A stretch of 64,000 nt of DNA, taken from positions 186,001 through 250,000 of the forward strand of contig NZ_AWFH01000001.1 of the NCBI RefSeq assembly GCF_000682715.1, in the 5' to 3' direction. This document shows, one piece after another, positions 1 to 64,000 of this stretch (position 1 is its first letter; each line of letters begins with the position of its first letter). The notes below the pieces were generated by a model, which did no database searches, had not been told where the DNA came from, and saw nothing but the letters and a program-made list of their open reading frames with translations. Source of the DNA: Hyphomonas atlantica corrig. (GTDB lineage: Bacteria; Pseudomonadota; Alphaproteobacteria; Caulobacterales; Hyphomonadaceae). Position numbers and translations under genes: made by a program.

Positions 1-927
1 AGCAAGGGTGACGACACCCTGCTGCGTGAAGCTGTAAATACGTCTTCGATAGAAGACACCACAGATATCACTTTGGAAACCCGTTTTCCCATCGCCTCCA
101 TGACAAAGAGCTTCACGGCGGCGCTGGTTCTGACGCTGGTTGACGAGGGCAAGCTCGGTTTAGATCAGACGCTGGCTGAATTGCTGCCGGACTTTGACGC
201 ACCCTACGCTGACAAGGTCACGGTCCGCCACCTGCTGCAAAACCGGTCTGGCATTCCACACTACATCGACATACCCGGCTGGTTCGACAATGATGTGAAG
301 CGCGCCTTCACAGACAAGTCCTTCATGAAAGCAGTCGAAGGGCTGGATCTGAAGTTCACACCCGGCAGCGATTATCTGTACTCCAACGTCAATTACTTCT
401 TGTTGGCGCTCATCATTGATCGCTATTCGGGCATGGACTACGAGGCCAGTCTGCAGAAGCAGATCCTGGATCCGCTCGGCATGACGGCAACCGGTCAACT
501 CTATCAGGATCCAGACGGACTTGCCGTAAACTACCTCAAGCATAGTGACGGCACTTACGAAATTATCCCCGTCGTGAACCCGGTTCTGTTTCGCGGCACT
601 GCCTCCATGGTATCCACTGCGGACGACCTGAACACATGGGGACACGCTGTCATCGATGGCAAGATCTATTCGGAGGCGGCGGAAGCAGAAGCGTTCCATA
701 CCGACACGCCAATGGCCTGGACCGTTGCGGAGCTCCCCGTCTCTGAAGAACAGAGCGTTAGTGTCACCTATTATAATGGACGTCTGATCGGATATCTCAG
801 CTTGATCATGCTGGTCCCGGATGAGGATGGCGTAGTCGTCATCCTGAACAACAACACAGTCGGCTACGAGAACATGATCGGTCTGGCTGCGACATTGGCT
901 ACAAATTATTTCGGCAACGAGAACTAG
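1..927 (+). CDS. Serine hydrolase, beta-lactamase/class C family, 5' truncated by window edge
   Basis: The reading frame is open from base 1, so the start lies upstream; the TTG at 73 is only the first in-window start-like codon. The fold is that of class C beta-lactamase/DD-peptidase-like hydrolases: FPIASMTKS carries the SxxK nucleophile motif (codons about 97-108), and YLYSNVNY supplies the YxN motif about 100 residues later. The substrate cannot be told from sequence; this family includes esterases and D-aminopeptidases as well as beta-lactamases, so resistance should not be inferred. The stop at 925-927 overlaps the stop of the convergent mrp gene. No signal peptide can be judged because the N-terminus is missing. 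Confidence 0.8.
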   Translation, partial: SKGDDTLLREAVNTSSIEDTTDITLETRFPIASMTKSFTAALVLTLVDEGKLGLDQTLAELLPDFDAPYADKVTVRHLLQNRSGIPHYIDIPGWFDNDVKRAFTDKSFMKAVEGLDLKFTPGSDYLYSNVNYFLLALIIDRYSGMDYEASLQKQILDPLGMTATGQLYQDPDGLAVNYLKHSDGTYEIIPVVNPVLFRGTASMVSTADDLNTWGHAVIDGKIYSEAAEAEAFHTDTPMAWTVAELPVSEEQSVSVTYYNGRLIGYLSLIMLVPDEDGVVVILNNNTVGYENMIGLAATLATNYFGNEN

Positions 928-2099
928 TCTTCGAACACAATGTCGGGTGTCGGCTTGGTCGCCAGTCCGTCCAGTTCGATGGCAACCTTGCGGGCCAGTT
1001 CGTGAAACAGCTGGCCAGCTGTTTCGTCGGTCAACGCCGCTGGCTGGCCGGAATCGCCGCCTTCGCGGACCGCCTGAAGCATCGGCAGTTCAGCCAGCAG
1101 AGGCAAGCCGAGGGCGTTGGCCGTGGCCGAACCGCCGCCCTGCCCCATCAGGTAATGCCGGTTGCCGGCCGGGTCTTCAAACCAGCTCATCGTCTCGACA
1201 ATACCCAGCACCGGCACTTCGGTTTTCGCGAACATGGCAGCGCCGCGCCGGACATCAGCCAAGGCAACTTCCTGCGGTGTCGTGACGATCAGCGCCGCGG
1301 TCACCGGAATGCGTTGGGCAATGGTCAATTGTGCATCGCCCGTGCCCGGCGGAGTGTCGATGATGAGTATGTCCAGCGGGTCTTCCGGAGTGCCCCATTC
1401 GGCATCGTTCAGCATCTGCGTGATCGCTGACATGACAATCGGTCCGCGCCAGATCATCGGTGCGTCCGGGTCGGACAAATAGCCGATCGACAAGGTCTTC
1501 AGGCCTGCCGCCTCGACGGGCAGCAGTTTTCCGCTCTCCTGAGACGTGGTTGGCTCGCTTGAAACCGTGCCCAGCATGGTGGGAATGGACGGCCCATAAA
1601 TGTCGGCATCCATCAGCCCGACCTTCATGCCCGCCTTCGCCATGGCCACGGCCAGATTGACCGAGACTGTGGACTTACCCACACCGCCCTTGGCACTGGC
1701 GACGACCAGAATGCGGGAAATGCCGGGAATGGAAGATTTAGGCGCAGCAGACGGCACCTTGCCCTGCTGCAGGGCGTCGTCAGACAGCCGGGCGCCTTTC
1801 CGCACGCGTTTCGAGGCGGGTGTGTGAGACAAGTGAACTTCCTTTGAAGGGGCGCTGGCGGCGCGCTCAGCCGTCAGGACGCTGCTGACAGAGCTCACGC
1901 CCGAGATCAGTTCAACCTTGCCCTCGGCTTCGATTCGGCGCGCCTCGGCGGCCTCTGGCTGAGCCGGATCGGCCTTGATCACCAGCACCACCCGGCCGTC
2001 CTCACCAATGGTCACCGATTCCAACCAATCGGGCTGCCCGAGGGCCTGGATGATCTTTTCCTCGAGTTTCCGGCGTGATTTATCCTTTGATCCGAACAA
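924..2099 (-). CDS. mrp: Mrp/NBP35-type P-loop ATPase, Fe-S cluster carrier
   Basis: Soluble ATPase that binds and transfers Fe-S clusters to apoproteins. A short N-terminal region resembling the FSCA/DUF59 module precedes the ParA-like ATPase domain. The deviant Walker A reads ASAKGGVGKSTVSVNLA (GKGG-like with the signature lysine), the switch region is DADIYGPSIPTMLG, and Walker B is DILIIDTPPGTGDAQLT. The CxxC cluster ligand of the family is not evident in the C-terminal part, which I note as odd. The start is uncertain: a GTG at 2144 opens the frame but has no Shine-Dalgarno sequence, whereas TTG at 2099 has GGAG about nine bases upstream; I chose 2099. Divergent from hflK, convergent with the serine hydrolase. 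Confidence 0.85.
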   Translation of the reverse strand: MFGSKDKSRRKLEEKIIQALGQPDWLESVTIGEDGRVVLVIKADPAQPEAAEARRIEAEGKVELISGVSSVSSVLTAERAASAPSKEVHLSHTPASKRVRKGARLSDDALQQGKVPSAAPKSSIPGISRILVVASAKGGVGKSTVSVNLAVAMAKAGMKVGLMDADIYGPSIPTMLGTVSSEPTTSQESGKLLPVEAAGLKTLSIGYLSDPDAPMIWRGPIVMSAITQMLNDAEWGTPEDPLDILIIDTPPGTGDAQLTIAQRIPVTAALIVTTPQEVALADVRRGAAMFAKTEVPVLGIVETMSWFEDPAGNRHYLMGQGGGSATANALGLPLLAELPMLQAVREGGDSGQPAALTDETAGQLFHELARKVAIELDGLATKPTPDIVFED

Positions 2100-2122
2100 A
2101 ATCTGCGACTCCGCTGCTCTTG

Positions 2123-2140
2123 ATGCCTGCAAACAGGCAT
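2123..2140. repeat. Perfect inverted repeat in the mrp/hflK divergent region
   Basis: ATGCCTG and CAGGCAT (7 bp arms, CAAA spacer) form a perfect inverted repeat. It sits between the likely mrp start at 2099 and the hflK start at 2198. It could be an operator for the divergent pair or a 5' UTR hairpin of mrp. No T-run follows on either strand, so it is not a terminator. Confidence 0.45.
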
Positions 2141-2197
2141 GCACTTATCATCAAAGCGCCTATATAGAACCCATGCACAGCAATACAGGGAGGGCAC

Positions 2198-3325
2198 ATG
2201 CCCTGGGATGACAAGACTAAATCCAGCGGCCCTTGGGGCGGCGAGGGTGGAAACAATGGAGGCGGCAAGGATGGCGACTCTCCATGGAACCGGCCTGGCG
2301 GCTCTGGCGGCAGCGGGGGCAATGACCTCGAAGAACAGATGCGGCGCATGCAGGAACGCTTTCGCCAGCGCGGCGGTGGCGGTGGAAACCGCCGTGGCGG
2401 CGGAGGCGGTGGCGGGACCAATTTCGGTCCGCTAGGCTTTCTCGTCATTGCCGGTATCGCCCTGCTCGCATGGCTGTCCACCAGCGTCGTGATGGTGGAT
2501 CCGGGCCAGCAGGCCTCTGTCTTCCGCTTCGGGAAATGGCAAACGAATTTCGGGCCCGGCCTGCACTTCCACCTGCCCGCTCCGTTCGAACAGCACGAAC
2601 TGGTAGAAGTTGAGGCGCGCCGGAAAACCGAAATCGGCCAGACCATCGACGAAAGCCTGATGCTGACCGAAGACGAGAACATCGTCGACCTGCAATTCTC
2701 CGTCTTCTGGCGCGTGCGCCCGGATGCGCCCCAGGACTACATCCTGAACGTGCGCCAACCGGACATTGCCGTCGAAATGGTCGCGGAATCGGTGATGCGC
2801 GAAGTCGTCGGCAAGACGAAACTGCAAAGCGTGATCACCACAGAGCGGGACGTTGTTCAGAACGAGGTCGCCCAACAGGTTCAAACCTTGCTGGATGACT
2901 ATCGCGCCGGGATTCGCATCCTGAGTATCCAAATCGACAAGGCTGACCCGCCCCAGCAGGTCATCGAGGCCTTCAACGATGTGAACGTCGCCGAACAGGA
3001 CGCCGAGACCAACATCAACCAGGCCACGCAGTACGCCAACCAGATCGTGCCTCAGGCGCGGGGTACGGCCCAGCGCCTGCTCCAGGAAGCTGAAGGCTAT
3101 CGTGACCAGATCGTCGCGGACGCCCAGGGTGAAGCGTCCCGCTTCGAACAGATCTATGAGGAGTACCGCAAGGCGCCGCGCGTCACGCGGGAACGCATGT
3201 ATCTCGAAACCATGGAACGCGTGCTTGAACGCACTGAAAAGACCATTCTCGACAGCCAGTCCGGCGCAGTGCCCTATCTGCCGCTGGATCGGGTGCAGTC
3301 CGGTAACCGCGGAGGACAGAACTGA
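2198..3325 (+). CDS. hflK: HflK, FtsH protease modulator (SPFH/prohibitin family)
   Basis: Inner-membrane SPFH protein that partners HflC in the large assembly surrounding FtsH and modulating membrane protein degradation. The first 75 residues are extremely Gly-rich with runs of GGGGG, as is usual in HflK but pronounced here. A single TM helix follows at about residues 81-100 (FLVIAGIALLAWLSTSVV), then the SPFH domain from VDPGQQASVFRFGKW and a C-terminal helical region with RGTAQRLLQEAEGYRDQIV. The ATG is preceded by AGGGAGGG. Its TGA overlaps the hflC ATG by one base (TGATG), which implies translational coupling. Confidence 0.95.
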   Translation: MPWDDKTKSSGPWGGEGGNNGGGKDGDSPWNRPGGSGGSGGNDLEEQMRRMQERFRQRGGGGGNRRGGGGGGGTNFGPLGFLVIAGIALLAWLSTSVVMVDPGQQASVFRFGKWQTNFGPGLHFHLPAPFEQHELVEVEARRKTEIGQTIDESLMLTEDENIVDLQFSVFWRVRPDAPQDYILNVRQPDIAVEMVAESVMREVVGKTKLQSVITTERDVVQNEVAQQVQTLLDDYRAGIRILSIQIDKADPPQQVIEAFNDVNVAEQDAETNINQATQYANQIVPQARGTAQRLLQEAEGYRDQIVADAQGEASRFEQIYEEYRKAPRVTRERMYLETMERVLERTEKTILDSQSGAVPYLPLDRVQSGNRGGQN

Positions 3326-4221
3326 TGCGTAACCTTAGCTGGCTGGCACTTGCCCTGATCGCGATTGTCGTGGTCGCCATCGTGAACTCTTTCTATGTCG
3401 TGCGCCAGGATGAGCAGGCCCTGATCCTTCAGGTCGGTGAACCGCGCGCAGTCATCAACCCACCCGGCACGGATGAAGCCGGTCTCTACTTCAAGATCCC
3501 GGTCATCCAGACCGTCGAAAAGCTGGACCGCAAGAATCTCGGCCTCGACATCGAGAACATCGAAGTCCTGGCGTCGGACCAGCGCCGTCTGGATGTTGAC
3601 GCTTTCGTCCGGTGGCGCATCAGCGATCCGCTGAAATTCTATCAGAGCCTTCGCGACATTCGCCGCGCCTCGACCCAGCTGAATGATGTGACCAAAGCAT
3701 CTATCCGTGAAGTCATGGGTGACGTGCCGGTGCCGGAAATCATCTCCGGTCAGCGTGCCGAACTGATGGACAATATCCGCTCGAAAGTGGCCGCTGAACT
3801 CGCCGATGATGGTATTTCCATCGTAGACGTACGAATTCGTCAGGCAGACTTGCCGCGCGAAGTGGCAAACGGTGTCTACAGCCGGATGCAGACAGCGCGT
3901 AAGCAGGAAGCCGAACGTATCCGGGCCGAGGGCGAAGAACGTGCCCGCCTGATCCGCGCCCAGGCTGAACGTGAAAAGACCGTGATTGAAGCCCAGGCCC
4001 GCGAACAGTCGGAAATCATCCGGGGTGAAGGCGACGCCCTCTCCACCGAGATTTACGCCAACGCCTATGGCAAGGACCCGGAATTCTTCCGGTTCCAGAG
4101 AGCCCTCATTGCCTGCGAGAAGTCTCTCCGTGAAGGCACACGCATCGTGGTTGGCCCGGATTCTCTCGGCCTGTGCGACGAGTTCATCAATCGGGCCCGT
4201 GCAAATGGCGGCTCCCGTTAG
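3325..4221 (+). CDS. hflC: HflC, FtsH protease modulator
   Basis: Second SPFH subunit of the HflK-HflC complex. An N-terminal membrane anchor (residues about 4-22, SWLALALIAIVVVAIVNSFYVV) is followed by the SPFH domain (VRQDEQALILQVGEP...) and a long charged coiled coil with repeated EAERIRAEGEERARLIRAQAE-like segments. It ends with the family-typical FFRFQRALIACEKSLREGTRIVVGPDS. Length 298 aa is normal. It starts on the overlapping TGATG with hflK and is followed 12 bases later by the DUF2065 gene, the same order as in enterobacteria. Confidence 0.95.
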   Translation: MRNLSWLALALIAIVVVAIVNSFYVVRQDEQALILQVGEPRAVINPPGTDEAGLYFKIPVIQTVEKLDRKNLGLDIENIEVLASDQRRLDVDAFVRWRISDPLKFYQSLRDIRRASTQLNDVTKASIREVMGDVPVPEIISGQRAELMDNIRSKVAAELADDGISIVDVRIRQADLPREVANGVYSRMQTARKQEAERIRAEGEERARLIRAQAEREKTVIEAQAREQSEIIRGEGDALSTEIYANAYGKDPEFFRFQRALIACEKSLREGTRIVVGPDSLGLCDEFINRARANGGSR

Positions 4222-4233
4222 GGCCCGGCGAAG

Positions 4234-4431
4234 ATGAGCCTGCAACTGATCCTGCTCGGGATCGGCATGTGGTTGTTTTTGGAGGGGGTGGCCTATGCGG
4301 CCGCCCCCGACTTCATGCGGCGCCTGGCAGAATATCTCTCCCGCATGCCCCCGCGGGAGATCGCTCTGGCCGGCATCGGATCGGCCGCTGTGGGCGCGAT
4401 CCTCATTGTCATTGCAGTCCGCGTCCTCTGA
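4234..4431 (+). CDS. DUF2065 (YjeT-like) small membrane protein
   Basis: A 65-residue protein with two predicted TM helices: residues 2-20 (LQLILLGIGMWLFLEGVAY) and 46-64 (LAGIGSAAVGAILIVIAV). Between them lies the family-typical FMRRLAEYLSRMPPRE loop. DUF2065/YjeT proteins commonly sit next to hflKC, and this one starts 12 bases after hflC, so it should be co-transcribed. Its biochemical role is unknown; a part in the FtsH-HflKC assembly is inference from position only. Confidence 0.85.
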   Translation: MSLQLILLGIGMWLFLEGVAYAAAPDFMRRLAEYLSRMPPREIALAGIGSAAVGAILIVIAVRVL

Positions 4432-4512
4432 ACCTGTTGCAACACGCCCGCAAAGCGCCATAGTTTAAAAATATTGCTGTAGATTGTGCTTCGAAAGGAG
4501 GCTCAGCGGCCT

Positions 4513-5970
4513 ATGCGCATTTCGGCCCTTGCTGCCTTGATCCTGATGAGTTCGGCGTCCGCCGCCCTGCCTGCCCATGCACAGGCGAGCCTGTCTGAAC
4601 GCGTTGATGGAATTGACCAGAAGGTCCAGCCGCAAAGTTTCCGGGATCTGTCGAAACGACTGATGCCCGCCGTGGTGAACATCTCCACCTCGCAAACCAT
4701 TGCGCCTGACGGCATGCCGACCTTCCCGGAAGGGTCGCCAATGGAGCGCTTCAATGAGTTCTTTGGGCGCGACGAAGAAGGGTTCCGCCGTGAGGGCTCA
4801 CTCGGGTCCGGCTTTGTCATTTCGCCAGACGGCATCATCATCACGAACAATCATGTGATCGAGAACGCCGACGAGATCGACATCAATTTCTCGAATGGCC
4901 GCGTGCTGAAGGCTGAACTGATCGGCCGCGACAGCGATACAGACCTTGCGGTTCTCAAGGTCGAGTCATCGACCCCCCTTCCCTTTGTGGACCTTGCAGA
5001 CAGCGATAAGGCCGAAGTTGGCGACTGGGTGATCGCAATCGGCAATCCGTTCGGCTTTGGCGGATCGGTTTCTGCCGGCATTATCTCCGCGCGCAACCGT
5101 GATCTCAATGCAGGTCGCTCAGACGACTTCATTCAGACCGACGCAGCCATCAACCGCGGGAATTCCGGCGGTCCATTGTTCAATCTTGGTGGCGAAGTTG
5201 TTGGCGTGAACACGGCCATCATCTCACCAACAGGTGGCTCTGTCGGTATCGGCTTCTCGGTGCCAGCCAATCTGGTGAAGCGCATCTCCGACCAGCTGAT
5301 CAAGGAAGGCCGCGTCCGCCGCGCCTGGCTGGGCGTGAATGTGCAGGACGCAGATGAAACGCTGGTTCGCGCTTACAAGGCCACTGGCAAGGGCGGCGTG
5401 ATCATCACAAGGATCACTGATGACGGCCCCGCTGCAAACTCCGATATGGAAGTTGGGGATCTCGTGCTGCGCTTCGACGGCCAGACCGTCACCAGCGTGC
5501 GCGAACTTACCCGCCTCATCTCTGACACCGAAATTGGCCGAACCGTGCCAATCGCGCTCGTCCGCGATGGCAAGGCGCGAACCGTCAATGTCACGCTCGG
5601 AGAGCTGGAAGATGATGACACAACGGAAGAACTGAATGCGGCGCTCGACGCCCCGGCCAGCTCAAACGATCTCGGCGCAGAGCTTACCAGCCTCGATGAT
5701 GATGTCCGACGGCGCTACGGCATTCCGAATGATGTTGATGGCGTTGCGGTGACCACTGTGTCTGCACGTGGCCGCTCCTTCGGCAAACTGCGCCGCGGCG
5801 ATGTGGTGATGGAAGTGAACTTTGAGCGCGTCTCGACTGTATCCGACACGATCAGCAAGGTCGAAACAGCCATGACCACACCGCACCAGCCCTTGTTGCT
5901 GCGTGTGAAGCGTCGCGGCGAAGCTGGCTGGTTCGATCAGTTCATCTCTATCGACCTGACCAATTCCTGA
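4513..5970 (+). CDS. DegP/Do-like periplasmic serine protease (HtrA family)
   Basis: Secreted protease/chaperone for misfolded envelope proteins. ATG at 4513 is preferred over the in-frame GTG at 4486, because AAAGGAGG (about 4494-4501) lies between them and the peptide from 4513 is a clean signal sequence (MRISALAALILMSSASAALPAHA). Counting from this start, the triad is His114 (TNNHVIEN), Asp144 (SDTDLAVLKV) and Ser218 (NRGNSGGPL). Two PDZ domains follow (about 265-355 and 375-475). Length 485 aa matches the Do family. It lies 80 bases after the hflC/DUF2065 cluster, with its own likely promoter in the AT-rich gap, and its stop abuts the stop of convergent serB. Confidence 0.93.
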   Translation: MRISALAALILMSSASAALPAHAQASLSERVDGIDQKVQPQSFRDLSKRLMPAVVNISTSQTIAPDGMPTFPEGSPMERFNEFFGRDEEGFRREGSLGSGFVISPDGIIITNNHVIENADEIDINFSNGRVLKAELIGRDSDTDLAVLKVESSTPLPFVDLADSDKAEVGDWVIAIGNPFGFGGSVSAGIISARNRDLNAGRSDDFIQTDAAINRGNSGGPLFNLGGEVVGVNTAIISPTGGSVGIGFSVPANLVKRISDQLIKEGRVRRAWLGVNVQDADETLVRAYKATGKGGVIITRITDDGPAANSDMEVGDLVLRFDGQTVTSVRELTRLISDTEIGRTVPIALVRDGKARTVNVTLGELEDDDTTEELNAALDAPASSNDLGAELTSLDDDVRRRYGIPNDVDGVAVTTVSARGRSFGKLRRGDVVMEVNFERVSTVSDTISKVETAMTTPHQPLLLRVKRRGEAGWFDQFISIDLTNS

Positions 5971-6891
5971 TCAGCCGGTTACGAACTCATCAACATGATA
6001 GCCCTGGAAGAACAGGGCCGTGTGCAAGTCTGTGTGCGTGATGGCGGCGTGCGCCTCCGCCGCAACAATGGGCTTGGCCTTGTAGGCAATACCCAGTCCC
6101 GCTGCCTTGATCATGGCAAGATCATTGGCGCCATCGCCCAGCGCAATCGCATCCGCGCGGCCAAGCCCGTTCTCGGCTGACACTTCGTCCAGCGCCGACA
6201 GCTTCGCCTCACGGCCGAGGATTGGCAGGCCAACCTCCCCTGTCAGGGCGGCGCCGTCATCAATCAGCGTGTTGCCGCGATGGGCGACAAAGCCCGCCTC
6301 TTCCGCCACGCGGCCAGTGAAGAAAGTGAACCCGCCAGACACCAGCACCGTGACAGCGCCGCTCGCCTTCATCGTCTCAACCAGCGTCTTCGCGCCCGTA
6401 TTCAGCGTGATGCGCGCATCATAAGCATCCTGCAGCGCTTTGAGGTCCAGCCCCTTGAGCATCGCGACGCGGGTCGTCAGGGCGCCTTCGAAGTCCAGCT
6501 CTCCACGCATCGCGCGCTCGGTGATCGCCGACACTTCGGCTTTCAGACCGGCGAAGTCTGCCAGTTCGTCCAGGCATTCCTGGCCAATGATCGTGGAATC
6601 CATATCCGAAATCAGCAGGCGCTTGCGCCGGTTTTCGCCAGGCAAGAACGCTGCGTCCATCTCGGCGTCATGCAATGCTGAGAGCACAGGCTGAAGCATT
6701 TCTGACGGCAGAGTGGGTATAGTGGCCTCGACGGCCGCAACATCTCCCATCTGGCCAAGACTTGTGATCGCCTCCACGCGGGTTGCGGGTGCAATGTCGC
6801 GCAAGATCATGCTGAGACGCGAGGCGATATTGTCCTCAGGGGCATTTGCGGCGGCAACAAGGATCATCGAATTCACTGCTTTCTCGTTCAT
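5971..6891 (-). CDS. serB: Phosphoserine phosphatase SerB
   Basis: Catalyses the last step of L-serine synthesis, dephosphorylating O-phospho-L-serine. HAD-superfamily motifs are complete: motif I DMDST (ISDMDSTIIGQE, with the nucleophile and acid/base Asp), motif II LVSGGFT, and motif III GDGANDLAM. The family-specific ECLDELADFAG follows motif I. The N-terminal 80-90 residues look like the degenerate ACT-like region of longer SerB proteins. Length is 306 aa with the start at 6891; an internal Met eight codons in (MILVAAANAPEDN) is an alternative. Convergent with degP and divergent from miaA. Confidence 0.93.
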   Translation of the reverse strand: MNEKAVNSMILVAAANAPEDNIASRLSMILRDIAPATRVEAITSLGQMGDVAAVEATIPTLPSEMLQPVLSALHDAEMDAAFLPGENRRKRLLISDMDSTIIGQECLDELADFAGLKAEVSAITERAMRGELDFEGALTTRVAMLKGLDLKALQDAYDARITLNTGAKTLVETMKASGAVTVLVSGGFTFFTGRVAEEAGFVAHRGNTLIDDGAALTGEVGLPILGREAKLSALDEVSAENGLGRADAIALGDGANDLAMIKAAGLGIAYKAKPIVAAEAHAAITHTDLHTALFFQGYHVDEFVTG

Positions 6892-6938
6892 TCCCGCCTC
6901 ATCACGGGTTTCCTAGCCGCTGACAAGCCCTTACCGTT

Positions 6939-7895
6939 ATGAAGATGACACCAGCCATCCTTATTCACGGGCCAACAGCCAGCGGAAAAACCGCGCTCGC
7001 CATAGATGTTGCACGTCGCCTGGGCGGCGAAGTGGTCAACGCAGACTCGATGCAGGTCTACCGGGACCTGCAAGTGATCTCGGCCCGCCCAACCGAGGAA
7101 GAGATGGACGGCGTGCCTCACCATTTGTTCGGTCATGTCGATGCGGCGCATCGCTATTCCACCGGCGACTGGCTGGAAGAAGTGCGCGCCACGATCCGCA
7201 ACCTGGAACTGAGGGGCAAACGCGCCATTTTGGTGGGCGGCACTGGACTCTACCTGCTGGCCATGACGCAGGGCCTGTCGAACATCCCACCTGTGCCGGA
7301 GGATGTGCGCGCGGACGTGCGGGCTATTGCCGATGCCGAAGGGGCAGAAGGCCTGCGCAACCGCCTCACCCCTGTGGACCCGGAAACAGCTGCACGTCTC
7401 GGCACGGGAGACCGCCAGCGGCTCGCCCGCGCCTATGAGGTCTATCTGGCCACCGGCAAGCCGATCACCGATTTCCAGAAGAACCGCCAGCCGCCGGTCC
7501 TGAAGGATGGCGAATGGATCGGCTTTGCGCTCACCCCACCTCGGGCAAAACTCTATCAGAAGATCGATCGCCGCTTTGAAGGCATGCTGATGCAAGGGGC
7601 GATGGAAGAGGCCCGCCAGCTCATAAAACGCGACCTCGATCCCGAACTTCCTGCAATGAAAGCACATGGAATGCCGTGGCTGGCTGCCTTTGCGCGCGGA
7701 GAGATAACGGCAGAATTTGCCGCAGAAAACGCCAAACGCGACACAAGACGCTACGCAAAGCGACAATTCACGTGGATTGGTCGCCAATTTCCCTTCTGGC
7801 CGCGCATTCCTTCACCCGAACCGGAAGACCGTTTGAGGGTTATTCTTGCCTTGTATAGGGAGATTGACAGCCCGGTTGAGGCAGATTATTCCTGA
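6939..7895 (+). CDS. miaA: tRNA dimethylallyltransferase MiaA
   Basis: Transfers the dimethylallyl group to A37 of tRNAs reading UNN codons. The P-loop is GPTASGKTALA (residues 8-18), followed by the substrate-contacting NADSMQVYRDLQVISARPT and the GGTGLYL motif. The 318 aa length is typical. It sits directly upstream of the ilvB leader region: the miaA stop is 25 bases before the leader peptide start, so read-through from miaA into the ilv attenuator is possible. MiaA-dependent modification affects decoding of UUA/UUG and similar codons, which may matter for nearby leader-peptide control (inference). Confidence 0.94.
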   Translation: MKMTPAILIHGPTASGKTALAIDVARRLGGEVVNADSMQVYRDLQVISARPTEEEMDGVPHHLFGHVDAAHRYSTGDWLEEVRATIRNLELRGKRAILVGGTGLYLLAMTQGLSNIPPVPEDVRADVRAIADAEGAEGLRNRLTPVDPETAARLGTGDRQRLARAYEVYLATGKPITDFQKNRQPPVLKDGEWIGFALTPPRAKLYQKIDRRFEGMLMQGAMEEARQLIKRDLDPELPAMKAHGMPWLAAFARGEITAEFAAENAKRDTRRYAKRQFTWIGRQFPFWPRIPSPEPEDRLRVILALYREIDSPVEADYS

Positions 7896-7920
7896 TCCCC
7901 GACGTTGGAGGAAACGCACC

Positions 7921-7959
7921 GTGCGCACGAATGTGGTACTCGTTATTAAGCACCCGTGA
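7921..7959 (+). CDS. Putative branched-chain amino acid leader peptide of ilvB
   Basis: A 12-codon ORF reading MRTNVVLVIKHP. It starts at GTG 7921 behind a strong Shine-Dalgarno GGAGGAAA (7907-7914) and ends at TGA 7957-7959. Five consecutive codons encode Val-Val-Leu-Val-Ile, and several of them (GTA, GTT, ATT) are uncommon in this GC-rich genome. It ends just as a long RNA hairpin begins, with a T-tract terminator 40 bases further on and then ilvB. That is the layout of a ribosome-mediated attenuator sensing Val/Leu/Ile-tRNA charging. The peptide itself probably has no function beyond its translation. Confidence 0.8.
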   Translation: MRTNVVLVIKHP

Positions 7960-7988
7960 TTGGCTTTGAGTAAGCCAATTGCGGGTGC
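7950..7988 (+). promoter_or_regulatory. Long leader hairpin of the ilvB attenuator
   Basis: Bases 7950-7966 pair with 7972-7988 to give a 17 bp stem: GCACCCG with CGGGTGC, two G-U wobbles, then ATTGGCTT with AAGCCAAT, closed by loop TGAGT. The 5' arm contains the leader peptide stop codon, so ribosome position on the leader decides whether the stem can form. A GC palindrome (GTGCGCGCAC, 7985-7994) follows and could also pair with the GTGCGCAC at the leader start (7921-7928). Confidence 0.75.
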
Positions 7989-8000
7989 GCGCACATCAAG

Positions 8001-8027
8001 GGGCTCCATCGGGGCCCTTTTTCTTTT
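8001..8027 (+). terminator. Intrinsic terminator in the ilvB leader (attenuator)
   Basis: The stem GGGCTCC (8001-8007) / GGGGCCC (8011-8017), with loop ATC and one T-G wobble, is followed by TTTTTCTTTT (8018-8027). It lies 40 bases before the ilvB ATG and after the leader peptide, so it is most simply a conditional terminator of ilvB rather than the end of miaA. I could not identify a strong antiterminator helix by eye. Confidence 0.75.
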
Positions 8028-8066
8028 CCGATACAGTCCAGACCCAGCCCGACCAGAGACATTCCC

Positions 8067-9845
8067 ATGACAACCGAAACCAAGACCAAGCCCGCCGCTG
8101 AAACCTTGACCATGACTGGCGCCGAGATCGTCATCACGGCCCTCAAGGAGCAAGGCGTGGAAGTCATGTTCGGGTATCCGGGCGGCGCGGTGCTACCCAT
8201 CTATGATGCGCTCTACAGCACTGAAGGGCTCAGCCACATTCTGGTGCGCCACGAACAGGGCGCAGGCCATGCCGCCGAGGGCTATGCCCGCTCGACCGGC
8301 CGGCCTGGCGTTTGCCTCGTTACTTCCGGCCCCGGCGCGACAAACATGGTCACGCCTATCGCCGATGCGATGATGGACTCCATTCCGATGGTTGTCCTGA
8401 CAGGTCAGGTGCCGACACATCTGATCGGCACGGACGCGTTCCAGGAGTGCGACACGACTGGCATTACCCGCACCTGCGCCAAGCACAACTACCTCGTCAC
8501 CGATGTGAACGATCTGGCGCGCACGATCCACGAGGCTTTTCTGATTGCGAAGTCCGGTCGTCCCGGTCCGGTCGTGGTCGACATTCCGAAAGATATCCAG
8601 TTCGCCACCGGCACCTATATCGGCAAGGATGGCGTCCACAAGCCGACCTACCACCCGAACACCACGCCCCAGCCAGAAGCCATCTCCGCAATCGTGGATT
8701 TGATGCTCCATGCGCGGCGGCCGGTCTTCTATACGGGTGGCGGCGTCATCAATTCCGGGCCGGAAGCCTCCCGCCTGCTGCGCGAATTGCAGAAGGCCAC
8801 CGGGTATCCGGTGACCTCCACCCTGATGGGACTGGGCGCCTTCCCGGCCTCTCACAAGGACTGGCTGGGCATGGTCGGCATGCATGGCAGTTTCGAGGCC
8901 AATAATGCCATGCACGACTGTGACCTGATGATCTGCGTCGGCGCGCGCTTTGACGACCGGGTGACCGGCCGCATTGATGCCTTCTCCCCGAACTCTAAGA
9001 AGGTCCACATCGACATCGACCCGTCTTCGATCAACAAGATCGTCCGCGTCGACATTCCGGTGATCGCAGACTGCGCCGAGGCGCTGGCCGCACTCCTGAA
9101 GGAGTTCAAATCCCGCAAGGAGAAGAAGCCGGACCTGAAGCCCTGGAAACAGGAAATCGACATCTGGCGCGCGCGAAATTGCTTCGCCTACACAAATTCC
9201 GACGAGGTGATCAAACCGCAATATGCGCTGGAACGCCTGCACGCGCTGACCCGCGACCGGGAAACCTATTTCACCACCGAAGTTGGCCAGCACCAGATGT
9301 GGGCCGCGCAATTCCTGCACTTCGAGGAACCGAACCGCTGGATGACATCGGGCGGGCTTGGAACGATGGGCTATGGCCTGCCCGCCGCCGTTGGCGTTCA
9401 GGCCGCGCACCCGAATGGTCTTGTGATTGACGTTGCCGGCGAAGCGTCCATCCAGATGATGATGCAGGAATTCTCCACCGCGCTGCAGCACCGGCTACCG
9501 GTGAAGGTCTTCATCCTGAACAATGAATGGATGGGCATGGTGCGCCAGTGGCAGGAATTGCTTCATGGCGAGCGTTATTCCCACACCTATTCGGAGAGCC
9601 TGCCGGACTTCGTGAAACTTGCTGAAGCAATGGGCGGACATGGCATCCGATGCGACAATCCGGCTGAGCTGGACGACAAGATCCGCGAAATGATTGACCA
9701 TCCCGGCCCTGTCCTGTTCGACTGCCGTGTCGAGAAGGCAGAGAATTGCCTGCCGATGATCCCGTCGGGCTCTGCCCACAATGAGATGATCCTCGGCGAG
9801 ATCACAGGTGACGAAATCGGAGAGGCCGGCAAGACGCTGGTCTGA
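8067..9845 (+). CDS. ilvB: Acetolactate synthase large (catalytic) subunit
   Basis: ThDP-dependent enzyme making 2-acetolactate or 2-aceto-2-hydroxybutyrate, the first common step of Val, Leu and Ile synthesis. Family marks are [16 protein letters not shown], the catalytic Glu in [18 protein letters not shown], and VTSGPGATN near the N-terminus. The C-terminal ThDP domain has [14 protein letters not shown]. The usual GDG of the metal-binding motif reads GEA (VAGEASIQ, Glu459). Length is 592 aa. It is preceded by the leader peptide/terminator at 7921-8027, and the regulatory subunit gene follows 129 bases downstream. Confidence 0.95.
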
Positions 9846-9974
9846 CGGTCAGGGGAATGGGGCCCGTCGAATACGGGGTTTGATCATGAGCCATGCAGCA
9901 AAACATCTTTTGCACGGGTCCATTCTGCCTTTAAAAGGCGGCATGATCGGGGTTAATCGGACGGAGACACAGGC

Positions 9975-10550
9975 ATGAGCGACGGATCGACAGGCACACC
10001 GCCCGGCGGCGGCAATCCGAAATCGGCCTATTTCCTGTCCCATGAGGATCAGGAAGTCGAACGCCGTACGCTGGCCGTCATGGTGGACAACGAACCCGGC
10101 GTGCTCGCGCGGGTCGTAGGCCTGTTCTCGGGCCGTGGCTACAACATCGACAGCCTCACCGTGGCCGAGGTGGATGCAAACGAACACCGCTCACGCATCA
10201 CGATCGTGACCCAGGGCACGCCTCACATCCTCGAACAGATCGAAGCCCAGCTTCTGCGCATTGTGCCCGTTGATCAGGTGATCGATATCACCAAGTCGAA
10301 ACGCGGCATTGAGCGCGAACTCGCCTTGGTAAAAGTCGCCGGAATCGGAGAGGCCCGCGTCGAAGCGCTGCGCATCTCTCAGATTTTCCGGGCAAATGTG
10401 ATAGACACGACCAATGAGAGCTTCATTTTCGAGCTGACGGGTGCCTCCGACAAGATCTCGCAATTTGTCGACCTCATGCGGCCTCTGGGCCTTGTCGAAG
10501 TCAGCCGGACAGGTGTCCTGTCGATCAAGCGCGGAAAGGTGAAAGGATGA
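9975..10550 (+). CDS. ilvH: Acetolactate synthase small (regulatory) subunit
   Basis: Regulatory partner of IlvB that confers valine feedback inhibition and stimulates catalysis. The ACT domain starts at about residue 32 (RRTLAVMVDNEPGVLARVVGLFSGRGYNIDSLTV), followed by the C-terminal ALS_ss domain (ELALVKVAGIGEARVEALRI... GVLSIKRGKVKG). Length 191 aa is slightly longer than usual because of an N-terminal extension of about 25 residues that looks disordered. The ATG has GGAG upstream. The 129-base gap after ilvB holds two small hairpins (GCAAAA-CATC-TTTTGC at 9898-9913 and GCCTTT-A-AAAGGC at 9927-9939) of unknown role. Its TGA overlaps the next gene's ATG (ATGA). Confidence 0.94.
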   Translation: MSDGSTGTPPGGGNPKSAYFLSHEDQEVERRTLAVMVDNEPGVLARVVGLFSGRGYNIDSLTVAEVDANEHRSRITIVTQGTPHILEQIEAQLLRIVPVDQVIDITKSKRGIERELALVKVAGIGEARVEALRISQIFRANVIDTTNESFIFELTGASDKISQFVDLMRPLGLVEVSRTGVLSIKRGKVKG

Positions 10551-11194
10551 GAAAAGCAAGCCTGCTTGCCATCGCCGCCTTCTGTCTTGGTGGCACTGCC
10601 ATCGCGCAGGAGAACCTGCCGGAAACGTGCCGCGGGAATGTTTCGTCGGCGGCCTATATGGCACCTGACGAAGCCGCCAAGGCCGACCTTCAGTGCGACA
10701 TAGACCGCGCTGAGCGTCTGGTTGCACGCGCCAGCACAATCTTTGATGCCGATCCGGCTCCCCTGCTTCGGATCGTGGATACTGCTGCGCCGAGCGGCGC
10801 GGCCTACATCTATGACATTGTTGACTGGTCCGGAACAATGATGCTGGACGCTCGCACCGTTCCGGTTGCAGAAAATGTCCGCATCCCGATGTGCCGCGTG
10901 CAAACTCAACTGCCAGCCAATGTCGCCAATCAGGTTGCATTGTCATTGCTCACGGCCAGCGATGCAGAATTGCCAGCCTATGGCACCCGCGAAAAGATGA
11001 TCACGAACGCAGATGGTTCGCGCAGTTTTGAACTGCTGCTGTCCTCGCACGACATCGTTACAAGCATCGAGACAACCAGCGGCCTGCGCCAGTTCTCCCG
11101 CCATGCCGAAGCCACAGATCCCATTGCCGAACTGAACCGCAGCGTCATCGGCGTCGCCAATTTTTCAGATGACTGGGTATGCCAATCCAATTGA
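10547..11194 (+). CDS. Predicted secreted protein of unknown function inside the ilv cluster
   Basis: A 215-residue product with a clear Sec signal peptide (MRKASLLAIAAFCLGGTAIAQ, cleavage after AIA-Q). The mature part has paired cysteines (ETCRGN, LQCDID, PMCRVQ, DWVCQSN), which fits an oxidising periplasm. I do not recognise a family. Its ATG overlaps the ilvH stop (ATGA), so it is likely translated with ilvH, and ilvC starts 52 bases after it. A periplasmic protein inside a cytosolic biosynthetic operon is unexpected; a functional link is not supported by sequence. Confidence 0.75.
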   Translation: MRKASLLAIAAFCLGGTAIAQENLPETCRGNVSSAAYMAPDEAAKADLQCDIDRAERLVARASTIFDADPAPLLRIVDTAAPSGAAYIYDIVDWSGTMMLDARTVPVAENVRIPMCRVQTQLPANVANQVALSLLTASDAELPAYGTREKMITNADGSRSFELLLSSHDIVTSIETTSGLRQFSRHAEATDPIAELNRSVIGVANFSDDWVCQSN

Positions 11195-11246
11195 TCTGAA
11201 GTCTTATCCCCCACAATCAATCTTCCAGCGGAGCAAGTAGAGGCCC

Positions 11247-12266
11247 ATGAAAATCTATTACGAGCAGGATGCGGACATCGCCCTCATCCAGAGCAAGAAA
11301 GTCGCCGTCATTGGCTATGGCAGCCAGGGCCACGCCCACATTCTCAACATGCGCGACAGCGGCGTGAAGAACGTCAAGGTCGGCCTCTATGAAGGCTCCC
11401 CAAGCCGCAAGAAGGCAGAAGCTGAAGGCCTCGAAGTCGTCACGCCAGCAGAGGCTGCGCAATGGGCCGACGTGATCATGATCCTGATCCCGGACGAGAA
11501 GCAGGCCGTTCTGTACGCAAACGAAATCGAGCCACACCTGCGTGCGGGCCAGCACCTGATGTTCGGCCACGGCTTCAACGTTCACTACAACCTGATCCGT
11601 CCGCGTCCGGACGTTGACGTTTCCCTGTCTGCGCCGAAGGGCCCAGGCCACACGCTGCGCGCCCAATACCAGATGGGCTTTGGCTTGCCGGGTCTCGTTG
11701 CGATCCATCAGGATGCAACCGGCACCGCAAAAGACGTTGCCCTGTCTTATTCGAAAGCCATCGGCAACACCCGCGCTGGCGTGATCGAAACTTCCTTCCG
11801 CGAAGAAACCGAAACCGACCTGTTCGGTGAACAGGCTGTGCTTTGCGGCGGCATCGTCGAACTGATCAAGGCGGGTTACGAAACGCTGGTCGAGGCCGGT
11901 TACGCGCCTGAAATGGCATACTTCGAATGCCTGCACGAAACCAAGCTGATCGTGGACCTGATTTATGAAGGCGGCATCGCCAACATGAACTACTCGATCT
12001 CCAACACGGCCGAATACGGCGAATACGTTTCCGGCCCACGCGTCGTGAATTCCGAAGCCAAGGCAAACATGAAGAAGGTTCTGGAAGACATCCAGAACGG
12101 CACCTTCGCACGCAACTGGGTTCTGGAAAACCAGGCCGGCGCACCGGGCTTCAACGCCATGCGCCAGCGCATGAACAGCCACGAGATCGAGGAAGTCGGC
12201 GAAAAGCTGCGCGGCATGATGCACTGGGCGCAGAACGACCGCCTGGTCGACAAGGCCCGCAACTAA
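11247..12266 (+). CDS. ilvC: Ketol-acid reductoisomerase
   Basis: Converts 2-acetolactate to 2,3-dihydroxyisovalerate (and the Ile homologue) using NADPH and Mg2+. It is the short class I form (339 aa). The Rossmann motif is [20 protein letters not shown], and [12 protein letters not shown] and [19 protein letters not shown] carry the metal-binding Asp and Glu residues. The C-terminal knot region includes [21 protein letters not shown]. It starts with AGAGG seven bases before ATG. It closes the ilvB-ilvH-(secreted protein)-ilvC run and is convergent with the GH25 gene three bases beyond its stop. Confidence 0.96.
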
Positions 12267-12269
12267 ATC

Positions 12270-12956
12270 CTATTCGGGTGGACGGTCTGGCACACGGTTC
12301 ATGTCCACCCGGCTTTCAATTCCCGGCACGCGGCCGGACATCGTATATTGCCAGATGTCCGGTGCGCGGCCGTCCCGGGTTCGGGGCATGACCTCGCCCA
12401 GCCCCCTCAGCCAGAGCGGATAATCGGCATAGCCGTCTGACAGCCAGTCGCGATGAAACTCCGGCGTGGTATAGATCACCGGGCGCTGACCATACTCGGC
12501 TTCCACCCTCTCCAGAAACACATCCAGTTCCGCCAGCGTCTCCGACATACTGCCGCGCGGTTCGCAATTGTGCGCATATTCCAGATCGACAGCCGGCGGC
12601 AGGCCCCCTGCCCGCACCTCGACGGACTGAATGAAATTCCCGGCCTGCGCCTCGCCGGCACGACACAGGCGATAGAAATGATATGCGCCGACCAGCCAGC
12701 CCCGCGCCTTGGCCTCGCGCCAATGATCCTGGAATCGCGGATCCTTCCAGTCAGTCCCCTCGGTTGCTTTCAGATAGAGGAAGTCGACCGGCGCCGCCTC
12801 GAAGGCCTCCCAGTCAATCCGGCCATTATGGTGCGACAGGTCGAGACCGGTGAATCCGGGTTGCAACATGGCGCGGTTTCCAGCGACAGATGGCGACACA
12901 TCGCGACATGCGGCGACAAAGAACAACAAGGTGACGACAGTCAGAAACGGGCGCAT
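12270..12956 (-). CDS. Glycoside hydrolase family 25 (lysozyme-like) lipoprotein
   Basis: Predicted muramidase or GH25-like peptidoglycan hydrolase anchored as a lipoprotein. The frame opens at 13016, but ATG 12956 gives a clean lipoprotein signal (MRPFLTVVTLLFFVAACRD, lipobox VAAC), so I chose it. GH25 marks are GLDLSHHNGRIDWEA, FLYLKATEGTDWKDPRF, GAYHFYRLC, the catalytic acidic cluster PPAVDLEY, and IYTTPEF and PLWLRG near the C-terminus. GH25 occurs in both phage endolysins and cellular hydrolases; the lipobox favours a cellular role. There is no sign of a surrounding prophage. Confidence 0.87.
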   Translation of the reverse strand: MRPFLTVVTLLFFVAACRDVSPSVAGNRAMLQPGFTGLDLSHHNGRIDWEAFEAAPVDFLYLKATEGTDWKDPRFQDHWREAKARGWLVGAYHFYRLCRAGEAQAGNFIQSVEVRAGGLPPAVDLEYAHNCEPRGSMSETLAELDVFLERVEAEYGQRPVIYTTPEFHRDWLSDGYADYPLWLRGLGEVMPRTRDGRAPDIWQYTMSGRVPGIESRVDMNRVPDRPPE

Positions 12957-13131
12957 ACATTGTTTCAACACATGAATAAGGCACTGAGGCGAGCAAAACT
13001 TGCCCACTTCTTGCATGGCTTTCTTCGCCCAGCGTCTGTGAGATACAACAAATTGAAGCTATCAGGGCAATAAATTCAACACTCTGGCCGTGGTAGAGTT
13101 AACACGACCGGAAACTGGGAAAGAGTGGGCG

Positions 13132-13641
13132 ATGGCCAGAACCGAGACCGACAGCAAGGGCCGCTCCGGCCAGGGCAGCTACATCGCCGCCGACTGCGCC
13201 CTGGAAGGCACTTTCACCTTCTCCGGCCCCCTCACCATCGCTGGACACATGAAAGGCCCCGTCAAATCTGATGCAATGGTGCTGATTGAGGCCACAGGCG
13301 AGCTGGAAGGCTCTCTGGAAGCCCCTGTGATCATCGTGCACGGTAAACTGAGCGGAACCATCACAGCCCACGAGAGCGTGGAAATCTGGACGGATGCAAA
13401 AGTAACCGGAAAAGTGACCACCCGCAGTATTCGTGTCGATGCTGGATCTTTGCTGACAGCAGACCTTGTCGTGGCCACAGAGGGCAATTTGCCCGCACAT
13501 GAAAGCGCTGAAGTGCCAGACCCGACACAGGCCGCAGACTCACTGACTGGCGAACAGGAGAGAGACCCGTCTCAACCTGCACGCCCGCTGCCCGGATCGA
13601 ACCTTGCGCGCAAACTGGCCGCAATGAACGAAAATCAGTAG
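13132..13641 (+). CDS. Bactofilin (DUF583) polymer-forming cytoskeletal protein
   Basis: Bactofilins polymerise without nucleotide and scaffold stalk or cell-shape machinery in stalked alphaproteobacteria. The beta-helix core spans about residues 22-110, visible as repeating short strands with Gly turns: GPLTIAGHMKGPVKS, GELEGSLEAPVIIVHGKLSGTITA, VEIWTDAKVTGKVTTRSIRVDAG. Flexible Pro/Glu/Gln-rich tails flank it. ATG 13132 with GGGAAAGAG upstream is preferred over GTG 13090. Its last 7 bases overlap the end of the convergent Sel1 gene. In a budding or stalked host a role in prosthecae or division is plausible but inferred. Confidence 0.88.
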   Translation: MARTETDSKGRSGQGSYIAADCALEGTFTFSGPLTIAGHMKGPVKSDAMVLIEATGELEGSLEAPVIIVHGKLSGTITAHESVEIWTDAKVTGKVTTRSIRVDAGSLLTADLVVATEGNLPAHESAEVPDPTQAADSLTGEQERDPSQPARPLPGSNLARKLAAMNENQ

Positions 13642-14234
13642 CGGCGTTTTACGTCCTCAAGACGCTCCCACGTATAATCATCCGGCTGGTAGGCGCCCAA
13701 TGTCGACAGGCGTTCACAGGCCCATTCATATTCGCGATCACAGGATTCCTGAAGTAGGCGCGTACCTTCAGGTACATTCTTGCGACCGCCCTGCCCCGTA
13801 TAAACCATATTGCCCAGCGCCGCGCAGCCGCTGACATCGCCAAGGTCGCACGACTTGTCATAGAGCCCCCGCGCCTGAACGTGGTCCACGTCCATTCCGC
13901 GCCCTTGCAGCGTCAGATAAGCAAGCCCGGAACAGGCTTCAGCGTGGCTGCCATTGCACGCCTTGCGATAGTTCTCAGCGGCCTTTTCATAATCCTGTAG
14001 TCCGCCCAGACCGCGCCGGTACATATCTCCAAGCTCGAAACAGGCCTGATAGTCGTTTGTCCCGCACGCCCGAATGGCTTCAGTACGCTTGGCACGGTTC
14101 TCTTTCAGATTTGCGCTGGCCTCCTCAAGCGCAATCTCCGCCTGAGTTCGTTCTACCTGACCATATTGGGCAATGGCGGGGAGCGCCGCAACAGACATGG
14201 CGACGGCGGACAGTGCGATGGCAAGAGTTCGCAT
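13635..14234 (-). CDS. Secreted Sel1-like/TPR repeat protein
   Basis: A 199-residue protein with Sec signal peptide MRTLAIALSAVAMSVAALPAIA-Q. After a short coiled region it has Sel1-like repeats carrying regularly spaced Cys/Gly/Ala: CGTNDYQACFELGDMYRRGLGGLQD, CNGSHAEACSGLAYLTLQGRG, CDLGDVSGCAALGNMVYTGQGG, CDREYEWACERL. The cysteine pair in each repeat is typical of periplasmic Sel1 proteins, which act as protein-binding scaffolds. GGGAGA precedes the start. No partner can be named. Confidence 0.8.
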   Translation of the reverse strand: MRTLAIALSAVAMSVAALPAIAQYGQVERTQAEIALEEASANLKENRAKRTEAIRACGTNDYQACFELGDMYRRGLGGLQDYEKAAENYRKACNGSHAEACSGLAYLTLQGRGMDVDHVQARGLYDKSCDLGDVSGCAALGNMVYTGQGGRKNVPEGTRLLQESCDREYEWACERLSTLGAYQPDDYTWERLEDVKRRY

Positions 14235-14390
14235 TCGGTTTCTCCCTTTGCTTGATTAAGGATATAAGTGTCGTCACGTAGTGCGTCCACGCAATTGGCT
14301 GCTTACAGATTCGTAACGACGCGCGGCTGGGCTTGCCGAAGGAAAGGCTTGCTCATCATCAATGAGAAGAGACATTCAAAGGGGAACCAC

Positions 14391-15362
14391 ATGGCCGCAT
14401 CAGACCAGCAACCAATCGGATCAGGATTTCAGGCCAAATCCACCGCACAGGAAGTCGTCGCAGACGTAGATCTGACCGGTCGCAATGCCATTGTCACCGG
14501 CGGCTATTCCGGTATCGGCCTTGAAACCGTTCGGGCGCTTGCGGGCGCAGGGGCGCGTGTCACAGTTCCGGCCCGGCGGGTGGATGCTGCCGAGGAAGCG
14601 CTGGCCAATGTGCCCGGCGAGATCGAGATCGCCGCCATGGACCTCGAAGACATTTCCAGCGTGAAGAAATTCACCTCTGACTATGAAGACACAGGCCGCG
14701 CTCTGGACATGTTGATCAACAATGCCGGCATCATGGCCTGCCCCGAAACACGTGTTGGACCGGGATGGGAGCGCCAGCTCGGCGTAAACCATCTGGCCCA
14801 TATGGCGATGAGCCTGGCTCTGGCTCCGGCCCTTGAGCGTGCAGACGGTGCCCGCCTTGTGGCCCTGTCTTCCACCGCGCACGTTCGGTCAGATGTGATC
14901 TGGGACGATCCGAATTATGACAGCCACCCCTATGACAAATGGGAAGCCTACGGTCAGTCCAAGTCGGCCTGCGCCCTGTTTGCGCTCGGCGTGGATCATC
15001 GCGGCAAGGACATTGGCGTCCGGGCATTCTCAGTCCACCCAGGGGGAATCTTCACGCCTCTGCAGCGTCACCTGACAGATGAAGAAATGGCCGAACTCGG
15101 CTGGAAGAATCCAGACGGCACGATCCCGCCAATGGTGCAGGCCATGTTCAAGACCCCGGAACAGGGCGCATCCACAAGCGTCTGGGCAGCAACTGCCCCC
15201 GCCCTCGCCGACAAGGGCGGCGTTTACTGCGAAGATTGTGATATTGCAAAACTCGCCACCGAAGACAGCCAGCGTTGGGAACATGCCCGGCCCTGGATCT
15301 GTGATGACGAAAAAGCCGAACGGCTTTGGGAAATCAGTGAGGCCATGCTCAGCAAGGCCTGA
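14391..15362 (+). CDS. Short-chain dehydrogenase/reductase (retinol-dehydrogenase-like)
   Basis: NAD(P)-dependent oxidoreductase of unknown substrate. ATG 14391, with AAAGGGGA upstream, is preferred over an ATG at 14268 that would add 41 unconserved residues. Rossmann motif: NAIVTGGYSGIGLETVRAL (TGxxxGIG). NNAG is present (LINNAGIMA), the catalytic Ser is in ALSSTAHV, and the Tyr/Lys pair is YGQSKSACALF. Length 323 aa is typical of the classical/WWOX-like SDR group with an N-terminal extension. The methyltransferase-like lipoprotein gene follows 20 bases later, so the two may be co-transcribed. Confidence 0.88.
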   Translation: MAASDQQPIGSGFQAKSTAQEVVADVDLTGRNAIVTGGYSGIGLETVRALAGAGARVTVPARRVDAAEEALANVPGEIEIAAMDLEDISSVKKFTSDYEDTGRALDMLINNAGIMACPETRVGPGWERQLGVNHLAHMAMSLALAPALERADGARLVALSSTAHVRSDVIWDDPNYDSHPYDKWEAYGQSKSACALFALGVDHRGKDIGVRAFSVHPGGIFTPLQRHLTDEEMAELGWKNPDGTIPPMVQAMFKTPEQGASTSVWAATAPALADKGGVYCEDCDIAKLATEDSQRWEHARPWICDDEKAERLWEISEAMLSKA

Positions 15363-15382
15363 GTTCGGAAAGGACTCCTCGC

Positions 15383-16174
15383 ATGAAACACGCATTTCTG
15401 ATCATGACTGCAGCGGCGCTCCTGGTCACAGCCTGCACACCGGAATATGGCGATACGCCCCCGGTCGCTTTGATGGCTGAGGAGTCCTTCGACTACGACT
15501 CGGTTTTCGTTCGAGACGGTCGGCCTGAAAGCGATTTCGAGCAGTACGAGTTGCGTCACTCCAGGGAGATTCTCGCATTTACCGGCGTCCAGCCCGGCAT
15601 GACGGTGTTGGACATGGAGGCTGGCGACGGCATCTATACGGAACTGTTCTCACTCGTCGTGGGCGGAGAAGGTAAGGTCTATCTGCAGAACCCGCCCGAA
15701 TTCGAAGTATTCCTGGGCGACGCCGTAGAACGCCGGATGGATGGCCGCCTTCGGAATGTCACGCATATCCAGACATCGTTCGATGATTTTGAGCCGATAG
15801 GCGATCAGGAAGTCGACCTCGTCACCTGGTTCCTTGGACCACACGAGCTCTGGTACACACCGGAGGGGTCTGAACCCGGAGCGCTTGGTGATCCGGAAGT
15901 CTGCTTTTCAGAGATTTCGAGAGTCCTCGCACAAGGCGGTCACTTCGTCGTGATAGATCATCGCGCACCTGAAGGCGCACCGCCCACGACAGGCGGAGAC
16001 ACGCATCGGCTCGCACAGGATGTTCTGATGGAGATGATGGAAGATGTCGGGCTGAAACTGGTCGAAGAAAGTGACCTGCTCTCCAATCCTGACGATGACG
16101 GCACCGTCAACGTGTTCGATCCGTCCATCCGAAGACAGACGGATCGCTACGTTCTCAAATTCGAAAAGCTCTAA
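15383..16174 (+). CDS. Lipoprotein with class I SAM-methyltransferase-like fold (COG4798-type)
   Basis: Signal peptide MKHAFLIMTAAALLVTACTPEYG with lipobox VTAC predicts an envelope lipoprotein. The body looks like a Rossmann methyltransferase: LRHSREILAFTGVQPGMTVLDMEAGDGIYTELFS (motif I reads LDMEAGDGIYTE), a central DLVTWFLGPHE, then ISRVLAQGGHFVVIDHRAPEGA. The latter resembles the predicted methyltransferases of COG4798, many of which carry export signals. How SAM would be available outside the cytoplasm is unclear, so the protein may not be an active methyltransferase. It lies 20 bases after the SDR gene. Confidence 0.78.
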   Translation: MKHAFLIMTAAALLVTACTPEYGDTPPVALMAEESFDYDSVFVRDGRPESDFEQYELRHSREILAFTGVQPGMTVLDMEAGDGIYTELFSLVVGGEGKVYLQNPPEFEVFLGDAVERRMDGRLRNVTHIQTSFDDFEPIGDQEVDLVTWFLGPHELWYTPEGSEPGALGDPEVCFSEISRVLAQGGHFVVIDHRAPEGAPPTTGGDTHRLAQDVLMEMMEDVGLKLVEESDLLSNPDDDGTVNVFDPSIRRQTDRYVLKFEKL

Positions 16175-16189
16175 CGCTTAACGAAAGTG

Positions 16190-17062
16190 CTAGTTGGAGC
16201 TTTCCGGCTCCAGCTTGTCCTGCGTCCGCGTTTCAAAATCGCTGGCATCGTGACGTTCGCGCAGCTGTGAGGCCGGATCACCGAATGTCCGGTTCACCAT
16301 GCGGCCGCGCTTGACCGGCTCGCGCTGAGCAAGCTGGTCCGTCCAGCGAATGACGTTCTTGTACTCATGTACCTGCAGGAACTCACCCGCCTCGTAGACC
16401 AGACCTTTCACCAGCGCACCATACCACGGCCAGATCGCCATATCGGCAATAGAATACTCGTCCCCGGCCATATATTCGCGATCGGCAAGATTGCGGTCCA
16501 GCACGTCCAGCTGGCGCTTCACCTCCATGGCGAAGCGATTAATCGGATACTCGAACTTCTCTGGCGCGTAGGCATAAAAATGGCCGAAACCGCCGCCGAG
16601 ATACGGCGCTGAGCCCATTTGCCAGAACAGCCAGTTCAACGCCTCAGTGCGCTTGTTGTGATCGGTCGGCAGGAAGGCGCCAAATTTCTCGGCGAGATAC
16701 AACAGGATCGAGCCACTCTCGAACACCCGCGTCTTCGTGGTCGTGTCGAACATGACCGGAATTTTCGAGTTCGGATTCAGATCGACATAGCCGGAGCCGA
16801 ACTGGTCCCCTTCTCCGATATTGATCAGCCAGGCGTCATACTCTGCACCCTCATGCCCAGCCGCGAGCAGTTCCTCCAGCATGATGGTGACCTTCACACC
16901 ATTGGGCGTCCCCAGCGAATAGAGCTGGATCGGATGCTTGCCGACTGGCAATTCCTTGTCATGCGTCGGCCCGGCAATCGGACGGTTGATGTTCGCAAAT
17001 CGCCCGCCGCTGGCCTTGTCCCAGGTCCAGACCTTTGGAGGCGTGTAAGTATTGTCGGCCAT
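16190..17062 (-). CDS. yghU: YghU-type glutathione S-transferase/disulfide reductase
   Basis: Closely resembles enterobacterial YghU: MADNTYTPPKVWTWDKASGG at the N-terminus, LYSLGTPNGVKVTIMLEELLAAG in the thioredoxin-like domain, and PNSKIPVMFD, FESGSILLYLAEKFG, NWLFWQMGSAPYLGGGFGHFY in the helical domain. It also keeps the C-terminal ERHDASDFETRTQDKLE tail. YghU acts mainly as a glutathione-dependent disulfide-bond oxidoreductase/organic peroxide reductase. ATG 17062, with AAGGAAGGA upstream, is chosen over an upstream ATG at 17098. Convergent with the methyltransferase-like gene. Confidence 0.92.
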   Translation of the reverse strand: MADNTYTPPKVWTWDKASGGRFANINRPIAGPTHDKELPVGKHPIQLYSLGTPNGVKVTIMLEELLAAGHEGAEYDAWLINIGEGDQFGSGYVDLNPNSKIPVMFDTTTKTRVFESGSILLYLAEKFGAFLPTDHNKRTEALNWLFWQMGSAPYLGGGFGHFYAYAPEKFEYPINRFAMEVKRQLDVLDRNLADREYMAGDEYSIADMAIWPWYGALVKGLVYEAGEFLQVHEYKNVIRWTDQLAQREPVKRGRMVNRTFGDPASQLRERHDASDFETRTQDKLEPESSN

Positions 17063-17179
17063 GTTTCGCGTCCTTCCTTCAACGTGTCTTGCAAACATGT
17101 AGGAAGGGAGCCGGGATTGTCAGCAAACTTCTTTGTGAGAATTCCTAAACGGCATGACGGTCAGCCTGTGTAGCCACAG

Positions 17180-19630
17180 TCAGGCTGGTACGCTTTCGGT
17201 TAGGAGAAGCTCCTGGTTCTGAGCCGATTTGGTCACTTTCACAGGCAACCAGCACGTCACTTCCAGGCCGCCGCCATCAACCGGCTTCATGCCGACTATA
17301 CCACCATGCAGGTCAACAAAGTGCTTCACCAGAGCCAGGCCCAGGCCTGCGCCGCGCTGGTCTCCGGATACAAAACTGTCGAAACTGGTCGCGCGTTTAT
17401 CAGCCTCAAGACCCCGGCCATTGTCGCGAACGGACAAGGTCACCATGTCGCCCACACGCTGTGACGCAACGACGATTTCGCCGCCAGATTCGGTAAAGCG
17501 CAGAGAGTTCGAGATCAGATTGAACAGGATCTGCTTGATGCGGCGTTCGTCTGCGCGGATCACGCCAAGGTCGCCAATAATATCAGCGCGTACATTGATC
17601 TGCGTATCTTCCGCTTTCGACACGACCATTTCGACGCTCTCGTCAATGACATGGGCCAGGTCGACATCCTTGACGTCGAGATCCATTCGGCCCGCCTCGA
17701 TCATGGCGAGATCGAGAATATTCTCGATCAATTTGGACAGATGGTCAGACGCTGAAAGGATTGCACTGACATAATCAGACTGGCGTTCTGTCAGGTCTCC
17801 ATTGCGCTTGGTTTCCAGCAGCTCGGCATACCCGAAGATGACGGTGAGCGGCGAGCGCAATTGATAAGACACGTTGCGCACGAACTCTGTCTTCAACCGG
17901 TCCGCGGCTTCGAAGGCCTCGGCGCGATCGCGAAGGGCAGACTCAACGCGGCGTGTCGCCGTCACGTCCGCGAAAGCGATCAGTGTGTTCCCGTCCGGCA
18001 GCGGATGGGTCAGATATGTCAGGATCGACCCGTCAGACCGGCGCATCTCGCCCGTCGTGGACTGACGCGCCCGCGCAGAGGGGTCAGTGATATGACGCTT
18101 GATGGCATCCCACACATCGAGGTCGTGGAACAGCGGCACACAGTCTTCGATCACGGCGCTGTAGTCCGGGTGATCCTTCAACGTGTCATGATCAAGCGAC
18201 CAAAGGTGCTCAAATGCCTTGTTGAACAGTTTAAGCCGCCCGTCGCCGCCGAACACAACGACTGCCTCATGCAGATTGTCCAGCGTTGATGCTTGCGTCT
18301 TCACGATGGCGTTGAATTTCGTCTTCAGATCAAGCTCGCCAGTAATGTCCTTGAACAGCAACAACAGACCGCCCATCGGGTGGCGTTGACGCGTAACAGA
18401 CAGTGTCCGGTCATCCGGCAAGGACCAAGTGTCCTCTTTCACGCCATCGATATCGAGATAGTAAGACAGTTCTTCTGCGCGCCACTCGGCATAATTGGTC
18501 CGCGCGGGCAGCTTGCGGCGCTCGCGCAGGCGGTCCAGCAACTGGCCGTGGTTCGGACGATCCAGCAGGAAGCTCTCGTCCAGATCCCACATGTCGCGGA
18601 AGGCCTTGTTGTAGAAGGTCAACTTTCGGTCTGCACCAAAGATCGCCACGGCATCCGCAACGTGGTTGAGGGTCTCGTCATGCGCGCGAACATGGCGGTT
18701 CAGTTCCTCGCGGGCATTCTCCTGCGCAGTAACATCGAATGCCATCGCCCCTGCGCCACCGGAAAGCGGGAAGGTCAGCACACGCATCGCCCGGCGCTCA
18801 CCGTTGATAATCATATGCCGCGTTTCATCGATATCGGCGCCATCTGAAATCGTCTTGCGCGCTTGGTCTGCCGAGGCCTGATCCAGCATCAGCTGGCGAT
18901 CCAGAACACGGTCAAGGTTCACGCCATCCACGGCTTCAATATAAGACGGGTTTACCCATTGCAGCTTGCCCATGCCGGACACGCGCCAGGCCGGGAATGG
19001 GGCCTTGCCAAGCATATCCAGAAACGCTGTAGGGTCGCGCGCAATAACCTGCCGGGCTTCTTCCAGCTTGCCGCGAGCGGAACTTTCTTCGAGGCCCTTG
19101 ATCGTTGTGTCAGTCACCCAGACCACGGCGCGCGCGCCTGCTGTTCGACCATCGGCCTCAAGGAAGCGACCGGACGGACCAATGATCGTCAATGAAAACG
19201 CCTGTCCTGTGTCGCGCAGTTCGCGCATCCGAATCCGCAGCGTCGTGTCCTGACCGGAACTGTCGCGCGCCTCCAGATCAGCAAGGCCTTCAATGATCCG
19301 GACCGCCGGGTCTGGTGAAATGGCATCATCTGTAAAGCTGAGCAGCCCAGCCAATGCCACTGGAGATCCATACAGTTCTGGCGGGGTCATTTCTTCGCTG
19401 TCGGGCTCAAGCGCGTCGCCCTGCCAGACCAGAATGACGCCTGGATGCGCACCGAGAATTGAGCGGTGTTCCGCCAGAAGCGTTTCCAGATCCGAAGACC
19501 GATCCTTGTATTTACGGGCAGCACCGCGGGCGCCGTCGGAGACACGCAAGGCCCAAAGCAGGGCCGCAAGCCCCAGCGCCGTCGCGCCGGCAGACATGAT
19601 GAGTGGTACCTGGTCCGCCGTAATTGCCAT
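17180..19630 (-). CDS. divL: DivL-like multi-PAS tyrosine pseudo-histidine kinase (cell-cycle regulator)
   Basis: An 816-residue protein with one N-terminal TM helix (residues about 8-27), a short coiled linker, then several PAS domains, two of them clear repeats (HVADAVAIFGADRKLTFYNKAFRDMWDLD and NLHEAVVVFGGDGRLKLFNKAFEHLWSLD). A HisKA/HATPase_c module ends it. The H-box reads FVRNVSYQLRSPLTVI, so the phospho-accepting His is Tyr589 (TAT codon, complement of 17864-17866). N-box NLISNSLRFTESGG and G-boxes DNGRGLE and GAGLGLALVKHF are intact. Tyr at this site is the hallmark of Caulobacter DivL, which binds DivK-P and controls CckA and hence CtrA. A CtrA-type box lies 77 bases upstream of the start. 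Confidence 0.82.
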   Translation of the reverse strand: MAITADQVPLIMSAGATALGLAALLWALRVSDGARGAARKYKDRSSDLETLLAEHRSILGAHPGVILVWQGDALEPDSEEMTPPELYGSPVALAGLLSFTDDAISPDPAVRIIEGLADLEARDSSGQDTTLRIRMRELRDTGQAFSLTIIGPSGRFLEADGRTAGARAVVWVTDTTIKGLEESSARGKLEEARQVIARDPTAFLDMLGKAPFPAWRVSGMGKLQWVNPSYIEAVDGVNLDRVLDRQLMLDQASADQARKTISDGADIDETRHMIINGERRAMRVLTFPLSGGAGAMAFDVTAQENAREELNRHVRAHDETLNHVADAVAIFGADRKLTFYNKAFRDMWDLDESFLLDRPNHGQLLDRLRERRKLPARTNYAEWRAEELSYYLDIDGVKEDTWSLPDDRTLSVTRQRHPMGGLLLLFKDITGELDLKTKFNAIVKTQASTLDNLHEAVVVFGGDGRLKLFNKAFEHLWSLDHDTLKDHPDYSAVIEDCVPLFHDLDVWDAIKRHITDPSARARQSTTGEMRRSDGSILTYLTHPLPDGNTLIAFADVTATRRVESALRDRAEAFEAADRLKTEFVRNVSYQLRSPLTVIFGYAELLETKRNGDLTERQSDYVSAILSASDHLSKLIENILDLAMIEAGRMDLDVKDVDLAHVIDESVEMVVSKAEDTQINVRADIIGDLGVIRADERRIKQILFNLISNSLRFTESGGEIVVASQRVGDMVTLSVRDNGRGLEADKRATSFDSFVSGDQRGAGLGLALVKHFVDLHGGIVGMKPVDGGGLEVTCWLPVKVTKSAQNQELLLTESVPA

Positions 19631-19706
19631 AGTGTCTTCAATCCAAATCGCACGAATCGGGCACCATACGGCGACCGCAACTGGTTAACGGATTGCTCCC
19701 TTTGCG

Positions 19707-19722
19707 TTAAGGCGGCGTTAAC
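19707..19722. promoter_or_regulatory. CtrA-type box TTAA-N7-TTAAC between divL and the EF-hand gene
   Basis: TTAA (19707-19710), seven bases GGCGGCG, then TTAAC (19718-19722) exactly fits the full CtrA consensus TTAA-N7-TTAAC. A further TTAAC half-site lies at 19685-19689. It sits in the divergent intergenic region, 77 bases from the divL start and 107 from the EF-hand start, and is the only full site I found in an intergenic region of this window. Confidence 0.6.
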
Positions 19723-19828
19723 AAGAGGCTAATGCGAGACGGCTTCGGGGACAAGATAACTGAAACGTTATGTTGCAAAAACGCCACACCATCTTACTCT
19801 GCATCGTCAAACCTTCATGGAGTTGTCG

Positions 19829-20386
19829 ATGCGCAACCTGATTTTTGCCTTGTCCGCCGCCGCTGTATGCGCCCTCGTCGCTCCAACTGCCGCGGGCGCA
19901 GGTGATGATGATCTGGATGAACTGGTGCGCTTGCCCGGACAGGCCTATCCCGGCCCTTCCAAACGGAAAGCCCCGCCGAATGCGCACGCACCCGATCGCT
20001 TGGTATCCGGTGGCGGCCTGATCGTGAGCTTTGACACTGACCTTGATGGCGAGGTGACACAAGACGAGCTCGCGGCTGGTATTTCGGCCGCCTTCGCAGA
20101 AGCGGACACGAATGAAGATGGTTATCTCAGCCCGCTGGAACAGCTCACCTGGGCCGAGAGCCAACCAATTCGAGACGACACGCTCGGCAATCCGGCGCGG
20201 TTCGATCCAAATCTGGACCGCCAGGCCAGCTTTGAGGAATTCAAAACGGTTTTGACGCGATTTGCGGCGGATTTCGCCAGCGAGTCCGGCAGCATCAACA
20301 TCGCTGACTTGAAGGCACCGAAACCTGAAAGGCAGGATAAACCGAGATTTGCCCGGACCGAAACAGATCGGCCCCCACGCAACTAG
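19829..20386 (+). CDS. Secreted EF-hand calcium-binding protein
   Basis: Signal peptide MRNLIFALSAAAVCALVAPTAAGA starts at ATG 19829, chosen because GGAG lies six bases before it; the in-frame ATG at 19817 overlaps that Shine-Dalgarno. Two canonical EF-hand loops are present: DTDLDGEVTQDE and DTNEDGYLSPLE. A third, DPNLDRQASFEE, has Arg where Gly is usual and is probably weak. The predicted product is a periplasmic calcium-binding protein of 185 aa with a basic, Pro-rich tail. It is divergent from divL, and its stop overlaps the aguB end by four bases. Confidence 0.83.
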   Translation: MRNLIFALSAAAVCALVAPTAAGAGDDDLDELVRLPGQAYPGPSKRKAPPNAHAPDRLVSGGGLIVSFDTDLDGEVTQDELAAGISAAFAEADTNEDGYLSPLEQLTWAESQPIRDDTLGNPARFDPNLDRQASFEEFKTVLTRFAADFASESGSINIADLKAPKPERQDKPRFARTETDRPPRN

Positions 20387-21225
20387 GTAAGGATGTCGTA
20401 GAGATCCGTGCGGCGGTCTCGGAAGAAGCCCCAGGCTGCTCGTTCCCGGTCTATTTCGTCCAGATCAAACTCGGCGACGAGTACGCCCTGCTCTGTCCGC
20501 CCGAAATCGATCACGATCTCACCCGTCGGGTCGGCAATGAAACTCGTGCCGTAAAACACCTGCCCCTCCTCATCGCCGACGCGATTGGCTGCGACAACCG
20601 GAATCGTGTTCGACACAGCATGACCTTGCATGGCCCGGCGCCAGCGCGCCGCGGTGTCGAGGCTCGCATCCTGCGGCTCAGCGCCAATGGCTGTAGGGTA
20701 GAGCAGCGCGTCCGCTCCCATGAGGGACATGGCCCGCGCCGCTTCCGGGAACCATTGATCCCAGCAAATACCGACGCCGAGACGCCCCTTCATCGTGTCC
20801 CAGACACGGAAGCCAGTATCGCCCGGGCGGAAATAGTATTTTTCCTGATAGCCCGGCCCATCTGGAATGTGACTCTTGCGATAGACCCCCAGCGGTGTTC
20901 CGTCCGCATCGATCATGACAAGTGAATTGTAATAGTGCGGCCCATCCTTCTCATAGATGGAGACCGGTATGACGACGCCGAGTTCCGCTGCGAGTTCCGA
21001 CAGTTGCTCAACAGCGGGGTGTTCTCGCCAAGGGTAGGCACGCGCAAAATGCTCTTCTTCCTGCGTCTTGCAGAAATAGTAGCCGGTAAACAGCTCCGGC
21101 GGGAGAACAACATCTGCGCCCTTCTCTGCTGCTTCACGCACAAAGGCGGCCACGCGGTCGATATTGTCCTGCTCATCGTCTGACGGCGTGAACTGAATGC
21201 TGGCAAGGGTCAGAGTGCGGGTCAT
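20383..21225 (-). CDS. aguB: N-carbamoylputrescine amidase
   Basis: Hydrolyses N-carbamoylputrescine to putrescine, CO2 and ammonia. Carbon-nitrogen hydrolase (nitrilase) triad: Glu in VLPPELFTGYYF, Lys in YRKSHIPDGPGYQEKYYF and Cys in GVGICWDQWFPEAAR. The YRKSHIPDGPGYQEKYYF segment and the C-terminal EIDRERAAWGFFRDRRTDLY are specific to the plant/bacterial AguB group. Length 280 aa is typical. It is downstream of aguA (16 bases apart), so the pair converts agmatine to putrescine. Confidence 0.94.
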   Translation of the reverse strand: MTRTLTLASIQFTPSDDEQDNIDRVAAFVREAAEKGADVVLPPELFTGYYFCKTQEEEHFARAYPWREHPAVEQLSELAAELGVVIPVSIYEKDGPHYYNSLVMIDADGTPLGVYRKSHIPDGPGYQEKYYFRPGDTGFRVWDTMKGRLGVGICWDQWFPEAARAMSLMGADALLYPTAIGAEPQDASLDTAARWRRAMQGHAVSNTIPVVAANRVGDEEGQVFYGTSFIADPTGEIVIDFGRTEQGVLVAEFDLDEIDRERAAWGFFRDRRTDLYDILT

Positions 21226-21241
21226 GTCTGTCTCCTGAAAG

Positions 21242-22237
21242 TCAGGCTGGAATTTCGCGGGTCATGCAGTGGAAGCTGCCTCCGCCATTGAGGATGTGCC
21301 GCGCCGGCAAGCCAATCACCTGGCGTCCCTCAAATAAGGCGCTCAGCTCGGCCAATGCCACCAGGCTATAACGATCCTCATACACCGGTACGAGAACGAC
21401 CCCATTCGTGATCGCGAAATTCATATGGCTTGCCGGAATGGGATTACCATCCTCATCCTTCACAAGACCCGGTGACGGTATGGTCGTTACTTCCAGCCCG
21501 GCCCTGCGTAGCGTTGTCTCAATCTCCTGCAAGGTTTCCGCATTCGGATCGTCATCGCCTGAGGGATGCTGGCAGATCGCATGCCCCGGAGAGATGAAAC
21601 GTGCAACATTGTCGACATGGCCGTCCGTATGATCATTGAGCAGGCCATCGCCCAGCCAGATGTATTCATGGACGCCAAGCGCGTGCGAAATGGCCAATTC
21701 GATTTCGGACTGGTCGAGATCAGGATTGCGGTTTGCGTTCAACAGGCACTGCCCGGTCGTCAACAGACGGCCTGTGCCATCAGCATCAATCCCACCACCT
21801 TCAAGAACCAGATCATGAGACTCTGTATTAATGTTCTCGAAGTCTGCGATCGCCACAGCTGTTTCGGTATCGCCGGGCATCAGGTATTTCCCGCCCCACC
21901 CATTGAACCGGAACGTCTGCGCCTTTCGCGCATCGCCAGAGCCGGTAATGATCGGTCCGGTATCGCGCAGCCAAATATCTCCTGTCGGAATACGGCAGAT
22001 GTCGGCGCAATCACCCACCGCTGCGCGCGCGGTTTCTTCCGCTTCATCCGAGCCCACTGCAACGCGGATCGGTACGAAGTCAGATGCCGCGCGGATAAAA
22101 CCGGCGATATCGGCGCGAGGCCCGTCCAGATTGCCGCCCCACTCCTCAACAAGGCGGGGCCAGCCGACCCAAAGAGCAGCATGCGGGGCCCATTCGGGCG
22201 GGAGGTGAGGTTTCATATCAGACATTGAGCGCGCCAT
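21242..22237 (-). CDS. aguA: Agmatine deiminase
   Basis: Converts agmatine to N-carbamoylputrescine and ammonia. Pentein-fold guanidino-group enzyme: MPPEW-like start (HLPPEWAPHAALWVGWP), IWLRDTGPIITG, FNGWGGKY, LEGGGID with the acidic substrate ligand, the catalytic His region LLNDHTDGHVDNVARF, and the catalytic Cys in NGGGSFHCMTREIP at the very C-terminus. There are three in-frame Met codons at the N-terminus (residues 1, 5 and 8) and no clear Shine-Dalgarno, so the exact start is open. First gene of the aguA-aguB unit. Confidence 0.94.
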   Translation of the reverse strand: MARSMSDMKPHLPPEWAPHAALWVGWPRLVEEWGGNLDGPRADIAGFIRAASDFVPIRVAVGSDEAEETARAAVGDCADICRIPTGDIWLRDTGPIITGSGDARKAQTFRFNGWGGKYLMPGDTETAVAIADFENINTESHDLVLEGGGIDADGTGRLLTTGQCLLNANRNPDLDQSEIELAISHALGVHEYIWLGDGLLNDHTDGHVDNVARFISPGHAICQHPSGDDDPNAETLQEIETTLRRAGLEVTTIPSPGLVKDEDGNPIPASHMNFAITNGVVLVPVYEDRYSLVALAELSALFEGRQVIGLPARHILNGGGSFHCMTREIPA

Positions 22238-22255
22238 GCCACAGCTTGTTCCAAA

Positions 22256-22287
22256 GGAAAAGGGCGGCCCTTCGCAGAGCCGCCCTT
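22256..22287 (-). terminator. Intrinsic terminator after the TonB receptor gene
   Basis: Read on the minus strand, AAGGGCGGC (22287-22279) pairs with GCCGCCCTT (22268-22260) across a 10-base loop, followed by TTT and CC. It lies 30 bases after the receptor stop and just ahead of aguA, so it should separate the receptor transcript from aguAB. Confidence 0.75.
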
Positions 22288-22316
22288 CCCGATTTCAAAT
22301 TACGAAGTTCAGAAGA

Positions 22317-25300
22317 CTAGAACTCGTAACGCAGGCCGAAGCGGATTTCGTAGCGCGATGCATCGCCCTGGCGAGATTCACAGTCACCCGCCTGGAAGTC
22401 ATCAACAGCGCATACTGACGGGAAGCCAGGCTCGCGCAGGATGCCCCACTCGTCGTTCAGCAGGTTGGTGAAGTTGTCGACCACGATGAAGCCGGAAGCC
22501 TTGTGATCAAGGAAGCCAGGGAATTCCTGCTCCAGCTTGATGTCGACCTTGCCCCACCAGGAACCTTCTTCGCCGTTGCGCTCTGCACCAGCAGCAAGGA
22601 ACGGGCTGCCTTCGAGGTAAGGCGTGAAGCCGGTGATGCTGTTCGGGTCACCACCGAACACAACGCTGTACGGACGGCCTGACACAGCCTGGCCGAAGGC
22701 CGAGAACGTGGTCAGATTGTCACCGAAGAAGGCACGCTCGTAATTGGCGAGCGCCGTGAAGCGGTGCTTCGTGTTGTAGTCAGACGTTGAAGCGCTGACA
22801 TCCTGCGGGTCACCGAATGCGCGGTTGACGTAGTTCGAGAATGCCACGGAAGACGTCATCGGGTGAACGTCTTCTGCATCTGTGTAGGCATAGCCCAGGG
22901 ACCAGTCGAGACCGAAGTCATAAGACTTCGAAACCGAACCGGAAACGAGCAGCGACTTGGCATCGCTCTTCGAGTTGGTCAGCACGAAGGCTGGCTCACG
23001 AACGCTGCTGTAGGTCGGGTAGACACGGCCGTCGACTGTCGTCGTGCCGGTCTGCTCGAGGTCACCACGGATCCAGACTGCGCTGTCCTGGCTGACCGTG
23101 TAGAGGATGTCACCGGAGAGGACATACTCACCGCCGAGCGCAGGTGCGTCAGCATAGTACGTACCGCCGAGAGCGAACTTCCACTCGGATGGGATTTCGA
23201 AGTTCGGATCAAGATAGTTGATCTCGAAGTTCGAACCTTCGCCAGCAGCAACAGCGTCGATCATGGATTGTGGAACACAATAACCTGGGCCGGTCGGTAC
23301 GCCATCTTCACACAGACCATAGTCGATGTCGAAGAGCGACGTCACACCGTCTTCGAGACCGAATGCACCACCGTCAGCACCGAACTGAAGCACGTTGTTG
23401 CCCGAGTAAGTGTTCGACAGCCAGACGTTCGGGTTACCACCGGAGTAGAGGCCGACACCACCGCGCAGGTCGAGATTGTCAGAGAAGTCCCACTCGAAGC
23501 CAAGACGCGGCTGGAGCAGACCTTCACCATCCAGGGTCTGACCGTTGGTGAAGCCGTAGTCAGCCAGGAAGTCCGGGTTGGTTTCCGGAGCGTCGTCAGT
23601 TGTGTACCAGTCGTAACGCAGGCCAGCGATTACGATAACGCCGTTGCCGAGGTCGATTTCGTCCTGACCGTACAGCGTGTTGATTTCGTAACCCCAATCA
23701 GCAGCAGCATTGTTTGGGTCACCGGTTGGCGAGTTGTTGTAGTTGACGTTGTCAGCAAGGCCGAGACGGAAGTTTTCGATTGCTGGATCGAACACGCCTG
23801 GCAGGGTCGCTCCGCTGTTTGCGTCGAAGTCGATCTCGGTTTCAACGTGCTGAACGAACATGTTGAACACGTCGAGGGCTTCACGCTCATAGCCGAAGCT
23901 GAAATTGTGGTTGCCTGCCGAGTAGTAACCTTTCAGCGCGAGGCTGAGGGTTTCGTAGTAGAGCTTGTTCGCCTGACGGGAGTCGTCGCCGCCGAGGTAG
24001 ACGTCTACATCGTCGGTTTCGATCGTGATCTCACCGAAGTCGGTGCCGCCAACGGAAACCTGACGGTTGTCCAGTTCGGAGTAAGCAACGCGAATCTCGG
24101 TGGAGAAGTTGTCGGTCCAGTCGGAATAGAGCGAACCAGCGTAAGCGGTCAGTTCTGCGCCACGCTCATAGAGGTGGTTGGAGAATTCCAGCTCATCGGA
24201 GTCACCGTCAGACTGAGCGATGTTGAAGCCATCGTTCCAGTTATAGGTGAAGGATGCGCGGTGATCATTGCTGATGTTCCAGTCGAGTTTGACGAGGATC
24301 TTCTCGTCAGAATTGTCAGCGCTGGTCGGGATCGTGCCCGGATCATAGCCATAGAGTTCCATGGCGATGTTGCGGATTTCGTCGACTTCAGCCTGCGTGA
24401 TGTCAACTTCGTTGACGGCGCCAGAACCGATCGGTCCGCGGTCAAACAGGTTCACACCTTCCAGCTTCTCGTAAGCAGCGAAGAAGAACAGCTTGTCCTT
24501 GATGATCGGGCCACCAACGCCGAAACCATAGCGGTATTCGTCATACTCACCGGTCGTGATGTCGTCGCCTTCGAGCGTGTCTGCGCGCAGGCCATCATTG
24601 GTGTAGTCACCAAAGAGGTAGCCGTGGATTTCGTTCGTACCAGACTTCGTAACAGCGTTGATGTTACAAGCGGAGAAGCCGCCATACTGAACATCAAACG
24701 GTGCCAGTTCGACAGCAACCTGCTCAACAGCGTCGTAGGAGAACGGGATACGCTCGGTTGGGTAGCCGTTGGAGTTCAGGCCGAAATTGTCGTTCATGCG
24801 AACGCCGTCAACGGTCAGTGAGTTGAAGCGGGAGTTCTTACCGCCACACTGAACAGCGTTGATGTCGCCGCGAGATTCGTCAACGTAGATACGCGGGTCG
24901 AGGCGCAGAACGTCGGTGATGTTGCGGTTGATCGCTGGCGCTTTCTGAAGCGTTTCCAAACCGAAGGAGGCCGACGGACCGGTTGCGGTCGGTGCAAGGT
25001 CTGCAGCCGATGCAGTCACAACGATCGTGTCCTGGCGAGCTTCTGCGTCAGCAGAAAGCACGAAGTCGACCTGCGTTGCGTCGCCGAGGTTCAGGCCAAC
25101 GTCTTCCAGGTACTGACCCTGCAGGTCGGTGGAAGTGACAGACACAACATAGTCGTTGGAGATCGGCAGGCTGCGGATCGTGTACTGGCCAACCTGGTTG
25201 GTCGTAGCCGTACGTGTAAGTCCTGTGGTCGGGTCAGTAACCGTCACCATCGCGCCGGCGACGGCTTGACCATCATCATTCGTGACCTGTCCACGAATGG

Positions 25301-25394
25301 AAGAAGTTGTAACCTGCGCCATCGCGACGCCGGCCATGCTGAGCGCAATAGCAGATACGGCTGCCCCGCGCCCGAATGTGGTCCAATTTGTCAT
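22317..25394 (-). CDS. TonB-dependent receptor with carboxypeptidase-regulatory N-terminal domain (OAR type)
   Basis: Outer-membrane active transporter of 1025 aa. Signal peptide about 1-26 (ends MAGVAMAQ), a CarboxypepD_reg/CNA-B-like beta-sandwich about 30-115 (SIRGQVTNDDGQAVAGAMVTVTD), then the plug with SASFGLETLQKAPAINRNITDVL and SRFNSLTVDGVRMNDNFGLNSNG. The beta-barrel ends in the classical aromatic terminus (FGLRYEF). Two Cys residues in the plug (NAVQCGGKN, FSACNINAV) may form a disulfide. Such OAR/SusC-like receptors move large or complex nutrients; the substrate is not deducible. GGGGA lies upstream of ATG. Divergent from the GT39 gene. Confidence 0.92.
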   Translation of the reverse strand: MTNWTTFGRGAAVSAIALSMAGVAMAQVTTSSIRGQVTNDDGQAVAGAMVTVTDPTTGLTRTATTNQVGQYTIRSLPISNDYVVSVTSTDLQGQYLEDVGLNLGDATQVDFVLSADAEARQDTIVVTASAADLAPTATGPSASFGLETLQKAPAINRNITDVLRLDPRIYVDESRGDINAVQCGGKNSRFNSLTVDGVRMNDNFGLNSNGYPTERIPFSYDAVEQVAVELAPFDVQYGGFSACNINAVTKSGTNEIHGYLFGDYTNDGLRADTLEGDDITTGEYDEYRYGFGVGGPIIKDKLFFFAAYEKLEGVNLFDRGPIGSGAVNEVDITQAEVDEIRNIAMELYGYDPGTIPTSADNSDEKILVKLDWNISNDHRASFTYNWNDGFNIAQSDGDSDELEFSNHLYERGAELTAYAGSLYSDWTDNFSTEIRVAYSELDNRQVSVGGTDFGEITIETDDVDVYLGGDDSRQANKLYYETLSLALKGYYSAGNHNFSFGYEREALDVFNMFVQHVETEIDFDANSGATLPGVFDPAIENFRLGLADNVNYNNSPTGDPNNAAADWGYEINTLYGQDEIDLGNGVIVIAGLRYDWYTTDDAPETNPDFLADYGFTNGQTLDGEGLLQPRLGFEWDFSDNLDLRGGVGLYSGGNPNVWLSNTYSGNNVLQFGADGGAFGLEDGVTSLFDIDYGLCEDGVPTGPGYCVPQSMIDAVAAGEGSNFEINYLDPNFEIPSEWKFALGGTYYADAPALGGEYVLSGDILYTVSQDSAVWIRGDLEQTGTTTVDGRVYPTYSSVREPAFVLTNSKSDAKSLLVSGSVSKSYDFGLDWSLGYAYTDAEDVHPMTSSVAFSNYVNRAFGDPQDVSASTSDYNTKHRFTALANYERAFFGDNLTTFSAFGQAVSGRPYSVVFGGDPNSITGFTPYLEGSPFLAAGAERNGEEGSWWGKVDIKLEQEFPGFLDHKASGFIVVDNFTNLLNDEWGILREPGFPSVCAVDDFQAGDCESRQGDASRYEIRFGLRYEF

Positions 25395-25657
25395 GACTAT
25401 TCCCCTAGTCGGTGATGCGCCAGCAACCGCCCCTTGCGGGTCGCCGGTACTGCGGGTCGGATAACGACACCAGATGACAGATTAGTGACAAGATCTTGAA
25501 GGTTCAGCACTAAATTCCATTCCAGCAGGCAATCGATTTGTTGCGATGCAAAAAAGACACGGTTTGAGGGCATCCCTGCGCAGATATCGTGCGATCCGGG
25601 ATAATGTGTGCTTTACGGCGGCAATATAAGTCTCAGGATGAGAAGGAATCGCGCCCC

Positions 25658-27379
25658 ATGACCGCAGCAGGATTCGATTCGTCACGTCGCTGGCAGGCAA
25701 CCACCTTTTTTGCATTGGCGGTGCTGCTTGTGGTGCGGGTCACGTTCACAGGTATTTCACCATTAAATCTCTATGCGGACGAAGCCCAGTACTGGCGCTG
25801 GGGAGAGACTCTTGAATGGGGCTATTATTCCAAGCCTCCGATGATCGCCTGGGTCATCCATGCGGTCACGACTGTATTGGGCAATGCAGAATGGGCTGTG
25901 CGTCTGCCCGCGGCCTTCCTTCACACGGCTGGCGCAGTCTTCATCTACTTCCTTGCGCGCGACATGTACGGCCACCGCGTGGGCATGTTCTCCAGCCTTG
26001 GCTATGCACTCATGCCGGCGGTCATTCTCTCCTCTGTGGTCATCTCGACAGATGGCGTGCTGATGCCCTTCTGGTGCGCTGCTTTGTGGGCACTCTGGAG
26101 GCTGCGAAACGAGAATGGTGGCTGGATCAGCGCAGTTGGCCTTGGCGCTGCGGTCGGATTTGGCTTCCTGTCCAAATACGCCATGCTGTATTTCGCGATC
26201 GGTACCTTGCTCGTACTGCTGCTTGATCAACAGAGTCGCCGCGCACTAATATCGTTTAAAGGCTTGGCCGCGCTCAGCATTGCAGCGGCCATCTTCGCGC
26301 CGCACCTCCTCTGGAATGCGGCAAATGATTTCAAGACCGTCAGCCATACGGTCGACAATGCAAATCTCGGTGGTGACCTTATAAATCCCGAGAACGCGCT
26401 CACCTTCCTGGTTGATCAACTCGGCGTATTCGGCCCGATCAGCTTCCTGGCACTATTTTTCGGCATATTCGTCATGCGCAGCGAAGATGACGGCATCATG
26501 GGCCGGGATCGCTGGTTGCTCTGTTTCATCCTGCCAGTCCTGATCATCATTCTCGGGCAAGCCGTCCTGTCTCGCGCAAACGCGAATTGGGCAGCAACCG
26601 CCTATCCGGCCGCCAGCGTGCTGGTTGCCGCTTGGCTCGCTCGCGCAAAGCCGAACCGGAATCTTTGGTACATCATTGCCGCTGTCAGTTTCCTTGCTTT
26701 CCTGCTCGCGCCAGACGTGTCGCTCCTCACGCGCATGCTGATTGGTTCGGTTGTCGCGGTGTCCATTCTTGGCTTCGGTCATTTCATGCGCCACTCGCCC
26801 TCAGGCCTGCTCTGGACCAGCCTCGCACTGCATGGCGTTCTGATGGTGACCTTCATGACGATCGCGCTATTGCCAGCATCGACAACGACCGCGCTCGGCT
26901 TTGACAATGCGCTGAAACGCACACGCGGCTGGGACGCCGCAGCGGAGCAGGTATTTGCCCGCGCTGACGAATTCAACGCGACTTCCGTCCTCGTGGATGA
27001 ACGCGAAGCATGGCACGGGCTAGACTATTACGCCCGTGACCGGACTACGCCGATGATCTCCTGGCGGCGCTATGCGGGGCCGAAGAGCTTTTCCGAAGCC
27101 CAGCCTCTGGAAGGCGACCTCGCCGAACGTGTTCTTGTCGCCTCACTTCACTCCGGCATGAGACCCAAGCTGCGCAGTGATTTCCGATCTTTCGAACATG
27201 TTGGTGCGGTGACAATACCACTCGGCACGCGCAGCAATGGCTGCCCCATCGTTCGGGAATTCCAACTCTATATCGGGACGGGATATGCGCGTCAGGAGCG
27301 CACGCAGGAATGGGAAGCCAAATTTGACGGACAGACCGAATTCAAGCCGGCCCCCTGCCCGCCTGTTCCGGGTCAGTGA
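25658..27379 (+). CDS. GT39/ArnT-like membrane glycosyltransferase
   Basis: Polytopic GT-C enzyme that uses a polyprenyl-phosphate sugar donor, as in ArnT and PMT families. The first periplasmic loop carries the family acidic motif LYADEAQYWRWGETLEWGYYSKPP, and about a dozen hydrophobic segments follow, with a soluble C-terminal domain from about residue 430. ATG 25658 with AAGGA upstream is preferred over an in-frame codon at 25589, which would add 23 polar residues. Acceptor (lipid A, protein or other glycan) is unknown. Its end overlaps the convergent msrA end by 7 bases. Confidence 0.86.
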   Translation: MTAAGFDSSRRWQATTFFALAVLLVVRVTFTGISPLNLYADEAQYWRWGETLEWGYYSKPPMIAWVIHAVTTVLGNAEWAVRLPAAFLHTAGAVFIYFLARDMYGHRVGMFSSLGYALMPAVILSSVVISTDGVLMPFWCAALWALWRLRNENGGWISAVGLGAAVGFGFLSKYAMLYFAIGTLLVLLLDQQSRRALISFKGLAALSIAAAIFAPHLLWNAANDFKTVSHTVDNANLGGDLINPENALTFLVDQLGVFGPISFLALFFGIFVMRSEDDGIMGRDRWLLCFILPVLIIILGQAVLSRANANWAATAYPAASVLVAAWLARAKPNRNLWYIIAAVSFLAFLLAPDVSLLTRMLIGSVVAVSILGFGHFMRHSPSGLLWTSLALHGVLMVTFMTIALLPASTTTALGFDNALKRTRGWDAAAEQVFARADEFNATSVLVDEREAWHGLDYYARDRTTPMISWRRYAGPKSFSEAQPLEGDLAERVLVASLHSGMRPKLRSDFRSFEHVGAVTIPLGTRSNGCPIVREFQLYIGTGYARQERTQEWEAKFDGQTEFKPAPCPPVPGQ

Positions 27380-28026
27380 TCAGAAGCGCTACTGCCCCAA
27401 AGATCCTTAACCCGGCCATCACGGCCACATGACGCGCGATAATAGCGGTACTTGAGTGGGTTCTTCTTGTAATAATTCTGATGATAGCCTTCGGCTGGCC
27501 AGAAGGTGCTCGCCTGGAGCACCGGCGTGACAACAGGGTCTTTCAGAATTTCGGACTCCTCGATCTCGGCGATCTCGGCTTCCGCAATGGCGCGCTCATC
27601 CGCCGTGGCAACAAACACAGCTGTTCGATAGCTGTCGCCCTTGTCGCAGAACTGTCCGTAGGGATCCGTTGGGTCCACATGCCGGAAGAAGAAATCGACG
27701 AGCGTTTCATAGCTCACAACGTCCGGATCATAGGTGACTTTCACCGCCTCATAATGTCCGGTGTTTTCCTTTGAAACCTGTTCATAGGTCGGATTGGCAA
27801 GCTCGCCACCCGTGTACCCCGAGACCGTATCAAACACGCCTTCAACCTTGTCGAAATCTGCCTCGACACACCAGAAGCACCCTCCCGCAAAAATCGCGGT
27901 CGACAAGCGTTTCGCGCTTGGCTCTGAAACAGGCTGATTCTCGGCGCCGGCATTGGAAAAGAAGGCAAGCGCCATTGCGGCCAGGCCGGCAGCAACGGTC
28001 AATGTGGGGGCGGACGGTAAACGCAT
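27373..28026 (-). CDS. msrA: Peptide-methionine (S)-S-oxide reductase MsrA, exported form
   Basis: Repairs oxidised methionine (S-epimer). The catalytic motif is FAGGCFWCVEADFDKVEGV, followed by SGYTGG, PTYEQVSKENTGHYEAVKV, DPTDPYGQFCDKGDSYRT and the C-terminal EGYHQNYYKKNP. A resolving Cys may be the one in YYRASCGRDG. From ATG 28026 the protein begins MRLPSAPTLTVAAGLAAMALAFFSNAGA, a plausible export signal, which would make it periplasmic. An ATG at 28086 with GGGGGA upstream is an alternative that would add 20 basic residues. It lies downstream of pbpC on the same strand. Confidence 0.9.
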   Translation of the reverse strand: MRLPSAPTLTVAAGLAAMALAFFSNAGAENQPVSEPSAKRLSTAIFAGGCFWCVEADFDKVEGVFDTVSGYTGGELANPTYEQVSKENTGHYEAVKVTYDPDVVSYETLVDFFFRHVDPTDPYGQFCDKGDSYRTAVFVATADERAIAEAEIAEIEESEILKDPVVTPVLQASTFWPAEGYHQNYYKKNPLKYRYYRASCGRDGRVKDLWGSSASDH

Positions 28027-28189
28027 ATCTGAACCCGGTACTCTAAACTCTCGCGGCAAAACCACACGCCGCTTCCAGTCCCTCATATGGCTGTCCCCCG
28101 GTCGCCGTGAAGGCCGCAAAGGCAGTGTTGACAGAAATGTGTTTCAGCCGTGTTGCCGATTGGTGTCAGTCGTGTGCGCAGTTGTGTCA

Positions 28190-30247
28190 TCACGACGGCC
28201 CCGTTAAAACGCGGACACGAACCAGGCTGGACCGGCCGCTGCCATCTACCGCTGTGACCGTATAGAACCCTGCCTGCGATGGCCTCCAGATGGGCGCACC
28301 GGCATCGTCGGTCTCGGCCGGACTGCCATCGATGTACCAGCTGAGCTTTCCCTCACCTCGCCCCGCAAGGACGAAAGGCCGGGCCGAACTGCCATCCACA
28401 CTGCCGGCCCATAATTCCGCATTGGCTGGCGGAAACAGAATTTCAGGCGGCGCCGCAGGCGAAAAGTCATGCAACGCACCACGCGTTTCAATTTTGCTCT
28501 GAGTGGTCAATCGCGTGCGGGCCTCGCCCTCGTCCCGCAAATGGTGTGCAGTACGATCTGCGATTTCAAACAGAATAGGCAAAGCAGTGGTCCGTCCGGT
28601 CTTTCCGGGCCGTGGCGCTCCGTCCGCCCTGCCTACCCACACCACGATGGCATGCTCACCGGACACACCCGCGGCCCAGCTGTCACGGAACCCATAGGAC
28701 GTACCTGTCTTGAAAGCGACTTGCGGTGCCCCTTCCGTCAAGCGCCCCGGCATACGCCCTTCAGGCATGGGACCATTTTGCAAGATACGGATGATGTCTG
28801 AAGCACTCTCCGCGCTGACCAGCCTACGCCCCGTTCGCTCAAAACTTGCCGTTTCCCCGTCGGCGCGCCAGACCAGCGGCTTGGCCACACCTTCGTCCCC
28901 AAGCGCCGAATAGAGCACGGCAAGCTCCCGCGCCGTCAGGCCAGCACCACCAAGCGCCAAGGCAAGCCCGGCTTCATGACTGGCACTGCCACTGATCCGG
29001 GGGCGCGCACCTGCCAGCGCGAGTTGCGCCGCAAAGCGCTCTGGCCCCACTCGGTCCAGCATCAGAACCGCAGGCACATTCAGGGAATGCTGAAGCGCGT
29101 CCGACACGCGAACGTCGCCGCGAAACAAGCGATCAAAATTCTCTGGCTGATAGGACGCAAACCGCTTTGGCAAATCGGCAATTCGCGTATCCGGCACCGC
29201 CTGCCCGTCATCAAACGCCATGGCGTAGACAAAAGGTTTCAGTGTCGATCCCGGAGATCGCGCCCGCGCTGTCAGGTCCAACCACCCCCCTGCCCTGTCA
29301 CGTGACGCAGACCCAACCAGAGCCCGCACGCCCCGCGTGGGGATATGCACCACGATGGCGGAGACCTGTACATCCGTCCCTTCCGCTTCAGCCTTGCGCA
29401 GGGCGATCGCCTCAAGTTCAGACTGAAGCCCGGCATCCAGTGTGGACTGCACATCTTCGCGCGGGCCACTCGAAAGTGCCTTCTCCGTGCCGTGCCAGGC
29501 ACGCATCGGAAAGTCCCTCCGGCGTGTGGGCACAGAGGACAGCATCACCTCCTCCACGTCCGCATCACTGAAAACGCCGTACCGATTGAGCTTGGTCGCA
29601 ACCCAGTCGCGCGCTTTTCTGGCCTGCTCTGGGCGGCGGTCAGGTCGGCGTACTTCAGGGGATTGCGGCAATGCAATCAGTAATGCAATTTCATCATCAG
29701 ACAGACGATCTGCTTCATGGCCGAAATAGCTCCAGCTAGCCGCGCGAACCCCTTCCAGATTTCCTCCATAGGGGGTCAGCGTCAGGTAGAGTTCAAGAAT
29801 TTCATCCTTGGATAATCGGCGCTCGATCTGCCAGGCACGGGCGATCTCAATTATTTTGGAGCCTACATTGCGATCCCGCGGCTCCAGCATGCGAGCGGTC
29901 TGCATGGTGATCGTGGAGCCACCGGACACTACACGGCCCGCCCTCGCTGAATCGACCACAGCGCGCATGAGCCCGGCCCAGTCGGTTCCGCGATGACTGT
30001 AGAAGCGCTTGTCCTCCACACGGATCAGCGCCTCTATGAATTCAGGATCAATTTTGTCCAGGTCGCCGCGAAACCGCCAACGGCCATCATCAGTCGGGAA
30101 AGCCCGCAGCGGCTTTCCCTCGCGATCCGTGACAAGCGCCGAAATCTCTCCGGCGCGTTCTAATGGTGGCGGCAGAACATGGTCCGCAAGCACGACCGCC
30201 GCAAACAATGCGGCGATCGCGATGACGATCCGCCGTGGCGTCAGCAT
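28190..30247 (-). CDS. pbpC: Penicillin-binding protein 1C (bifunctional transglycosylase/transpeptidase)
   Basis: Inner-membrane peptidoglycan synthase-type protein of 685 aa. N-terminal TM about 5-20; GT51 domain with RVEDKRFYSHRGTDWAGLMRAV and GGSTITMQTARML; transpeptidase domain with SxxK in SPGSTLKPFVYAM, SxN in LQHSLNVPAV and KTG in FKTGTSYGFRDSWAAG; then the PbpC C-terminal beta domain (FPPANAELWAGS... LSWYIDGSPAET). It starts three bases after the alpha-2-macroglobulin stop, a linkage conserved widely and suggesting joint cell-wall/defence function in the periplasm. Confidence 0.95.
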   Translation of the reverse strand: MLTPRRIVIAIAALFAAVVLADHVLPPPLERAGEISALVTDREGKPLRAFPTDDGRWRFRGDLDKIDPEFIEALIRVEDKRFYSHRGTDWAGLMRAVVDSARAGRVVSGGSTITMQTARMLEPRDRNVGSKIIEIARAWQIERRLSKDEILELYLTLTPYGGNLEGVRAASWSYFGHEADRLSDDEIALLIALPQSPEVRRPDRRPEQARKARDWVATKLNRYGVFSDADVEEVMLSSVPTRRRDFPMRAWHGTEKALSSGPREDVQSTLDAGLQSELEAIALRKAEAEGTDVQVSAIVVHIPTRGVRALVGSASRDRAGGWLDLTARARSPGSTLKPFVYAMAFDDGQAVPDTRIADLPKRFASYQPENFDRLFRGDVRVSDALQHSLNVPAVLMLDRVGPERFAAQLALAGARPRISGSASHEAGLALALGGAGLTARELAVLYSALGDEGVAKPLVWRADGETASFERTGRRLVSAESASDIIRILQNGPMPEGRMPGRLTEGAPQVAFKTGTSYGFRDSWAAGVSGEHAIVVWVGRADGAPRPGKTGRTTALPILFEIADRTAHHLRDEGEARTRLTTQSKIETRGALHDFSPAAPPEILFPPANAELWAGSVDGSSARPFVLAGRGEGKLSWYIDGSPAETDDAGAPIWRPSQAGFYTVTAVDGSGRSSLVRVRVLTGPS

Positions 30248-30250
30248 GGC

Positions 30251-33200
30251 TTACTGGCCGCCCCCCATTGTCCCCGGTTGGGCACTGATCGTCACCCGGC
30301 CCGGCCGCGACCGTGCGAACACTTCCGGACGGTACATGTCTTCGGCCACCACGCCCGGCATCGCGAATTCGCCCGGCGTGACGGCTCGCACCACATAGGC
30401 CAGCGTTACAGGTTGGGCGTAAGCATCTACCGCCGCCACGAACCGGTCATCCTGAGCCTCCGCAGTCTGCGCGTTGGCGATCTCACCAAGGAATGCAAAC
30501 GCCCCTGAGCTGCCATACTGGCGACGCCCGTCTGCGGGTCGCAACACCGACTCAATTTCAAAGCCAGCGGGAAGAAGGTCTGCCACGATCACCGGATTGA
30601 GGCGGCGTTCCTGCGGCGACACAGTCAGACGCACGACCAGCTGGTCCCCCTGACTGATGCGGGCCAGGTTTACGCGGCCACCCGTCAGCGTGAAGAAGCT
30701 CTTGTCGACGTTCAGTTTCGACGTCGCGGCAGGCGGCGCAGTTTCTGGCGAGCCAGAAACCATTACAGTCCGGAACATCGGCGCCTTGCCTTCAAGAGTG
30801 AATGTCACGCCTTCCTCGGCCTGTGCTTCGGTCAGGGCATACTGGCGGTCATTGTTATTGCCACGGCCGAGTCCCTCGACTTTCAGGCGGAAGCCATCGC
30901 CACCCTTGTTCAGGGCGTCCACCGCAAGCAGCGCGAAGGCTTTCTCCTGCGTGGTCAGACCACTCGGGTCAGGCGCATCTTCACTCAACTTCGCCGCAAG
31001 ACGTTCAACGACATCCAGCATGTTGGCTTCGGAGGCGAGTGCGAGGATCGCGGTCTCGTCGCGCAGAGGCGTCTGGTAATAGTCGCCCGTATTCTCGTAG
31101 CCGAGCGCCTCCTCCGCAGCCGCAAAGGCCGATGCTGCACGTGACCGATCACCCAGCATCGCCAGTCCCGCGCCAATATGTGCACGCGCCAGCGGGCTGT
31201 CGATTTCCGTCAGCTCACGATCATGCAGATAGCGCAGGCGAGAGATGTCTGCCTTACCCGCCTTGGCCAGCACATAGAGCGCATAGGCGGCAGAGCGTTG
31301 CATCATCTTTTCAGATGTGTCGTTGGAATAGCGGCTCTCATACACATCCGTGTCGTAGCCGTACACGCGCCAGGAATCTCCGGTCGATATCGCACGAAGT
31401 GCCCCATAGGCGCGCTCCAGCGCTTCATCCGGCACTGCATATCCAGCCTGCTTTGCGCGATAGGCAAAATCGGTCACATATGCGCCAAGCCAAGGCGACG
31501 CATAGCCGTCCCCTTCCCGCCACAGACCGAAGGCTCCATCCGATCCCTGACGGTTCAACAATGTGTTCACTGCGGTCTGGATACGCGTCTTCGGATCGTC
31601 ACGGCGCTCAGGTGCGCCCATTGCAATCAACTGCTCCGAATAGAGCAACGGCAAGGCCCGGCTCGTCGTCTGTTCCGTACAGCCATAAGGGTAGCGATCA
31701 AGCGAAGCGTATAGCGTCGCGGGATCCATAGGCAACGTCGAATAGCCAACACTCACCGACGCTGATCCCGGCACCAATCCGTCAAGTAAATCGGCAGACA
31801 CGGTGTAGGTGTCGTCTGGCTCCATGAGCGCGCGGCTGATGCGCGTGACCGGCAGATAGGGCGAACGCGTCTGGATCTGGTAGGAGCGCTCCGTCTCGAA
31901 ATCATTTGGTCCACTGACAACAAGACGTACCGTCGAAATCCCTTCCGACGTCGCATCGACGCGCACCGGCACATCGGCGCGCACACCGGTCGCCAGGGAC
32001 CGCGTCAGCTTGCCGTCGGCGACATCAACCGGGCCGTCCGCAGTGATCTCTGCGGTAAACGCGCCAGGGCCAACTTCAACATTGTCGATACTGGCCGTGA
32101 TCTGGGCCTCGTCGCCCGGTGCCAGGAAGCGTGGCATGATCAGATCGGACGGCGCTTTTTCGCGCACGATCATGCTGGCCTCTGCCGAACCAAGCCCAGA
32201 GCGTGACCACGCCACAGCCATGAGGCGAAGTTCACCGTTGAACTCTGGCAGTTCCAGACGGACTTTCGTCTTGCCGGACCGGCCTACATCCACGAGGCCG
32301 GAGAACAGAGCAACCGACTTCACGGGGACAACCGAAAGTCCTTCGCCGCCAAGCTGGTCACCGCCCGAGCGAACTTCCGCTGGCAACCCCATGTTCGGAT
32401 CAAGCAGGCGACCATAGTCGTCATACATCTCAACACCGAGCGCCTTCTTGCCGTAATAGTAGCTGACAGGGTCCGGGCTCTTGAATTTGGTCAGGCTGAG
32501 GATGCCCTCATCCACAGCCGCCAGCGTCAGGAAGACCGGCTCACGCGGGCCACCATCAAACTCAACCTCGACAACCTGTTCGCCAACCGGGCGGGCAATT
32601 TCTGGCGCATTCAGCGTCAGTTCAAATGTACGCTCTCCCATATCAACGGGGATGTGGGTGACACCCACAGCACGGCGCGGCTTCGCCCGCAGGATCGGGT
32701 CGCGCTCGGTATAGACCGAGACCATGACATAGGCGCCTTCGCCCCATTCATCCGTAACCGGCAAGGTGACATTCGTTCCCTGCTCGCTGACGGAAAAATT
32801 CTGAACCGACAGAATACGGTCTGTCGCTACCACGACTTGGGCCTGACCTTCATAAGGCGGCACAATGGTGATGTCAGCGCTCTGGCCTGCCGACGGCGCC
32901 TTCTCAGGGCCGATGATTCGGACACGATCCGGCGCTTCCGCACCATCTTCCGAGACACCGCCGCCCCAACCCACATAGAAATCATCACTGGAGGCTGCAG
33001 ACGCATTTGCATCAGTGCCCTCAACCACCAATTCGTGGCTTCCCCAGTCCAGACCCGAAACGCGAATCTCTGCGCTGCCGCCTTCTGGCGTCGTGACAAT
33101 TCCCTCATTGACCTTGGTCACCGTACGGGACCGACGCCAGCGCCAGCGATCCCCATCGCGGTACCAGTCATAATGGTAGTCGATGGCAAGCAATTTCCAG

Positions 33201-35224
33201 TTTAGGCGCTGGGCAATCGCCTGGCCTTTCTCGTTCATGGCCACGACTTCATAAGCCGCGTCCTGGCCTTCCTCGACCGAATACTCAAACCCGGGCTTGA
33301 GACCGACATAGAGCCGTTCCGGACGATACGGAATACGCACGCTCTCCGTCACAGCCCGGCCGCCCGGCTCAAGTACGCTAACAACCGTATTGATCCGCAG
33401 TGGCACGCCCGCATTGCTGCCGGCATTTCCAGGTGCCAGCGTGACTGTCGTCACCCCTGCCCCATCCGTTGTGCGATCATCCATTTCCAGAATGCGTTCG
33501 CGGAAGTTCTCGTCATGACGACCGAACTTGAAACCCTTGAAAGCCGGGAATGGATTCGCCTGCGCTTCGATCCGTGCTTCGGACTTCACGGTAAGGCCCG
33601 CGCCGGGTGCGCCGTAGAGAAAGCGGGAAGCCACCTCAACTGCGCGCGTTCCACCCAGCAGAATCGGTGTCTCCTCGTCCGTATCCAGATCGACTGCGAT
33701 ACGCTGAGGCACGAAATCCTCTACCGAGAAACTTACCGAACCAGATGTGCCCGAAACGCCATCCATTTCAACTGTTGCGCGCCACTGGCCGCGCGATGCG
33801 CCCTTCGCCAGTTCATACCCTTCAACAACGGCCGATCCCTCTGGATCATCAAAGCGGATCTTTTCTGCAACCAGCCCATTCGGACGATAGATCACCAGAT
33901 TGCCGCTGCGGTCTTCAATCGCCTTGCCCGTATGATCACGCAGCAAGGCTGTCAGGCGAACCGTTTCGCCGGGACGATAGATGCCGCGTTCGGTATACAT
34001 ATAAGCGTCGATGTCACCGGACATACGACGTCCGCCCACGGCGTACTCTGACAAATCGACCGGAGCGCGTGTCAGATCCAGAACGGCCAACTCACCCTTG
34101 GCGCTATAGGCCAGGATCAGTTTCGGCTCCATATTGCCTTGCCCGTTGGTGATTGGCGCGTCGAAGGCGATGCGTCCAACCTCGTTTGTGCGTCCTTCGG
34201 CAAGAATATCATTGTTGCGGGCGACCAATTGCACGGTCGTATCTGGTACAGGTCGCCCATCCTGCAGGGATCGCAGTGTGATATCGAGCCCGTTGCCGCC
34301 CTCATACGCCGTGATGGCAAGGTCGGTCATCATGATCCAGCGACTCGACGAGGCAGGTGGCTGCTCAGCGCTGCTGAGATCGGCTGCGTCCTTCACGGTC
34401 ACGTAGTAGGCGCCCGGCTCCAATGGGCCGACGACATCCTGCAACGGAAACACCGAAATGACCGGTGCGTTTTGTTCGTTCGCAATCGGCATGCGTCCAG
34501 TGAACAGTGTTTCCTGAACATCGTCCGGATTGTCTTCGCCCCAAGTGTATCCATAGCTGCCTTGAGCATTCGTCCGCCCCTGAGAGATGGATTTGAAGGC
34601 CAGCGCGCGATCATTCACGCGGGCGACCGTGACTTCCACTTCGTCGACATTCACGGTTTCGATCGGCAGGCCATCCGCATCTTCGCGCGGCAGGATCACC
34701 CCTGCTCCCTTGAAGCCGACATAGGGTGGTCGATCGGCAAAATCGATCGGCACGGTCTCTTCGGATTTCAACGTCCGTCCATCTGCGGCAGGAAGCCCAG
34801 ACAGCAGAGTGGCCGACCGTTCCGATCCAAATGTCAGGCCACCCACGCAAAGTTCGCGTCCCTCGACGCTCAGCGCCGGGCGGAAGGCTGGTCGAAACTC
34901 GACATAGGGCGAATAGTCCGCTTCCGGATCAAGTGGCGCTGAAAACACAAAACAGGCCAGAGGCTGTTCGGTCGACGTGTCGATACGGTACCGGAAATAG
35001 GAGAAATCCTGCTCGGCTTCTGCCTGCGCGGCCTGACGACGACGTTCGCGCTGGCGGGCCGCAACATTGTCTGCCGGTGACCGGGTAACAATCGTCCCTT
35101 CCTCACTGGCGACGTCAGACGGTTTGTCAGCTTTGTCCCCTCCGCACGCCGCCAGCGCAGCGATCAAGACGGCAGCAACCAGTGTCCGACCAAATCCCCG
35201 CTTGCCCGATACGAAGTACGACAT
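30251..35224 (-). CDS. Bacterial alpha-2-macroglobulin lipoprotein with thioester
   Basis: A 1657-residue envelope protein that traps proteases. Lipobox LAAC follows a TM-like signal (RTLVAAVLIAALAACGGDK). A series of MG beta-sandwich domains includes YMYTERGIYRPGETV and the bait-region zone. The thioester motif is intact in the form GCTEQ (Cys1182, codon complementary to 31679-31681), where many homologues have CLEQ. The thioester helical domain (STGDSW, GAYVTDFAYRAKQAG) and receptor-type C-terminal domain follow. AAAGGAGAGGG precedes the start. It is the first gene of the pair with pbpC, as in E. coli yfhM-pbpC. Confidence 0.93.
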   Translation of the reverse strand: MSYFVSGKRGFGRTLVAAVLIAALAACGGDKADKPSDVASEEGTIVTRSPADNVAARQRERRRQAAQAEAEQDFSYFRYRIDTSTEQPLACFVFSAPLDPEADYSPYVEFRPAFRPALSVEGRELCVGGLTFGSERSATLLSGLPAADGRTLKSEETVPIDFADRPPYVGFKGAGVILPREDADGLPIETVNVDEVEVTVARVNDRALAFKSISQGRTNAQGSYGYTWGEDNPDDVQETLFTGRMPIANEQNAPVISVFPLQDVVGPLEPGAYYVTVKDAADLSSAEQPPASSSRWIMMTDLAITAYEGGNGLDITLRSLQDGRPVPDTTVQLVARNNDILAEGRTNEVGRIAFDAPITNGQGNMEPKLILAYSAKGELAVLDLTRAPVDLSEYAVGGRRMSGDIDAYMYTERGIYRPGETVRLTALLRDHTGKAIEDRSGNLVIYRPNGLVAEKIRFDDPEGSAVVEGYELAKGASRGQWRATVEMDGVSGTSGSVSFSVEDFVPQRIAVDLDTDEETPILLGGTRAVEVASRFLYGAPGAGLTVKSEARIEAQANPFPAFKGFKFGRHDENFRERILEMDDRTTDGAGVTTVTLAPGNAGSNAGVPLRINTVVSVLEPGGRAVTESVRIPYRPERLYVGLKPGFEYSVEEGQDAAYEVVAMNEKGQAIAQRLNWKLLAIDYHYDWYRDGDRWRWRRSRTVTKVNEGIVTTPEGGSAEIRVSGLDWGSHELVVEGTDANASAASSDDFYVGWGGGVSEDGAEAPDRVRIIGPEKAPSAGQSADITIVPPYEGQAQVVVATDRILSVQNFSVSEQGTNVTLPVTDEWGEGAYVMVSVYTERDPILRAKPRRAVGVTHIPVDMGERTFELTLNAPEIARPVGEQVVEVEFDGGPREPVFLTLAAVDEGILSLTKFKSPDPVSYYYGKKALGVEMYDDYGRLLDPNMGLPAEVRSGGDQLGGEGLSVVPVKSVALFSGLVDVGRSGKTKVRLELPEFNGELRLMAVAWSRSGLGSAEASMIVREKAPSDLIMPRFLAPGDEAQITASIDNVEVGPGAFTAEITADGPVDVADGKLTRSLATGVRADVPVRVDATSEGISTVRLVVSGPNDFETERSYQIQTRSPYLPVTRISRALMEPDDTYTVSADLLDGLVPGSASVSVGYSTLPMDPATLYASLDRYPYGCTEQTTSRALPLLYSEQLIAMGAPERRDDPKTRIQTAVNTLLNRQGSDGAFGLWREGDGYASPWLGAYVTDFAYRAKQAGYAVPDEALERAYGALRAISTGDSWRVYGYDTDVYESRYSNDTSEKMMQRSAAYALYVLAKAGKADISRLRYLHDRELTEIDSPLARAHIGAGLAMLGDRSRAASAFAAAEEALGYENTGDYYQTPLRDETAILALASEANMLDVVERLAAKLSEDAPDPSGLTTQEKAFALLAVDALNKGGDGFRLKVEGLGRGNNNDRQYALTEAQAEEGVTFTLEGKAPMFRTVMVSGSPETAPPAATSKLNVDKSFFTLTGGRVNLARISQGDQLVVRLTVSPQERRLNPVIVADLLPAGFEIESVLRPADGRRQYGSSGAFAFLGEIANAQTAEAQDDRFVAAVDAYAQPVTLAYVVRAVTPGEFAMPGVVAEDMYRPEVFARSRPGRVTISAQPGTMGGGQ

Positions 35225-35394
35225 GGAACCCTCTCCTTTGAGCTTTCTTACAACTCTTACACCTCTTCGCCGCGGCGCGAACAGGGCGCGAATGGGTCAA
35301 ATCAAAGAAAATTCTACAAATTCCGACCACAATCCCGCGACCGACACCGCATTTGGGGGTTGCCAGTCGGTGACGCGCGGGGAATTGGTTCCGT

Positions 35395-35754
35395 ATGTGG
35401 ATTTGGCGCGCAATCGGAAGTTTGGCCTTCGTGCTCGGCGCGATTGGACTGGCCATCCCGGTATGGCCAACCACTATCTTCTGGATCGTGGCCGCACTCG
35501 CTTTCGCCAAGTCCAACCCCATTTGGGCCGATTGGATCTATCGACAGCCCGGCGTCGGACCAACCATCAAGGCCTTCATTGAGACCGGAGCCATGGGGCG
35601 GGAAGCAAAGATTGCTGCCCTCATCGGCATGTCCATTGCCGCCGGCCTCATTGTCATCTTCGGCTATCGCAATCCCTGGATGCTGGGTTTCGGACTCGGC
35701 CTCATCGCAATCGGGGCCGTTTTCGTCATTACGCGAAAACCCTTGCGAGACTGA
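35395..35754 (+). CDS. DUF454 (YbaN-like) inner-membrane protein
   Basis: A 119-residue membrane protein with three or four hydrophobic segments: residues 4-22 (WRAIGSLAFVLGAIGLAIPV), 27-40, 72-88 (IAALIGMSIAAGLIVIFGY) and 94-112. The DUF454 hallmark PVWPTTIFWIVAALAFAKSNPIWADWIYRQP is clear. Function is unknown in the family. GGGGAATTGG lies a little upstream of ATG. Transcribed away from the alpha-2-macroglobulin gene. Confidence 0.85.
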   Translation: MWIWRAIGSLAFVLGAIGLAIPVWPTTIFWIVAALAFAKSNPIWADWIYRQPGVGPTIKAFIETGAMGREAKIAALIGMSIAAGLIVIFGYRNPWMLGFGLGLIAIGAVFVITRKPLRD

Positions 35755-35784
35755 GAGCCTTCAACGGGACTTACAAACGCAAGA

Positions 35785-35845
35785 AGTAAGTGTTCACTTC
35801 CTCACTTGCCGCATTCTGGCCGCATTTAGTTAGCAAACGCTTACT
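35785..35845. promoter_or_regulatory. Two copies of an imperfect 14-bp palindrome upstream of the CarF-like gene
   Basis: AGTAAGTGTTCACT at 35785-35798 and, on the other strand, AGTAAGCGTTTGCT (complement of 35832-35845) agree at 11 of 14 positions with shared consensus AGTAAGYGTTYRCT. They are 47 bp apart and end 46 bp before the desaturase-like gene. The size and symmetry resemble TetR-family operators. No regulator gene is adjacent, so the binding protein is unknown. Confidence 0.4.
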
Positions 35846-35890
35846 TGCTAGTCCAGCTATCCTAGTTCGACAGCAAGAAGGAGATGGCCC

Positions 35891-36481
35891 ATGCCGGTCA
35901 CGATTGTCGTTACAGCTTTCAAATCCGTAGCTTCCATTTTTGGCGGGCTGCTGCTCGCCGACTTTGTCTCAGGGATTATTCACTGGTTCGAAGATCGCTA
36001 TGGGAACCCGAATTGGCCCGTCCTCGGACACACAATCCGCGCCAACCAGGAGCACCATTTCCGCCCGCGTGCATTTTTGAAGGGCTCATTCCTGTCGCGA
36101 AACCGGGAAGTGCTCGTGATAGGTGCCCTGTTCCTGATCGCCTTCTGGGCAACGGATACGCTCAACCTGTTCACCGGCTCAGCCGTCCTGTTCGGGGCGT
36201 TCTCGAACGAGTTTCACCGCGCGGCGCATCGCAGTCCGAAAGAAAACGGAAAGCTGATCACAGCCCTTCAGAAAACGGGCCTGGCCCAGTCCTTCCAGCA
36301 TCACGCCGCGCACCATCGCCTGGGCAAGGATACGCATTATTGCGTCATCACCAATTACACCAATCCCGTGCTGGAGCGGATCGGCTTCTTCCCTGCGCTG
36401 GAGCGAATTGTGAAGCGCGTGACCGGACGCACTCCCCGCCTCGACGAAAGCGTAAATGTCCGCTTCCGCCAGGCCAATTGA
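35891..36481 (+). CDS. carF: CarF/TMEM189 (Kua) family putative plasmanylethanolamine desaturase
   Basis: A 196-residue membrane protein with the His-rich di-iron signature of the Kua/TMEM189/CarF family: His31 (GIIHW), His47, His55-His56 (NQEHHFRP), His109 and His113 (EFHRAAHR), His137-138 and His141-142 (QHHAAHH) and His149. Hydrophobic segments lie at about 10-30 and 75-104. Myxobacterial CarF and animal TMEM189 introduce the vinyl-ether bond of plasmalogens using O2. GGAG before ATG 35891 decides the start. A terminator follows at 36505-36532. Whether this host makes ether lipids is not known from the window. Confidence 0.82.
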   Translation: MPVTIVVTAFKSVASIFGGLLLADFVSGIIHWFEDRYGNPNWPVLGHTIRANQEHHFRPRAFLKGSFLSRNREVLVIGALFLIAFWATDTLNLFTGSAVLFGAFSNEFHRAAHRSPKENGKLITALQKTGLAQSFQHHAAHHRLGKDTHYCVITNYTNPVLERIGFFPALERIVKRVTGRTPRLDESVNVRFRQAN

Positions 36482-36504
36482 GCAAGAGCCGCGCGCCTAC
36501 CCCT

Positions 36505-36532
36505 CCCCGCCTTCCTCTAGGGCGGGGATTTT
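36505..36532 (+). terminator. Intrinsic terminator after the CarF-like gene
   Basis: CCCCGCC (36505-36511) pairs with GGCGGGG (36521-36527) across a nine-base loop, followed by ATTTT. It sits 24 bases after the desaturase-like gene stop and 55 bases before the next gene start. Confidence 0.75.
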
Positions 36533-36587
36533 CATTGCGACGCCAGCCCGTAATCTGCGCAGCAAACAAAAACAGGGAGAAAACACC

Positions 36588-37361
36588 ATGGATCTGGGCT
36601 TGAACGGGAAGACAGTCTTCATTGCTGGCGCCAGCCGCGGCATCGGACTGGGCATCGCAGAAGCTTTGCTGGCCGAAGGGGCGAAAGTCGCCTTGGCAGC
36701 GCGCGGCGAGGAAAAACTTGAACAGGAACGCGCGCGCCTTGCCGCGGTGTATGGCGAAGACAATGTCTGGGCCCGCGCGGGAGACCTCAGAGATTCGCGC
36801 ACTGTCGAGACGATGATCGACACGATCGAGAACGAACTCGGCGAGCTATGGGGCGCCGTCGCGAATGTCGGCCTCCACCCCTGCCCTCCGGGATTCGAGG
36901 TTGATGACTCAACCTGGGACGCAGGCATTTCCCAGAATCTGGATTCGGCATTCTTCCTCGCCCGCTCGGCCCTTCGACGGATGGATCCTCGCGGCGAAGG
37001 CTCAATCCTGATGATCTCTTCCATCGCCGGCCTCACCGGGCTCGGCACGCCGCTTACCTATGGCACGTCGAAAGCCGCGATGAATCACCTGACCAAGGAA
37101 CTCGCCCGGGTGTCCGGTCGCAACAATGTGCGTATCAACGCCATTGCACCCGGCAACATCATCTTCCCGGATGGCGAATGGGAAGAGCGCATCAATGGCG
37201 ACCGCGGCGACGCCTGGAAACGCTGGATCAAGCGCGAAGTGCCACTCCAGCGATTCGGCAGACCGGAAGAAATCGGATCCGCCGCTGCCTTCCTGCTCAG
37301 CCCCGTCGCCAGCTTCATCACAGGCGCGATCGTTCCTGTGGACGGTGGCCAGACCCGCTAG
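36588..37361 (+). CDS. SDR family oxidoreductase
   Basis: Classical short-chain dehydrogenase of 257 aa from ATG 36588, which has GGGAGA upstream; the longer frame from 36456 would run through the preceding terminator. Motifs: FIAGASRGIGLGIAEAL (TGxxxGIG-like with Ala for Thr), VANVG in place of NNAG, catalytic Ser in MISSIAG, and YGTSKAAMNHLTKELA. It ends with FGRPEEIGSAAAFLLSPVASFITGAIVPVDGGQ, as in FabG-like SDRs. Substrate unknown. Convergent with bioB (4 bases apart). Confidence 0.88.
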   Translation: MDLGLNGKTVFIAGASRGIGLGIAEALLAEGAKVALAARGEEKLEQERARLAAVYGEDNVWARAGDLRDSRTVETMIDTIENELGELWGAVANVGLHPCPPGFEVDDSTWDAGISQNLDSAFFLARSALRRMDPRGEGSILMISSIAGLTGLGTPLTYGTSKAAMNHLTKELARVSGRNNVRINAIAPGNIIFPDGEWEERINGDRGDAWKRWIKREVPLQRFGRPEEIGSAAAFLLSPVASFITGAIVPVDGGQTR

Positions 37362-37365
37362 CGGG

Positions 37366-38367
37366 TCACGCCCCGATCAGGGTGGTCCGCTTCGCAGGGG
37401 ATTCCATGTCCTCGCGCGGAGCGGCTTCCATCCCCATCTTGCCCATCAGGGCAGCGTCCTCATCCATTTCCGGATTGTCGGTGGTCAGCAAACGGTCGCC
37501 CACAAAGATGGAATTCGCTCCCGCCAACAGGCAGAGCGCCTGACCTTCATCGGTCATGCCCTCGCGGCCTGCGGACAGGCGAACCCAGCTCTTCGGGAAC
37601 ACAATGCGACAAACGGCGATTGCACGCGCCATCTCGATAACCGAAATCGCCGGGCTGTCGCCAAGAGGCGTTCCTTCGATGGGCACCAGCATGTTCACCG
37701 GCACGCTTTCGGGATGAGGTGACAGTTTTGACAATTCATGGATCAGGCCGATCCGGTCTTCACGGCTTTCACCCATCCCCAGAATGCCGCCGCAACACAG
37801 CTTGAGGCCCGCTTCGCGCGCACGGCCCAGCGTTTCGAGACGGTCGTCATAGGTGCGCGTTGACACGACATTCCCGTAGTATTCGGGCGATGTATCGAGA
37901 TTGTGATTGTAGTAATCCAGACCAGCTGATTTCAGCGCCTCGGCCTGACCATCATCCAGCATGCCCAGCGTGACGCAAGTCTCCAGCCCTTCTGCCTTCA
38001 CAGCCTCGATCATGGCGGCGACTTTTGGCACATCGCGATCCTTCAGACTGCGCCATGCCGCGCCCATGCAGAACCGATCCGCACCATTCTCTTTCGCCCG
38101 GCGCGCAGCCGACACAACCTCGTCCAGTGGCATCAATTTTGACGCTTCAAGCCCGGTGTCGAAATGGGCGGACTGGCTGCAATATCCGCAATTCTCAGCG
38201 CAGCCGCCTGTCTTGATGGATAGCAATTGGGACTTCTGAACTTTCCCATCCGGCCAGTTCGCCTGCTTCACGGACAGGGCCTGCGCCATCAGCGTATCAA
38301 GCGGTTGCGTATACAATGCGGCGATTTCATCCCGGGTCCAGTCATGGCGAGGGGAAAGGTCTGTCAT
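37366..38367 (-). CDS. bioB: Biotin synthase
   Basis: Radical-SAM enzyme inserting sulfur into dethiobiotin. The radical SAM motif is GGCAENCGYCSQSAHF (CxxxCxxC), preceded by LLSIKTGGC, and family landmarks YNHNLDTSPEYYGNVVSTRTYDDRLETL and GLKLCCGGILGMGES with the [2Fe-2S] ligand cysteines are present. The arginine ligand region VRLSAGREGM is also seen. Length 333 aa is normal. No other bio gene is nearby and I saw no BioR-like box in the upstream 138 bases. It is divergent from the VTT-domain gene. Confidence 0.96.
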   Translation of the reverse strand: MTDLSPRHDWTRDEIAALYTQPLDTLMAQALSVKQANWPDGKVQKSQLLSIKTGGCAENCGYCSQSAHFDTGLEASKLMPLDEVVSAARRAKENGADRFCMGAAWRSLKDRDVPKVAAMIEAVKAEGLETCVTLGMLDDGQAEALKSAGLDYYNHNLDTSPEYYGNVVSTRTYDDRLETLGRAREAGLKLCCGGILGMGESREDRIGLIHELSKLSPHPESVPVNMLVPIEGTPLGDSPAISVIEMARAIAVCRIVFPKSWVRLSAGREGMTDEGQALCLLAGANSIFVGDRLLTTDNPEMDEDAALMGKMGMEAAPREDMESPAKRTTLIGA

Positions 38368-38505
38368 GCGGGGGAATCCTTCAGAATCTACAATCGTTCG
38401 GCAGACTACGTATCGGTGTGCTACGGATCGATCAACTGCTGCATAAATTAACTTTGCGGCACCCGGCGGAATGCCGTAAATCGCGGCAAGTCTGAAAGTA
38501 CGCTC

Positions 38506-39249
38506 ATGGACACCCAGCCAGCTCCGAAAAAAGTTCTCGACGCCAATGCCCGCCGAGGTGCCATCATCGGCGGGGTTGCACTGTTGGTAATTCTGGTCCT
38601 GTTCCTGATCGGAAAGACCACAAACCTGACCGACCTTGAAGCGCTGCAGACCACGATGGAAAGCATCGCTGCCAGCCCGTGGGCGCTTCCGGCATTGATC
38701 GTGCTATTCGTTGTCGGCGCCTTTGTCGGCATTCCGCAATTTGCCCTGTTGGCGATCTCTATTGCCATGTTCGGGCCTTGGCTCGGTGCCTTCATGGGGT
38801 GGATTGCAAACATGGTGGCAGGGGCCGCGACGTTTTATGCCGGACGGCTAGCGGGCGAGAAAACCTTCCGTCGCTATGCTGGCGAGACGGCCAACAAGCT
38901 GTCTGGCTTTGTCGGTCGCAATGCCTTGATGACCAGCGCAATCGTCCGGAACGTACCGGCTGGCCCTGCCCTGCTCGTGAACATGGCATTCGGGGTCAGC
39001 CATGCAAAGTTCCTGCACTACTGGGCCGGCATGGGCGTCGGTATCATTCCGAAGATCGCCCTGATCGCATTTGCAGGTCAGAGCCTATTTGCTGCCTTCA
39101 AAGGCAATCCGCTCGTCGCCATCGCCGCTGCGGGCGCCGCCATTGCGGTCTATATCGCCATCGCCGCCTATGCGCGCGCCCGCATGCGCAAGGCGGGGCA
39201 ATCTGTTGCCCTCATTCCGCAAAACGAGGTTGACAGCGCCGCGCCATAG
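38506..39249 (+). CDS. VTT-domain (TVP38/TMEM64, DedA-like) membrane protein
   Basis: A 247-residue polytopic protein: TM segments at about residues 19-39, 63-95, 100-118, 150-180 and 195-215. The VTT core reads VVGAFVGIPQFALLAISIAMFGPWLGAFMGWIANMVAGAATFYAGRLAG, with the conserved Gly-rich re-entrant pattern, and later IVRNVPAGPALLVNMAFGVS. DedA/TVP38 proteins are linked to lipid (undecaprenyl phosphate or phospholipid) flipping. Its TAG ends four bases before the leuA leader ATG, so the leader may be transcribed from, or reinitiated after, this gene. Confidence 0.83.
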   Translation: MDTQPAPKKVLDANARRGAIIGGVALLVILVLFLIGKTTNLTDLEALQTTMESIAASPWALPALIVLFVVGAFVGIPQFALLAISIAMFGPWLGAFMGWIANMVAGAATFYAGRLAGEKTFRRYAGETANKLSGFVGRNALMTSAIVRNVPAGPALLVNMAFGVSHAKFLHYWAGMGVGIIPKIALIAFAGQSLFAAFKGNPLVAIAAAGAAIAVYIAIAAYARARMRKAGQSVALIPQNEVDSAAP

Positions 39250-39253
39250 GCCG

Positions 39254-39328
39254 ATGAAGCTCCATATGTGGAATAAATTGCCTCTTCAGCTACTGCTTAC
39301 CGGCCCCTGGCCGGTGATGTCTGCCTAG
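39254..39328 (+). CDS. Putative leucine-rich leader peptide of leuA
   Basis: A 24-codon ORF directly before leuA, with the core KLPLQLLLTGPWP. Its Leu codons are TTG, CTT, CTA, CTG and CTT, mostly rare types for this GC-rich genome, clustered just before a strong hairpin. An internal ATG at 39266 could shorten it to 20 codons. No strong Shine-Dalgarno precedes either start; the upstream VTT gene stops four bases earlier, so coupled reinitiation is possible. The arrangement fits leucine-responsive control of leuA. Confidence 0.65.
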   Translation: MKLHMWNKLPLQLLLTGPWPVMSA

Positions 39329-39359
39329 GGTTCAGCCAGGGCAAGCACGCGGTCAGGGG
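39299..39359 (+). promoter_or_regulatory. Mutually exclusive RNA helices in the leuA leader
   Basis: ACCGGCC (39299-39305) pairs with GGCCGGT (39309-39315) around loop CCT, inside the 3' part of the leader ORF. The same bases can instead pair downstream: CCCTGGC (39305-39311) with GCCAGGG (39335-39341), or CCCCTGGCC (39304-39312) with GGTCAGGGG (39351-39359, one G-T). Competing helices over a Leu-rich ORF are what an attenuator would show, but there is no T-run, so any terminator is not a standard intrinsic one. Confidence 0.55.
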
Positions 39360-39404
39360 GTACAATCAACCTCACACTCCATTCCCAGACCCGGTAGCTA
39401 GACA

Positions 39405-40946
39405 ATGTCCACTTCATCCAATCCTCACATCCGTATCTTCGACACAACCTTGCGTGACGGCGAACAATCGCCTGGCGCCTCCATGACCCATAATGAAAAG
39501 CTCGAACTGGCCGAGTTGATGGAAACCATGGGCGTCGATGTCATCGAAGCCGGTTTCCCCGCCGCGTCCGAAGGCGACTTCGCCGCGGTCAGCGCCATTG
39601 CAGAGCAATCCAGGTCGGCCATCATTTGTGGCCTCGCCCGCTCGACGCCGAACGACATCGAGCGCTGCGCCGAAGCGGTGAAGAAGTCGGCCCGCCCACG
39701 CATTCATACCTTCATTTCGACCAGCCCGGTCCACATGAAGCACAAGCTGAAGATGGGCCCGAACGCTGTTCTGGAAGCCGTCGGCCGCTCAGTTGCGCAG
39801 GCCCGCAATCACACCGACGACGTCGAATGGTCCGCCGAAGACGCGACACGTACGGAATTCGACTTCCTGTGCAAATGTATCGACACAGCCATCGCCAGCG
39901 GCGCAACCACGATCAACCTGCCAGATACGGTCGGCTATTCGCATCCAGATGAATATGGCGCCCTGTTCCGGCGGGTGATCGAGACGGTGCCAAATTCCGA
40001 CAAGGTGATCTGGTCTGCGCATTGCCACAACGATTTGGGTCTGGCAGTCGCCAACTCCATCAATGCCGTCGCCAATGGCGCGCGTCAGGTGGAATGCGCC
40101 ATCAATGGCCTGGGTGAGCGCGCGGGCAACGCCGCTCTGGAAGAAATCGTGATGGCAATGAAGGTGCGCAGCGACACGCTGCCCTTCGAGACAGACATCA
40201 AGCCGGCCTATCTTTCCCGCGCCTCGGCAATGGTCAGCCGCATCACCGGCTTCCCTGTGCAGTACAACAAGGCCATCGTGGGCAAGAATGCCTTCGCACA
40301 CGAAAGCGGCATCCACCAGGATGGCATGCTGAAGAATGCCGAAACCTATGAAATCATGCGGCCAGAAGATGTTGGCGTCGCCAAGACATCCCTGGTCATG
40401 GGCAAGCACTCCGGACGTCACGCCTTCCGCGACAAGCTGGAAGCGCTTGGCTACAGCATGGAAGGTGAGGCCCTGAACGATGCGTTCAAGCGCTTCAAGG
40501 CGCTGGCCGACCGCAAGAAACACGTCTTCGATGATGACATCATCGCGCTGGTCGATGATCAATTGGCGACTGAAGGTGAGCGGATCGCATTCAAGCGCCT
40601 GCGTGTGGTTGCTGGCACGGATGGACCTCAGACTGCCGAAATCGATCTGGTTGTCGAAGGTGAAGACAAGTTCGCGATCGCGCGTGGAAACGGGCCGGTA
40701 GACGCCGTGTTCAACGCCATTCGCGAGATCGTCCCACATGAGGGCAAGCTGGAGCTGTACCAGGTCCACGCCGTCACCGGAGGCACGGATGCGCAAGCCA
40801 CTGTGTCTGTCCGGCTCAACAGCGATGGCATCATGTCCACGGGACGCTCATCCGATCCGGATACGCTGGTCGCAAGTGCCAAGGCATATCTCCATGCTGT
40901 GAACAAGCTGGAGGCCCGCAAGGCCAAACGGTCGCAAGCCGCCTGA
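39405..40946 (+). CDS. leuA: 2-isopropylmalate synthase
   Basis: Condenses acetyl-CoA with 2-ketoisovalerate, the committed step to leucine; the ketoisovalerate derives from the IlvBH/IlvC pathway encoded at 8-12 kb. HMGL-like TIM barrel: RIFDTTLRDGEQSPGASM, metal-ligand region HCHNDLGLAVANS, GLGERAGNAALEE. The linker and C-terminal LeuA allosteric dimer domain (from about residue 390, ITLVDDQL-like IALVDDQLATEGERIAFKRL) bind leucine for feedback inhibition. Length 513 aa is typical. The start has a poor Shine-Dalgarno (GGTAGCTAG), which may be part of its control. Confidence 0.96.
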   Translation: MSTSSNPHIRIFDTTLRDGEQSPGASMTHNEKLELAELMETMGVDVIEAGFPAASEGDFAAVSAIAEQSRSAIICGLARSTPNDIERCAEAVKKSARPRIHTFISTSPVHMKHKLKMGPNAVLEAVGRSVAQARNHTDDVEWSAEDATRTEFDFLCKCIDTAIASGATTINLPDTVGYSHPDEYGALFRRVIETVPNSDKVIWSAHCHNDLGLAVANSINAVANGARQVECAINGLGERAGNAALEEIVMAMKVRSDTLPFETDIKPAYLSRASAMVSRITGFPVQYNKAIVGKNAFAHESGIHQDGMLKNAETYEIMRPEDVGVAKTSLVMGKHSGRHAFRDKLEALGYSMEGEALNDAFKRFKALADRKKHVFDDDIIALVDDQLATEGERIAFKRLRVVAGTDGPQTAEIDLVVEGEDKFAIARGNGPVDAVFNAIREIVPHEGKLELYQVHAVTGGTDAQATVSVRLNSDGIMSTGRSSDPDTLVASAKAYLHAVNKLEARKAKRSQAA

Positions 40947-40980
40947 TCCAGCAGCACTCGCAATATAAAGATTACCCGAA

Positions 40981-41874
40981 ATGGATCTCTGGATTTCCAT
41001 GACGCTGGCGGCTGCGTTCTGCCAGAACCTCCGCTCTGCGTTTCAGAAACAGCTGAAAGACCGGCTCAGCACATGGGGATCGACAGCAACCCGCTTCGTT
41101 TATGCGGCGCCGCTAGCAATCGCCGTGCTGCTCGCCCTGACTTTGGGACGCGGTGCGCCCCTGCCCAACCTGTCGGGCCAGTTCTTTGCGTTCGCCCTTG
41201 TCGGCGCGGTCGCGCAAGTGCTGGCGACGGGATTGCTGATCCACCTGTTCTCACGCGCCAATTTTGCGGCGGCCACCGCCTTCACCAAGACTGAGCCGAT
41301 TCAGGCGGCGCTGGTGGGAATTCTGCTTCTGGGGGACGCGCTCACGCTGCCTGCCTTGCTGGCAATCCTTACCAGCATCGTTGGCATCATCCTGATCTCG
41401 CTTCCCAAGGGCAAGGACGGGAAATGGCGCCCCGATGGTGCCTTATGGATCGGGCTGCTGTCAGGGGCGTGCTTTGCCGTGTCTTCAGTGTCGCTTCGCG
41501 GTGCATCCCTGTCGCTTGGCGACGCCAATGTGGTGCTCAGTACATCCACGACGCTGGCCTTTGTAACGGTCGTCCAGTCAGCCCTGCTGCTTGTCTGGCT
41601 TCGCCTGAGAGAGCCCGGTCAGACCGCCCGACTCTTCGGGGCATGGCGTCATGCCGGGTGGGTGGGGCTGATCGGCTTTCTGGGGTCGATGGCCTGGGTG
41701 GCCGCGTTCACGTTGAAAGATGCTGCGAGCGTGAAGGCTGTTGGTCAGGTCGAAATCCTGTTCACCCTTGTCGCTTCACGTCTCATGTTCCGGGAGCGCG
41801 TATCGTTGCTGGAAGTCGCAGGAATTCTCCTGCTTGCCTCGGGTGTCGTCGCAATCGTCATGCTGAGCCGCTGA
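40981..41874 (+). CDS. EamA/DMT-family transporter
   Basis: A 297-residue protein with about ten TM helices arranged as two EamA halves (residues about 1-140 and 150-297). The first half has TATRFVYAAPLAIAVLLAL and FTKTEPIQAALVGILLLGDALTLPALLAILTSIVGIILI; the second repeats this as GQVEILFTLVASRLMFRERVSLLEVAGILLLASGVVAIV. DMT permeases export amino acids or metabolites; the substrate is unknown. It starts 34 bases after leuA, so co-transcription with leuA is plausible, and amino acid efflux would be a reasonable guess. Convergent with the coiled-coil gene. Confidence 0.87.
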   Translation: MDLWISMTLAAAFCQNLRSAFQKQLKDRLSTWGSTATRFVYAAPLAIAVLLALTLGRGAPLPNLSGQFFAFALVGAVAQVLATGLLIHLFSRANFAAATAFTKTEPIQAALVGILLLGDALTLPALLAILTSIVGIILISLPKGKDGKWRPDGALWIGLLSGACFAVSSVSLRGASLSLGDANVVLSTSTTLAFVTVVQSALLLVWLRLREPGQTARLFGAWRHAGWVGLIGFLGSMAWVAAFTLKDAASVKAVGQVEILFTLVASRLMFRERVSLLEVAGILLLASGVVAIVMLSR

Positions 41875-44034
41875 CTACAGCGCAGCATCCAGCAACAGAT
41901 AGGCCGCAAGACGCGCACTGGCATTGCGCCCGGTCTTCTGCGTCTGCTCCAGCGCGTGAAGGGCGTCTTCGGATTCCATGTCGAGGAAATCTCGCGCGAG
42001 ATCCATCAATTCGCGGTCATTGCGCAGGCGCTGGGTGACCCGTTCCACCTGACGTCCCGCTTGGGAGATGATCGCGGATTTGCGCTCTTTCACACCGCGG
42101 CGCGCGGCCTCGGCAATTTTGCGCTTGGCTTTCGGGCGGATCGCTTCCGGCAGGATAATGCCGGATGTCTGCAGCCGGTCGATCAGTTCTTCGGCCACTT
42201 CTTCGCGCTCCCGCACCGGACGGTCTTCGCGGCTCATGTCGGAGATAATATCCCGCCATCCCATTTCCGCGCCGGAAGCTGGCGGTGAGGACGGCTGGGC
42301 TGGCACCATTGGCGCTGGCTCAGCCTCGACTGCCGGTTCAGGCAATTCTGGCGCAGCCGGCAGGAAATCTGTCGCCCGGCGTCGTGGGGTCTCGTCAGGC
42401 GTCGGCGCGTCGAGCGGCACGTCATCATGGCGACGACGCAACAGGTGTGGCGCAGGCTCTGGCTGGCGCTTCTCCAGCTCTCGGCCAAAGTCCCATGTGT
42501 CTTCCGGCACATCAGGTTCATCGCTCAGGCTTGCATCGGCCAGGGCATCTGCAGCGGCGTCGAACAATTCGTCTTCCATGCTCGGCCGGGCCGCGGGAGC
42601 GGGCTTTGGTGCGGCGGGCCGCTCTACGGGTTCATCGTCCGCCTGCTCGGGCGCGGGCTCAGGCACATGACCGTTGCGGACAATTGGATGATAACCATTG
42701 GCATGGCCGTTCCCATTGCGGACAGGCGCAGGCTCGAACGTGTCATCCTCTTCAAATTCATCATCGAAAGATTCGGCATCGAAGGGTTCAGGCTCGAACT
42801 CCGTGTCTGCCTCGAACTCGGGCTCAGCCTGAGGCGGCACGATGGCTGGCGGGCCCTGCTCCGGCTCAATCTCGCCCCGTGAAGCATCCTCTTCGACAGT
42901 CGCCTGGCGCAGCTTGTGTTCCATGCGGACCGTATCAGCCTTGGCGGCGTATTCGGCAGACCTGATCGCTGCAGCGGCCTCATCTCCCGCTTCGCGCAGA
43001 CGCGCCAGAGCCCGCGCCGCGTTTTCTGCGGCTTCACGTGTGGAATTGTTGATTTCATGATTGGCGCGTCGGGCCCCGTCCAGCGCTGAAGAGACTGCAT
43101 CCTTCAGGGCGTCACCCGTGGTCATCGCCGCCGCAGCGGCAATCTCCCCTGCCCGCACCGCGGCGTCCACCGTCCGGCGGGACTGGTCGAGCTTCTCCTC
43201 AACGCGAGAAACCGCGAATGTCAGCGTTTCGGTACGCGTGGCGGCGTCGCGGGCAAGCGCATCAAGTTCAACCAGCTTTTCAGAGAGTGTCCGGCCAGCG
43301 AGTTGCATGCTCTCAAGGCGTTGTTCCAGCGCCCCGTCGGCGCGAGAAACTTCTTCGCTGGCATCGCGGGCGGCTTTCACCATCATCTGTGCCTGACGCG
43401 GGATTGCCTCGTTCAGCGATTGCATGTGTGTGCGCAAATCCCGGGCGAGCCCTTCCAGGGCGTGCCGCTCCTGGCCCAGCCGCTCCGTAAGCTCGCGGGC
43501 ATTGTCCGCGCTGGCATAGGCGACCGATTCCAACCGCAACCGCTCGTCGCCAATTTCCCCGGCCATCGCCTTCATTGCAGACAGGGCATGCGCCATCGCC
43601 CGATCCACTTCAGCGGCGGCCTGCTTCATCTGCTCTGCAAAGGTAATGCCCTCAGTCCCTGCCTCGCGGGCCGGCGCCATCAGGCGAACGGCAGCCTCCA
43701 TAACCAATGCGTTGGACGCCGCGGCGCGACGATTGGTTCGGCCCATATATCCGGCCATGATCATCAGGAGAGCGGGCACGACCAGCGCCATGCCACCCCC
43801 TGCCAAAACCAGTGGGGGCATGAGTTTCAGCTCGTCCACACCCCAGAGGCCCACGGCCATGGAGATTGCACCGACGATCCAGAAAACAGCTACGACAAAT
43901 CCAGTGACAACCATCCAGCTGCCGCCATGACGGGCGAGCTCGAAGTTCTCAGACGCCTCTTGCCTGACAAGCAAATCGCGGCCAGACGGGCGAGCGGCGG
44001 GCATATCGTCCATAGTGGGAGTATACCGCGACAT
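41875..44034 (-). CDS. Two-TM coiled-coil protein with acidic linker (TipN-like architecture)
   Basis: A 719-residue protein. A short cytoplasmic N-terminus precedes two TM helices (about 41-63 and 72-95). A long Ala/Glu/Arg-rich coiled coil at about 105-385 has heptad stretches such as LERLGQERHALEGLARDLRTH-type segments. A disordered acidic/Pro-rich region spans about 390-600 (EFEPEPFDAESFDDEFEEDD and a repeated RNGNGH/RNGH motif). The end is a compact helical C-terminal domain (about 610-719). Two N-terminal TMs plus a big coiled coil resemble the Caulobacter polarity factor TipN, but I cannot confirm homology by eye. It lies downstream of a 47-residue membrane protein gene on the same strand. 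Confidence 0.7.
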   Translation of the reverse strand: MSRYTPTMDDMPAARPSGRDLLVRQEASENFELARHGGSWMVVTGFVVAVFWIVGAISMAVGLWGVDELKLMPPLVLAGGGMALVVPALLMIMAGYMGRTNRRAAASNALVMEAAVRLMAPAREAGTEGITFAEQMKQAAAEVDRAMAHALSAMKAMAGEIGDERLRLESVAYASADNARELTERLGQERHALEGLARDLRTHMQSLNEAIPRQAQMMVKAARDASEEVSRADGALEQRLESMQLAGRTLSEKLVELDALARDAATRTETLTFAVSRVEEKLDQSRRTVDAAVRAGEIAAAAAMTTGDALKDAVSSALDGARRANHEINNSTREAAENAARALARLREAGDEAAAAIRSAEYAAKADTVRMEHKLRQATVEEDASRGEIEPEQGPPAIVPPQAEPEFEADTEFEPEPFDAESFDDEFEEDDTFEPAPVRNGNGHANGYHPIVRNGHVPEPAPEQADDEPVERPAAPKPAPAARPSMEDELFDAAADALADASLSDEPDVPEDTWDFGRELEKRQPEPAPHLLRRRHDDVPLDAPTPDETPRRRATDFLPAAPELPEPAVEAEPAPMVPAQPSSPPASGAEMGWRDIISDMSREDRPVREREEVAEELIDRLQTSGIILPEAIRPKAKRKIAEAARRGVKERKSAIISQAGRQVERVTQRLRNDRELMDLARDFLDMESEDALHALEQTQKTGRNASARLAAYLLLDAAL

Positions 44035-44089
44035 TTCGCCCGGCGCGAGACCACAATGTGTGCATTTATGGGCGGGGTTCGTAAACGCC

Positions 44090-44233
44090 TTAGCGCGCGA
44101 GCAGCGCGCTTACGGCCACATTCTGCCGGGAGGTATCCTGAGCTTCATCATGCTCAGGCGTGAATTCCAGACCAAGCCAAGCCAGAACGGCCGCCAAAAC
44201 CAGATTACGCACAAACACAACGAACGCCAGCAT
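44090..44233 (-). CDS. Small (47 aa) predicted membrane protein
   Basis: Minus-strand ORF from ATG (44231-44233) to TAA (44090-44092), preceded by GGGGAAG at a good distance. Residues 3-22 form one hydrophobic helix (AFVVFVRNLVLAAVLAWLGL); the tail is polar (EFTPEHDEAQDTS) and ends SALLAR. It is immediately upstream of, and co-directional with, the two-TM coiled-coil gene (55 bases apart). Its translation is unproven; it is supported by the Shine-Dalgarno, start and compact hydrophobic-then-polar design. Confidence 0.5.
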   Translation of the reverse strand: MLAFVVFVRNLVLAAVLAWLGLEFTPEHDEAQDTSRQNVAVSALLAR

Positions 44234-44414
44234 CGTTCTTCCCCAGAGCCAAAACAGAAACGCGCCACGGAAGTGGGCGCAGATGAATAATAGTTCAAAA
44301 AGGGCTTTTCGACAATCGATAAATTCACGTCGCGCAGAGAATTCGGAATTTGTGATTTCGTTAACGATTGGTCAGCCCGTCACTGCGACAGTGAACCTTC
44401 CGGAGCAAAATGCC

Positions 44415-44792
44415 ATGACCCAGACTTTCGCCCTGCTCGACCGCGCGCACCTTGATGCCATGACAGGCGGTGACACCGCCCTCGCCAAGGAAGTCATCGA
44501 GATATTCCGGGAACAAGCGGAAATCTGGTCCCGCATGCTCGATCCTCAAGCCGAAACCACTCAATGGGCGGACGCAGCGCATACGCTCAAAGGGGCCAGC
44601 CTCGGGATTGGAGCAATCCGCCTGGCTGCCAAATGCGAAACGGCAGAAAAGGCCGGCCGGTCAGACACCCCGCCAAGCGTTACGGCAGCAGCTGTCATGC
44701 TGGGAGAAATCAAGGATGTGCTCGGTGATACGCTGGAAGAAGTCGCGCAGCTTCTCTACGATTATACGTCGCCGCCGCGCCGCGTGTCGTAG
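44415..44792 (+). CDS. Orphan Hpt-domain phosphotransfer protein
   Basis: A 125-residue single-domain protein. The phosphorylatable His is in WADAAHTLKGASLGIGAIRLA (Hpt motif HxLKGxxxxxG), within a four-helix bundle. ATG 44415 has GGAG upstream; the open frame continues back to 44160, but those residues are basic, low-complexity and unconserved in appearance. Hpt proteins relay phosphate between hybrid kinases and response regulators; no kinase or regulator lies adjacent, although divL is in the same window. Its 3' end overlaps the convergent chorismate mutase gene by 31 bases. Confidence 0.82.
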   Translation: MTQTFALLDRAHLDAMTGGDTALAKEVIEIFREQAEIWSRMLDPQAETTQWADAAHTLKGASLGIGAIRLAAKCETAEKAGRSDTPPSVTAAAVMLGEIKDVLGDTLEEVAQLLYDYTSPPRRVS

Positions 44793-45097
44793 CTTCCGAA
44801 TTCATAGGCGATGCAGCGCTCAATCAGCTTTCGCCAGACCGGCTCGGCAATCGCCGGCGACAGGCCAGCGCCTTGGCAAGCCGCTTTCACCTTTGCAACA
44901 ACATCCTCAATGCGGTCGGCGTCATAGACTTTCGAACGGTCTGGCTTGATACGCGCGGCCGCGTCCATGAAAGACTGGCGTTCGGCGAGGATCTCCACGA
45001 GCAGGCGATCAATCCGGTCAATTTCATAGCGCACATCGGCCATGGTCTCGGCCGTCTCGGACGTGTGACGGCGCTGATCGGATGTATAAGTGGTCAT
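44762..45097 (-). CDS. Chorismate mutase, AroQ class
   Basis: Converts chorismate to prephenate for Phe/Tyr synthesis. All-helical AroQ pattern: RYEIDRIDRLLVEILAERQSFMDAAARIKPDRSKVYDADRIEDVVAKVK, with the conserved Arg, Lys, Asp/Arg active-site positions, then PVWRKLIERCIAYE. ATG 45097 (111 aa) is chosen over an upstream start at 45160, which adds a Trp/Arg-rich segment unlike the family. A monofunctional enzyme: no prephenate dehydratase or dehydrogenase domain follows. Confidence 0.88.
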   Translation of the reverse strand: MTTYTSDQRRHTSETAETMADVRYEIDRIDRLLVEILAERQSFMDAAARIKPDRSKVYDADRIEDVVAKVKAACQGAGLSPAIAEPVWRKLIERCIAYEFGSYDTRRGGDV

Positions 45098-45201
45098 GCG
45101 GTGTCTGCCCCAATGAGAAGTGGCTTCGCGCATATATGACCCCACGCCCTGCCGCAACAAAGCAGCTGCGACGAAGCGCCCCCGGCTTTGATGCGCTCAC
45201 G

Positions 45202-45230
45202 AAAAAGGGGCCACCGGGAAGGATGGCCCC
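45202..45230 (-). terminator. Intrinsic terminator after the TM-helix-repeat gene
   Basis: On the minus strand GGGGCCA (45230-45224) pairs with TGGCCCC (45213-45207) across a ten-base loop and is followed by TTTTT (45206-45202). It lies 22 bases past the channel-like gene stop. Confidence 0.85.
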
Positions 45231-45252
45231 CTGATCTGGCGATATCGCCTTG

Positions 45253-46440
45253 CTAGCGTGTGCTGCGCCACGATTCCAGGATACGCGCGGCCCATTCACG
45301 ACCACCCCAACCAAAGGCAATGGCGAATGCACCGGCTCCGCCGATCACCATCCATTTGGCCACATCCAGAATGAACACGCCGCCGGTCGGATCGAGCCCC
45401 ATGCGCGAAATGCCGAGAATGACCGACAGGACAATGATGATCCATTTCATCACACGAGCGGTGACGTCCGTTGCCCCTGCCCCGGTGGAATCCATGGCAG
45501 AGCTGACCAGACGGGCGATGAACACACCCGCAAAGATGATCAGAGCGCCAAAAATGATCTGCACGCCCATGTCGAGCACGACATTCATCGCATAGGTCAG
45601 CGATTCAATACCGAGTACATTGAGCGCTGCCACAAGGCCGAGCAGAACAATCAGGAACATGCTGACACGCGCGATAACGGTGCTGGCGGTCAGGCCACTG
45701 TCAGCGCCTTTCAACAGGCCAAGTTCCGAGACGGCGGAATCGACACCGGTGCCCGGCAAGGTCTTCAGCACGAGATTGGAAACAAACCGCCCGATCAGCA
45801 CGAAGATTGCGAGAATGACGCCTGCTGCAAGCACATTCGGAATGATGCCGATGATGTCCGTCAGCAGCGCATTGGCTGGCGCGGAGATCGCCTCGATGGC
45901 GAGGACATCAAAGGCCATGATCGCACCGATGATGATCAACACCGCGAAGGCGACAGAGGCGACAATGCCGGAAATGTTCACTCGTCCTGTCGCGAGGCCA
46001 AACCGTTCCGGCATACCGTCACCGAAAACCAGCACGGCCTTCAACGTTTCACGCACAACGTTGGCGATGATCAGGAAAATACCGAAGATAAGCGCCGCGC
46101 CGATCACGTTCGGCAGGTAGGACAGGATGGGATCAATCACCCCATGCAAGGCGCTGGAAATCTGTGTTGCACCGGCGATGGCAAGCGCCTGCATCAGGCC
46201 GATCAGGATCGTCACCCAGAAGGCCGCCTGGGCCAGGCTGGTGCCAAGCGATTTGCTGTCACTGGTCGCTGTGGATTCGTTTGCCTTTTTGGCAAGGCCA
46301 GTGCGGTCAATCGCGGCTGCAATCAACCAGCGGACGATGAATGCGCCGATGATGAAAGCAATCATCACCAGTGCAGCCTTCAGGAGCTGAGGCCCGTAGG
46401 TCTGCGCCTGGTCGACTGTATTTCGCCAGAATTCTTCCAT
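45253..46440 (-). CDS. Membrane protein with repeated conserved TM helices (mechanosensitive-channel-related, PF05552 type)
   Basis: A 395-residue, very hydrophobic protein with about ten TM segments. The unit LPNVIGAALIFGIFLIIANVVRETLK recurs as IPNVLAAGVILAIFVLIGRFVSNLVLK and MGVQIIFGALIIFAGVFIARLVSS, the pattern of the 'conserved TM helix' repeats found next to MscS-like channels. The C-terminus KWMVIGGAGAFAIAFGWGGREWAARILESW resembles the pore-lining FGLG-type segment of small-conductance channels. There is no MscS beta domain. Mechanosensitivity is inferred only. It ends at a clear terminator. Confidence 0.78.
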   Translation of the reverse strand: MEEFWRNTVDQAQTYGPQLLKAALVMIAFIIGAFIVRWLIAAAIDRTGLAKKANESTATSDSKSLGTSLAQAAFWVTILIGLMQALAIAGATQISSALHGVIDPILSYLPNVIGAALIFGIFLIIANVVRETLKAVLVFGDGMPERFGLATGRVNISGIVASVAFAVLIIIGAIMAFDVLAIEAISAPANALLTDIIGIIPNVLAAGVILAIFVLIGRFVSNLVLKTLPGTGVDSAVSELGLLKGADSGLTASTVIARVSMFLIVLLGLVAALNVLGIESLTYAMNVVLDMGVQIIFGALIIFAGVFIARLVSSAMDSTGAGATDVTARVMKWIIIVLSVILGISRMGLDPTGGVFILDVAKWMVIGGAGAFAIAFGWGGREWAARILESWRSTR

Positions 46441-46809
46441 GTGATTAGTCCCCTTTTGTTTGTGTTGTGCCTGTTACGGCTCAAGCAAATACGCGTCGGG
46501 GAGCTTCTGGTTGCGTGCGTCCTTATCCGTTCAGGTCAAACAAGTGAGCCCCACACATGCCCATCGCCTCCATTCTGCGCGCTCATATAAGGGCAAGAAG
46601 TACGTCCCATTTCGCCCCGAGAGCACGCCTCAGCGTAGCCTTTTTGATACGTAGCGGCAAATGAACGTGAAATAACAAGGCGTTGGGAGAGCGTTCAATC
46701 AAACCGCCTTATACCCCAACATGTGTTGCGACGCGTAACAAATGCAACACGTCGCAGGCGGTGGGGATATGCCTTCAGGCAGGTCTGCGATCAGGGGACT
46801 GACGCGAAG
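46441..46809. other. Gene-free intergenic stretch with folded-RNA potential
   Basis: No credible gene is seen between the channel-like gene and the methyltransferase (500 bases in all). Short frames here lack Shine-Dalgarno sequences and familiar composition. From about 46700 the plus strand contains closely spaced inverted repeats: GTGTTG (46723-46728) with CAACAC (46745-46750), GCGACG with CGTCGC (an alternative to the first), TGCC-TTCA-GGCA (46770-46781), and GCG(A)TCAG-GGGA-CTGACGC (46787-46805) with a GNRA loop. Confidence 0.5.
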
Positions 46810-46841
46810 GGGCAGGTGCAGAAATGCATCTGCCCTCTTTT
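46700..46841 (+). ncRNA. Candidate structured RNA ending in a GNRA-capped terminator
   Basis: Bounds are approximate at the 5' end. Several hairpins in series end in an 11 bp stem, GGGCAGGTGCA (46810-46820) with TGCATCTGCCC (46825-46835) closed by the GNRA loop GAAA, followed by TCTTTT. The T-run exists only on the plus strand and no plus-strand gene lies upstream. It is therefore either an independent small RNA or the leader (riboswitch-like) of the methyltransferase gene that starts 100 bases on. It does not match the tmRNA, 4.5S or RNase P consensus that I can recall. Confidence 0.4.
46810..46841 (+). terminator. Strong intrinsic terminator-like hairpin
   Basis: Eleven paired bases (one G-T) with a GAAA tetraloop, followed by TCTTTT. 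It is the 3' boundary of the structured RNA candidate. Confidence 0.7.
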
Positions 46842-46911
46842 GTATTCGAAACACGAATTCCGCCCGGACTCCCAATTTTCCGATTGCGACATGTTCCGCC
46901 CTACACTAACA

Positions 46912-46924
46912 GTTACAATGTAAC
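46912..46924. promoter_or_regulatory. Perfect palindrome GTTACA-A-TGTAAC before the methyltransferase gene
   Basis: A 13-base palindrome with single-base centre, 16 bases before the ATG and just upstream of the GGAG ribosome site. It contains TACAAT, a fair -10 hexamer, so a bound repressor would block the promoter. No adjacent regulator gene is seen. Confidence 0.4.
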
Positions 46925-46940
46925 AATTGGAGCATCCGCC

Positions 46941-47639
46941 ATGTCTACTGATTTCGATCCGCTGGTCACTTTTGGACCAGACCATGCCGCAACCTATGAT
47001 GACCGGTTCAAGGCGCTGCATGGCATCAAGGACATGATCCATCTGGCGCTGGAATCCACATTCGCAAACCTTCCAGAGACTGCACATCTTCTCATCGCCG
47101 GGGCGGGCACGGGCGCGGAAGTGCGCCACTTGGCCCCCCTCTTCCCGAACTGGCGCTTCACGCTCGTGGATCCGGCCTCTGCCATGCTGGAGATTGCAAA
47201 GCGCCATGCCGAAGCAGAGGGCTTCGCCGACCGATGCACGTTTCACGCGACCTATGTGTCGGAGGTCGATGCCGGTAACTTCGATGCTGCCACCAGCCTG
47301 CTGGTGTCGCATTTCGTGCAGCAGGCCGACGCGCGAACTGACTATTTCCGCTCCATCGCAGATCGGCTGAAACCGGGCGCCCCGATGCTCAATGCCGATC
47401 TCTGCGCGGATCAATCAGGCGCGGAGTTCGAGACCCTGATGAAATTCTGGCAGGGAATGATGGCCAAGGCCGGCATGGCGCCAGAAGGCCAGGAACAGTA
47501 CGCAAAGAGTTTCGGAACCATCTTTGCGTGCCACGGCCCATCAGACGTTGAAGCCATGATCGAGACGGCAGGATTCATCCCGCCCGTACAATGCGTACAG
47601 GCGGGACTGATCAAGGGTTGGCTGACCGCGAAGGCCTAG
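46941..47639 (+). CDS. Class I SAM-dependent methyltransferase
   Basis: A 232-residue cytosolic methyltransferase-like protein. Motif I is [43 protein letters not shown] with the acidic ribose ligand Asp in LVDPA; motif IV is [14 protein letters not shown], and [19 protein letters not shown] follows as in many small-molecule methyltransferases. ATG 46941 has GGAG eight bases upstream. The acceptor is unknown. Its upstream region holds a palindromic operator-like site and a structured RNA candidate. The stop overlaps the sucB end by four bases. Confidence 0.86.
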
Positions 47640-49150
47640 ACTTCGAGAAGCATGCGCTCTGGATCTTCCAGGGCTTCCTTGACGCGGACGAGGAAGGTCA
47701 CAGCCTCCTTGCCGTCGACGATCCGGTGGTCATAGGACAGCGCCAGATACATCATCGGGCGGATTTTGACTTCGCCATTGATGGCCACAGGGCGCTGTTC
47801 GATCCGGTGCATGCCGAGCACACCGGATTGTGGGGGGTTCAGGATTGGCGTGGACATGAGCGAGCCATAGATGCCGCCATTCGAAATGGTGAATGTGCCA
47901 CCCTGCATGTCGCCAATGGTCAGTGAGCCGTCGCGGGCGCGCTTGCCAAGATCGGCGATATACTTCTCGATACCAGCGAGCGACAAATCGTCAGAGTCCC
48001 GAACAACCGGAACCACGAGGCCTTTATCCGTACCAACGGCTACGCCGATATCGTAATAGTTCTTGTAGATGATGTCCGTGCCATCAATCTCGGCATTCAC
48101 GGCCGGAACTTCCTTCAGCGCGTTGACACACGCCTTCACGAAGAAGCTCATGAAGCCCAGCTTGATGCCGTGCTTGGCCACGAAGGCTTCCTGGTGCTTC
48201 TTCCGCAAATCCATGATGGCGCCCATGTCGACATCATTGAACGTCGTCAGCATGGCGGCAGTGTCCTGCGCCTCTTTCAGACGGCGGGCGATGGTCTGGC
48301 GCAGACGCGTCATGCGAACACGCTCTTCACGCGGACCAATATCCCGAGGAGCCTTCGCTTCGGCAGGTGCCGCAGCCGTCTTCGGCGCGCTGTTCACATA
48401 ATTCATGGCATCGGCCTTGGTTGCACGACCGTCGCGGCCAGTGCCTGGAATATCAGCCGGGTTCACACCAGCTTCAGCGGAAATACGGCGTACGGACGGC
48501 GCGACAGGACGTTCGCCCGTTGCGGCTGGCGCAGAGGTCGACGCGGCGGGTGCAGATGCGGCTGGCGCAGCAGCCGGTGCAGAGCCGCCAGCGCTGATAC
48601 GGGCAATGACGGAGCCCGGCGTGACAGAGTCGCCTTCGCCCACCAGCAGTTCGGCCAGAACACCATCAGCTGGTGCTGGCACTTCGAGTGCAACCTTGTC
48701 GGTTTCGATCTCAGCGATGGTCTCGTCTTTCTTCACAGCATCGCCAGGGGCCTTCAGGAAGGTCGACAGCGTACCTTCGGCGACGCTTTCGCCCATTGTC
48801 GGCACTTCAACATCGACCAGTTCGCCCTTGTCGTCCTTGCCCGGAACGCCGCCGGGCTCTTTCGGACCGCCATGCTCCGGCAAGGCTTCAGCGGCAGTGC
48901 TGGCAGCTGCGCCATTCCCACCGGAGAGCTTGCCGAGAAGCGCGCCGATCTCGACCGTGTCACCTTCCTTGGCGACGATTTCGGACAAAACGCCATCTTC
49001 GGTGGCGGACACTTCAACAGACACTTTGTCTGTTTCGAGTTCGACGAGCACTTCATCTTTCTTCACCGCGTCGCCAGCGGCCTTCAGCCATTGGCCGACG
49101 GTGGCTTCGGTGATGCTCTCGCCGAGGGTAGGCACTGTGATATCGGTCAT
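47636..49150 (-). CDS. sucB: Dihydrolipoyllysine succinyltransferase, E2 of 2-oxoglutarate dehydrogenase
   Basis: Core acyltransferase that moves succinyl groups to CoA in the TCA cycle. It carries two lipoyl domains ([14 protein letters not shown] and [14 protein letters not shown], each with the lipoylated Lys of ETDK), whereas many SucB proteins have one. The E3/E1-binding domain is [31 protein letters not shown], and the catalytic domain ends with [19 protein letters not shown] (HRxxDG). ATG 49150 (504 aa) fits the mature N-terminus [13 protein letters not shown]; the frame could open at 49219, but that overlaps sucA. Last gene of sucCDAB; no lpd (E3) follows. Confidence 0.95.
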
Positions 49151-49178
49151 GAAATCAGTCCGTTCGTAGTCATCAAAT

Positions 49179-52100
49179 TCAGCTGGCGACGATATTGTCG
49201 TCGACGGGGTCTTTTCCAAGTGCGGTCGAAATCAGCGCGTCCTGCTCAGCCTTGTGCTTGGACAAAAGACCGGTTGCCGTGGCCGCCGATGGCGGACGAC
49301 CCGCATAGGATGGCCGTGTGTGCTGCATGCCTGCCTGATTGGCGCACCATTCCAGCTCGTCGCGGATGAAGGTCCAGCCACCCATATTGCGCGGCTCTTC
49401 CTGGCACCAGACAATCTCGGCCTGCGGGAAGCGTTTCAGCTCTTGGATCAGCGACTTGCGCGGAACCGGATAGAACTGCTCCACCCGCAGCAGGTAGACA
49501 TCATCCTCACCGCTCTCTTCGCGCGCTTCGAACAGGTCGTAATAGACCTTGCCCGAACACAGAACGACGCGGCGGACCTTGTTGTCCTTCACAAGCTTCA
49601 CCTTGCCTTCGCGGCCCGGCGTTTCGGCGTCATCCCAAAGAATGCGGTGGAATGAGGATTTAGTGCTCATGTCATCCAGGCTGGACGTGGCCAGCTTGTG
49701 ACGCAGAAGAGATTTCGGCGTCATGATGATCAGCGGCTTGCGGAAATCACGATGGATCTGGCGACGCAGGGCGTGGAAGTAGTTCGCCGGGGTCGTCAGG
49801 TTACAGACTTGCCAATTGTCCTCAGCGCACATCTGCAGGAAGCGTTCGAGGCGCGCGGAGGAGTGCTCCGGCCCCTGACCTTCATAGCCATGCGGCAACA
49901 GAACAACGAGGCCGGACATACGCAGCCATTTACGCTCTGCAGAGGAAATGAACTGGTCGAAGAAGACCTGCGCACCATTGGAGAAGTCACCGAACTGGGC
50001 TTCCCACATGGTCAGCGTGTTCGGGTCTGCCAGAGAATATCCGTACTCGTACCCAAGCACAGCCTCCTCCGACAGAAGCGAGTCGATCACTTCGTAATTG
50101 GCCTGCGTGTCGCTGATATTGTTCAGCGGCGTGTAGCGGTCGCCATTAGTCTGGTCGATAATGTGACTGTGGCGCTGAGAGAACGTGCCGCGGCCGCAAT
50201 CCTGCCCGGAGAGGCGAACCGGGAAACCTTCGTCAAGCAGGGTTGCGAACGCCAGATGCTCTGCCGTCGCCCAATCGAGGCCCTTCCCTTTCGAGATGGC
50301 ACTGGCCCGTGCATCAATGACCCGCGCCAGCGTCCTGTGAATGTCGACGCCTTCCGGAATGGTCGTGATGGTCTGGCCAATCGTCTGCATGCGTTTCTTG
50401 GAAACGCCGGTCTTGCCGCGACGCTCGTCATCGTCCGGCAGGCCAAGGCCCTTCCATTCGCCGTCCAGCCAGTCGGCTTTCTTGGCTTCGAACGTTTTGC
50501 CCGCTTCAAACTCGCGGTCGAGATAGGCTTCGAAATCAGCGACCTGCTGCTCTATCTGCTCCGCCGTCAGAACACCTTCCTTCACAAGGCGCTCGGCGTA
50601 GATTTCGCGCGTCGAGGCATGGCCCTTGATCTTGGTGTACATGACCGGCTGGGTGAACATGGGCTCATCGCCCTCATTGTGCCCGAAGCGACGATAGCAG
50701 AACATGTCGATAACGACGTCCTTGCCGAATTTCTGGCGATACTCAGTGGCCACTTTGGCAGCATAGGTGACCGCTTCCGGGTCATCACCATTCACATGGA
50801 AGATCGGCGTCTGCACCATCAGCGCAACATCGGTCGGATATGGTGAGGACCGCGAATAGATCGGGCTGGTTGTGAAGCCGATCTGGTTGTTCACGATGAA
50901 GTGGATCGTACCGCCTGTGCGATAGCCTTGCAGACCGGACAGCGCGAAACACTCAGACACCACGCCCTGCCCCGCAAACGCCGCATCCCCATGCAGCAAC
51001 AACGGCAGAACAGTCGACCGGTCCAGCGTGCCGCTTTCCCGGTGCAACATTTCCTGCTTGGAGCGCGACTTGCCGAGCACCACCGGATCCACCGCTTCAA
51101 GGTGGGACGGGTTGGCGTTCATCGACAGGTGAACTTCATTGCCGTCAAATTCGCGGTCAGACGAGGCGCCGAGATGGTACTTCACGTCGCCGGAGCCGAA
51201 CTCGCCGGCACCTTGCGTGTTACCGCCTTGGAATTCGTGGAAGATCTGCTCGTAAGGCTTGCCCATCACGGCTGCGAGCATGTTCAGGCGGCCACGGTGC
51301 GGCATGCCCACAACAATCTCGCGCACGCCCAGTGCACCACCGCGCTTGATGATCTGTTCCAGCGCCGGAACCGCTGCCTCACCACCGTCCAGGCCGAAGC
51401 GTTTCGTGCCAGGATACCGTTTGTGCAGGAAGCGTTCGAACGTTTCCGCTTCGATAAGCTTTGCGAGGATCGCCTTCTTGCCTTGCTCGGTGAAGGCGAC
51501 GCCCTTGTCCGGCCCTTCGATACGCTCCTGCAGCCAGGCTTTTTCTTCCGGATCGGAAATGTGCATGAACTCGATGCCGATGGTCGAGCAATAGGTCCGC
51601 TTCAGAATGTCGAGCATCTCGCTGACGGACGCATGGTCGAGCCCGAGATAGCCGTCGATGAAGATCTTGCGATCCATATCAGCCGGGCCAAAGCCATAGC
51701 TGGCCGGGTCCAGTTCCGGCTGTTTTTCCGGAATATCCAGCGACAGCGGATCAAGCTGCGCCGCCAAATGACCCCTCATCCGATAGGCGCGGATCATCAT
51801 GATGGCGCGGATAGAATCCTTGACGTTCTGCGCGATTTCCTCGGCAGAGGCGGCCGGTTTGGCGGATTTCAGCTTTTTCTCGAGCTTCGGCTCGACCAGC
51901 GCCCAGTTGCCGTCAAAGGCGGCCACCTGTTCGTCACTGACCGGACGGGGCCAGTCGCCGCGCTTCCAGCTCGCACCATCCGCATTCTTCGCGGCGTCTG
52001 CCGAATCATCGTTGAGCTCCGCAAAGAAGGCGCGCCAGCTCTCGGGAACTGACGCGGGGTTCTTTGCATAGGCTGCCTGCATCTGTTCCAGCCACATGGC

Positions 52101-52187
52101 TGAACCACCATACAGGAATGCTGTTTCCAGCATTGCGCTGTTACCTGCGCTGCGTGAGCCGTCTACCGGGCTGCCGTCATCTGCCAT
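49179..52187 (-). CDS. sucA: 2-oxoglutarate dehydrogenase E1 component
   Basis: ThDP-dependent decarboxylase of the 2-oxoglutarate dehydrogenase complex, 1002 aa. It has the N-terminal E2-binding segment ([34 protein letters not shown]), then the SucA hallmarks [37 protein letters not shown] and DVKYHLG. The ThDP region is [20 protein letters not shown] and [19 protein letters not shown]. The C-terminal half has the [14 protein letters not shown] and [19 protein letters not shown] signatures. AAAGGACGG precedes the start. The 164 bases between sucD and sucA contain only short GC hairpins. Confidence 0.97.
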
Positions 52188-52351
52188 TTTTCAATCCGTC
52201 CTTTGGGACCTGTCCCCTGACATTAAGGAACAAAATACTTGCCCGGTTCCTACCGGGACTGAGGTTCTCTAGGACGGCCTGTGCGGGGACAGATGCTGGC
52301 CTCGCCAGACTGGCCCGGACGGGCCGTCCTGGCTGTATGTGTGCTTTCGGG

Positions 52352-53254
52352 CTAGCCCTTCAACACTTCGACCATGGTCGTCCCGAGACGCGCCGGTGAC
52401 GGGGAGACACGAATACCTGCCTCTTCCATCGCCGCGATCTTGCTCTCGGCATCGCCCTGACCGCCTGACACGATAGCACCGGCATGGCCCATTGTGCGCC
52501 CTTTCGGTGCAGTCCGACCCGCAATAAAGCCAACCATCGGTTTTTTCCGGCCTTTCTTGGCCTCATCGATCAGGAATTGCGCAGCTTCTTCTTCGGCTGT
52601 GCCACCAATCTCGCCGATCATGATGATCGACTGGGTCTCGTCGTCGGACAGGAACATGTCCAGCACGTCGATGAATTCGGTGCCCTTGACCGGGTCGCCG
52701 CCGATACCGACAGCAGAGGTCTGGCCGAGGCCCGCCTGAGAGGTCTGGTACACGGCTTCATAGGTCAGCGTTCCGGAGCGGGAAACAACGCCGACTGAGC
52801 CCTTCTGGAAGATCTTGCCCGGCATGATGCCGATCTTGCACTGTTCCGGCGTCAGCAGGCCGGGGCAGTTCGGCCCGATCAGGCGGGAGCTGGACTTGTC
52901 CAGTTTTGCCTTCACGCGAACCATATCGAGAACTGGCACGCCTTCGGTGATGCAGACGATCAGCGGAATTTCCGCATCGATGGCCTCTTCAATGGCCGCA
53001 GCAGCGCCAGCTGGCGGCACGTAGATCACGGAGGCCGTTGCGCCTGTGGCTTCCTTGGCTTCACCCGCATTCGCGAAGATCGGCAGCTCGGCGCCATTGT
53101 CGGCAGCCCATTTCTGGCCAGCCTTCTTCGGGTGCGTACCGGCCACCATCTGGGTGCCGAAATATTCCAGCGCCTGATTGGTGTGGAAAGAGCCCGTATT
53201 GCCGGTCAGGCCCTGGACGATGACTTTGGTATTCTTGTCGATGAGAATGGACAT
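52352..53254 (-). CDS. sucD: Succinyl-CoA ligase (ADP/GDP-forming) alpha subunit
   Basis: Forms succinate and NTP from succinyl-CoA with SucC. CoA-binding Rossmann domain: [25 protein letters not shown]-type start and [13 protein letters not shown]; ligase domain with [40 protein letters not shown] and [17 protein letters not shown]. The phospho-His is in [18 protein letters not shown]. Length 300 aa is somewhat longer than the E. coli protein. It begins six bases after the sucC stop, with AAGG as Shine-Dalgarno. Confidence 0.96.
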
Positions 53255-53260
53255 GTTTCC

Positions 53261-54457
53261 TTAGGCCTCTTTAACAGCGGCAACAATTTTCTGGGCGGCG
53301 TCGTCGAGGTCATCGGCAGGGATGACGTTCAGGCCGGAATTCTTGATGATTTCCTTGCCCATCTCGACGTTCGTACCTTCAAGGCGAACAACCAGCGGCA
53401 CAGCGAGGTTGGTTTCCTTCACCGCGGCGATCACGCCCTCGGCGATGACGTCACATTTCATGATGCCGCCGAAGATGTTCACGAGGATGCCCTTCACGTT
53501 CGGGTCCTTCATGATGATCTTGAAGGCCGCAGCAACTTTCTCGGCATTGGCGCCGCCGCCGACGTCACAGAAGTTTGCAGGCTCTTCACCGTACAGCTTG
53601 ATGATGTCCATCGTCGCCATGGCGAGGCCAGCGCCGTTGACCATGCAGCCGATGGTGCCGTCGAGCGCGATGTATGCGAGATCCCACTCTGAAGCTTCGA
53701 TCTCTTTCTCGTCTTCCTCGGTCGTGTCGCGCAGTTCAACGATGTCCGGGTGGCGGAACAGTGCGTTGCCGTCAAAGCTGACCTTGGCGTCGAGAACGCG
53801 AAGGTGGCCATTTTCCATCACGATCAGCGGATTGATCTCCAGCATGGCCATGTCCTTCTCGGTGAAGGCCTTGTAGAGGATCGGGAACAGTTTCATGCCG
53901 TCTTCGCGGGCTGCGCCGTCCAGCTTCAGCGCGTCGCACAGCTGCGCCGCATCCGCATCGGTCACGCCCGTGGTCGGGTCGATCGGAAGCGTCAGGATTT
54001 TCTCTGGCGTTTCGTGTGCAACTTCCTCGATGTCCATGCCGCCTTCAGTAGAGGCAACAAAGGCCGGACGGCCCGTGGCGCGATCAACGAGAAGGGACAG
54101 GTAGAGTTCGCGGTCAATGTCGGCGCCGTCTTCGATGTAGAGGCGGTTGACCTGCTTGCCTTCAGCGCTGGTCTGCGCGGTGACAAGGTGATGGCCGAGC
54201 ATCGCCTTGGCGTGCTCCAGAACTTCCTCTTTCGAGAAGGCGAGGCGAACACCGCCCTTTTCGCCAGCAGCGTCTTCGATGAACTTGCCCTTGCCGCGAC
54301 CACCTGCGTGGATTTGGGACTTCACAACCCAGAGCGGCCCCGGCAGCGTATCAACCGCCTTCTGCACGTCATCAAGAGAAAGAACGGGTACGCCTTCTGC
54401 CACTGGAGCGCCGAAAGATTTCAGCACGGCCTTGGCCTGGTATTCGTGTATGTTCAT
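53261..54457 (-). CDS. sucC: Succinyl-CoA ligase beta subunit
   Basis: ATP-grasp subunit of succinyl-CoA synthetase, 398 aa. N-terminal [22 protein letters not shown] and [16 protein letters not shown] are invariant family features; [12 protein letters not shown]-type [32 protein letters not shown] and [15 protein letters not shown] form the C-terminal ligase domain. First gene of the sucC-sucD-sucA-sucB operon; 124 bases separate it from the upstream MFS gene. Malate dehydrogenase, often at the head of this operon in alphaproteobacteria, is not present here. Confidence 0.96.
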
Positions 54458-54581
54458 GGAAACTTGCCTTGTCTGCCCTGGCTTGCGGTAAGGGGCCAGC
54501 CTCTGCCAGCCCGTTTAATTTGTCCGGGCTATATAACAGGCTTGGCAGGCCCGTAAACCAGCTGAGTACTCAAGTCTGGAC

Positions 54582-55832
54582 TCAGGCTTCTGGCTCGCGC
54601 TCCGCATTCCGGGGGTCGAGCTCCACGCTGGCCAGAGGTGTCGGCAGGATGGGGCTCCAGTCTTCCTGTTCGTGCTCCTCCGGCGCGGCCCGTGCGGAAA
54701 CGCGCCAGACCATGACAAACGCCAGCAGGATCAGCAGCAGTCCGGACCATCCAAAGAGGCCCGTCGCGCCTGCAGTTCGCATGGCAACACCAGACAAAAG
54801 CGGCCCCATGATGGATCCGCCGGCCCAGATGAACAGTAGGCTGGACATGACTTGCGGGATCTTGTGCTTCGGGGTTCGGTCGATCGCATGCGCGACGCAC
54901 AAGCCGTAGAAGGTCATGGCGCCGCCGCCCCAAACGACCAGTACCATCATCACGCCGGGCTCTCCGAAACTGCGGCCGAATATCGCGATCACCATTGCAG
55001 CAAGGCCCGAAATTCCACACAGGAGCGCGATTACAAGACGCCGTTCGATTCGGTCCGACAGCCGCCCAGCGGGCCATTGCACGACCAAGCCGCCGAACCA
55101 GACCGCTGCCAGGGCGATCGCGGCTGCCGCCGTCCCTCCCCCACCAATAGCGAAGCCTTCGAAATAGATCGGCAACAGGGCCAGCGTTCCCGTGTTCACC
55201 ACGCCGGCCAGCGCCACACCGATCACAGCAGCGGGCGCAAGGCGATAGAGCCGCCCAAGCGGCATGGCCGTGCGGTCTCGCGTTTCGGGCTGCACCTGGC
55301 GCGTCAGGCATACGGGGACCAACGCCAGCGTCAGGAACAGCGCTGCCCAGCTATAGGCGCGGCTGTCCAGAGGCGAGAGCCCGGCCACGAAGAACGGGCC
55401 GATCATGAGAGAGAGCTTTGCGCCCGTATGGTAGATGCCCATCACATTTCCGCGCGACTTTTCCGGCACGGTCTGGCCCAGCCAGCTTTCGACGCTGGTA
55501 AACATGTAAGCAAACCCGACGCCCTGTACGATGCGTACGATGGCCCAGAAACCCGGCTCGTACCAAAGCGACAGCGCGATCGACCCCGCAGACGTCACCG
55601 CGGCGGCCGCCGCAAACAGGCGGATGTTTCCGAATGAGGCGAGCGCCGCCGGAGAGGTCCACGCCCCCAGCATGAAGCCCGCCGCGTAAAGCCCGGCAAT
55701 GGCACCGATGTATTGCGGCGCCGTGCCGAGCGCCTCCAGCCCGAGCGGGGTGAGCATGCTCATGAGCCCGCCAGCAATCTGCAGGATCATCACTGCAAGG
55801 ATGAGCGTAAAGACACTGCGGGTTTCGGACAT
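54582..55832 (-). CDS. MFS transporter (YcaD-like)
   Basis: A 416-residue, twelve-TM major facilitator. The loop 2-3 signature is weak; GNIRLFAAAAAVTSAGSIALSLW and RIVQGVGFAYMFTSVESWLGQTVPEKSRGNVMGIYHTGAKLSLMIGPFF follow, the latter typical of YcaD/SetA-like sugar or drug efflux members. The centre has WPAGRLSDRIERRLVIALLCG, a motif A-like repeat. The C-terminal tail of about 35 residues is acidic and cytosolic. It lies 36 bases after the PhoD gene, so the two may form a unit. Substrate unknown. Confidence 0.86.
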   Translation of the reverse strand: MSETRSVFTLILAVMILQIAGGLMSMLTPLGLEALGTAPQYIGAIAGLYAAGFMLGAWTSPAALASFGNIRLFAAAAAVTSAGSIALSLWYEPGFWAIVRIVQGVGFAYMFTSVESWLGQTVPEKSRGNVMGIYHTGAKLSLMIGPFFVAGLSPLDSRAYSWAALFLTLALVPVCLTRQVQPETRDRTAMPLGRLYRLAPAAVIGVALAGVVNTGTLALLPIYFEGFAIGGGGTAAAAIALAAVWFGGLVVQWPAGRLSDRIERRLVIALLCGISGLAAMVIAIFGRSFGEPGVMMVLVVWGGGAMTFYGLCVAHAIDRTPKHKIPQVMSSLLFIWAGGSIMGPLLSGVAMRTAGATGLFGWSGLLLILLAFVMVWRVSARAAPEEHEQEDWSPILPTPLASVELDPRNAEREPEA

Positions 55833-55868
55833 GTTACAAGGCGGCCTTTCTGATGCCGCGTGGCATAG

Positions 55869-57041
55869 CTACCGGAATTTGGCCTTTGTTTGGCGAACCG
55901 TCTCGCCGGCCGCATTTTTTATCTCCAGCGCGACTTCGCCCTGAGCCCAGTCGATGCCGATGGCACCGTAATTCTCTGGCGGGAACCCTTCACCAATCTG
56001 CGTCGGGTCCATCTCGTCACTCGTTTCCGCAAACGACACGTTCATCGAGGACGCGGTCAGCTCATATGCCGGATAAGGCAGTGCCGTTTCGCTGCGATAA
56101 AGGAAAGATGTGTGGCGGTCGCCGGACACAAACACGACGCCATTGGCCTCTGTCTCGCCGATCAGATCGTAAAGGCGCTGCTGCTCAGCCGGCAAGCGTG
56201 ACCAGGCCTCCCAGCCATGTGCCTCGGTCGGCAGCACCTGAATGGACGATACGATCAGGCGCAAATCGGCGGGCTTCTGAAGCTGGTTTTCCAGCCAGGT
56301 CCACTGGTCATTGCCCAGCATGTCCTGTTTGGGGTCAGTGGATGGCAGGTAACGCTCCTTGCCTTTGGCGCCATAGGCATCTGTTGGCGTCAACGCCGAG
56401 CGAAAGAAACGCGTATCCAGCATGATGATTTGCGTGCGCTGACCCTCCTGCCCGAAACTGCGCGCGTAATAGGTGCCCGGCCATGCGCCGACATCCTTGT
56501 TCTCAAGTCCCCAGAAGCGTTCATGAATGCGCTCTGCGAGACGGCGGAACGGGAACTCCCGCCCGGCATCGTTTGCGCCATAATCATGATCGTCCCATGC
56601 CACCATCATCGGGTGGGAGGCGCGTACCGCCTGGAAATCTTCCCGCGCGGCCAGTTCGGCAAAGCTCTCGCGCAGCTCGTCCAGATCGGCCTGATTGTTG
56701 GCATAGGCCATGCCATCCTTGTCGCCATACACATTGTCGCCGATCATCAGGAACAGGTCGGCTTCTTCCGAGGCGATCTGTTCAAGCGTGGCGGTCGGCC
56801 CGGCCTCTTCCTCATCATGGCAGGAGCCAACAAGAATTCGCGACAAGGCCGTGTCCTGTGCTGGAAGGGGCATTCCTTGCGGCGCGCGTGGATAGAACTC
56901 ATCCGGCAAGGTTCGGTAATAAGCCTCCAGTGCATCTTCCGCACTGTCCGGCGCGCGCGTAATGCCGGGTATCGTGATCGGCCCCGGTGCCTGACATGCG
57001 GCGAGACCTGCAACAAGTACAGCACTGACAATACGTTTCAT
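55869..57041 (-). CDS. PhoD-like alkaline phosphatase/phosphodiesterase lipoprotein
   Basis: A 390-residue lipoprotein: MKRIVSAVLVAGLAACQAPG has lipobox LAAC. The PhoD-type metallophosphatase core is seen in ILVGSCHDEEEAGP, DLFLMIGDNVYGDKDG, MVAWDDHDYGANDAGREFPFR, IIMLDTRFFRS and FVSGDRHTSFLYRSE, which supply Asp/His metal ligands. PhoD family members hydrolyse phosphodiesters or monoesters such as teichoic acids, phospholipids or extracellular organic phosphate. GGAGGGG upstream of ATG. No Pho box could be recognised. Confidence 0.88.
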   Translation of the reverse strand: MKRIVSAVLVAGLAACQAPGPITIPGITRAPDSAEDALEAYYRTLPDEFYPRAPQGMPLPAQDTALSRILVGSCHDEEEAGPTATLEQIASEEADLFLMIGDNVYGDKDGMAYANNQADLDELRESFAELAAREDFQAVRASHPMMVAWDDHDYGANDAGREFPFRRLAERIHERFWGLENKDVGAWPGTYYARSFGQEGQRTQIIMLDTRFFRSALTPTDAYGAKGKERYLPSTDPKQDMLGNDQWTWLENQLQKPADLRLIVSSIQVLPTEAHGWEAWSRLPAEQQRLYDLIGETEANGVVFVSGDRHTSFLYRSETALPYPAYELTASSMNVSFAETSDEMDPTQIGEGFPPENYGAIGIDWAQGEVALEIKNAAGETVRQTKAKFR

Positions 57042-57116
57042 GAAAACCCCTCCAAGGCACCTCTACCTGTTTCTTGTGTAGCGGGCTTTGGAGGGGGCTG
57101 TAAGGGGTTATCCGGC

Positions 57117-57668
57117 TCAGGCAGCGAAGAATATGGACCACATCATCCGGCCCGGCAGGAAGGTGAAGAGGCCCGCCACCAACATGCCGCCGGTAAACAT
57201 GCCCGTCATATGCTTGCGGTGGCGGGCGATGTCTTTCCGGCGCGCCGCCGCGATGCCCATCGGCAGGCCGATCAATGCCCAGGCTGACAGACCGTGGATC
57301 CAGCTGAACTGGTTCCCGTTCAGGCCTGTCAGGAAGAAAGAGCTGATCGCCGTGACCGCCATGGCCACCACCCATGTGTAACCGAGGCGCTTGTGCAGCC
57401 GCCTGCCCTTCACGCCCATCATCAGGGCCGTCCCGATGCCAAAGGCTGCGAGCGCCCCGCCAACATGAAGCTTCAGCACAAGAGAAGCCTCGACCAGCCG
57501 CGTCGCATCGAAGCGGAAACGGATCGGTGGATTGTCCGCACCGTTCAGGATCATCCAGCTGACAAGCGCATAGATCCCGAGCGCGACCAATATGATCGTG
57601 CGGTTGCTGATCCGCCCCGGCGAAAGACGGATCAGTTCGGAAGGCAGGGCTATGGAAGGGCTTTTCAT
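57117..57668 (-). CDS. DUF2306 membrane protein
   Basis: A 183-residue protein with four TM helices (about 25-42, 66-86, 96-115, 124-140) and a C-terminal fifth hydrophobic segment. DUF2306 hallmarks are LVLKLHVGGALAAFGIGTALMM, GRRLHKRLGYTWVVAMAVTAISSFFLT and RRKDIARHRKHMTGMFTGGMLVAGLFTFLPGR, with conserved His residues that could bind heme or metal. Function is unknown in the family. GAGAGGAG lies upstream of ATG. It follows the DUF2141 gene by 24 bases. Confidence 0.82.
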   Translation of the reverse strand: MKSPSIALPSELIRLSPGRISNRTIILVALGIYALVSWMILNGADNPPIRFRFDATRLVEASLVLKLHVGGALAAFGIGTALMMGVKGRRLHKRLGYTWVVAMAVTAISSFFLTGLNGNQFSWIHGLSAWALIGLPMGIAAARRKDIARHRKHMTGMFTGGMLVAGLFTFLPGRMMWSIFFAA

Positions 57669-57692
57669 GGCGTGTCGCTCCTCTCGTCCGGC

Positions 57693-58115
57693 CTAGCGCA
57701 GCGTGATGGTCTGGATCGCGCCATCCGCCGTCACGTCGAAGGCAGCGCTATCGAAGCTGGGCGGTCCGAAGCTGACCGGCGCGTCATTGGAAAAGCCATA
57801 GGGCTCGACCGGAATGCCATACTCGCCGAGCGCCAGTTCGCCATCGCCATCCACATCGTGGAACAGTTTCACGCCATAGCGGCCCGGCTCCAGATCACCG
57901 AACACAATCGTCGGGGCGGCATCCTCAACGGCCTGCTTCGCGCCCTGGTACGCCTCATGGCCAGCCCAGCCGTCTTCCGTGAACAGGGCGACAAACATCG
58001 TGCCCGTCGGGGCCGTGACGCCTTCGACCTTCACGGTCAGCTCGGCAGCCGAGGCGCTCGCCGGAAGCAGGGCAGCAACAGAAAGCAATGCGACAAGGGT
58101 GTGGTTGAGTTTCAT
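57693..58115 (-). CDS. DUF2141 secreted protein
   Basis: A 140-residue exported protein: signal MKLNHTLVALLSVAALLPASASA-AE. The frame extends to 58289, but AGGAGA immediately before ATG 58115 and the signal peptide fix the start. The domain reads LTVKVEGVTAPTGTMFVALFTEDGWAGHEAYQGAKQAV and LEPGRYGVKLFHDVDGDGELALGEYGIPVEPYGFSNDAP, the DUF2141 pattern with a DVDGDGEL calcium-loop-like turn. A GGGGCG-AGA-CGCCCC hairpin lies in its leader between the promoter side and the Shine-Dalgarno. Function unknown; divergent from the LytTR gene. Confidence 0.84.
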   Translation of the reverse strand: MKLNHTLVALLSVAALLPASASAAELTVKVEGVTAPTGTMFVALFTEDGWAGHEAYQGAKQAVEDAAPTIVFGDLEPGRYGVKLFHDVDGDGELALGEYGIPVEPYGFSNDAPVSFGPPSFDSAAFDVTADGAIQTITLR

Positions 58116-58282
58116 TTCATCTCTCCTTAGGGTCTGGGGCGTCTCGCCCCGTTGCGGGTGATGAAAACAGGATGGAAAGCCCGGCCGGGGCACGCCACGC
58201 AGATTACGCGGACGGACTGGAATCCTTCGCCAAATACCGGCACATCCTTTCACGAAGCGCGAAATGCACGGGGTCATACGGG

Positions 58283-59023
58283 ATGGCATCAGCCCTCAAG
58301 GACATCACACGGACACTTGGCATCGTCACCCTGCTCGCCGCCGGGTTCACATGGTTCGGCGTCTATGGCACCGGCGGCCCGGTCTGGCTGAGATTTGCCA
58401 TGTGGTTCGTCACCATGATGGTTGGCGCGATCTCGTCTTTCTGGATTGTGCCATTCGTGTTCCACAGGCACCTGAAAACCGCCCATCCAGCCATCCGCAT
58501 CCTGGCCGCGTCCATTCTGCTGGCCGTTCCGGTGACCCTGACGCTTGAAGTATTCCTCTTCCTGATCGGCGCGAACGCGGCCCTGCCCTACCTGCCGATT
58601 CAGTTTGCCTATGTCTGGGCGGTCTGCCTCGTCATGACGATCGGTGGCTTTCTCATGGATCGCGCCCGTCGTCTGGCAGAGCTGGAAGACGCTGAGCCGG
58701 AAGACCGCGTTGCCGGCTTTCTCCAGCGCCTGCCGGTGAAATATCGCGGCGCTGATCTCTGGGCGATCTCTTCAGAAGATCACTATCTTCGCGTCCATAC
58801 GGACCGGGGCGAAGAGATGATCCTGATGCGCCTGGCCGACGCGATCCGCGAACTCGGCGAAGACAATGGGCTACAGACGCACCGCTCCTGGTGGGTGTCG
58901 CATCAGGGCGTCAGCGATGCGCGCCGCGCCAATGGCAAGCTGGTCCTTGTCCTGAAATCGGGCCGCGAAGTTCCCGTGTCGCGCACTTATCAGCCAGACG
59001 TCCGCGCCGCCGGGCTCGCTTAG
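58283..59023 (+). CDS. Membrane-anchored LytTR DNA-binding regulator
   Basis: A 246-residue protein with four TM helices in the first 135 residues (IVTLLAAGFTWFGVY, FAMWFVTMMVGAISSFWIV, ILAASILLAVPVTLTLEVFLFLIG, FAYVWAVCLVMTIGGFLM). After a short linker comes a LytTR domain (about 150-240: LWAISSEDHYLRVHTDRGEEMILMRLADAI, GLQTHRSWWVSHQGVSDARRANGKLVLVLKSGREVPVSRTY). Such TM-LytTR regulators respond to envelope signals and often act on adjacent genes; the divergent DUF2141-DUF2306 pair is the obvious candidate target. ATG 58283 is chosen over 58172 on domain grounds. Confidence 0.86.
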   Translation: MASALKDITRTLGIVTLLAAGFTWFGVYGTGGPVWLRFAMWFVTMMVGAISSFWIVPFVFHRHLKTAHPAIRILAASILLAVPVTLTLEVFLFLIGANAALPYLPIQFAYVWAVCLVMTIGGFLMDRARRLAELEDAEPEDRVAGFLQRLPVKYRGADLWAISSEDHYLRVHTDRGEEMILMRLADAIRELGEDNGLQTHRSWWVSHQGVSDARRANGKLVLVLKSGREVPVSRTYQPDVRAAGLA

Positions 59024-59039
59024 CTCTGGCTGGGACGGC

Positions 59040-59294
59040 CTAAAGCGGCGCGGTACCACGTCTTTTGTTACAGCTCGCATGCGCAAGCTGGAGATTGTCG
59101 ATCTCGTCCGACCCATGATGTGCGCGCGGAATGACGTGATCGAACGTCGGTCGCCACTTCTTCCACAACGTCGAATGATCCAGTTCTGCCCGGCTGCGCG
59201 GCATGGGCTTGCCGCACAAGGCGCATAGTCCATTCTGCCTCTCCCACAAGCGCCGGAATTGCGGCGTATCCGGTGGGGAGAAGGACTGGCTCAC
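59040..59294 (-). CDS. Small HNH endonuclease-like protein coupled to folD
   Basis: An 84-residue HNH nuclease-like protein. The core is [65 protein letters not shown], with CxxC...CxxxC zinc-ligand spacing and the catalytic [10 protein letters not shown]. The start is inferred as GTG 59292-59294, overlapping the folD TGA (GTGA), because the longer frame (to 59531) is a shadow of folD with no domain content. HNH proteins of this size act in mobile elements, restriction or repair; here it is embedded in a housekeeping operon. Convergent with the LytTR gene. Confidence 0.75.
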
Positions 59295-60178
59295 AGCCCT
59301 GCTGGAACGTCCCAGCCGCGGCGCGCGCAGGCGGCAAGCACCGTATTGCGCAGCAGGCAGGCAATCGTCATCGGCCCGACTCCGCCCGGCACTGGCGTAA
59401 TGTATCCCGCAACTTCCGCACTGCCGGCATAATCGGCATCGCCGACCAGTTTGGTCTTGCCTTCGCCCTTCTCTGGGGCATCGACGCGGTTGATACCCAC
59501 ATCGATAATGGTGGCGCCGGGCTTGACCCAATCGGCCTTCACCATTTCCGGACGGCCCACAGCGGGCACCAGAATGTCCGCCTCACGGCACATCGCCGGC
59601 AGATCCCTCGTGCGGCTGTGCGCAATGGTGACCGTACAATTCTCTGCCAGGAACAATAGCGCCGCAGGCTTGCCTACCAGGATCGAGCGACCAATCACGA
59701 CAACATGCTTGCCGGACAGATCCTCACCCAGCGCGCGCTTGGCCAGGATCACACATCCCGTCGGCGTACACGGGCGCAGGCCCGGCTTGCCCAGAACGAG
59801 CCGCCCGGCTGACACTTCTGTCAGACCATCCACATCCTTGTCCGGCGCAATCTTTTCAATCGCGGCATCAGCATCGAGCCCCTTCGGCAAGGGCAACTGC
59901 AGCAGGATACCATCGACGGTGTCATCTGCATTCAGCTCAGCGATCAGGTTTTCGACATCAGACTGGCTGGCCGTGTCCGGCAGGCGGTGATGCACCGACA
60001 CCATGCCCACCTCTTCCGTCTGGCGAATCTTGTTGCGTACATAGACTTGGCTGGCCGGGTCTTCGCCCACCAGCACAACTGCCAGCGAAGGCTGGCCCGG
60101 CAACTGGCTCACTGCCTGTGTCACACTCGCGCGGACATCCGCCGCAACCGCTTTACCGTCAATTTTCTGCGCGCTCAT
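59291..60178 (-). CDS. folD: Bifunctional methylenetetrahydrofolate dehydrogenase/cyclohydrolase
   Basis: Interconverts 5,10-methylene-THF and 10-formyl-THF for one-carbon metabolism. Family signatures: [23 protein letters not shown] with the catalytic Tyr-x3-Lys, [74 protein letters not shown] and [19 protein letters not shown] at the end. ATG 60178 gives 295 aa with the normal N-terminus ([14 protein letters not shown]); the frame opens at 60226. Its start lies inside the 3' end of the DUF167 gene and its stop overlaps the HNH start. Confidence 0.96.
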
Positions 60179-60455
60179 TGCCCTGATCCCCGGCCAGTTT
60201 CGCCGCCAGTTCCGGCGGCCCATCAATGTCGAGGCCTTTTAGCCGGTTCTTCGCGCCCGTCACCACCCTGACCGCAGACTTTGGCAGGCCAAGCCATTTC
60301 GCGACCAGTTTCTCAACCGCCGCATTGGCCTTGCCGCCTTCCGGCACCGCGCGCACACGCACTTTCAGATAGGACCGCCCCGCAGCGTCCGTCTCCCAAT
60401 TCTCCACCCGGTCCGCCGATGCATTCGGCTGCACGCGAACCGTCAGGTGATGCAT
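60159..60455 (-). CDS. DUF167 (YggU-like) protein
   Basis: A 98-residue small cytosolic protein of the DUF167/YggU family: [67 protein letters not shown]. The family is widespread, structurally known and functionally unassigned. ATG 60455 is preferred, with the longer frame to 60485 overlapping yggT. It overlaps the folD start by 20 bases and follows yggT by four bases, so yggT-yggU-folD-HNH are probably one transcript. Confidence 0.86.
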
Positions 60456-60459
60456 CAAG

Positions 60460-60753
60460 TCAGAACGGCACCACGCCATAGCCATAGCGGGCGATGACGC
60501 GTTCGAGGAAGAAGATGATGAGCAACACGACCATTGGCGTCAGGTCCAGTCCGCCCATCGGCGGCAAGATGTTGCGGATCGGGCGGTAGACTGGCTCGGT
60601 GATGTTCTGAAGTCCGACCCAGATGCTGCGCACGGTTGGGTTCTGAATGCTCAGCACATTGAAACTGACGAGCCAGGACATCACCGCCTGAATGACGATG
60701 ATGAAAGTGGCGATCCGCAGGATGATCATGACAAGGTCAAGAATGGCGGCCAT
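60460..60753 (-). CDS. YggT family membrane protein
   Basis: A 97-residue protein with two hydrophobic regions: residues 4-30 (ILDLVMIILRIATFIIVIQAVMSWLV) and 70-90 (LTPMVVLLIIFFLERVIARYG). The YggT motif NITEPVYRPIRNILPPMGGLDLTPMVV is clear. Family members are implicated in osmotic stress response, cell division or thylakoid/cytochrome assembly in different groups; the role here is not deduced. GGAG lies upstream of ATG. First gene of the yggT-yggU-folD-HNH unit. Confidence 0.88.
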   Translation of the reverse strand: MAAILDLVMIILRIATFIIVIQAVMSWLVSFNVLSIQNPTVRSIWVGLQNITEPVYRPIRNILPPMGGLDLTPMVVLLIIFFLERVIARYGYGVVPF

Positions 60754-60829
60754 GAGGCGACGCTCCGATAATTTCAGTTGTTGCCATCACTTAGGGTGAT
60801 GCCCCTACTGTGCGCAAGGTGCTGTGTCT

Positions 60830-60867
60830 GGCTTTGCCAGTCAAAGCCGTTTTCCGTTTGGCAAGGC
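60830..60867 (+). promoter_or_regulatory. Terminator/antiterminator-like leader of the MFS gene
   Basis: GGCTTTG (60830-60836) pairs with CAAAGCC (60842-60848) around CCAGT and is followed by GTTTT (60849-60853). The same left arm, GCTTTGCCA (60831-60839), can pair instead with TGGCAAGGC (60859-60867, one G-T). A third option is CTGGC-TTT-GCCAG (60828-60840). These exclusive helices lie 47-84 bases before the MFS start. Confidence 0.5.
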
Positions 60868-60913
60868 GGGCAAATACAAATAGATATATCAATTGTCAGG
60901 GGAGCCCGCCTAG

Positions 60914-62158
60914 ATGACGCAATCGGAAACGCCGCTGTTACCTCTCAGCGGATTGCAAAAGGCGATGATCGGCATTGCCATGATCGCCATGGGCGCCGGC
61001 ATGAGCATCAATTTTGTTGTCGTCGCCCCGCTCGCGCGCAAGGCAGGCCTGACGGAAATCGAAGTGGCTGGCATTCTCACCCTGTCGGCCGCCATTTACG
61101 CCCTGATGATCCCGACCTGGGGGCGCTGGGCGGACCGGTTTGGCCGCAAACGCGTGATGATTTTCTCATTGGCGGCAATGGGCATGACAAACATGTTGTT
61201 CGTCTTCGCGCTGAACGCCGCCCTGGCGGGAATCATCACCGGCCTGACAGCTTTCCTGACCCTCGTCTTTGTGCGCCTCTGGTTCGGGCTGCTGTCTCCC
61301 GGCCTGCAGCCTGCCGCGATGGCCGCCATGACAGATGCAACCACGTCGATTGATCGCGCAGGCGGGCTGGGCATGCTGGGCGCCTGCATCAGCATCGGCT
61401 CCATTCTCGGACCAGCTGGCGCCACGGCGCTCGCGCCGTTTGGGGCCCTGATGCCGATCTGGGGAACAATTGCGCTGAACCTTGCGGTGGCAGCCATGCT
61501 GGCAGTGGCCCTGCCGCCAACTCGCAAGCGGCCCAAATCCGCCAAACGCCCGACACCGCTTGCGATGCGAGACCCACGCGTCTTCCCGCACCTCGTCTTC
61601 CTGTTCAGCTATTTCGTCGCCATCGGCATCGTGCAGCAGACCCTCAGCTGGTTCATTGAGGACCGCTATAAATTCGTGGACACAGCAACCCGCAGCGCTG
61701 ACGAAGCCATCGTCCTGCATACCGGGATTGCCTTTGCCTGTTTCGCGGCAGGTATGATCACGGTCCAGTTCGGCTATGTTCAGCCGCGCAAGCCCGATCC
61801 GCGCAAAATCCTGCCCATCGGATTGGCCATTGTGGCGCTCGGCTATGTCTGCGCGGACCTGGTGTTTCCATTCTGGGCCGTTGCGGCCAGCTTCTTGGCA
61901 GTTGGTGGCGGCGCAGCACTGGCAGTGCCTGCCGCCAACGCCTTGGGCAGCTTGTCGGTCACGCGCGAAGAACAGGGCTCTGCCGCTGCACTCCTGGCCG
62001 CGGCGCCGCCAGCGGGGTTCATCTTCGGCCCCCTGATCGGGGCAATACTGTACTCATTCATGCCGGAACTCCCGCTATACGTGTCAGCGGCGCTGATCGG
62101 GTCATTGGCCGTCTACGCGCTGTTGGTGACGTCGAAACGTCCCGTCACACCATCGTGA
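60914..62158 (+). CDS. MFS transporter (TetA/multidrug-like)
   Basis: A 414-residue, twelve-TM major facilitator. Motif A reads PTWGRWADRFGRKRVMIFSLAAMG between TM2 and TM3, with the RFGRKR typical of DHA1-type drug/proton antiporters; ASISIGSILGPAGATAL-type motif C appears as GACISIGSILGPAGATALAPFG. A long basic loop (KRPKSAKRPTPLAMRDPRVFPH) joins the two halves. GGGGAG (60899-60904) precedes ATG. Its 5' leader contains an attenuator-like structure. Substrate unknown. Its end overlaps the VOC gene by 14 bases, convergently. Confidence 0.88.
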   Translation: MTQSETPLLPLSGLQKAMIGIAMIAMGAGMSINFVVVAPLARKAGLTEIEVAGILTLSAAIYALMIPTWGRWADRFGRKRVMIFSLAAMGMTNMLFVFALNAALAGIITGLTAFLTLVFVRLWFGLLSPGLQPAAMAAMTDATTSIDRAGGLGMLGACISIGSILGPAGATALAPFGALMPIWGTIALNLAVAAMLAVALPPTRKRPKSAKRPTPLAMRDPRVFPHLVFLFSYFVAIGIVQQTLSWFIEDRYKFVDTATRSADEAIVLHTGIAFACFAAGMITVQFGYVQPRKPDPRKILPIGLAIVALGYVCADLVFPFWAVAASFLAVGGGAALAVPAANALGSLSVTREEQGSAAALLAAAPPAGFIFGPLIGAILYSFMPELPLYVSAALIGSLAVYALLVTSKRPVTPS

Positions 62159-62516
62159 AGGCATTCAGCTTGTTGCCATCCGGATCCCGGAAATAGGCCG
62201 CATAGAAACCATCATCCCCGCGCGGGCCGGGCGCACCTTCATCCACACCGCCATTGGCGAGCGCGATCTCGTAAAGCCTGCGAACCTGGTCTGCATCTTT
62301 CGCCTGCAGGGCCACCATCGAGCCATTGCCAATCGTGGCGGGCTGGCCATCAAACGGCAATGTTGCCGCCACGCCCGGTGCGCCGCCCTGCTCGCCCCAG
62401 GCGATAAACGTATCGAATTCCATCATCCGCCCCACGCCCAGCTCAGCTGCAATCGGGTCGTAGAATTTCGCGGCGCGTGTGAGGTCCGCGACCCCAAGAG
62501 TTACATAACCAATCAT
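62145..62516 (-). CDS. VOC (glyoxalase/bleomycin-resistance) superfamily protein
   Basis: A 123-residue metalloenzyme-fold protein: MIGYVTLGVADLTRAAKFYDPIAAELGVGRMMEFDTFIAWGEQ, then VALQAKDADQVRRLYEIALANGGVDEGAPGPR and YAAYFRDPDGNKLNAFTM. The FRDPDGNKL motif contributes the usual C-terminal metal ligand region, although Asn-Lys-Leu replaces the more common N-x-hydrophobic-E. ATG 62516 has GGGAGAGGCAG directly upstream. The reaction is unknown; this subgroup is often annotated only as glyoxalase-like. Confidence 0.86.
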   Translation of the reverse strand: MIGYVTLGVADLTRAAKFYDPIAAELGVGRMMEFDTFIAWGEQGGAPGVAATLPFDGQPATIGNGSMVALQAKDADQVRRLYEIALANGGVDEGAPGPRGDDGFYAAYFRDPDGNKLNAFTMV

Positions 62517-62589
62517 CTGCCTCTCCCATCTCAAGAACAGGAAAAGAACATAACGTGAACTTTTAGGGACAGCAATGGTGTTTCCGTGT

Positions 62590-63336
62590 TTACCTCAAGA
62601 ATTTTCCGCGACAGGCGGACTCGGCATTGCGCGGCGTGCCGAAGGAGACCCCGTCAAATGACAATTCATCGCCAGATACCTGCGCCGCCCCCTCCAGCAC
62701 GACATCCTCCGGCGTCTGGTTGCCAGATTCGATCTCGAAGGAAACCGCGCCCGTGTCGGCATCGTAGGTGTAGCTGCCCCAGTAATCTTTGTACGCCTCA
62801 AAGGGCGTCCAGGTGACGGAGAAGTCTCCGCTACCGGTAAAGACCAGTTCCTGCACCGCGCTGCCCGGTGCGCAGGAACCGCCGTCCTGTCGCCACCGCC
62901 CGACAAGGGGATTGTCCGCCGCGCGGTACACATCAACCAGGCCAATCAGGCCATGCCCGTTATATGTCGCGGTCAGATGTATCCGCGTGCCCGCCTCTGC
63001 GCCTTCCGCGATTTCAGCGAGCGCCAGGCCGTTATCCGTCCGCGTGAGGATGACCGCGCCGTCTGGATGGGCGCTGACATCATCCACACAGCCCGCTGGC
63101 AAGGGATTGAAGCCGCCCGGCATATCCGTCCAGTAAGGTGACAGGCCAATTTTCTGGCCCGGCTCGGCAGACACCGGCGACATCCAGAAGAAATAGGCTG
63201 CCTCGCCCGCATCCGGACAGGCCTCCCCGCTCAGTGTGGCCTGTGCCGGATCCATCTCTGTAATGGCGACGCCGTCGTCACTCTGACACCCAGCCAAGGC
63301 AACCATCATGCCCGCGCACAACAATTTCAGCTTCAT
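62590..63336 (-). CDS. Lipoprotein of unknown function
   Basis: A 248-residue predicted lipoprotein (MKLKLLCAGMMVALAGCQSDD, lipobox LAGC). The mature protein is acidic with Cys in GEACPDAG, PAGCVDD, GGSCAPGS and ESACRGK, probably disulfide-bonded. The C-terminal half (LVGRWRQDGGSCAPGSAVQELVFTGSGDFSVTWTPFEAYKDYWGSYTYDADTGAVSFEI) looks like a lipocalin-like or META-type small barrel, which would bind a small ligand; this is only impression. AGGGG upstream of the start. Confidence 0.72.
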   Translation of the reverse strand: MKLKLLCAGMMVALAGCQSDDGVAITEMDPAQATLSGEACPDAGEAAYFFWMSPVSAEPGQKIGLSPYWTDMPGGFNPLPAGCVDDVSAHPDGAVILTRTDNGLALAEIAEGAEAGTRIHLTATYNGHGLIGLVDVYRAADNPLVGRWRQDGGSCAPGSAVQELVFTGSGDFSVTWTPFEAYKDYWGSYTYDADTGAVSFEIESGNQTPEDVVLEGAAQVSGDELSFDGVSFGTPRNAESACRGKFLR

Positions 63337-63367
63337 CCGGAATTACCCCTCATTTCCGGAGACCAGC

Positions 63368-64000
63368 CTACATTGCCGAAATGCCGCCATCCACCTTCAA
63401 TTCAATCCCTGTGACGAGTTTGGACTCATCCGATGCGAGATAGAGCACGGCATAGGCGATATCGTCCGGCTCCCCCACCTTGCCGAGCGGGATCTGGCGG
63501 CCGAGCTTGGCGAGGGCTTCTTCCTCACCGAACATTTCCTTGGTGCGGTCCAGGATTGGCGTGTTGATGAAGACCGGATGCACGGAATTACACCGGATCT
63601 GGCCGCCAGTCGACTTGGCGCAATGCAGCGCGATGGATTTGGAGATGTGGCGCACCGCCGCCTTCGCCGTGTTGTAGGAAACATAGTTCCCGCTGGCGAT
63701 GATTCCGGCAATCGACGAGATATTGATGATCGAGCCGAGGCCGTGATCGCGCATCATCGGGATTGCGTATTTGCAGCCGAGAAAGATCGAATCCACGTCA
63801 ACGGTCTGGACGTGTTTGAAGGTCTCATAGTCCTCATCCTCAACCGAGCCGAGCGAACCGATACCGGCATTGTTGACCAGCACGTTGAGGCCGCCCATCG
63901 CGTCATAGGCGCCTTTCAGGACTTCCTGCCAGCGGTCGCCATCGGTGACGTCATGCTGGTAGGCGAAGGCCGTGCCTGCGCCATGTTCTTCATTGATGGA
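63368..64000 (-). CDS. SDR family oxidoreductase, 5' part beyond the window
   Basis: The frame is open to the right-hand edge (residues SINEEHGAGTAFAYQHDVTD precede the first in-window Met), so the N-terminal cofactor loop is missing. Visible motifs: LNVLVNNAGIGSLGSVEDEDYETF, NISSIAGI with the catalytic Ser, and YVSYNTAKAAVRHISKSIALHCA with Tyr-x3-Lys. The end, GKVGEPDDIAYAVLYLASDESKLVTGIELKVDGGISAM, is FabG-like. The ALHCAKSTGGQIRCNSVHP region matches SDRs annotated as 3-alpha/20-beta-hydroxysteroid or cyclopentanol dehydrogenase-like. Substrate unknown. Confidence 0.86.
   Translation of the reverse strand, partial: SINEEHGAGTAFAYQHDVTDGDRWQEVLKGAYDAMGGLNVLVNNAGIGSLGSVEDEDYETFKHVQTVDVDSIFLGCKYAIPMMRDHGLGSIINISSIAGIIASGNYVSYNTAKAAVRHISKSIALHCAKSTGGQIRCNSVHPVFINTPILDRTKEMFGEEEALAKLGRQIPLGKVGEPDDIAYAVLYLASDESKLVTGIELKVDGGISAM

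Follow-up and report, generated by a model that had tools for sequence, protein, structure and literature searches.

An attenuator in the ilvBN leader of Caulobacter crescentus was reportedly described by Tarleton, Malakooti and Ely in 1994, and Vitreschak and others are said to have surveyed proteobacterial attenuators comparatively. According to a published account, the Caulobacter ilvBN leader is an attenuator whose Ile and Val codons stand in tandem (PMC4117421). For the ilvB-II motif upstream of ilvBNC in Corynebacterium, two papers describe a short branched-chain uORF, in which CUU and GUA serve as control codons and which is spanned by a hairpin, and a terminator followed by the genes, as well as an antiterminator in which the segment after the control codons pairs with the terminator base (PMC10272879, PMC11857589). 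The attenuators of E. coli likewise combine a leader peptide carrying control codons with hairpins and a terminator. No description of the Hyphomonas leader was found in the accessible literature on Caulobacter ilvBN, on alphaproteobacterial, rhizobial and proteobacterial ilvB(N) attenuators, or on S. meliloti leaders. With the Caulobacter ilvBN leader in print, this kind of attenuator is already known, and the Hyphomonas leader adds a member to it.

The DNA analyzed here, referred to as the window, is a stretch of 64,000 nucleotides from Hyphomonas atlantica. Judged from its sequence, the element upstream of ilvB can be assigned with high confidence to the ribosome-mediated transcription attenuators, predicted to act on ilvBN(-ORF-ilvC) and to sense charged tRNA(Val), tRNA(Leu) and tRNA(Ile). 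The cluster downstream of the leader has the order ilvB-ilvN-ORF-ilvC on the forward strand and consists of the genes for the large subunit of acetolactate synthase (ilvB, 8067-9845; NCBIfam NF006581, 1064 bits against a cut-off of 974), the small subunit of this enzyme (ilvN, 9975-10550; NF008864), a protein of 215 aa without an NCBIfam match (10547-11194), the start of which overlaps the ilvN end, and ketol-acid reductoisomerase (ilvC, 11247-12266; NF004017). According to the NCBIfam names, these genes represent the pathway that matches the control codons of the leader. The gene just upstream of the leader, which ends at position 7895, was named miaA by NCBIfam.

The leader ORF, MRTNVVLVIKHP, extends over 12 codons on the forward strand (7921-7959) from a GTG start to a TGA stop codon (7957-7959), is conserved in relatives, and is preceded by a Shine-Dalgarno sequence, GGAGG, on the same strand (7907-7911). 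Codons 5-9 (7933-7947, forward strand) read GTG GTA CTC GTT ATT, that is, Val Val Leu Val Ile. Direct reading bore out the coordinates and readings that a preliminary description of the locus had given for the Shine-Dalgarno sequence, the 12-codon ORF and its five consecutive branched-chain codons. A promoter-like sequence, TTGACA-N17-TATTCC, is located inside the 3' end of miaA (7864-7892, forward strand), which would place the transcript start at about 7899-7902, approximately 20 nt upstream of the leader ORF. TATTCC makes a weak -10 box, and because a strict sigma-70 promoter scan identified no site, the assignment of the promoter rests on conservation. In 103 of 104 representative sequences, the motif TTGA[CT] precedes the leader at a median distance of 56 nt (IQR 55-57) from its start, as compared to 13% of shuffled sequences, and a transcript start downstream of 7959, which the preliminary description had considered, is not suggested by a motif in this position.

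Three pairings were predicted by folding, all on the forward strand. The 17-bp hairpin P2 (7950-7988), with its left arm at 7950-7966, its loop at 7967-7971 and its right arm at 7972-7988, surrounds the leader stop codon; its length agrees with the preliminary description, which had placed its beginning at the stop codon, but the stem starts 7 nt earlier and the stop codon lies inside the left arm. The intrinsic terminator T (7998-8027), identified by folding and a terminator scan, ends 39 bases upstream of ilvB and is completed by TTTTTCTTTT at 8018-8027. The terminator and its T-tract had been recognized correctly, but the stem, put at 7 bp, consists of 10 pairs (7998-8007/8011-8020), of which the inner seven are six G-C and one G-U. 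Absent from the preliminary description is P1, a 6-bp pairing of the start codon region with the stretch 3' of P2, in which the left arm GTGCGC (7921-7926) includes the start codon and the right arm GCGCAC (7989-7994) is part of the linker between P2 and the terminator. The folding energy of positions 7890-8030 was estimated to -62 kcal/mol, as compared to a mean of -43.8 kcal/mol (sd 4.05) for shuffled sequences (z -4.49), and none of 200 shuffles matched the native value. The terminator scan of positions 7700-8100 returned one site, against 0.4 expected. No Rfam family was detected in the window at the gathering score, the best sub-threshold match being sX11 with 29.5 bits against 70, and a DNA-similarity search of the organism's own genome for a second leader copy recovered only the copy in the window. 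A pairing of CCCCGA with TCGGGG, noted by eye in the window, begins no later than the position predicted for the transcript start and was dropped.

We compared the leader to IlvB-anchored upstream regions gathered from relatives and from named genomes, with some genomes present by both routes. Sufficient sequence was available for 228 regions (duplicates included). In 205 of these, an automatic rule recognized both a short leader ORF and a terminator, while 20 were without a terminator and three without a leader; the detection of leaders favors Ile/Leu/Val codons, and 205 of 228 is thus an upper figure. Once doubtful cases were removed, the leader was retained at 65 of the 80 named loci, the leaderless ones being L050, L055, L061, L070, L071, L079, L080, L092, L093, L094, L101, L102, L106, L108 and L109, of which L055 and L106 are counted as leaderless but were without upstream sequence. 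In L093, a Parvularcula MAG, for which no terminator was found by the rule, the stretch upstream of ilvB resembles the end of the IlvC protein when inspected by eye, and this locus may have the order ilvC-ilvB and no such leader. Hyphomonas, Henriciella, Caulobacter, Phenylobacterium and some Hyphomicrobiales share the leader plan upstream of ilvB, and within Hyphomonas 38 distinct sequences retain it despite base changes. The family-wide set consists of 104 representatives with less than 93% identity. Six misassigned sequences (L030, L050, L061, L092, L160 and L205) and the leaderless L094 were removed ahead of the tests on 105 sequences; L107, misplaced by the automatic rule, was included in these tests and excluded from those on 104 sequences.

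All 38 distinct Hyphomonas leaders contain Ile, Leu or Val at three to five of codons 5-9, encoded by 19 different codon combinations. In the 104 leaders, which were selected partly by their Ile/Leu/Val content, these amino acids account for 497 of 1394 codons in the leader frame, whereas the two remaining frames contain 190 and 84 such codons, each out of 1290. The codon GUA makes up 55% of the 231 Val codons in the leaders, which are from many species, and 3% of the 174 Val codons in six window genes, which are from a single species; at codon 6, 37 of the 38 Hyphomonas leaders use GUA. The control clusters extend, by their medians in the 104 representatives, from codon 6 to codon 9. P2 starts at the last branched-chain codon, with a median gap of -2 nt, and is separated from T by a linker with a median length of 5 nt (IQR 3-8). 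The leader stop codon is located within P2 in 103 of the 104 representatives, which makes this position, considered unusual in the preliminary description, the rule in the family. The stop codon of the E. coli trp leader is likewise located inside the 1:2 hairpin. The start codons of the 104 representatives are AUG in 48, GUG in 39 and UUG in 17 cases.

The preliminary description had proposed to align the leaders across related genomes, and the alignment of the 38 Hyphomonas sequences supports both the hairpin and the control codons. Changes on both sides were observed at five of the 14 consensus-structure pairs of P2, and 35-38 of the 38 sequences are paired at each of the 14. For T, one pair with changes on both sides was found in Hyphomonas. 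At the pair 7957/7981 in P2, to which the leader stop codon contributes its U, all 38 Hyphomonas leaders carry U-G. Among the 105 representatives, P2 and T, the limits of which were fixed by folding so that their outermost pairs are paired by construction, were the top covarying helices, and the strongest covarying pairs beyond them were isolated column pairs that define no further helix, in an alignment that cannot reveal P1 because the placement of P1 is variable. A separate comparison of the start region with the pre-terminator stretch gave a better pairing of P1 with its own partner than with those of other species (z -2.74; composition-corrected z -3.31; 105 representatives), but the difference was not significant for longer segments (z -1.03) or for 47 representatives (z -1.32). 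Within Hyphomonas, where P1 hardly varies, it therefore displays no covariation (z -0.82); for this genus RNAalifold placed a local hairpin of 3 bp at the leader start in preference to P1, and inspection by eye indicated that P1 is one pair short in the group of Hyphomonas leaders that start with TTG.

With miaA ending at 7895, close upstream, T could be taken for nothing but the miaA terminator and the short ORF for a chance reading frame. We consider this highly improbable, since the ORF, the codon class, P2 and the promoter position are all kept despite sequence change; moreover, the stretch before the leader in L026 and L029 is, by eye, unlike the miaA end. The comparison, through the codon class, the changes in P2 and the promoter position, instead supports the view of the preliminary description that a branched-chain leader peptide and an attenuator precede ilvB. 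The features found are a predicted short ORF with a Shine-Dalgarno sequence and codons for the amino acids of the pathway, an intrinsic terminator between the leader and the first structural gene, and a protector (1:2) hairpin, P2, that overlaps the ORF end.

In the textbook attenuator with three structures, P2 would correspond to 1:2, T to 3:4, and the right arm of P2 together with the left arm of T to the 2:3 antiterminator. The layout fits, in that the control codons reach the left arm of P2 and the stop codon lies within P2, and a stalled ribosome would therefore free the right arm of P2. Nevertheless, we regard this arrangement as quite unlikely, because the P2 right arm and the T left arm do not match each other. 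Their pairing is weaker than that of shuffled arms (-5.97 as compared to -7.94 kcal/mol, t 13.0) and also weaker than when they are cross-paired with arms from other species (z +5.42), both in 105 sequences. A segment test on the alphaproteobacterial set gave a mean z of +0.46, with 1% of the 104 sequences below -1.5, and the upstream pairing of the T left arm was estimated to 0.49 with the ribosome stalled and 0.56 with the ribosome at the stop codon (difference -0.067), with a gain of more than 0.3 in 0% of the 104. The folding model behind the latter estimates masks the ribosome and includes neither pseudoknots nor kinetics. A classical antiterminator in the alphaproteobacterial leaders is thus not supported by the modeling. 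The preliminary description was right in suspecting that the antiterminator is not the textbook one, but the reason is the mismatch of these two arms rather than the position of the stop codon.

Seven E. coli leaders (trp, thr, his, phe, leu, ilvL and ivbL), fetched by annotation, served as controls. In a similar segment test they yielded a mean z of -2.25 and were not all positive (thr -5.60, phe -3.45, his -2.40, ivbL -2.27, ilvL -1.36, trp -0.87 and leu +0.21). Under ribosome-masked folding, the mean upstream pairing of the T left arm was 0.57 for the stalled ribosome and 0.29 for the ribosome at the stop codon, with no rise on stalling in ilvL and ivbL. With stalls at all control codons, a strong rise was obtained only for thr, trp and phe, while the rise was below 0.1 for his, ilvL and leu and absent for ivbL. 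Given these weak rises, the control misses some true attenuators, both ilv leaders included. As a group, the E. coli leaders thus carry a measurable 2:3 antiterminator, although the seven do not all display it in every test, whereas the alphaproteobacterial set displays none. Because a 2:3 helix exclusive with both P2 and T was not found by these methods, for which the E. coli control is imperfect, the leader is not filed under the textbook subtype; the broad class does not require this helix. The mean terminator pair probability was 0.91-0.93 across the free, stalled and stop states in the alphaproteobacterial set, which says little since it is nearly constant also in six of the seven E. coli leaders and falls only in phe.

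Other partners for the T left arm were also considered. Compared to cross pairs, the arm pairs better with the ORF end or the P2 left arm (z -3.58, composition-corrected; z -3.21 for the P2 left arm); these candidates were set aside, as their pairing is hardly above that of shuffled sequences and the sites differ between species. For the right arm of T, no segment clearly exceeded the shuffles. Upstream of T, only the 5' leader that carries the Shine-Dalgarno sequence surpasses shuffled sequences in its pairing with the left arm, an effect that is slight across the family (t -1.8). The Shine-Dalgarno sequence or 5' end could then form the antiterminator by pairing with this arm, in which case the signal sensed would be the exclusion of new ribosomes from the Shine-Dalgarno sequence by a stalled one. 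This is doubtful, although several estimates agree with it. The stalled-state pairing between the T left arm and the UTR was 0.63 in 17 Hyphomonas leaders, as compared to 0.28 with either the UTR or the arm shuffled; the values were 0.44 against 0.27-0.35 for 42 others in the Hyphomonas family group and 0.40 against 0.31-0.32 for 45 further leaders. Masking of the start site abolishes the interaction, with the share of the Shine-Dalgarno sequence falling from 0.48 to 0.04 (104 representatives), and the control clusters are located within one ribosome of the start. On the other hand, the interaction is without covariation (own versus cross, z -0.20; 105 representatives), the stem is weaker than cross-paired stems in 41 non-Hyphomonas members of the same family (z +3.22), and swaps of UTRs between species cost the pairing nothing. 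Taken together, the free swaps and the z of -0.20 indicate that it may merely reflect purine-rich Shine-Dalgarno sequences that face pyrimidine-rich arms.

The share of the Shine-Dalgarno sequence is no higher in the stalled state (0.40) than with the ribosome at the stop codon (0.46) or absent (0.48). As compared to occupation of both start and stop, a gain of more than 0.3 in the upstream pairing of the T left arm was obtained on stalling in only 15% of the 104 leaders and 6% of the 17 from Hyphomonas. The total upstream pairing of this arm drops little when start and stop are occupied, from 0.49 in the stalled state to 0.40, as other partners substitute, and this drop being so small lowers the odds of the step. 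For the leader in the window, the upstream pairing of the arm is lower in the stalled state (0.47) than with start and stop occupied (0.57), and its pairing with the Shine-Dalgarno sequence does not surpass that of shuffled sequences (z 0.20). Antitermination is furthermore predicted also for an untranslated leader. Because its pairing with the T left arm exceeds that of shuffled sequences, the Shine-Dalgarno sequence is retained as a candidate only. The broader proposal, that attenuation without a classical antiterminator is widespread in Alphaproteobacteria, with the T left arm acting as an anti-Shine-Dalgarno sequence that pairs with the Shine-Dalgarno sequence of the leader and reads ribosome access, appears unlikely. 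Strong complementarity between the Shine-Dalgarno region and the T left arm was observed in L091 and L082 (Methylosinus/Methylocystaceae; -16.3 and -13.8 kcal/mol), and in the free fold of L091 this pairing beats the terminator.

There may also be no antiterminator helix at all, with the ribosome acting through P2, approximately 5 nt from T, such that the opening of P2 or a contact between ribosome and polymerase reduces termination. The short linker and the lack of an additional helix among the strongest covarying pairs are consistent with such a mechanism, which we consider a tentative and rather improbable alternative, but in the E. coli leaders, by a similar measure, paired bases are likewise located 2-15 nt from T, and the short linker is therefore not special.

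We suggest that attenuation proceeds as follows. A promoter within the miaA end would start the leader transcript, and a ribosome would translate the 12 codons. When amino acids are plentiful, the ribosome would finish fast, the leader would refold to P1 and P2, and RNA polymerase would stop at T. Under scarcity, the ribosome would stall within codons 5-9, where, depending on the codon, it would cover either the start region or the first part of the P2 left arm, and the polymerase would continue into ilvB. The ribosome stall and the direction of the response are inferred from the Caulobacter precedent. As a candidate step, a stall within about nine codons of the start would bar new ribosomes, and the free Shine-Dalgarno sequence could hold the T left arm, whereas in times of plenty fresh ribosomes on the Shine-Dalgarno sequence would allow T to form.

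Compared to the described systems, the Hyphomonas leader is most similar to the Caulobacter ilvBN leader, with which it shares the gene, a peptide with tandem branched-chain codons and a terminator before ilvB. In Caulobacter vibrioides (L060) the layout is like that of the window, with MRKTMIVLMERPFAG, P2 and T, and the position before ilvB, the promoter spacing, the ORF, P2 and T were all found as in a leader of the Caulobacter type; the sequences of P2 and T and the leader length differ from those in Hyphomonas. The Corynebacterium ilvB-II motif, as described, resembles the Hyphomonas leader in its branched-chain uORF, hairpin, terminator and ilvBNC genes. It differs in its antiterminator as described there, since the codon region pairs with the T left arm less well than shuffled sequences do in the 105 sequences (-2.91 as compared to -3.70).

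The leader and its two hairpins thus very probably turn down the branched-chain amino-acid genes of Hyphomonas when amino acids are plentiful. The contrast to E. coli, with no classical antiterminator detectable here, poses the concrete question of how the stalled ribosome cancels the terminator. The results extend the regulatory precedent from Caulobacter to a leader family in Hyphomonadaceae, Caulobacteraceae and some Hyphomicrobiales, of which the promoter position, control codons and hairpins can now be used for annotation.
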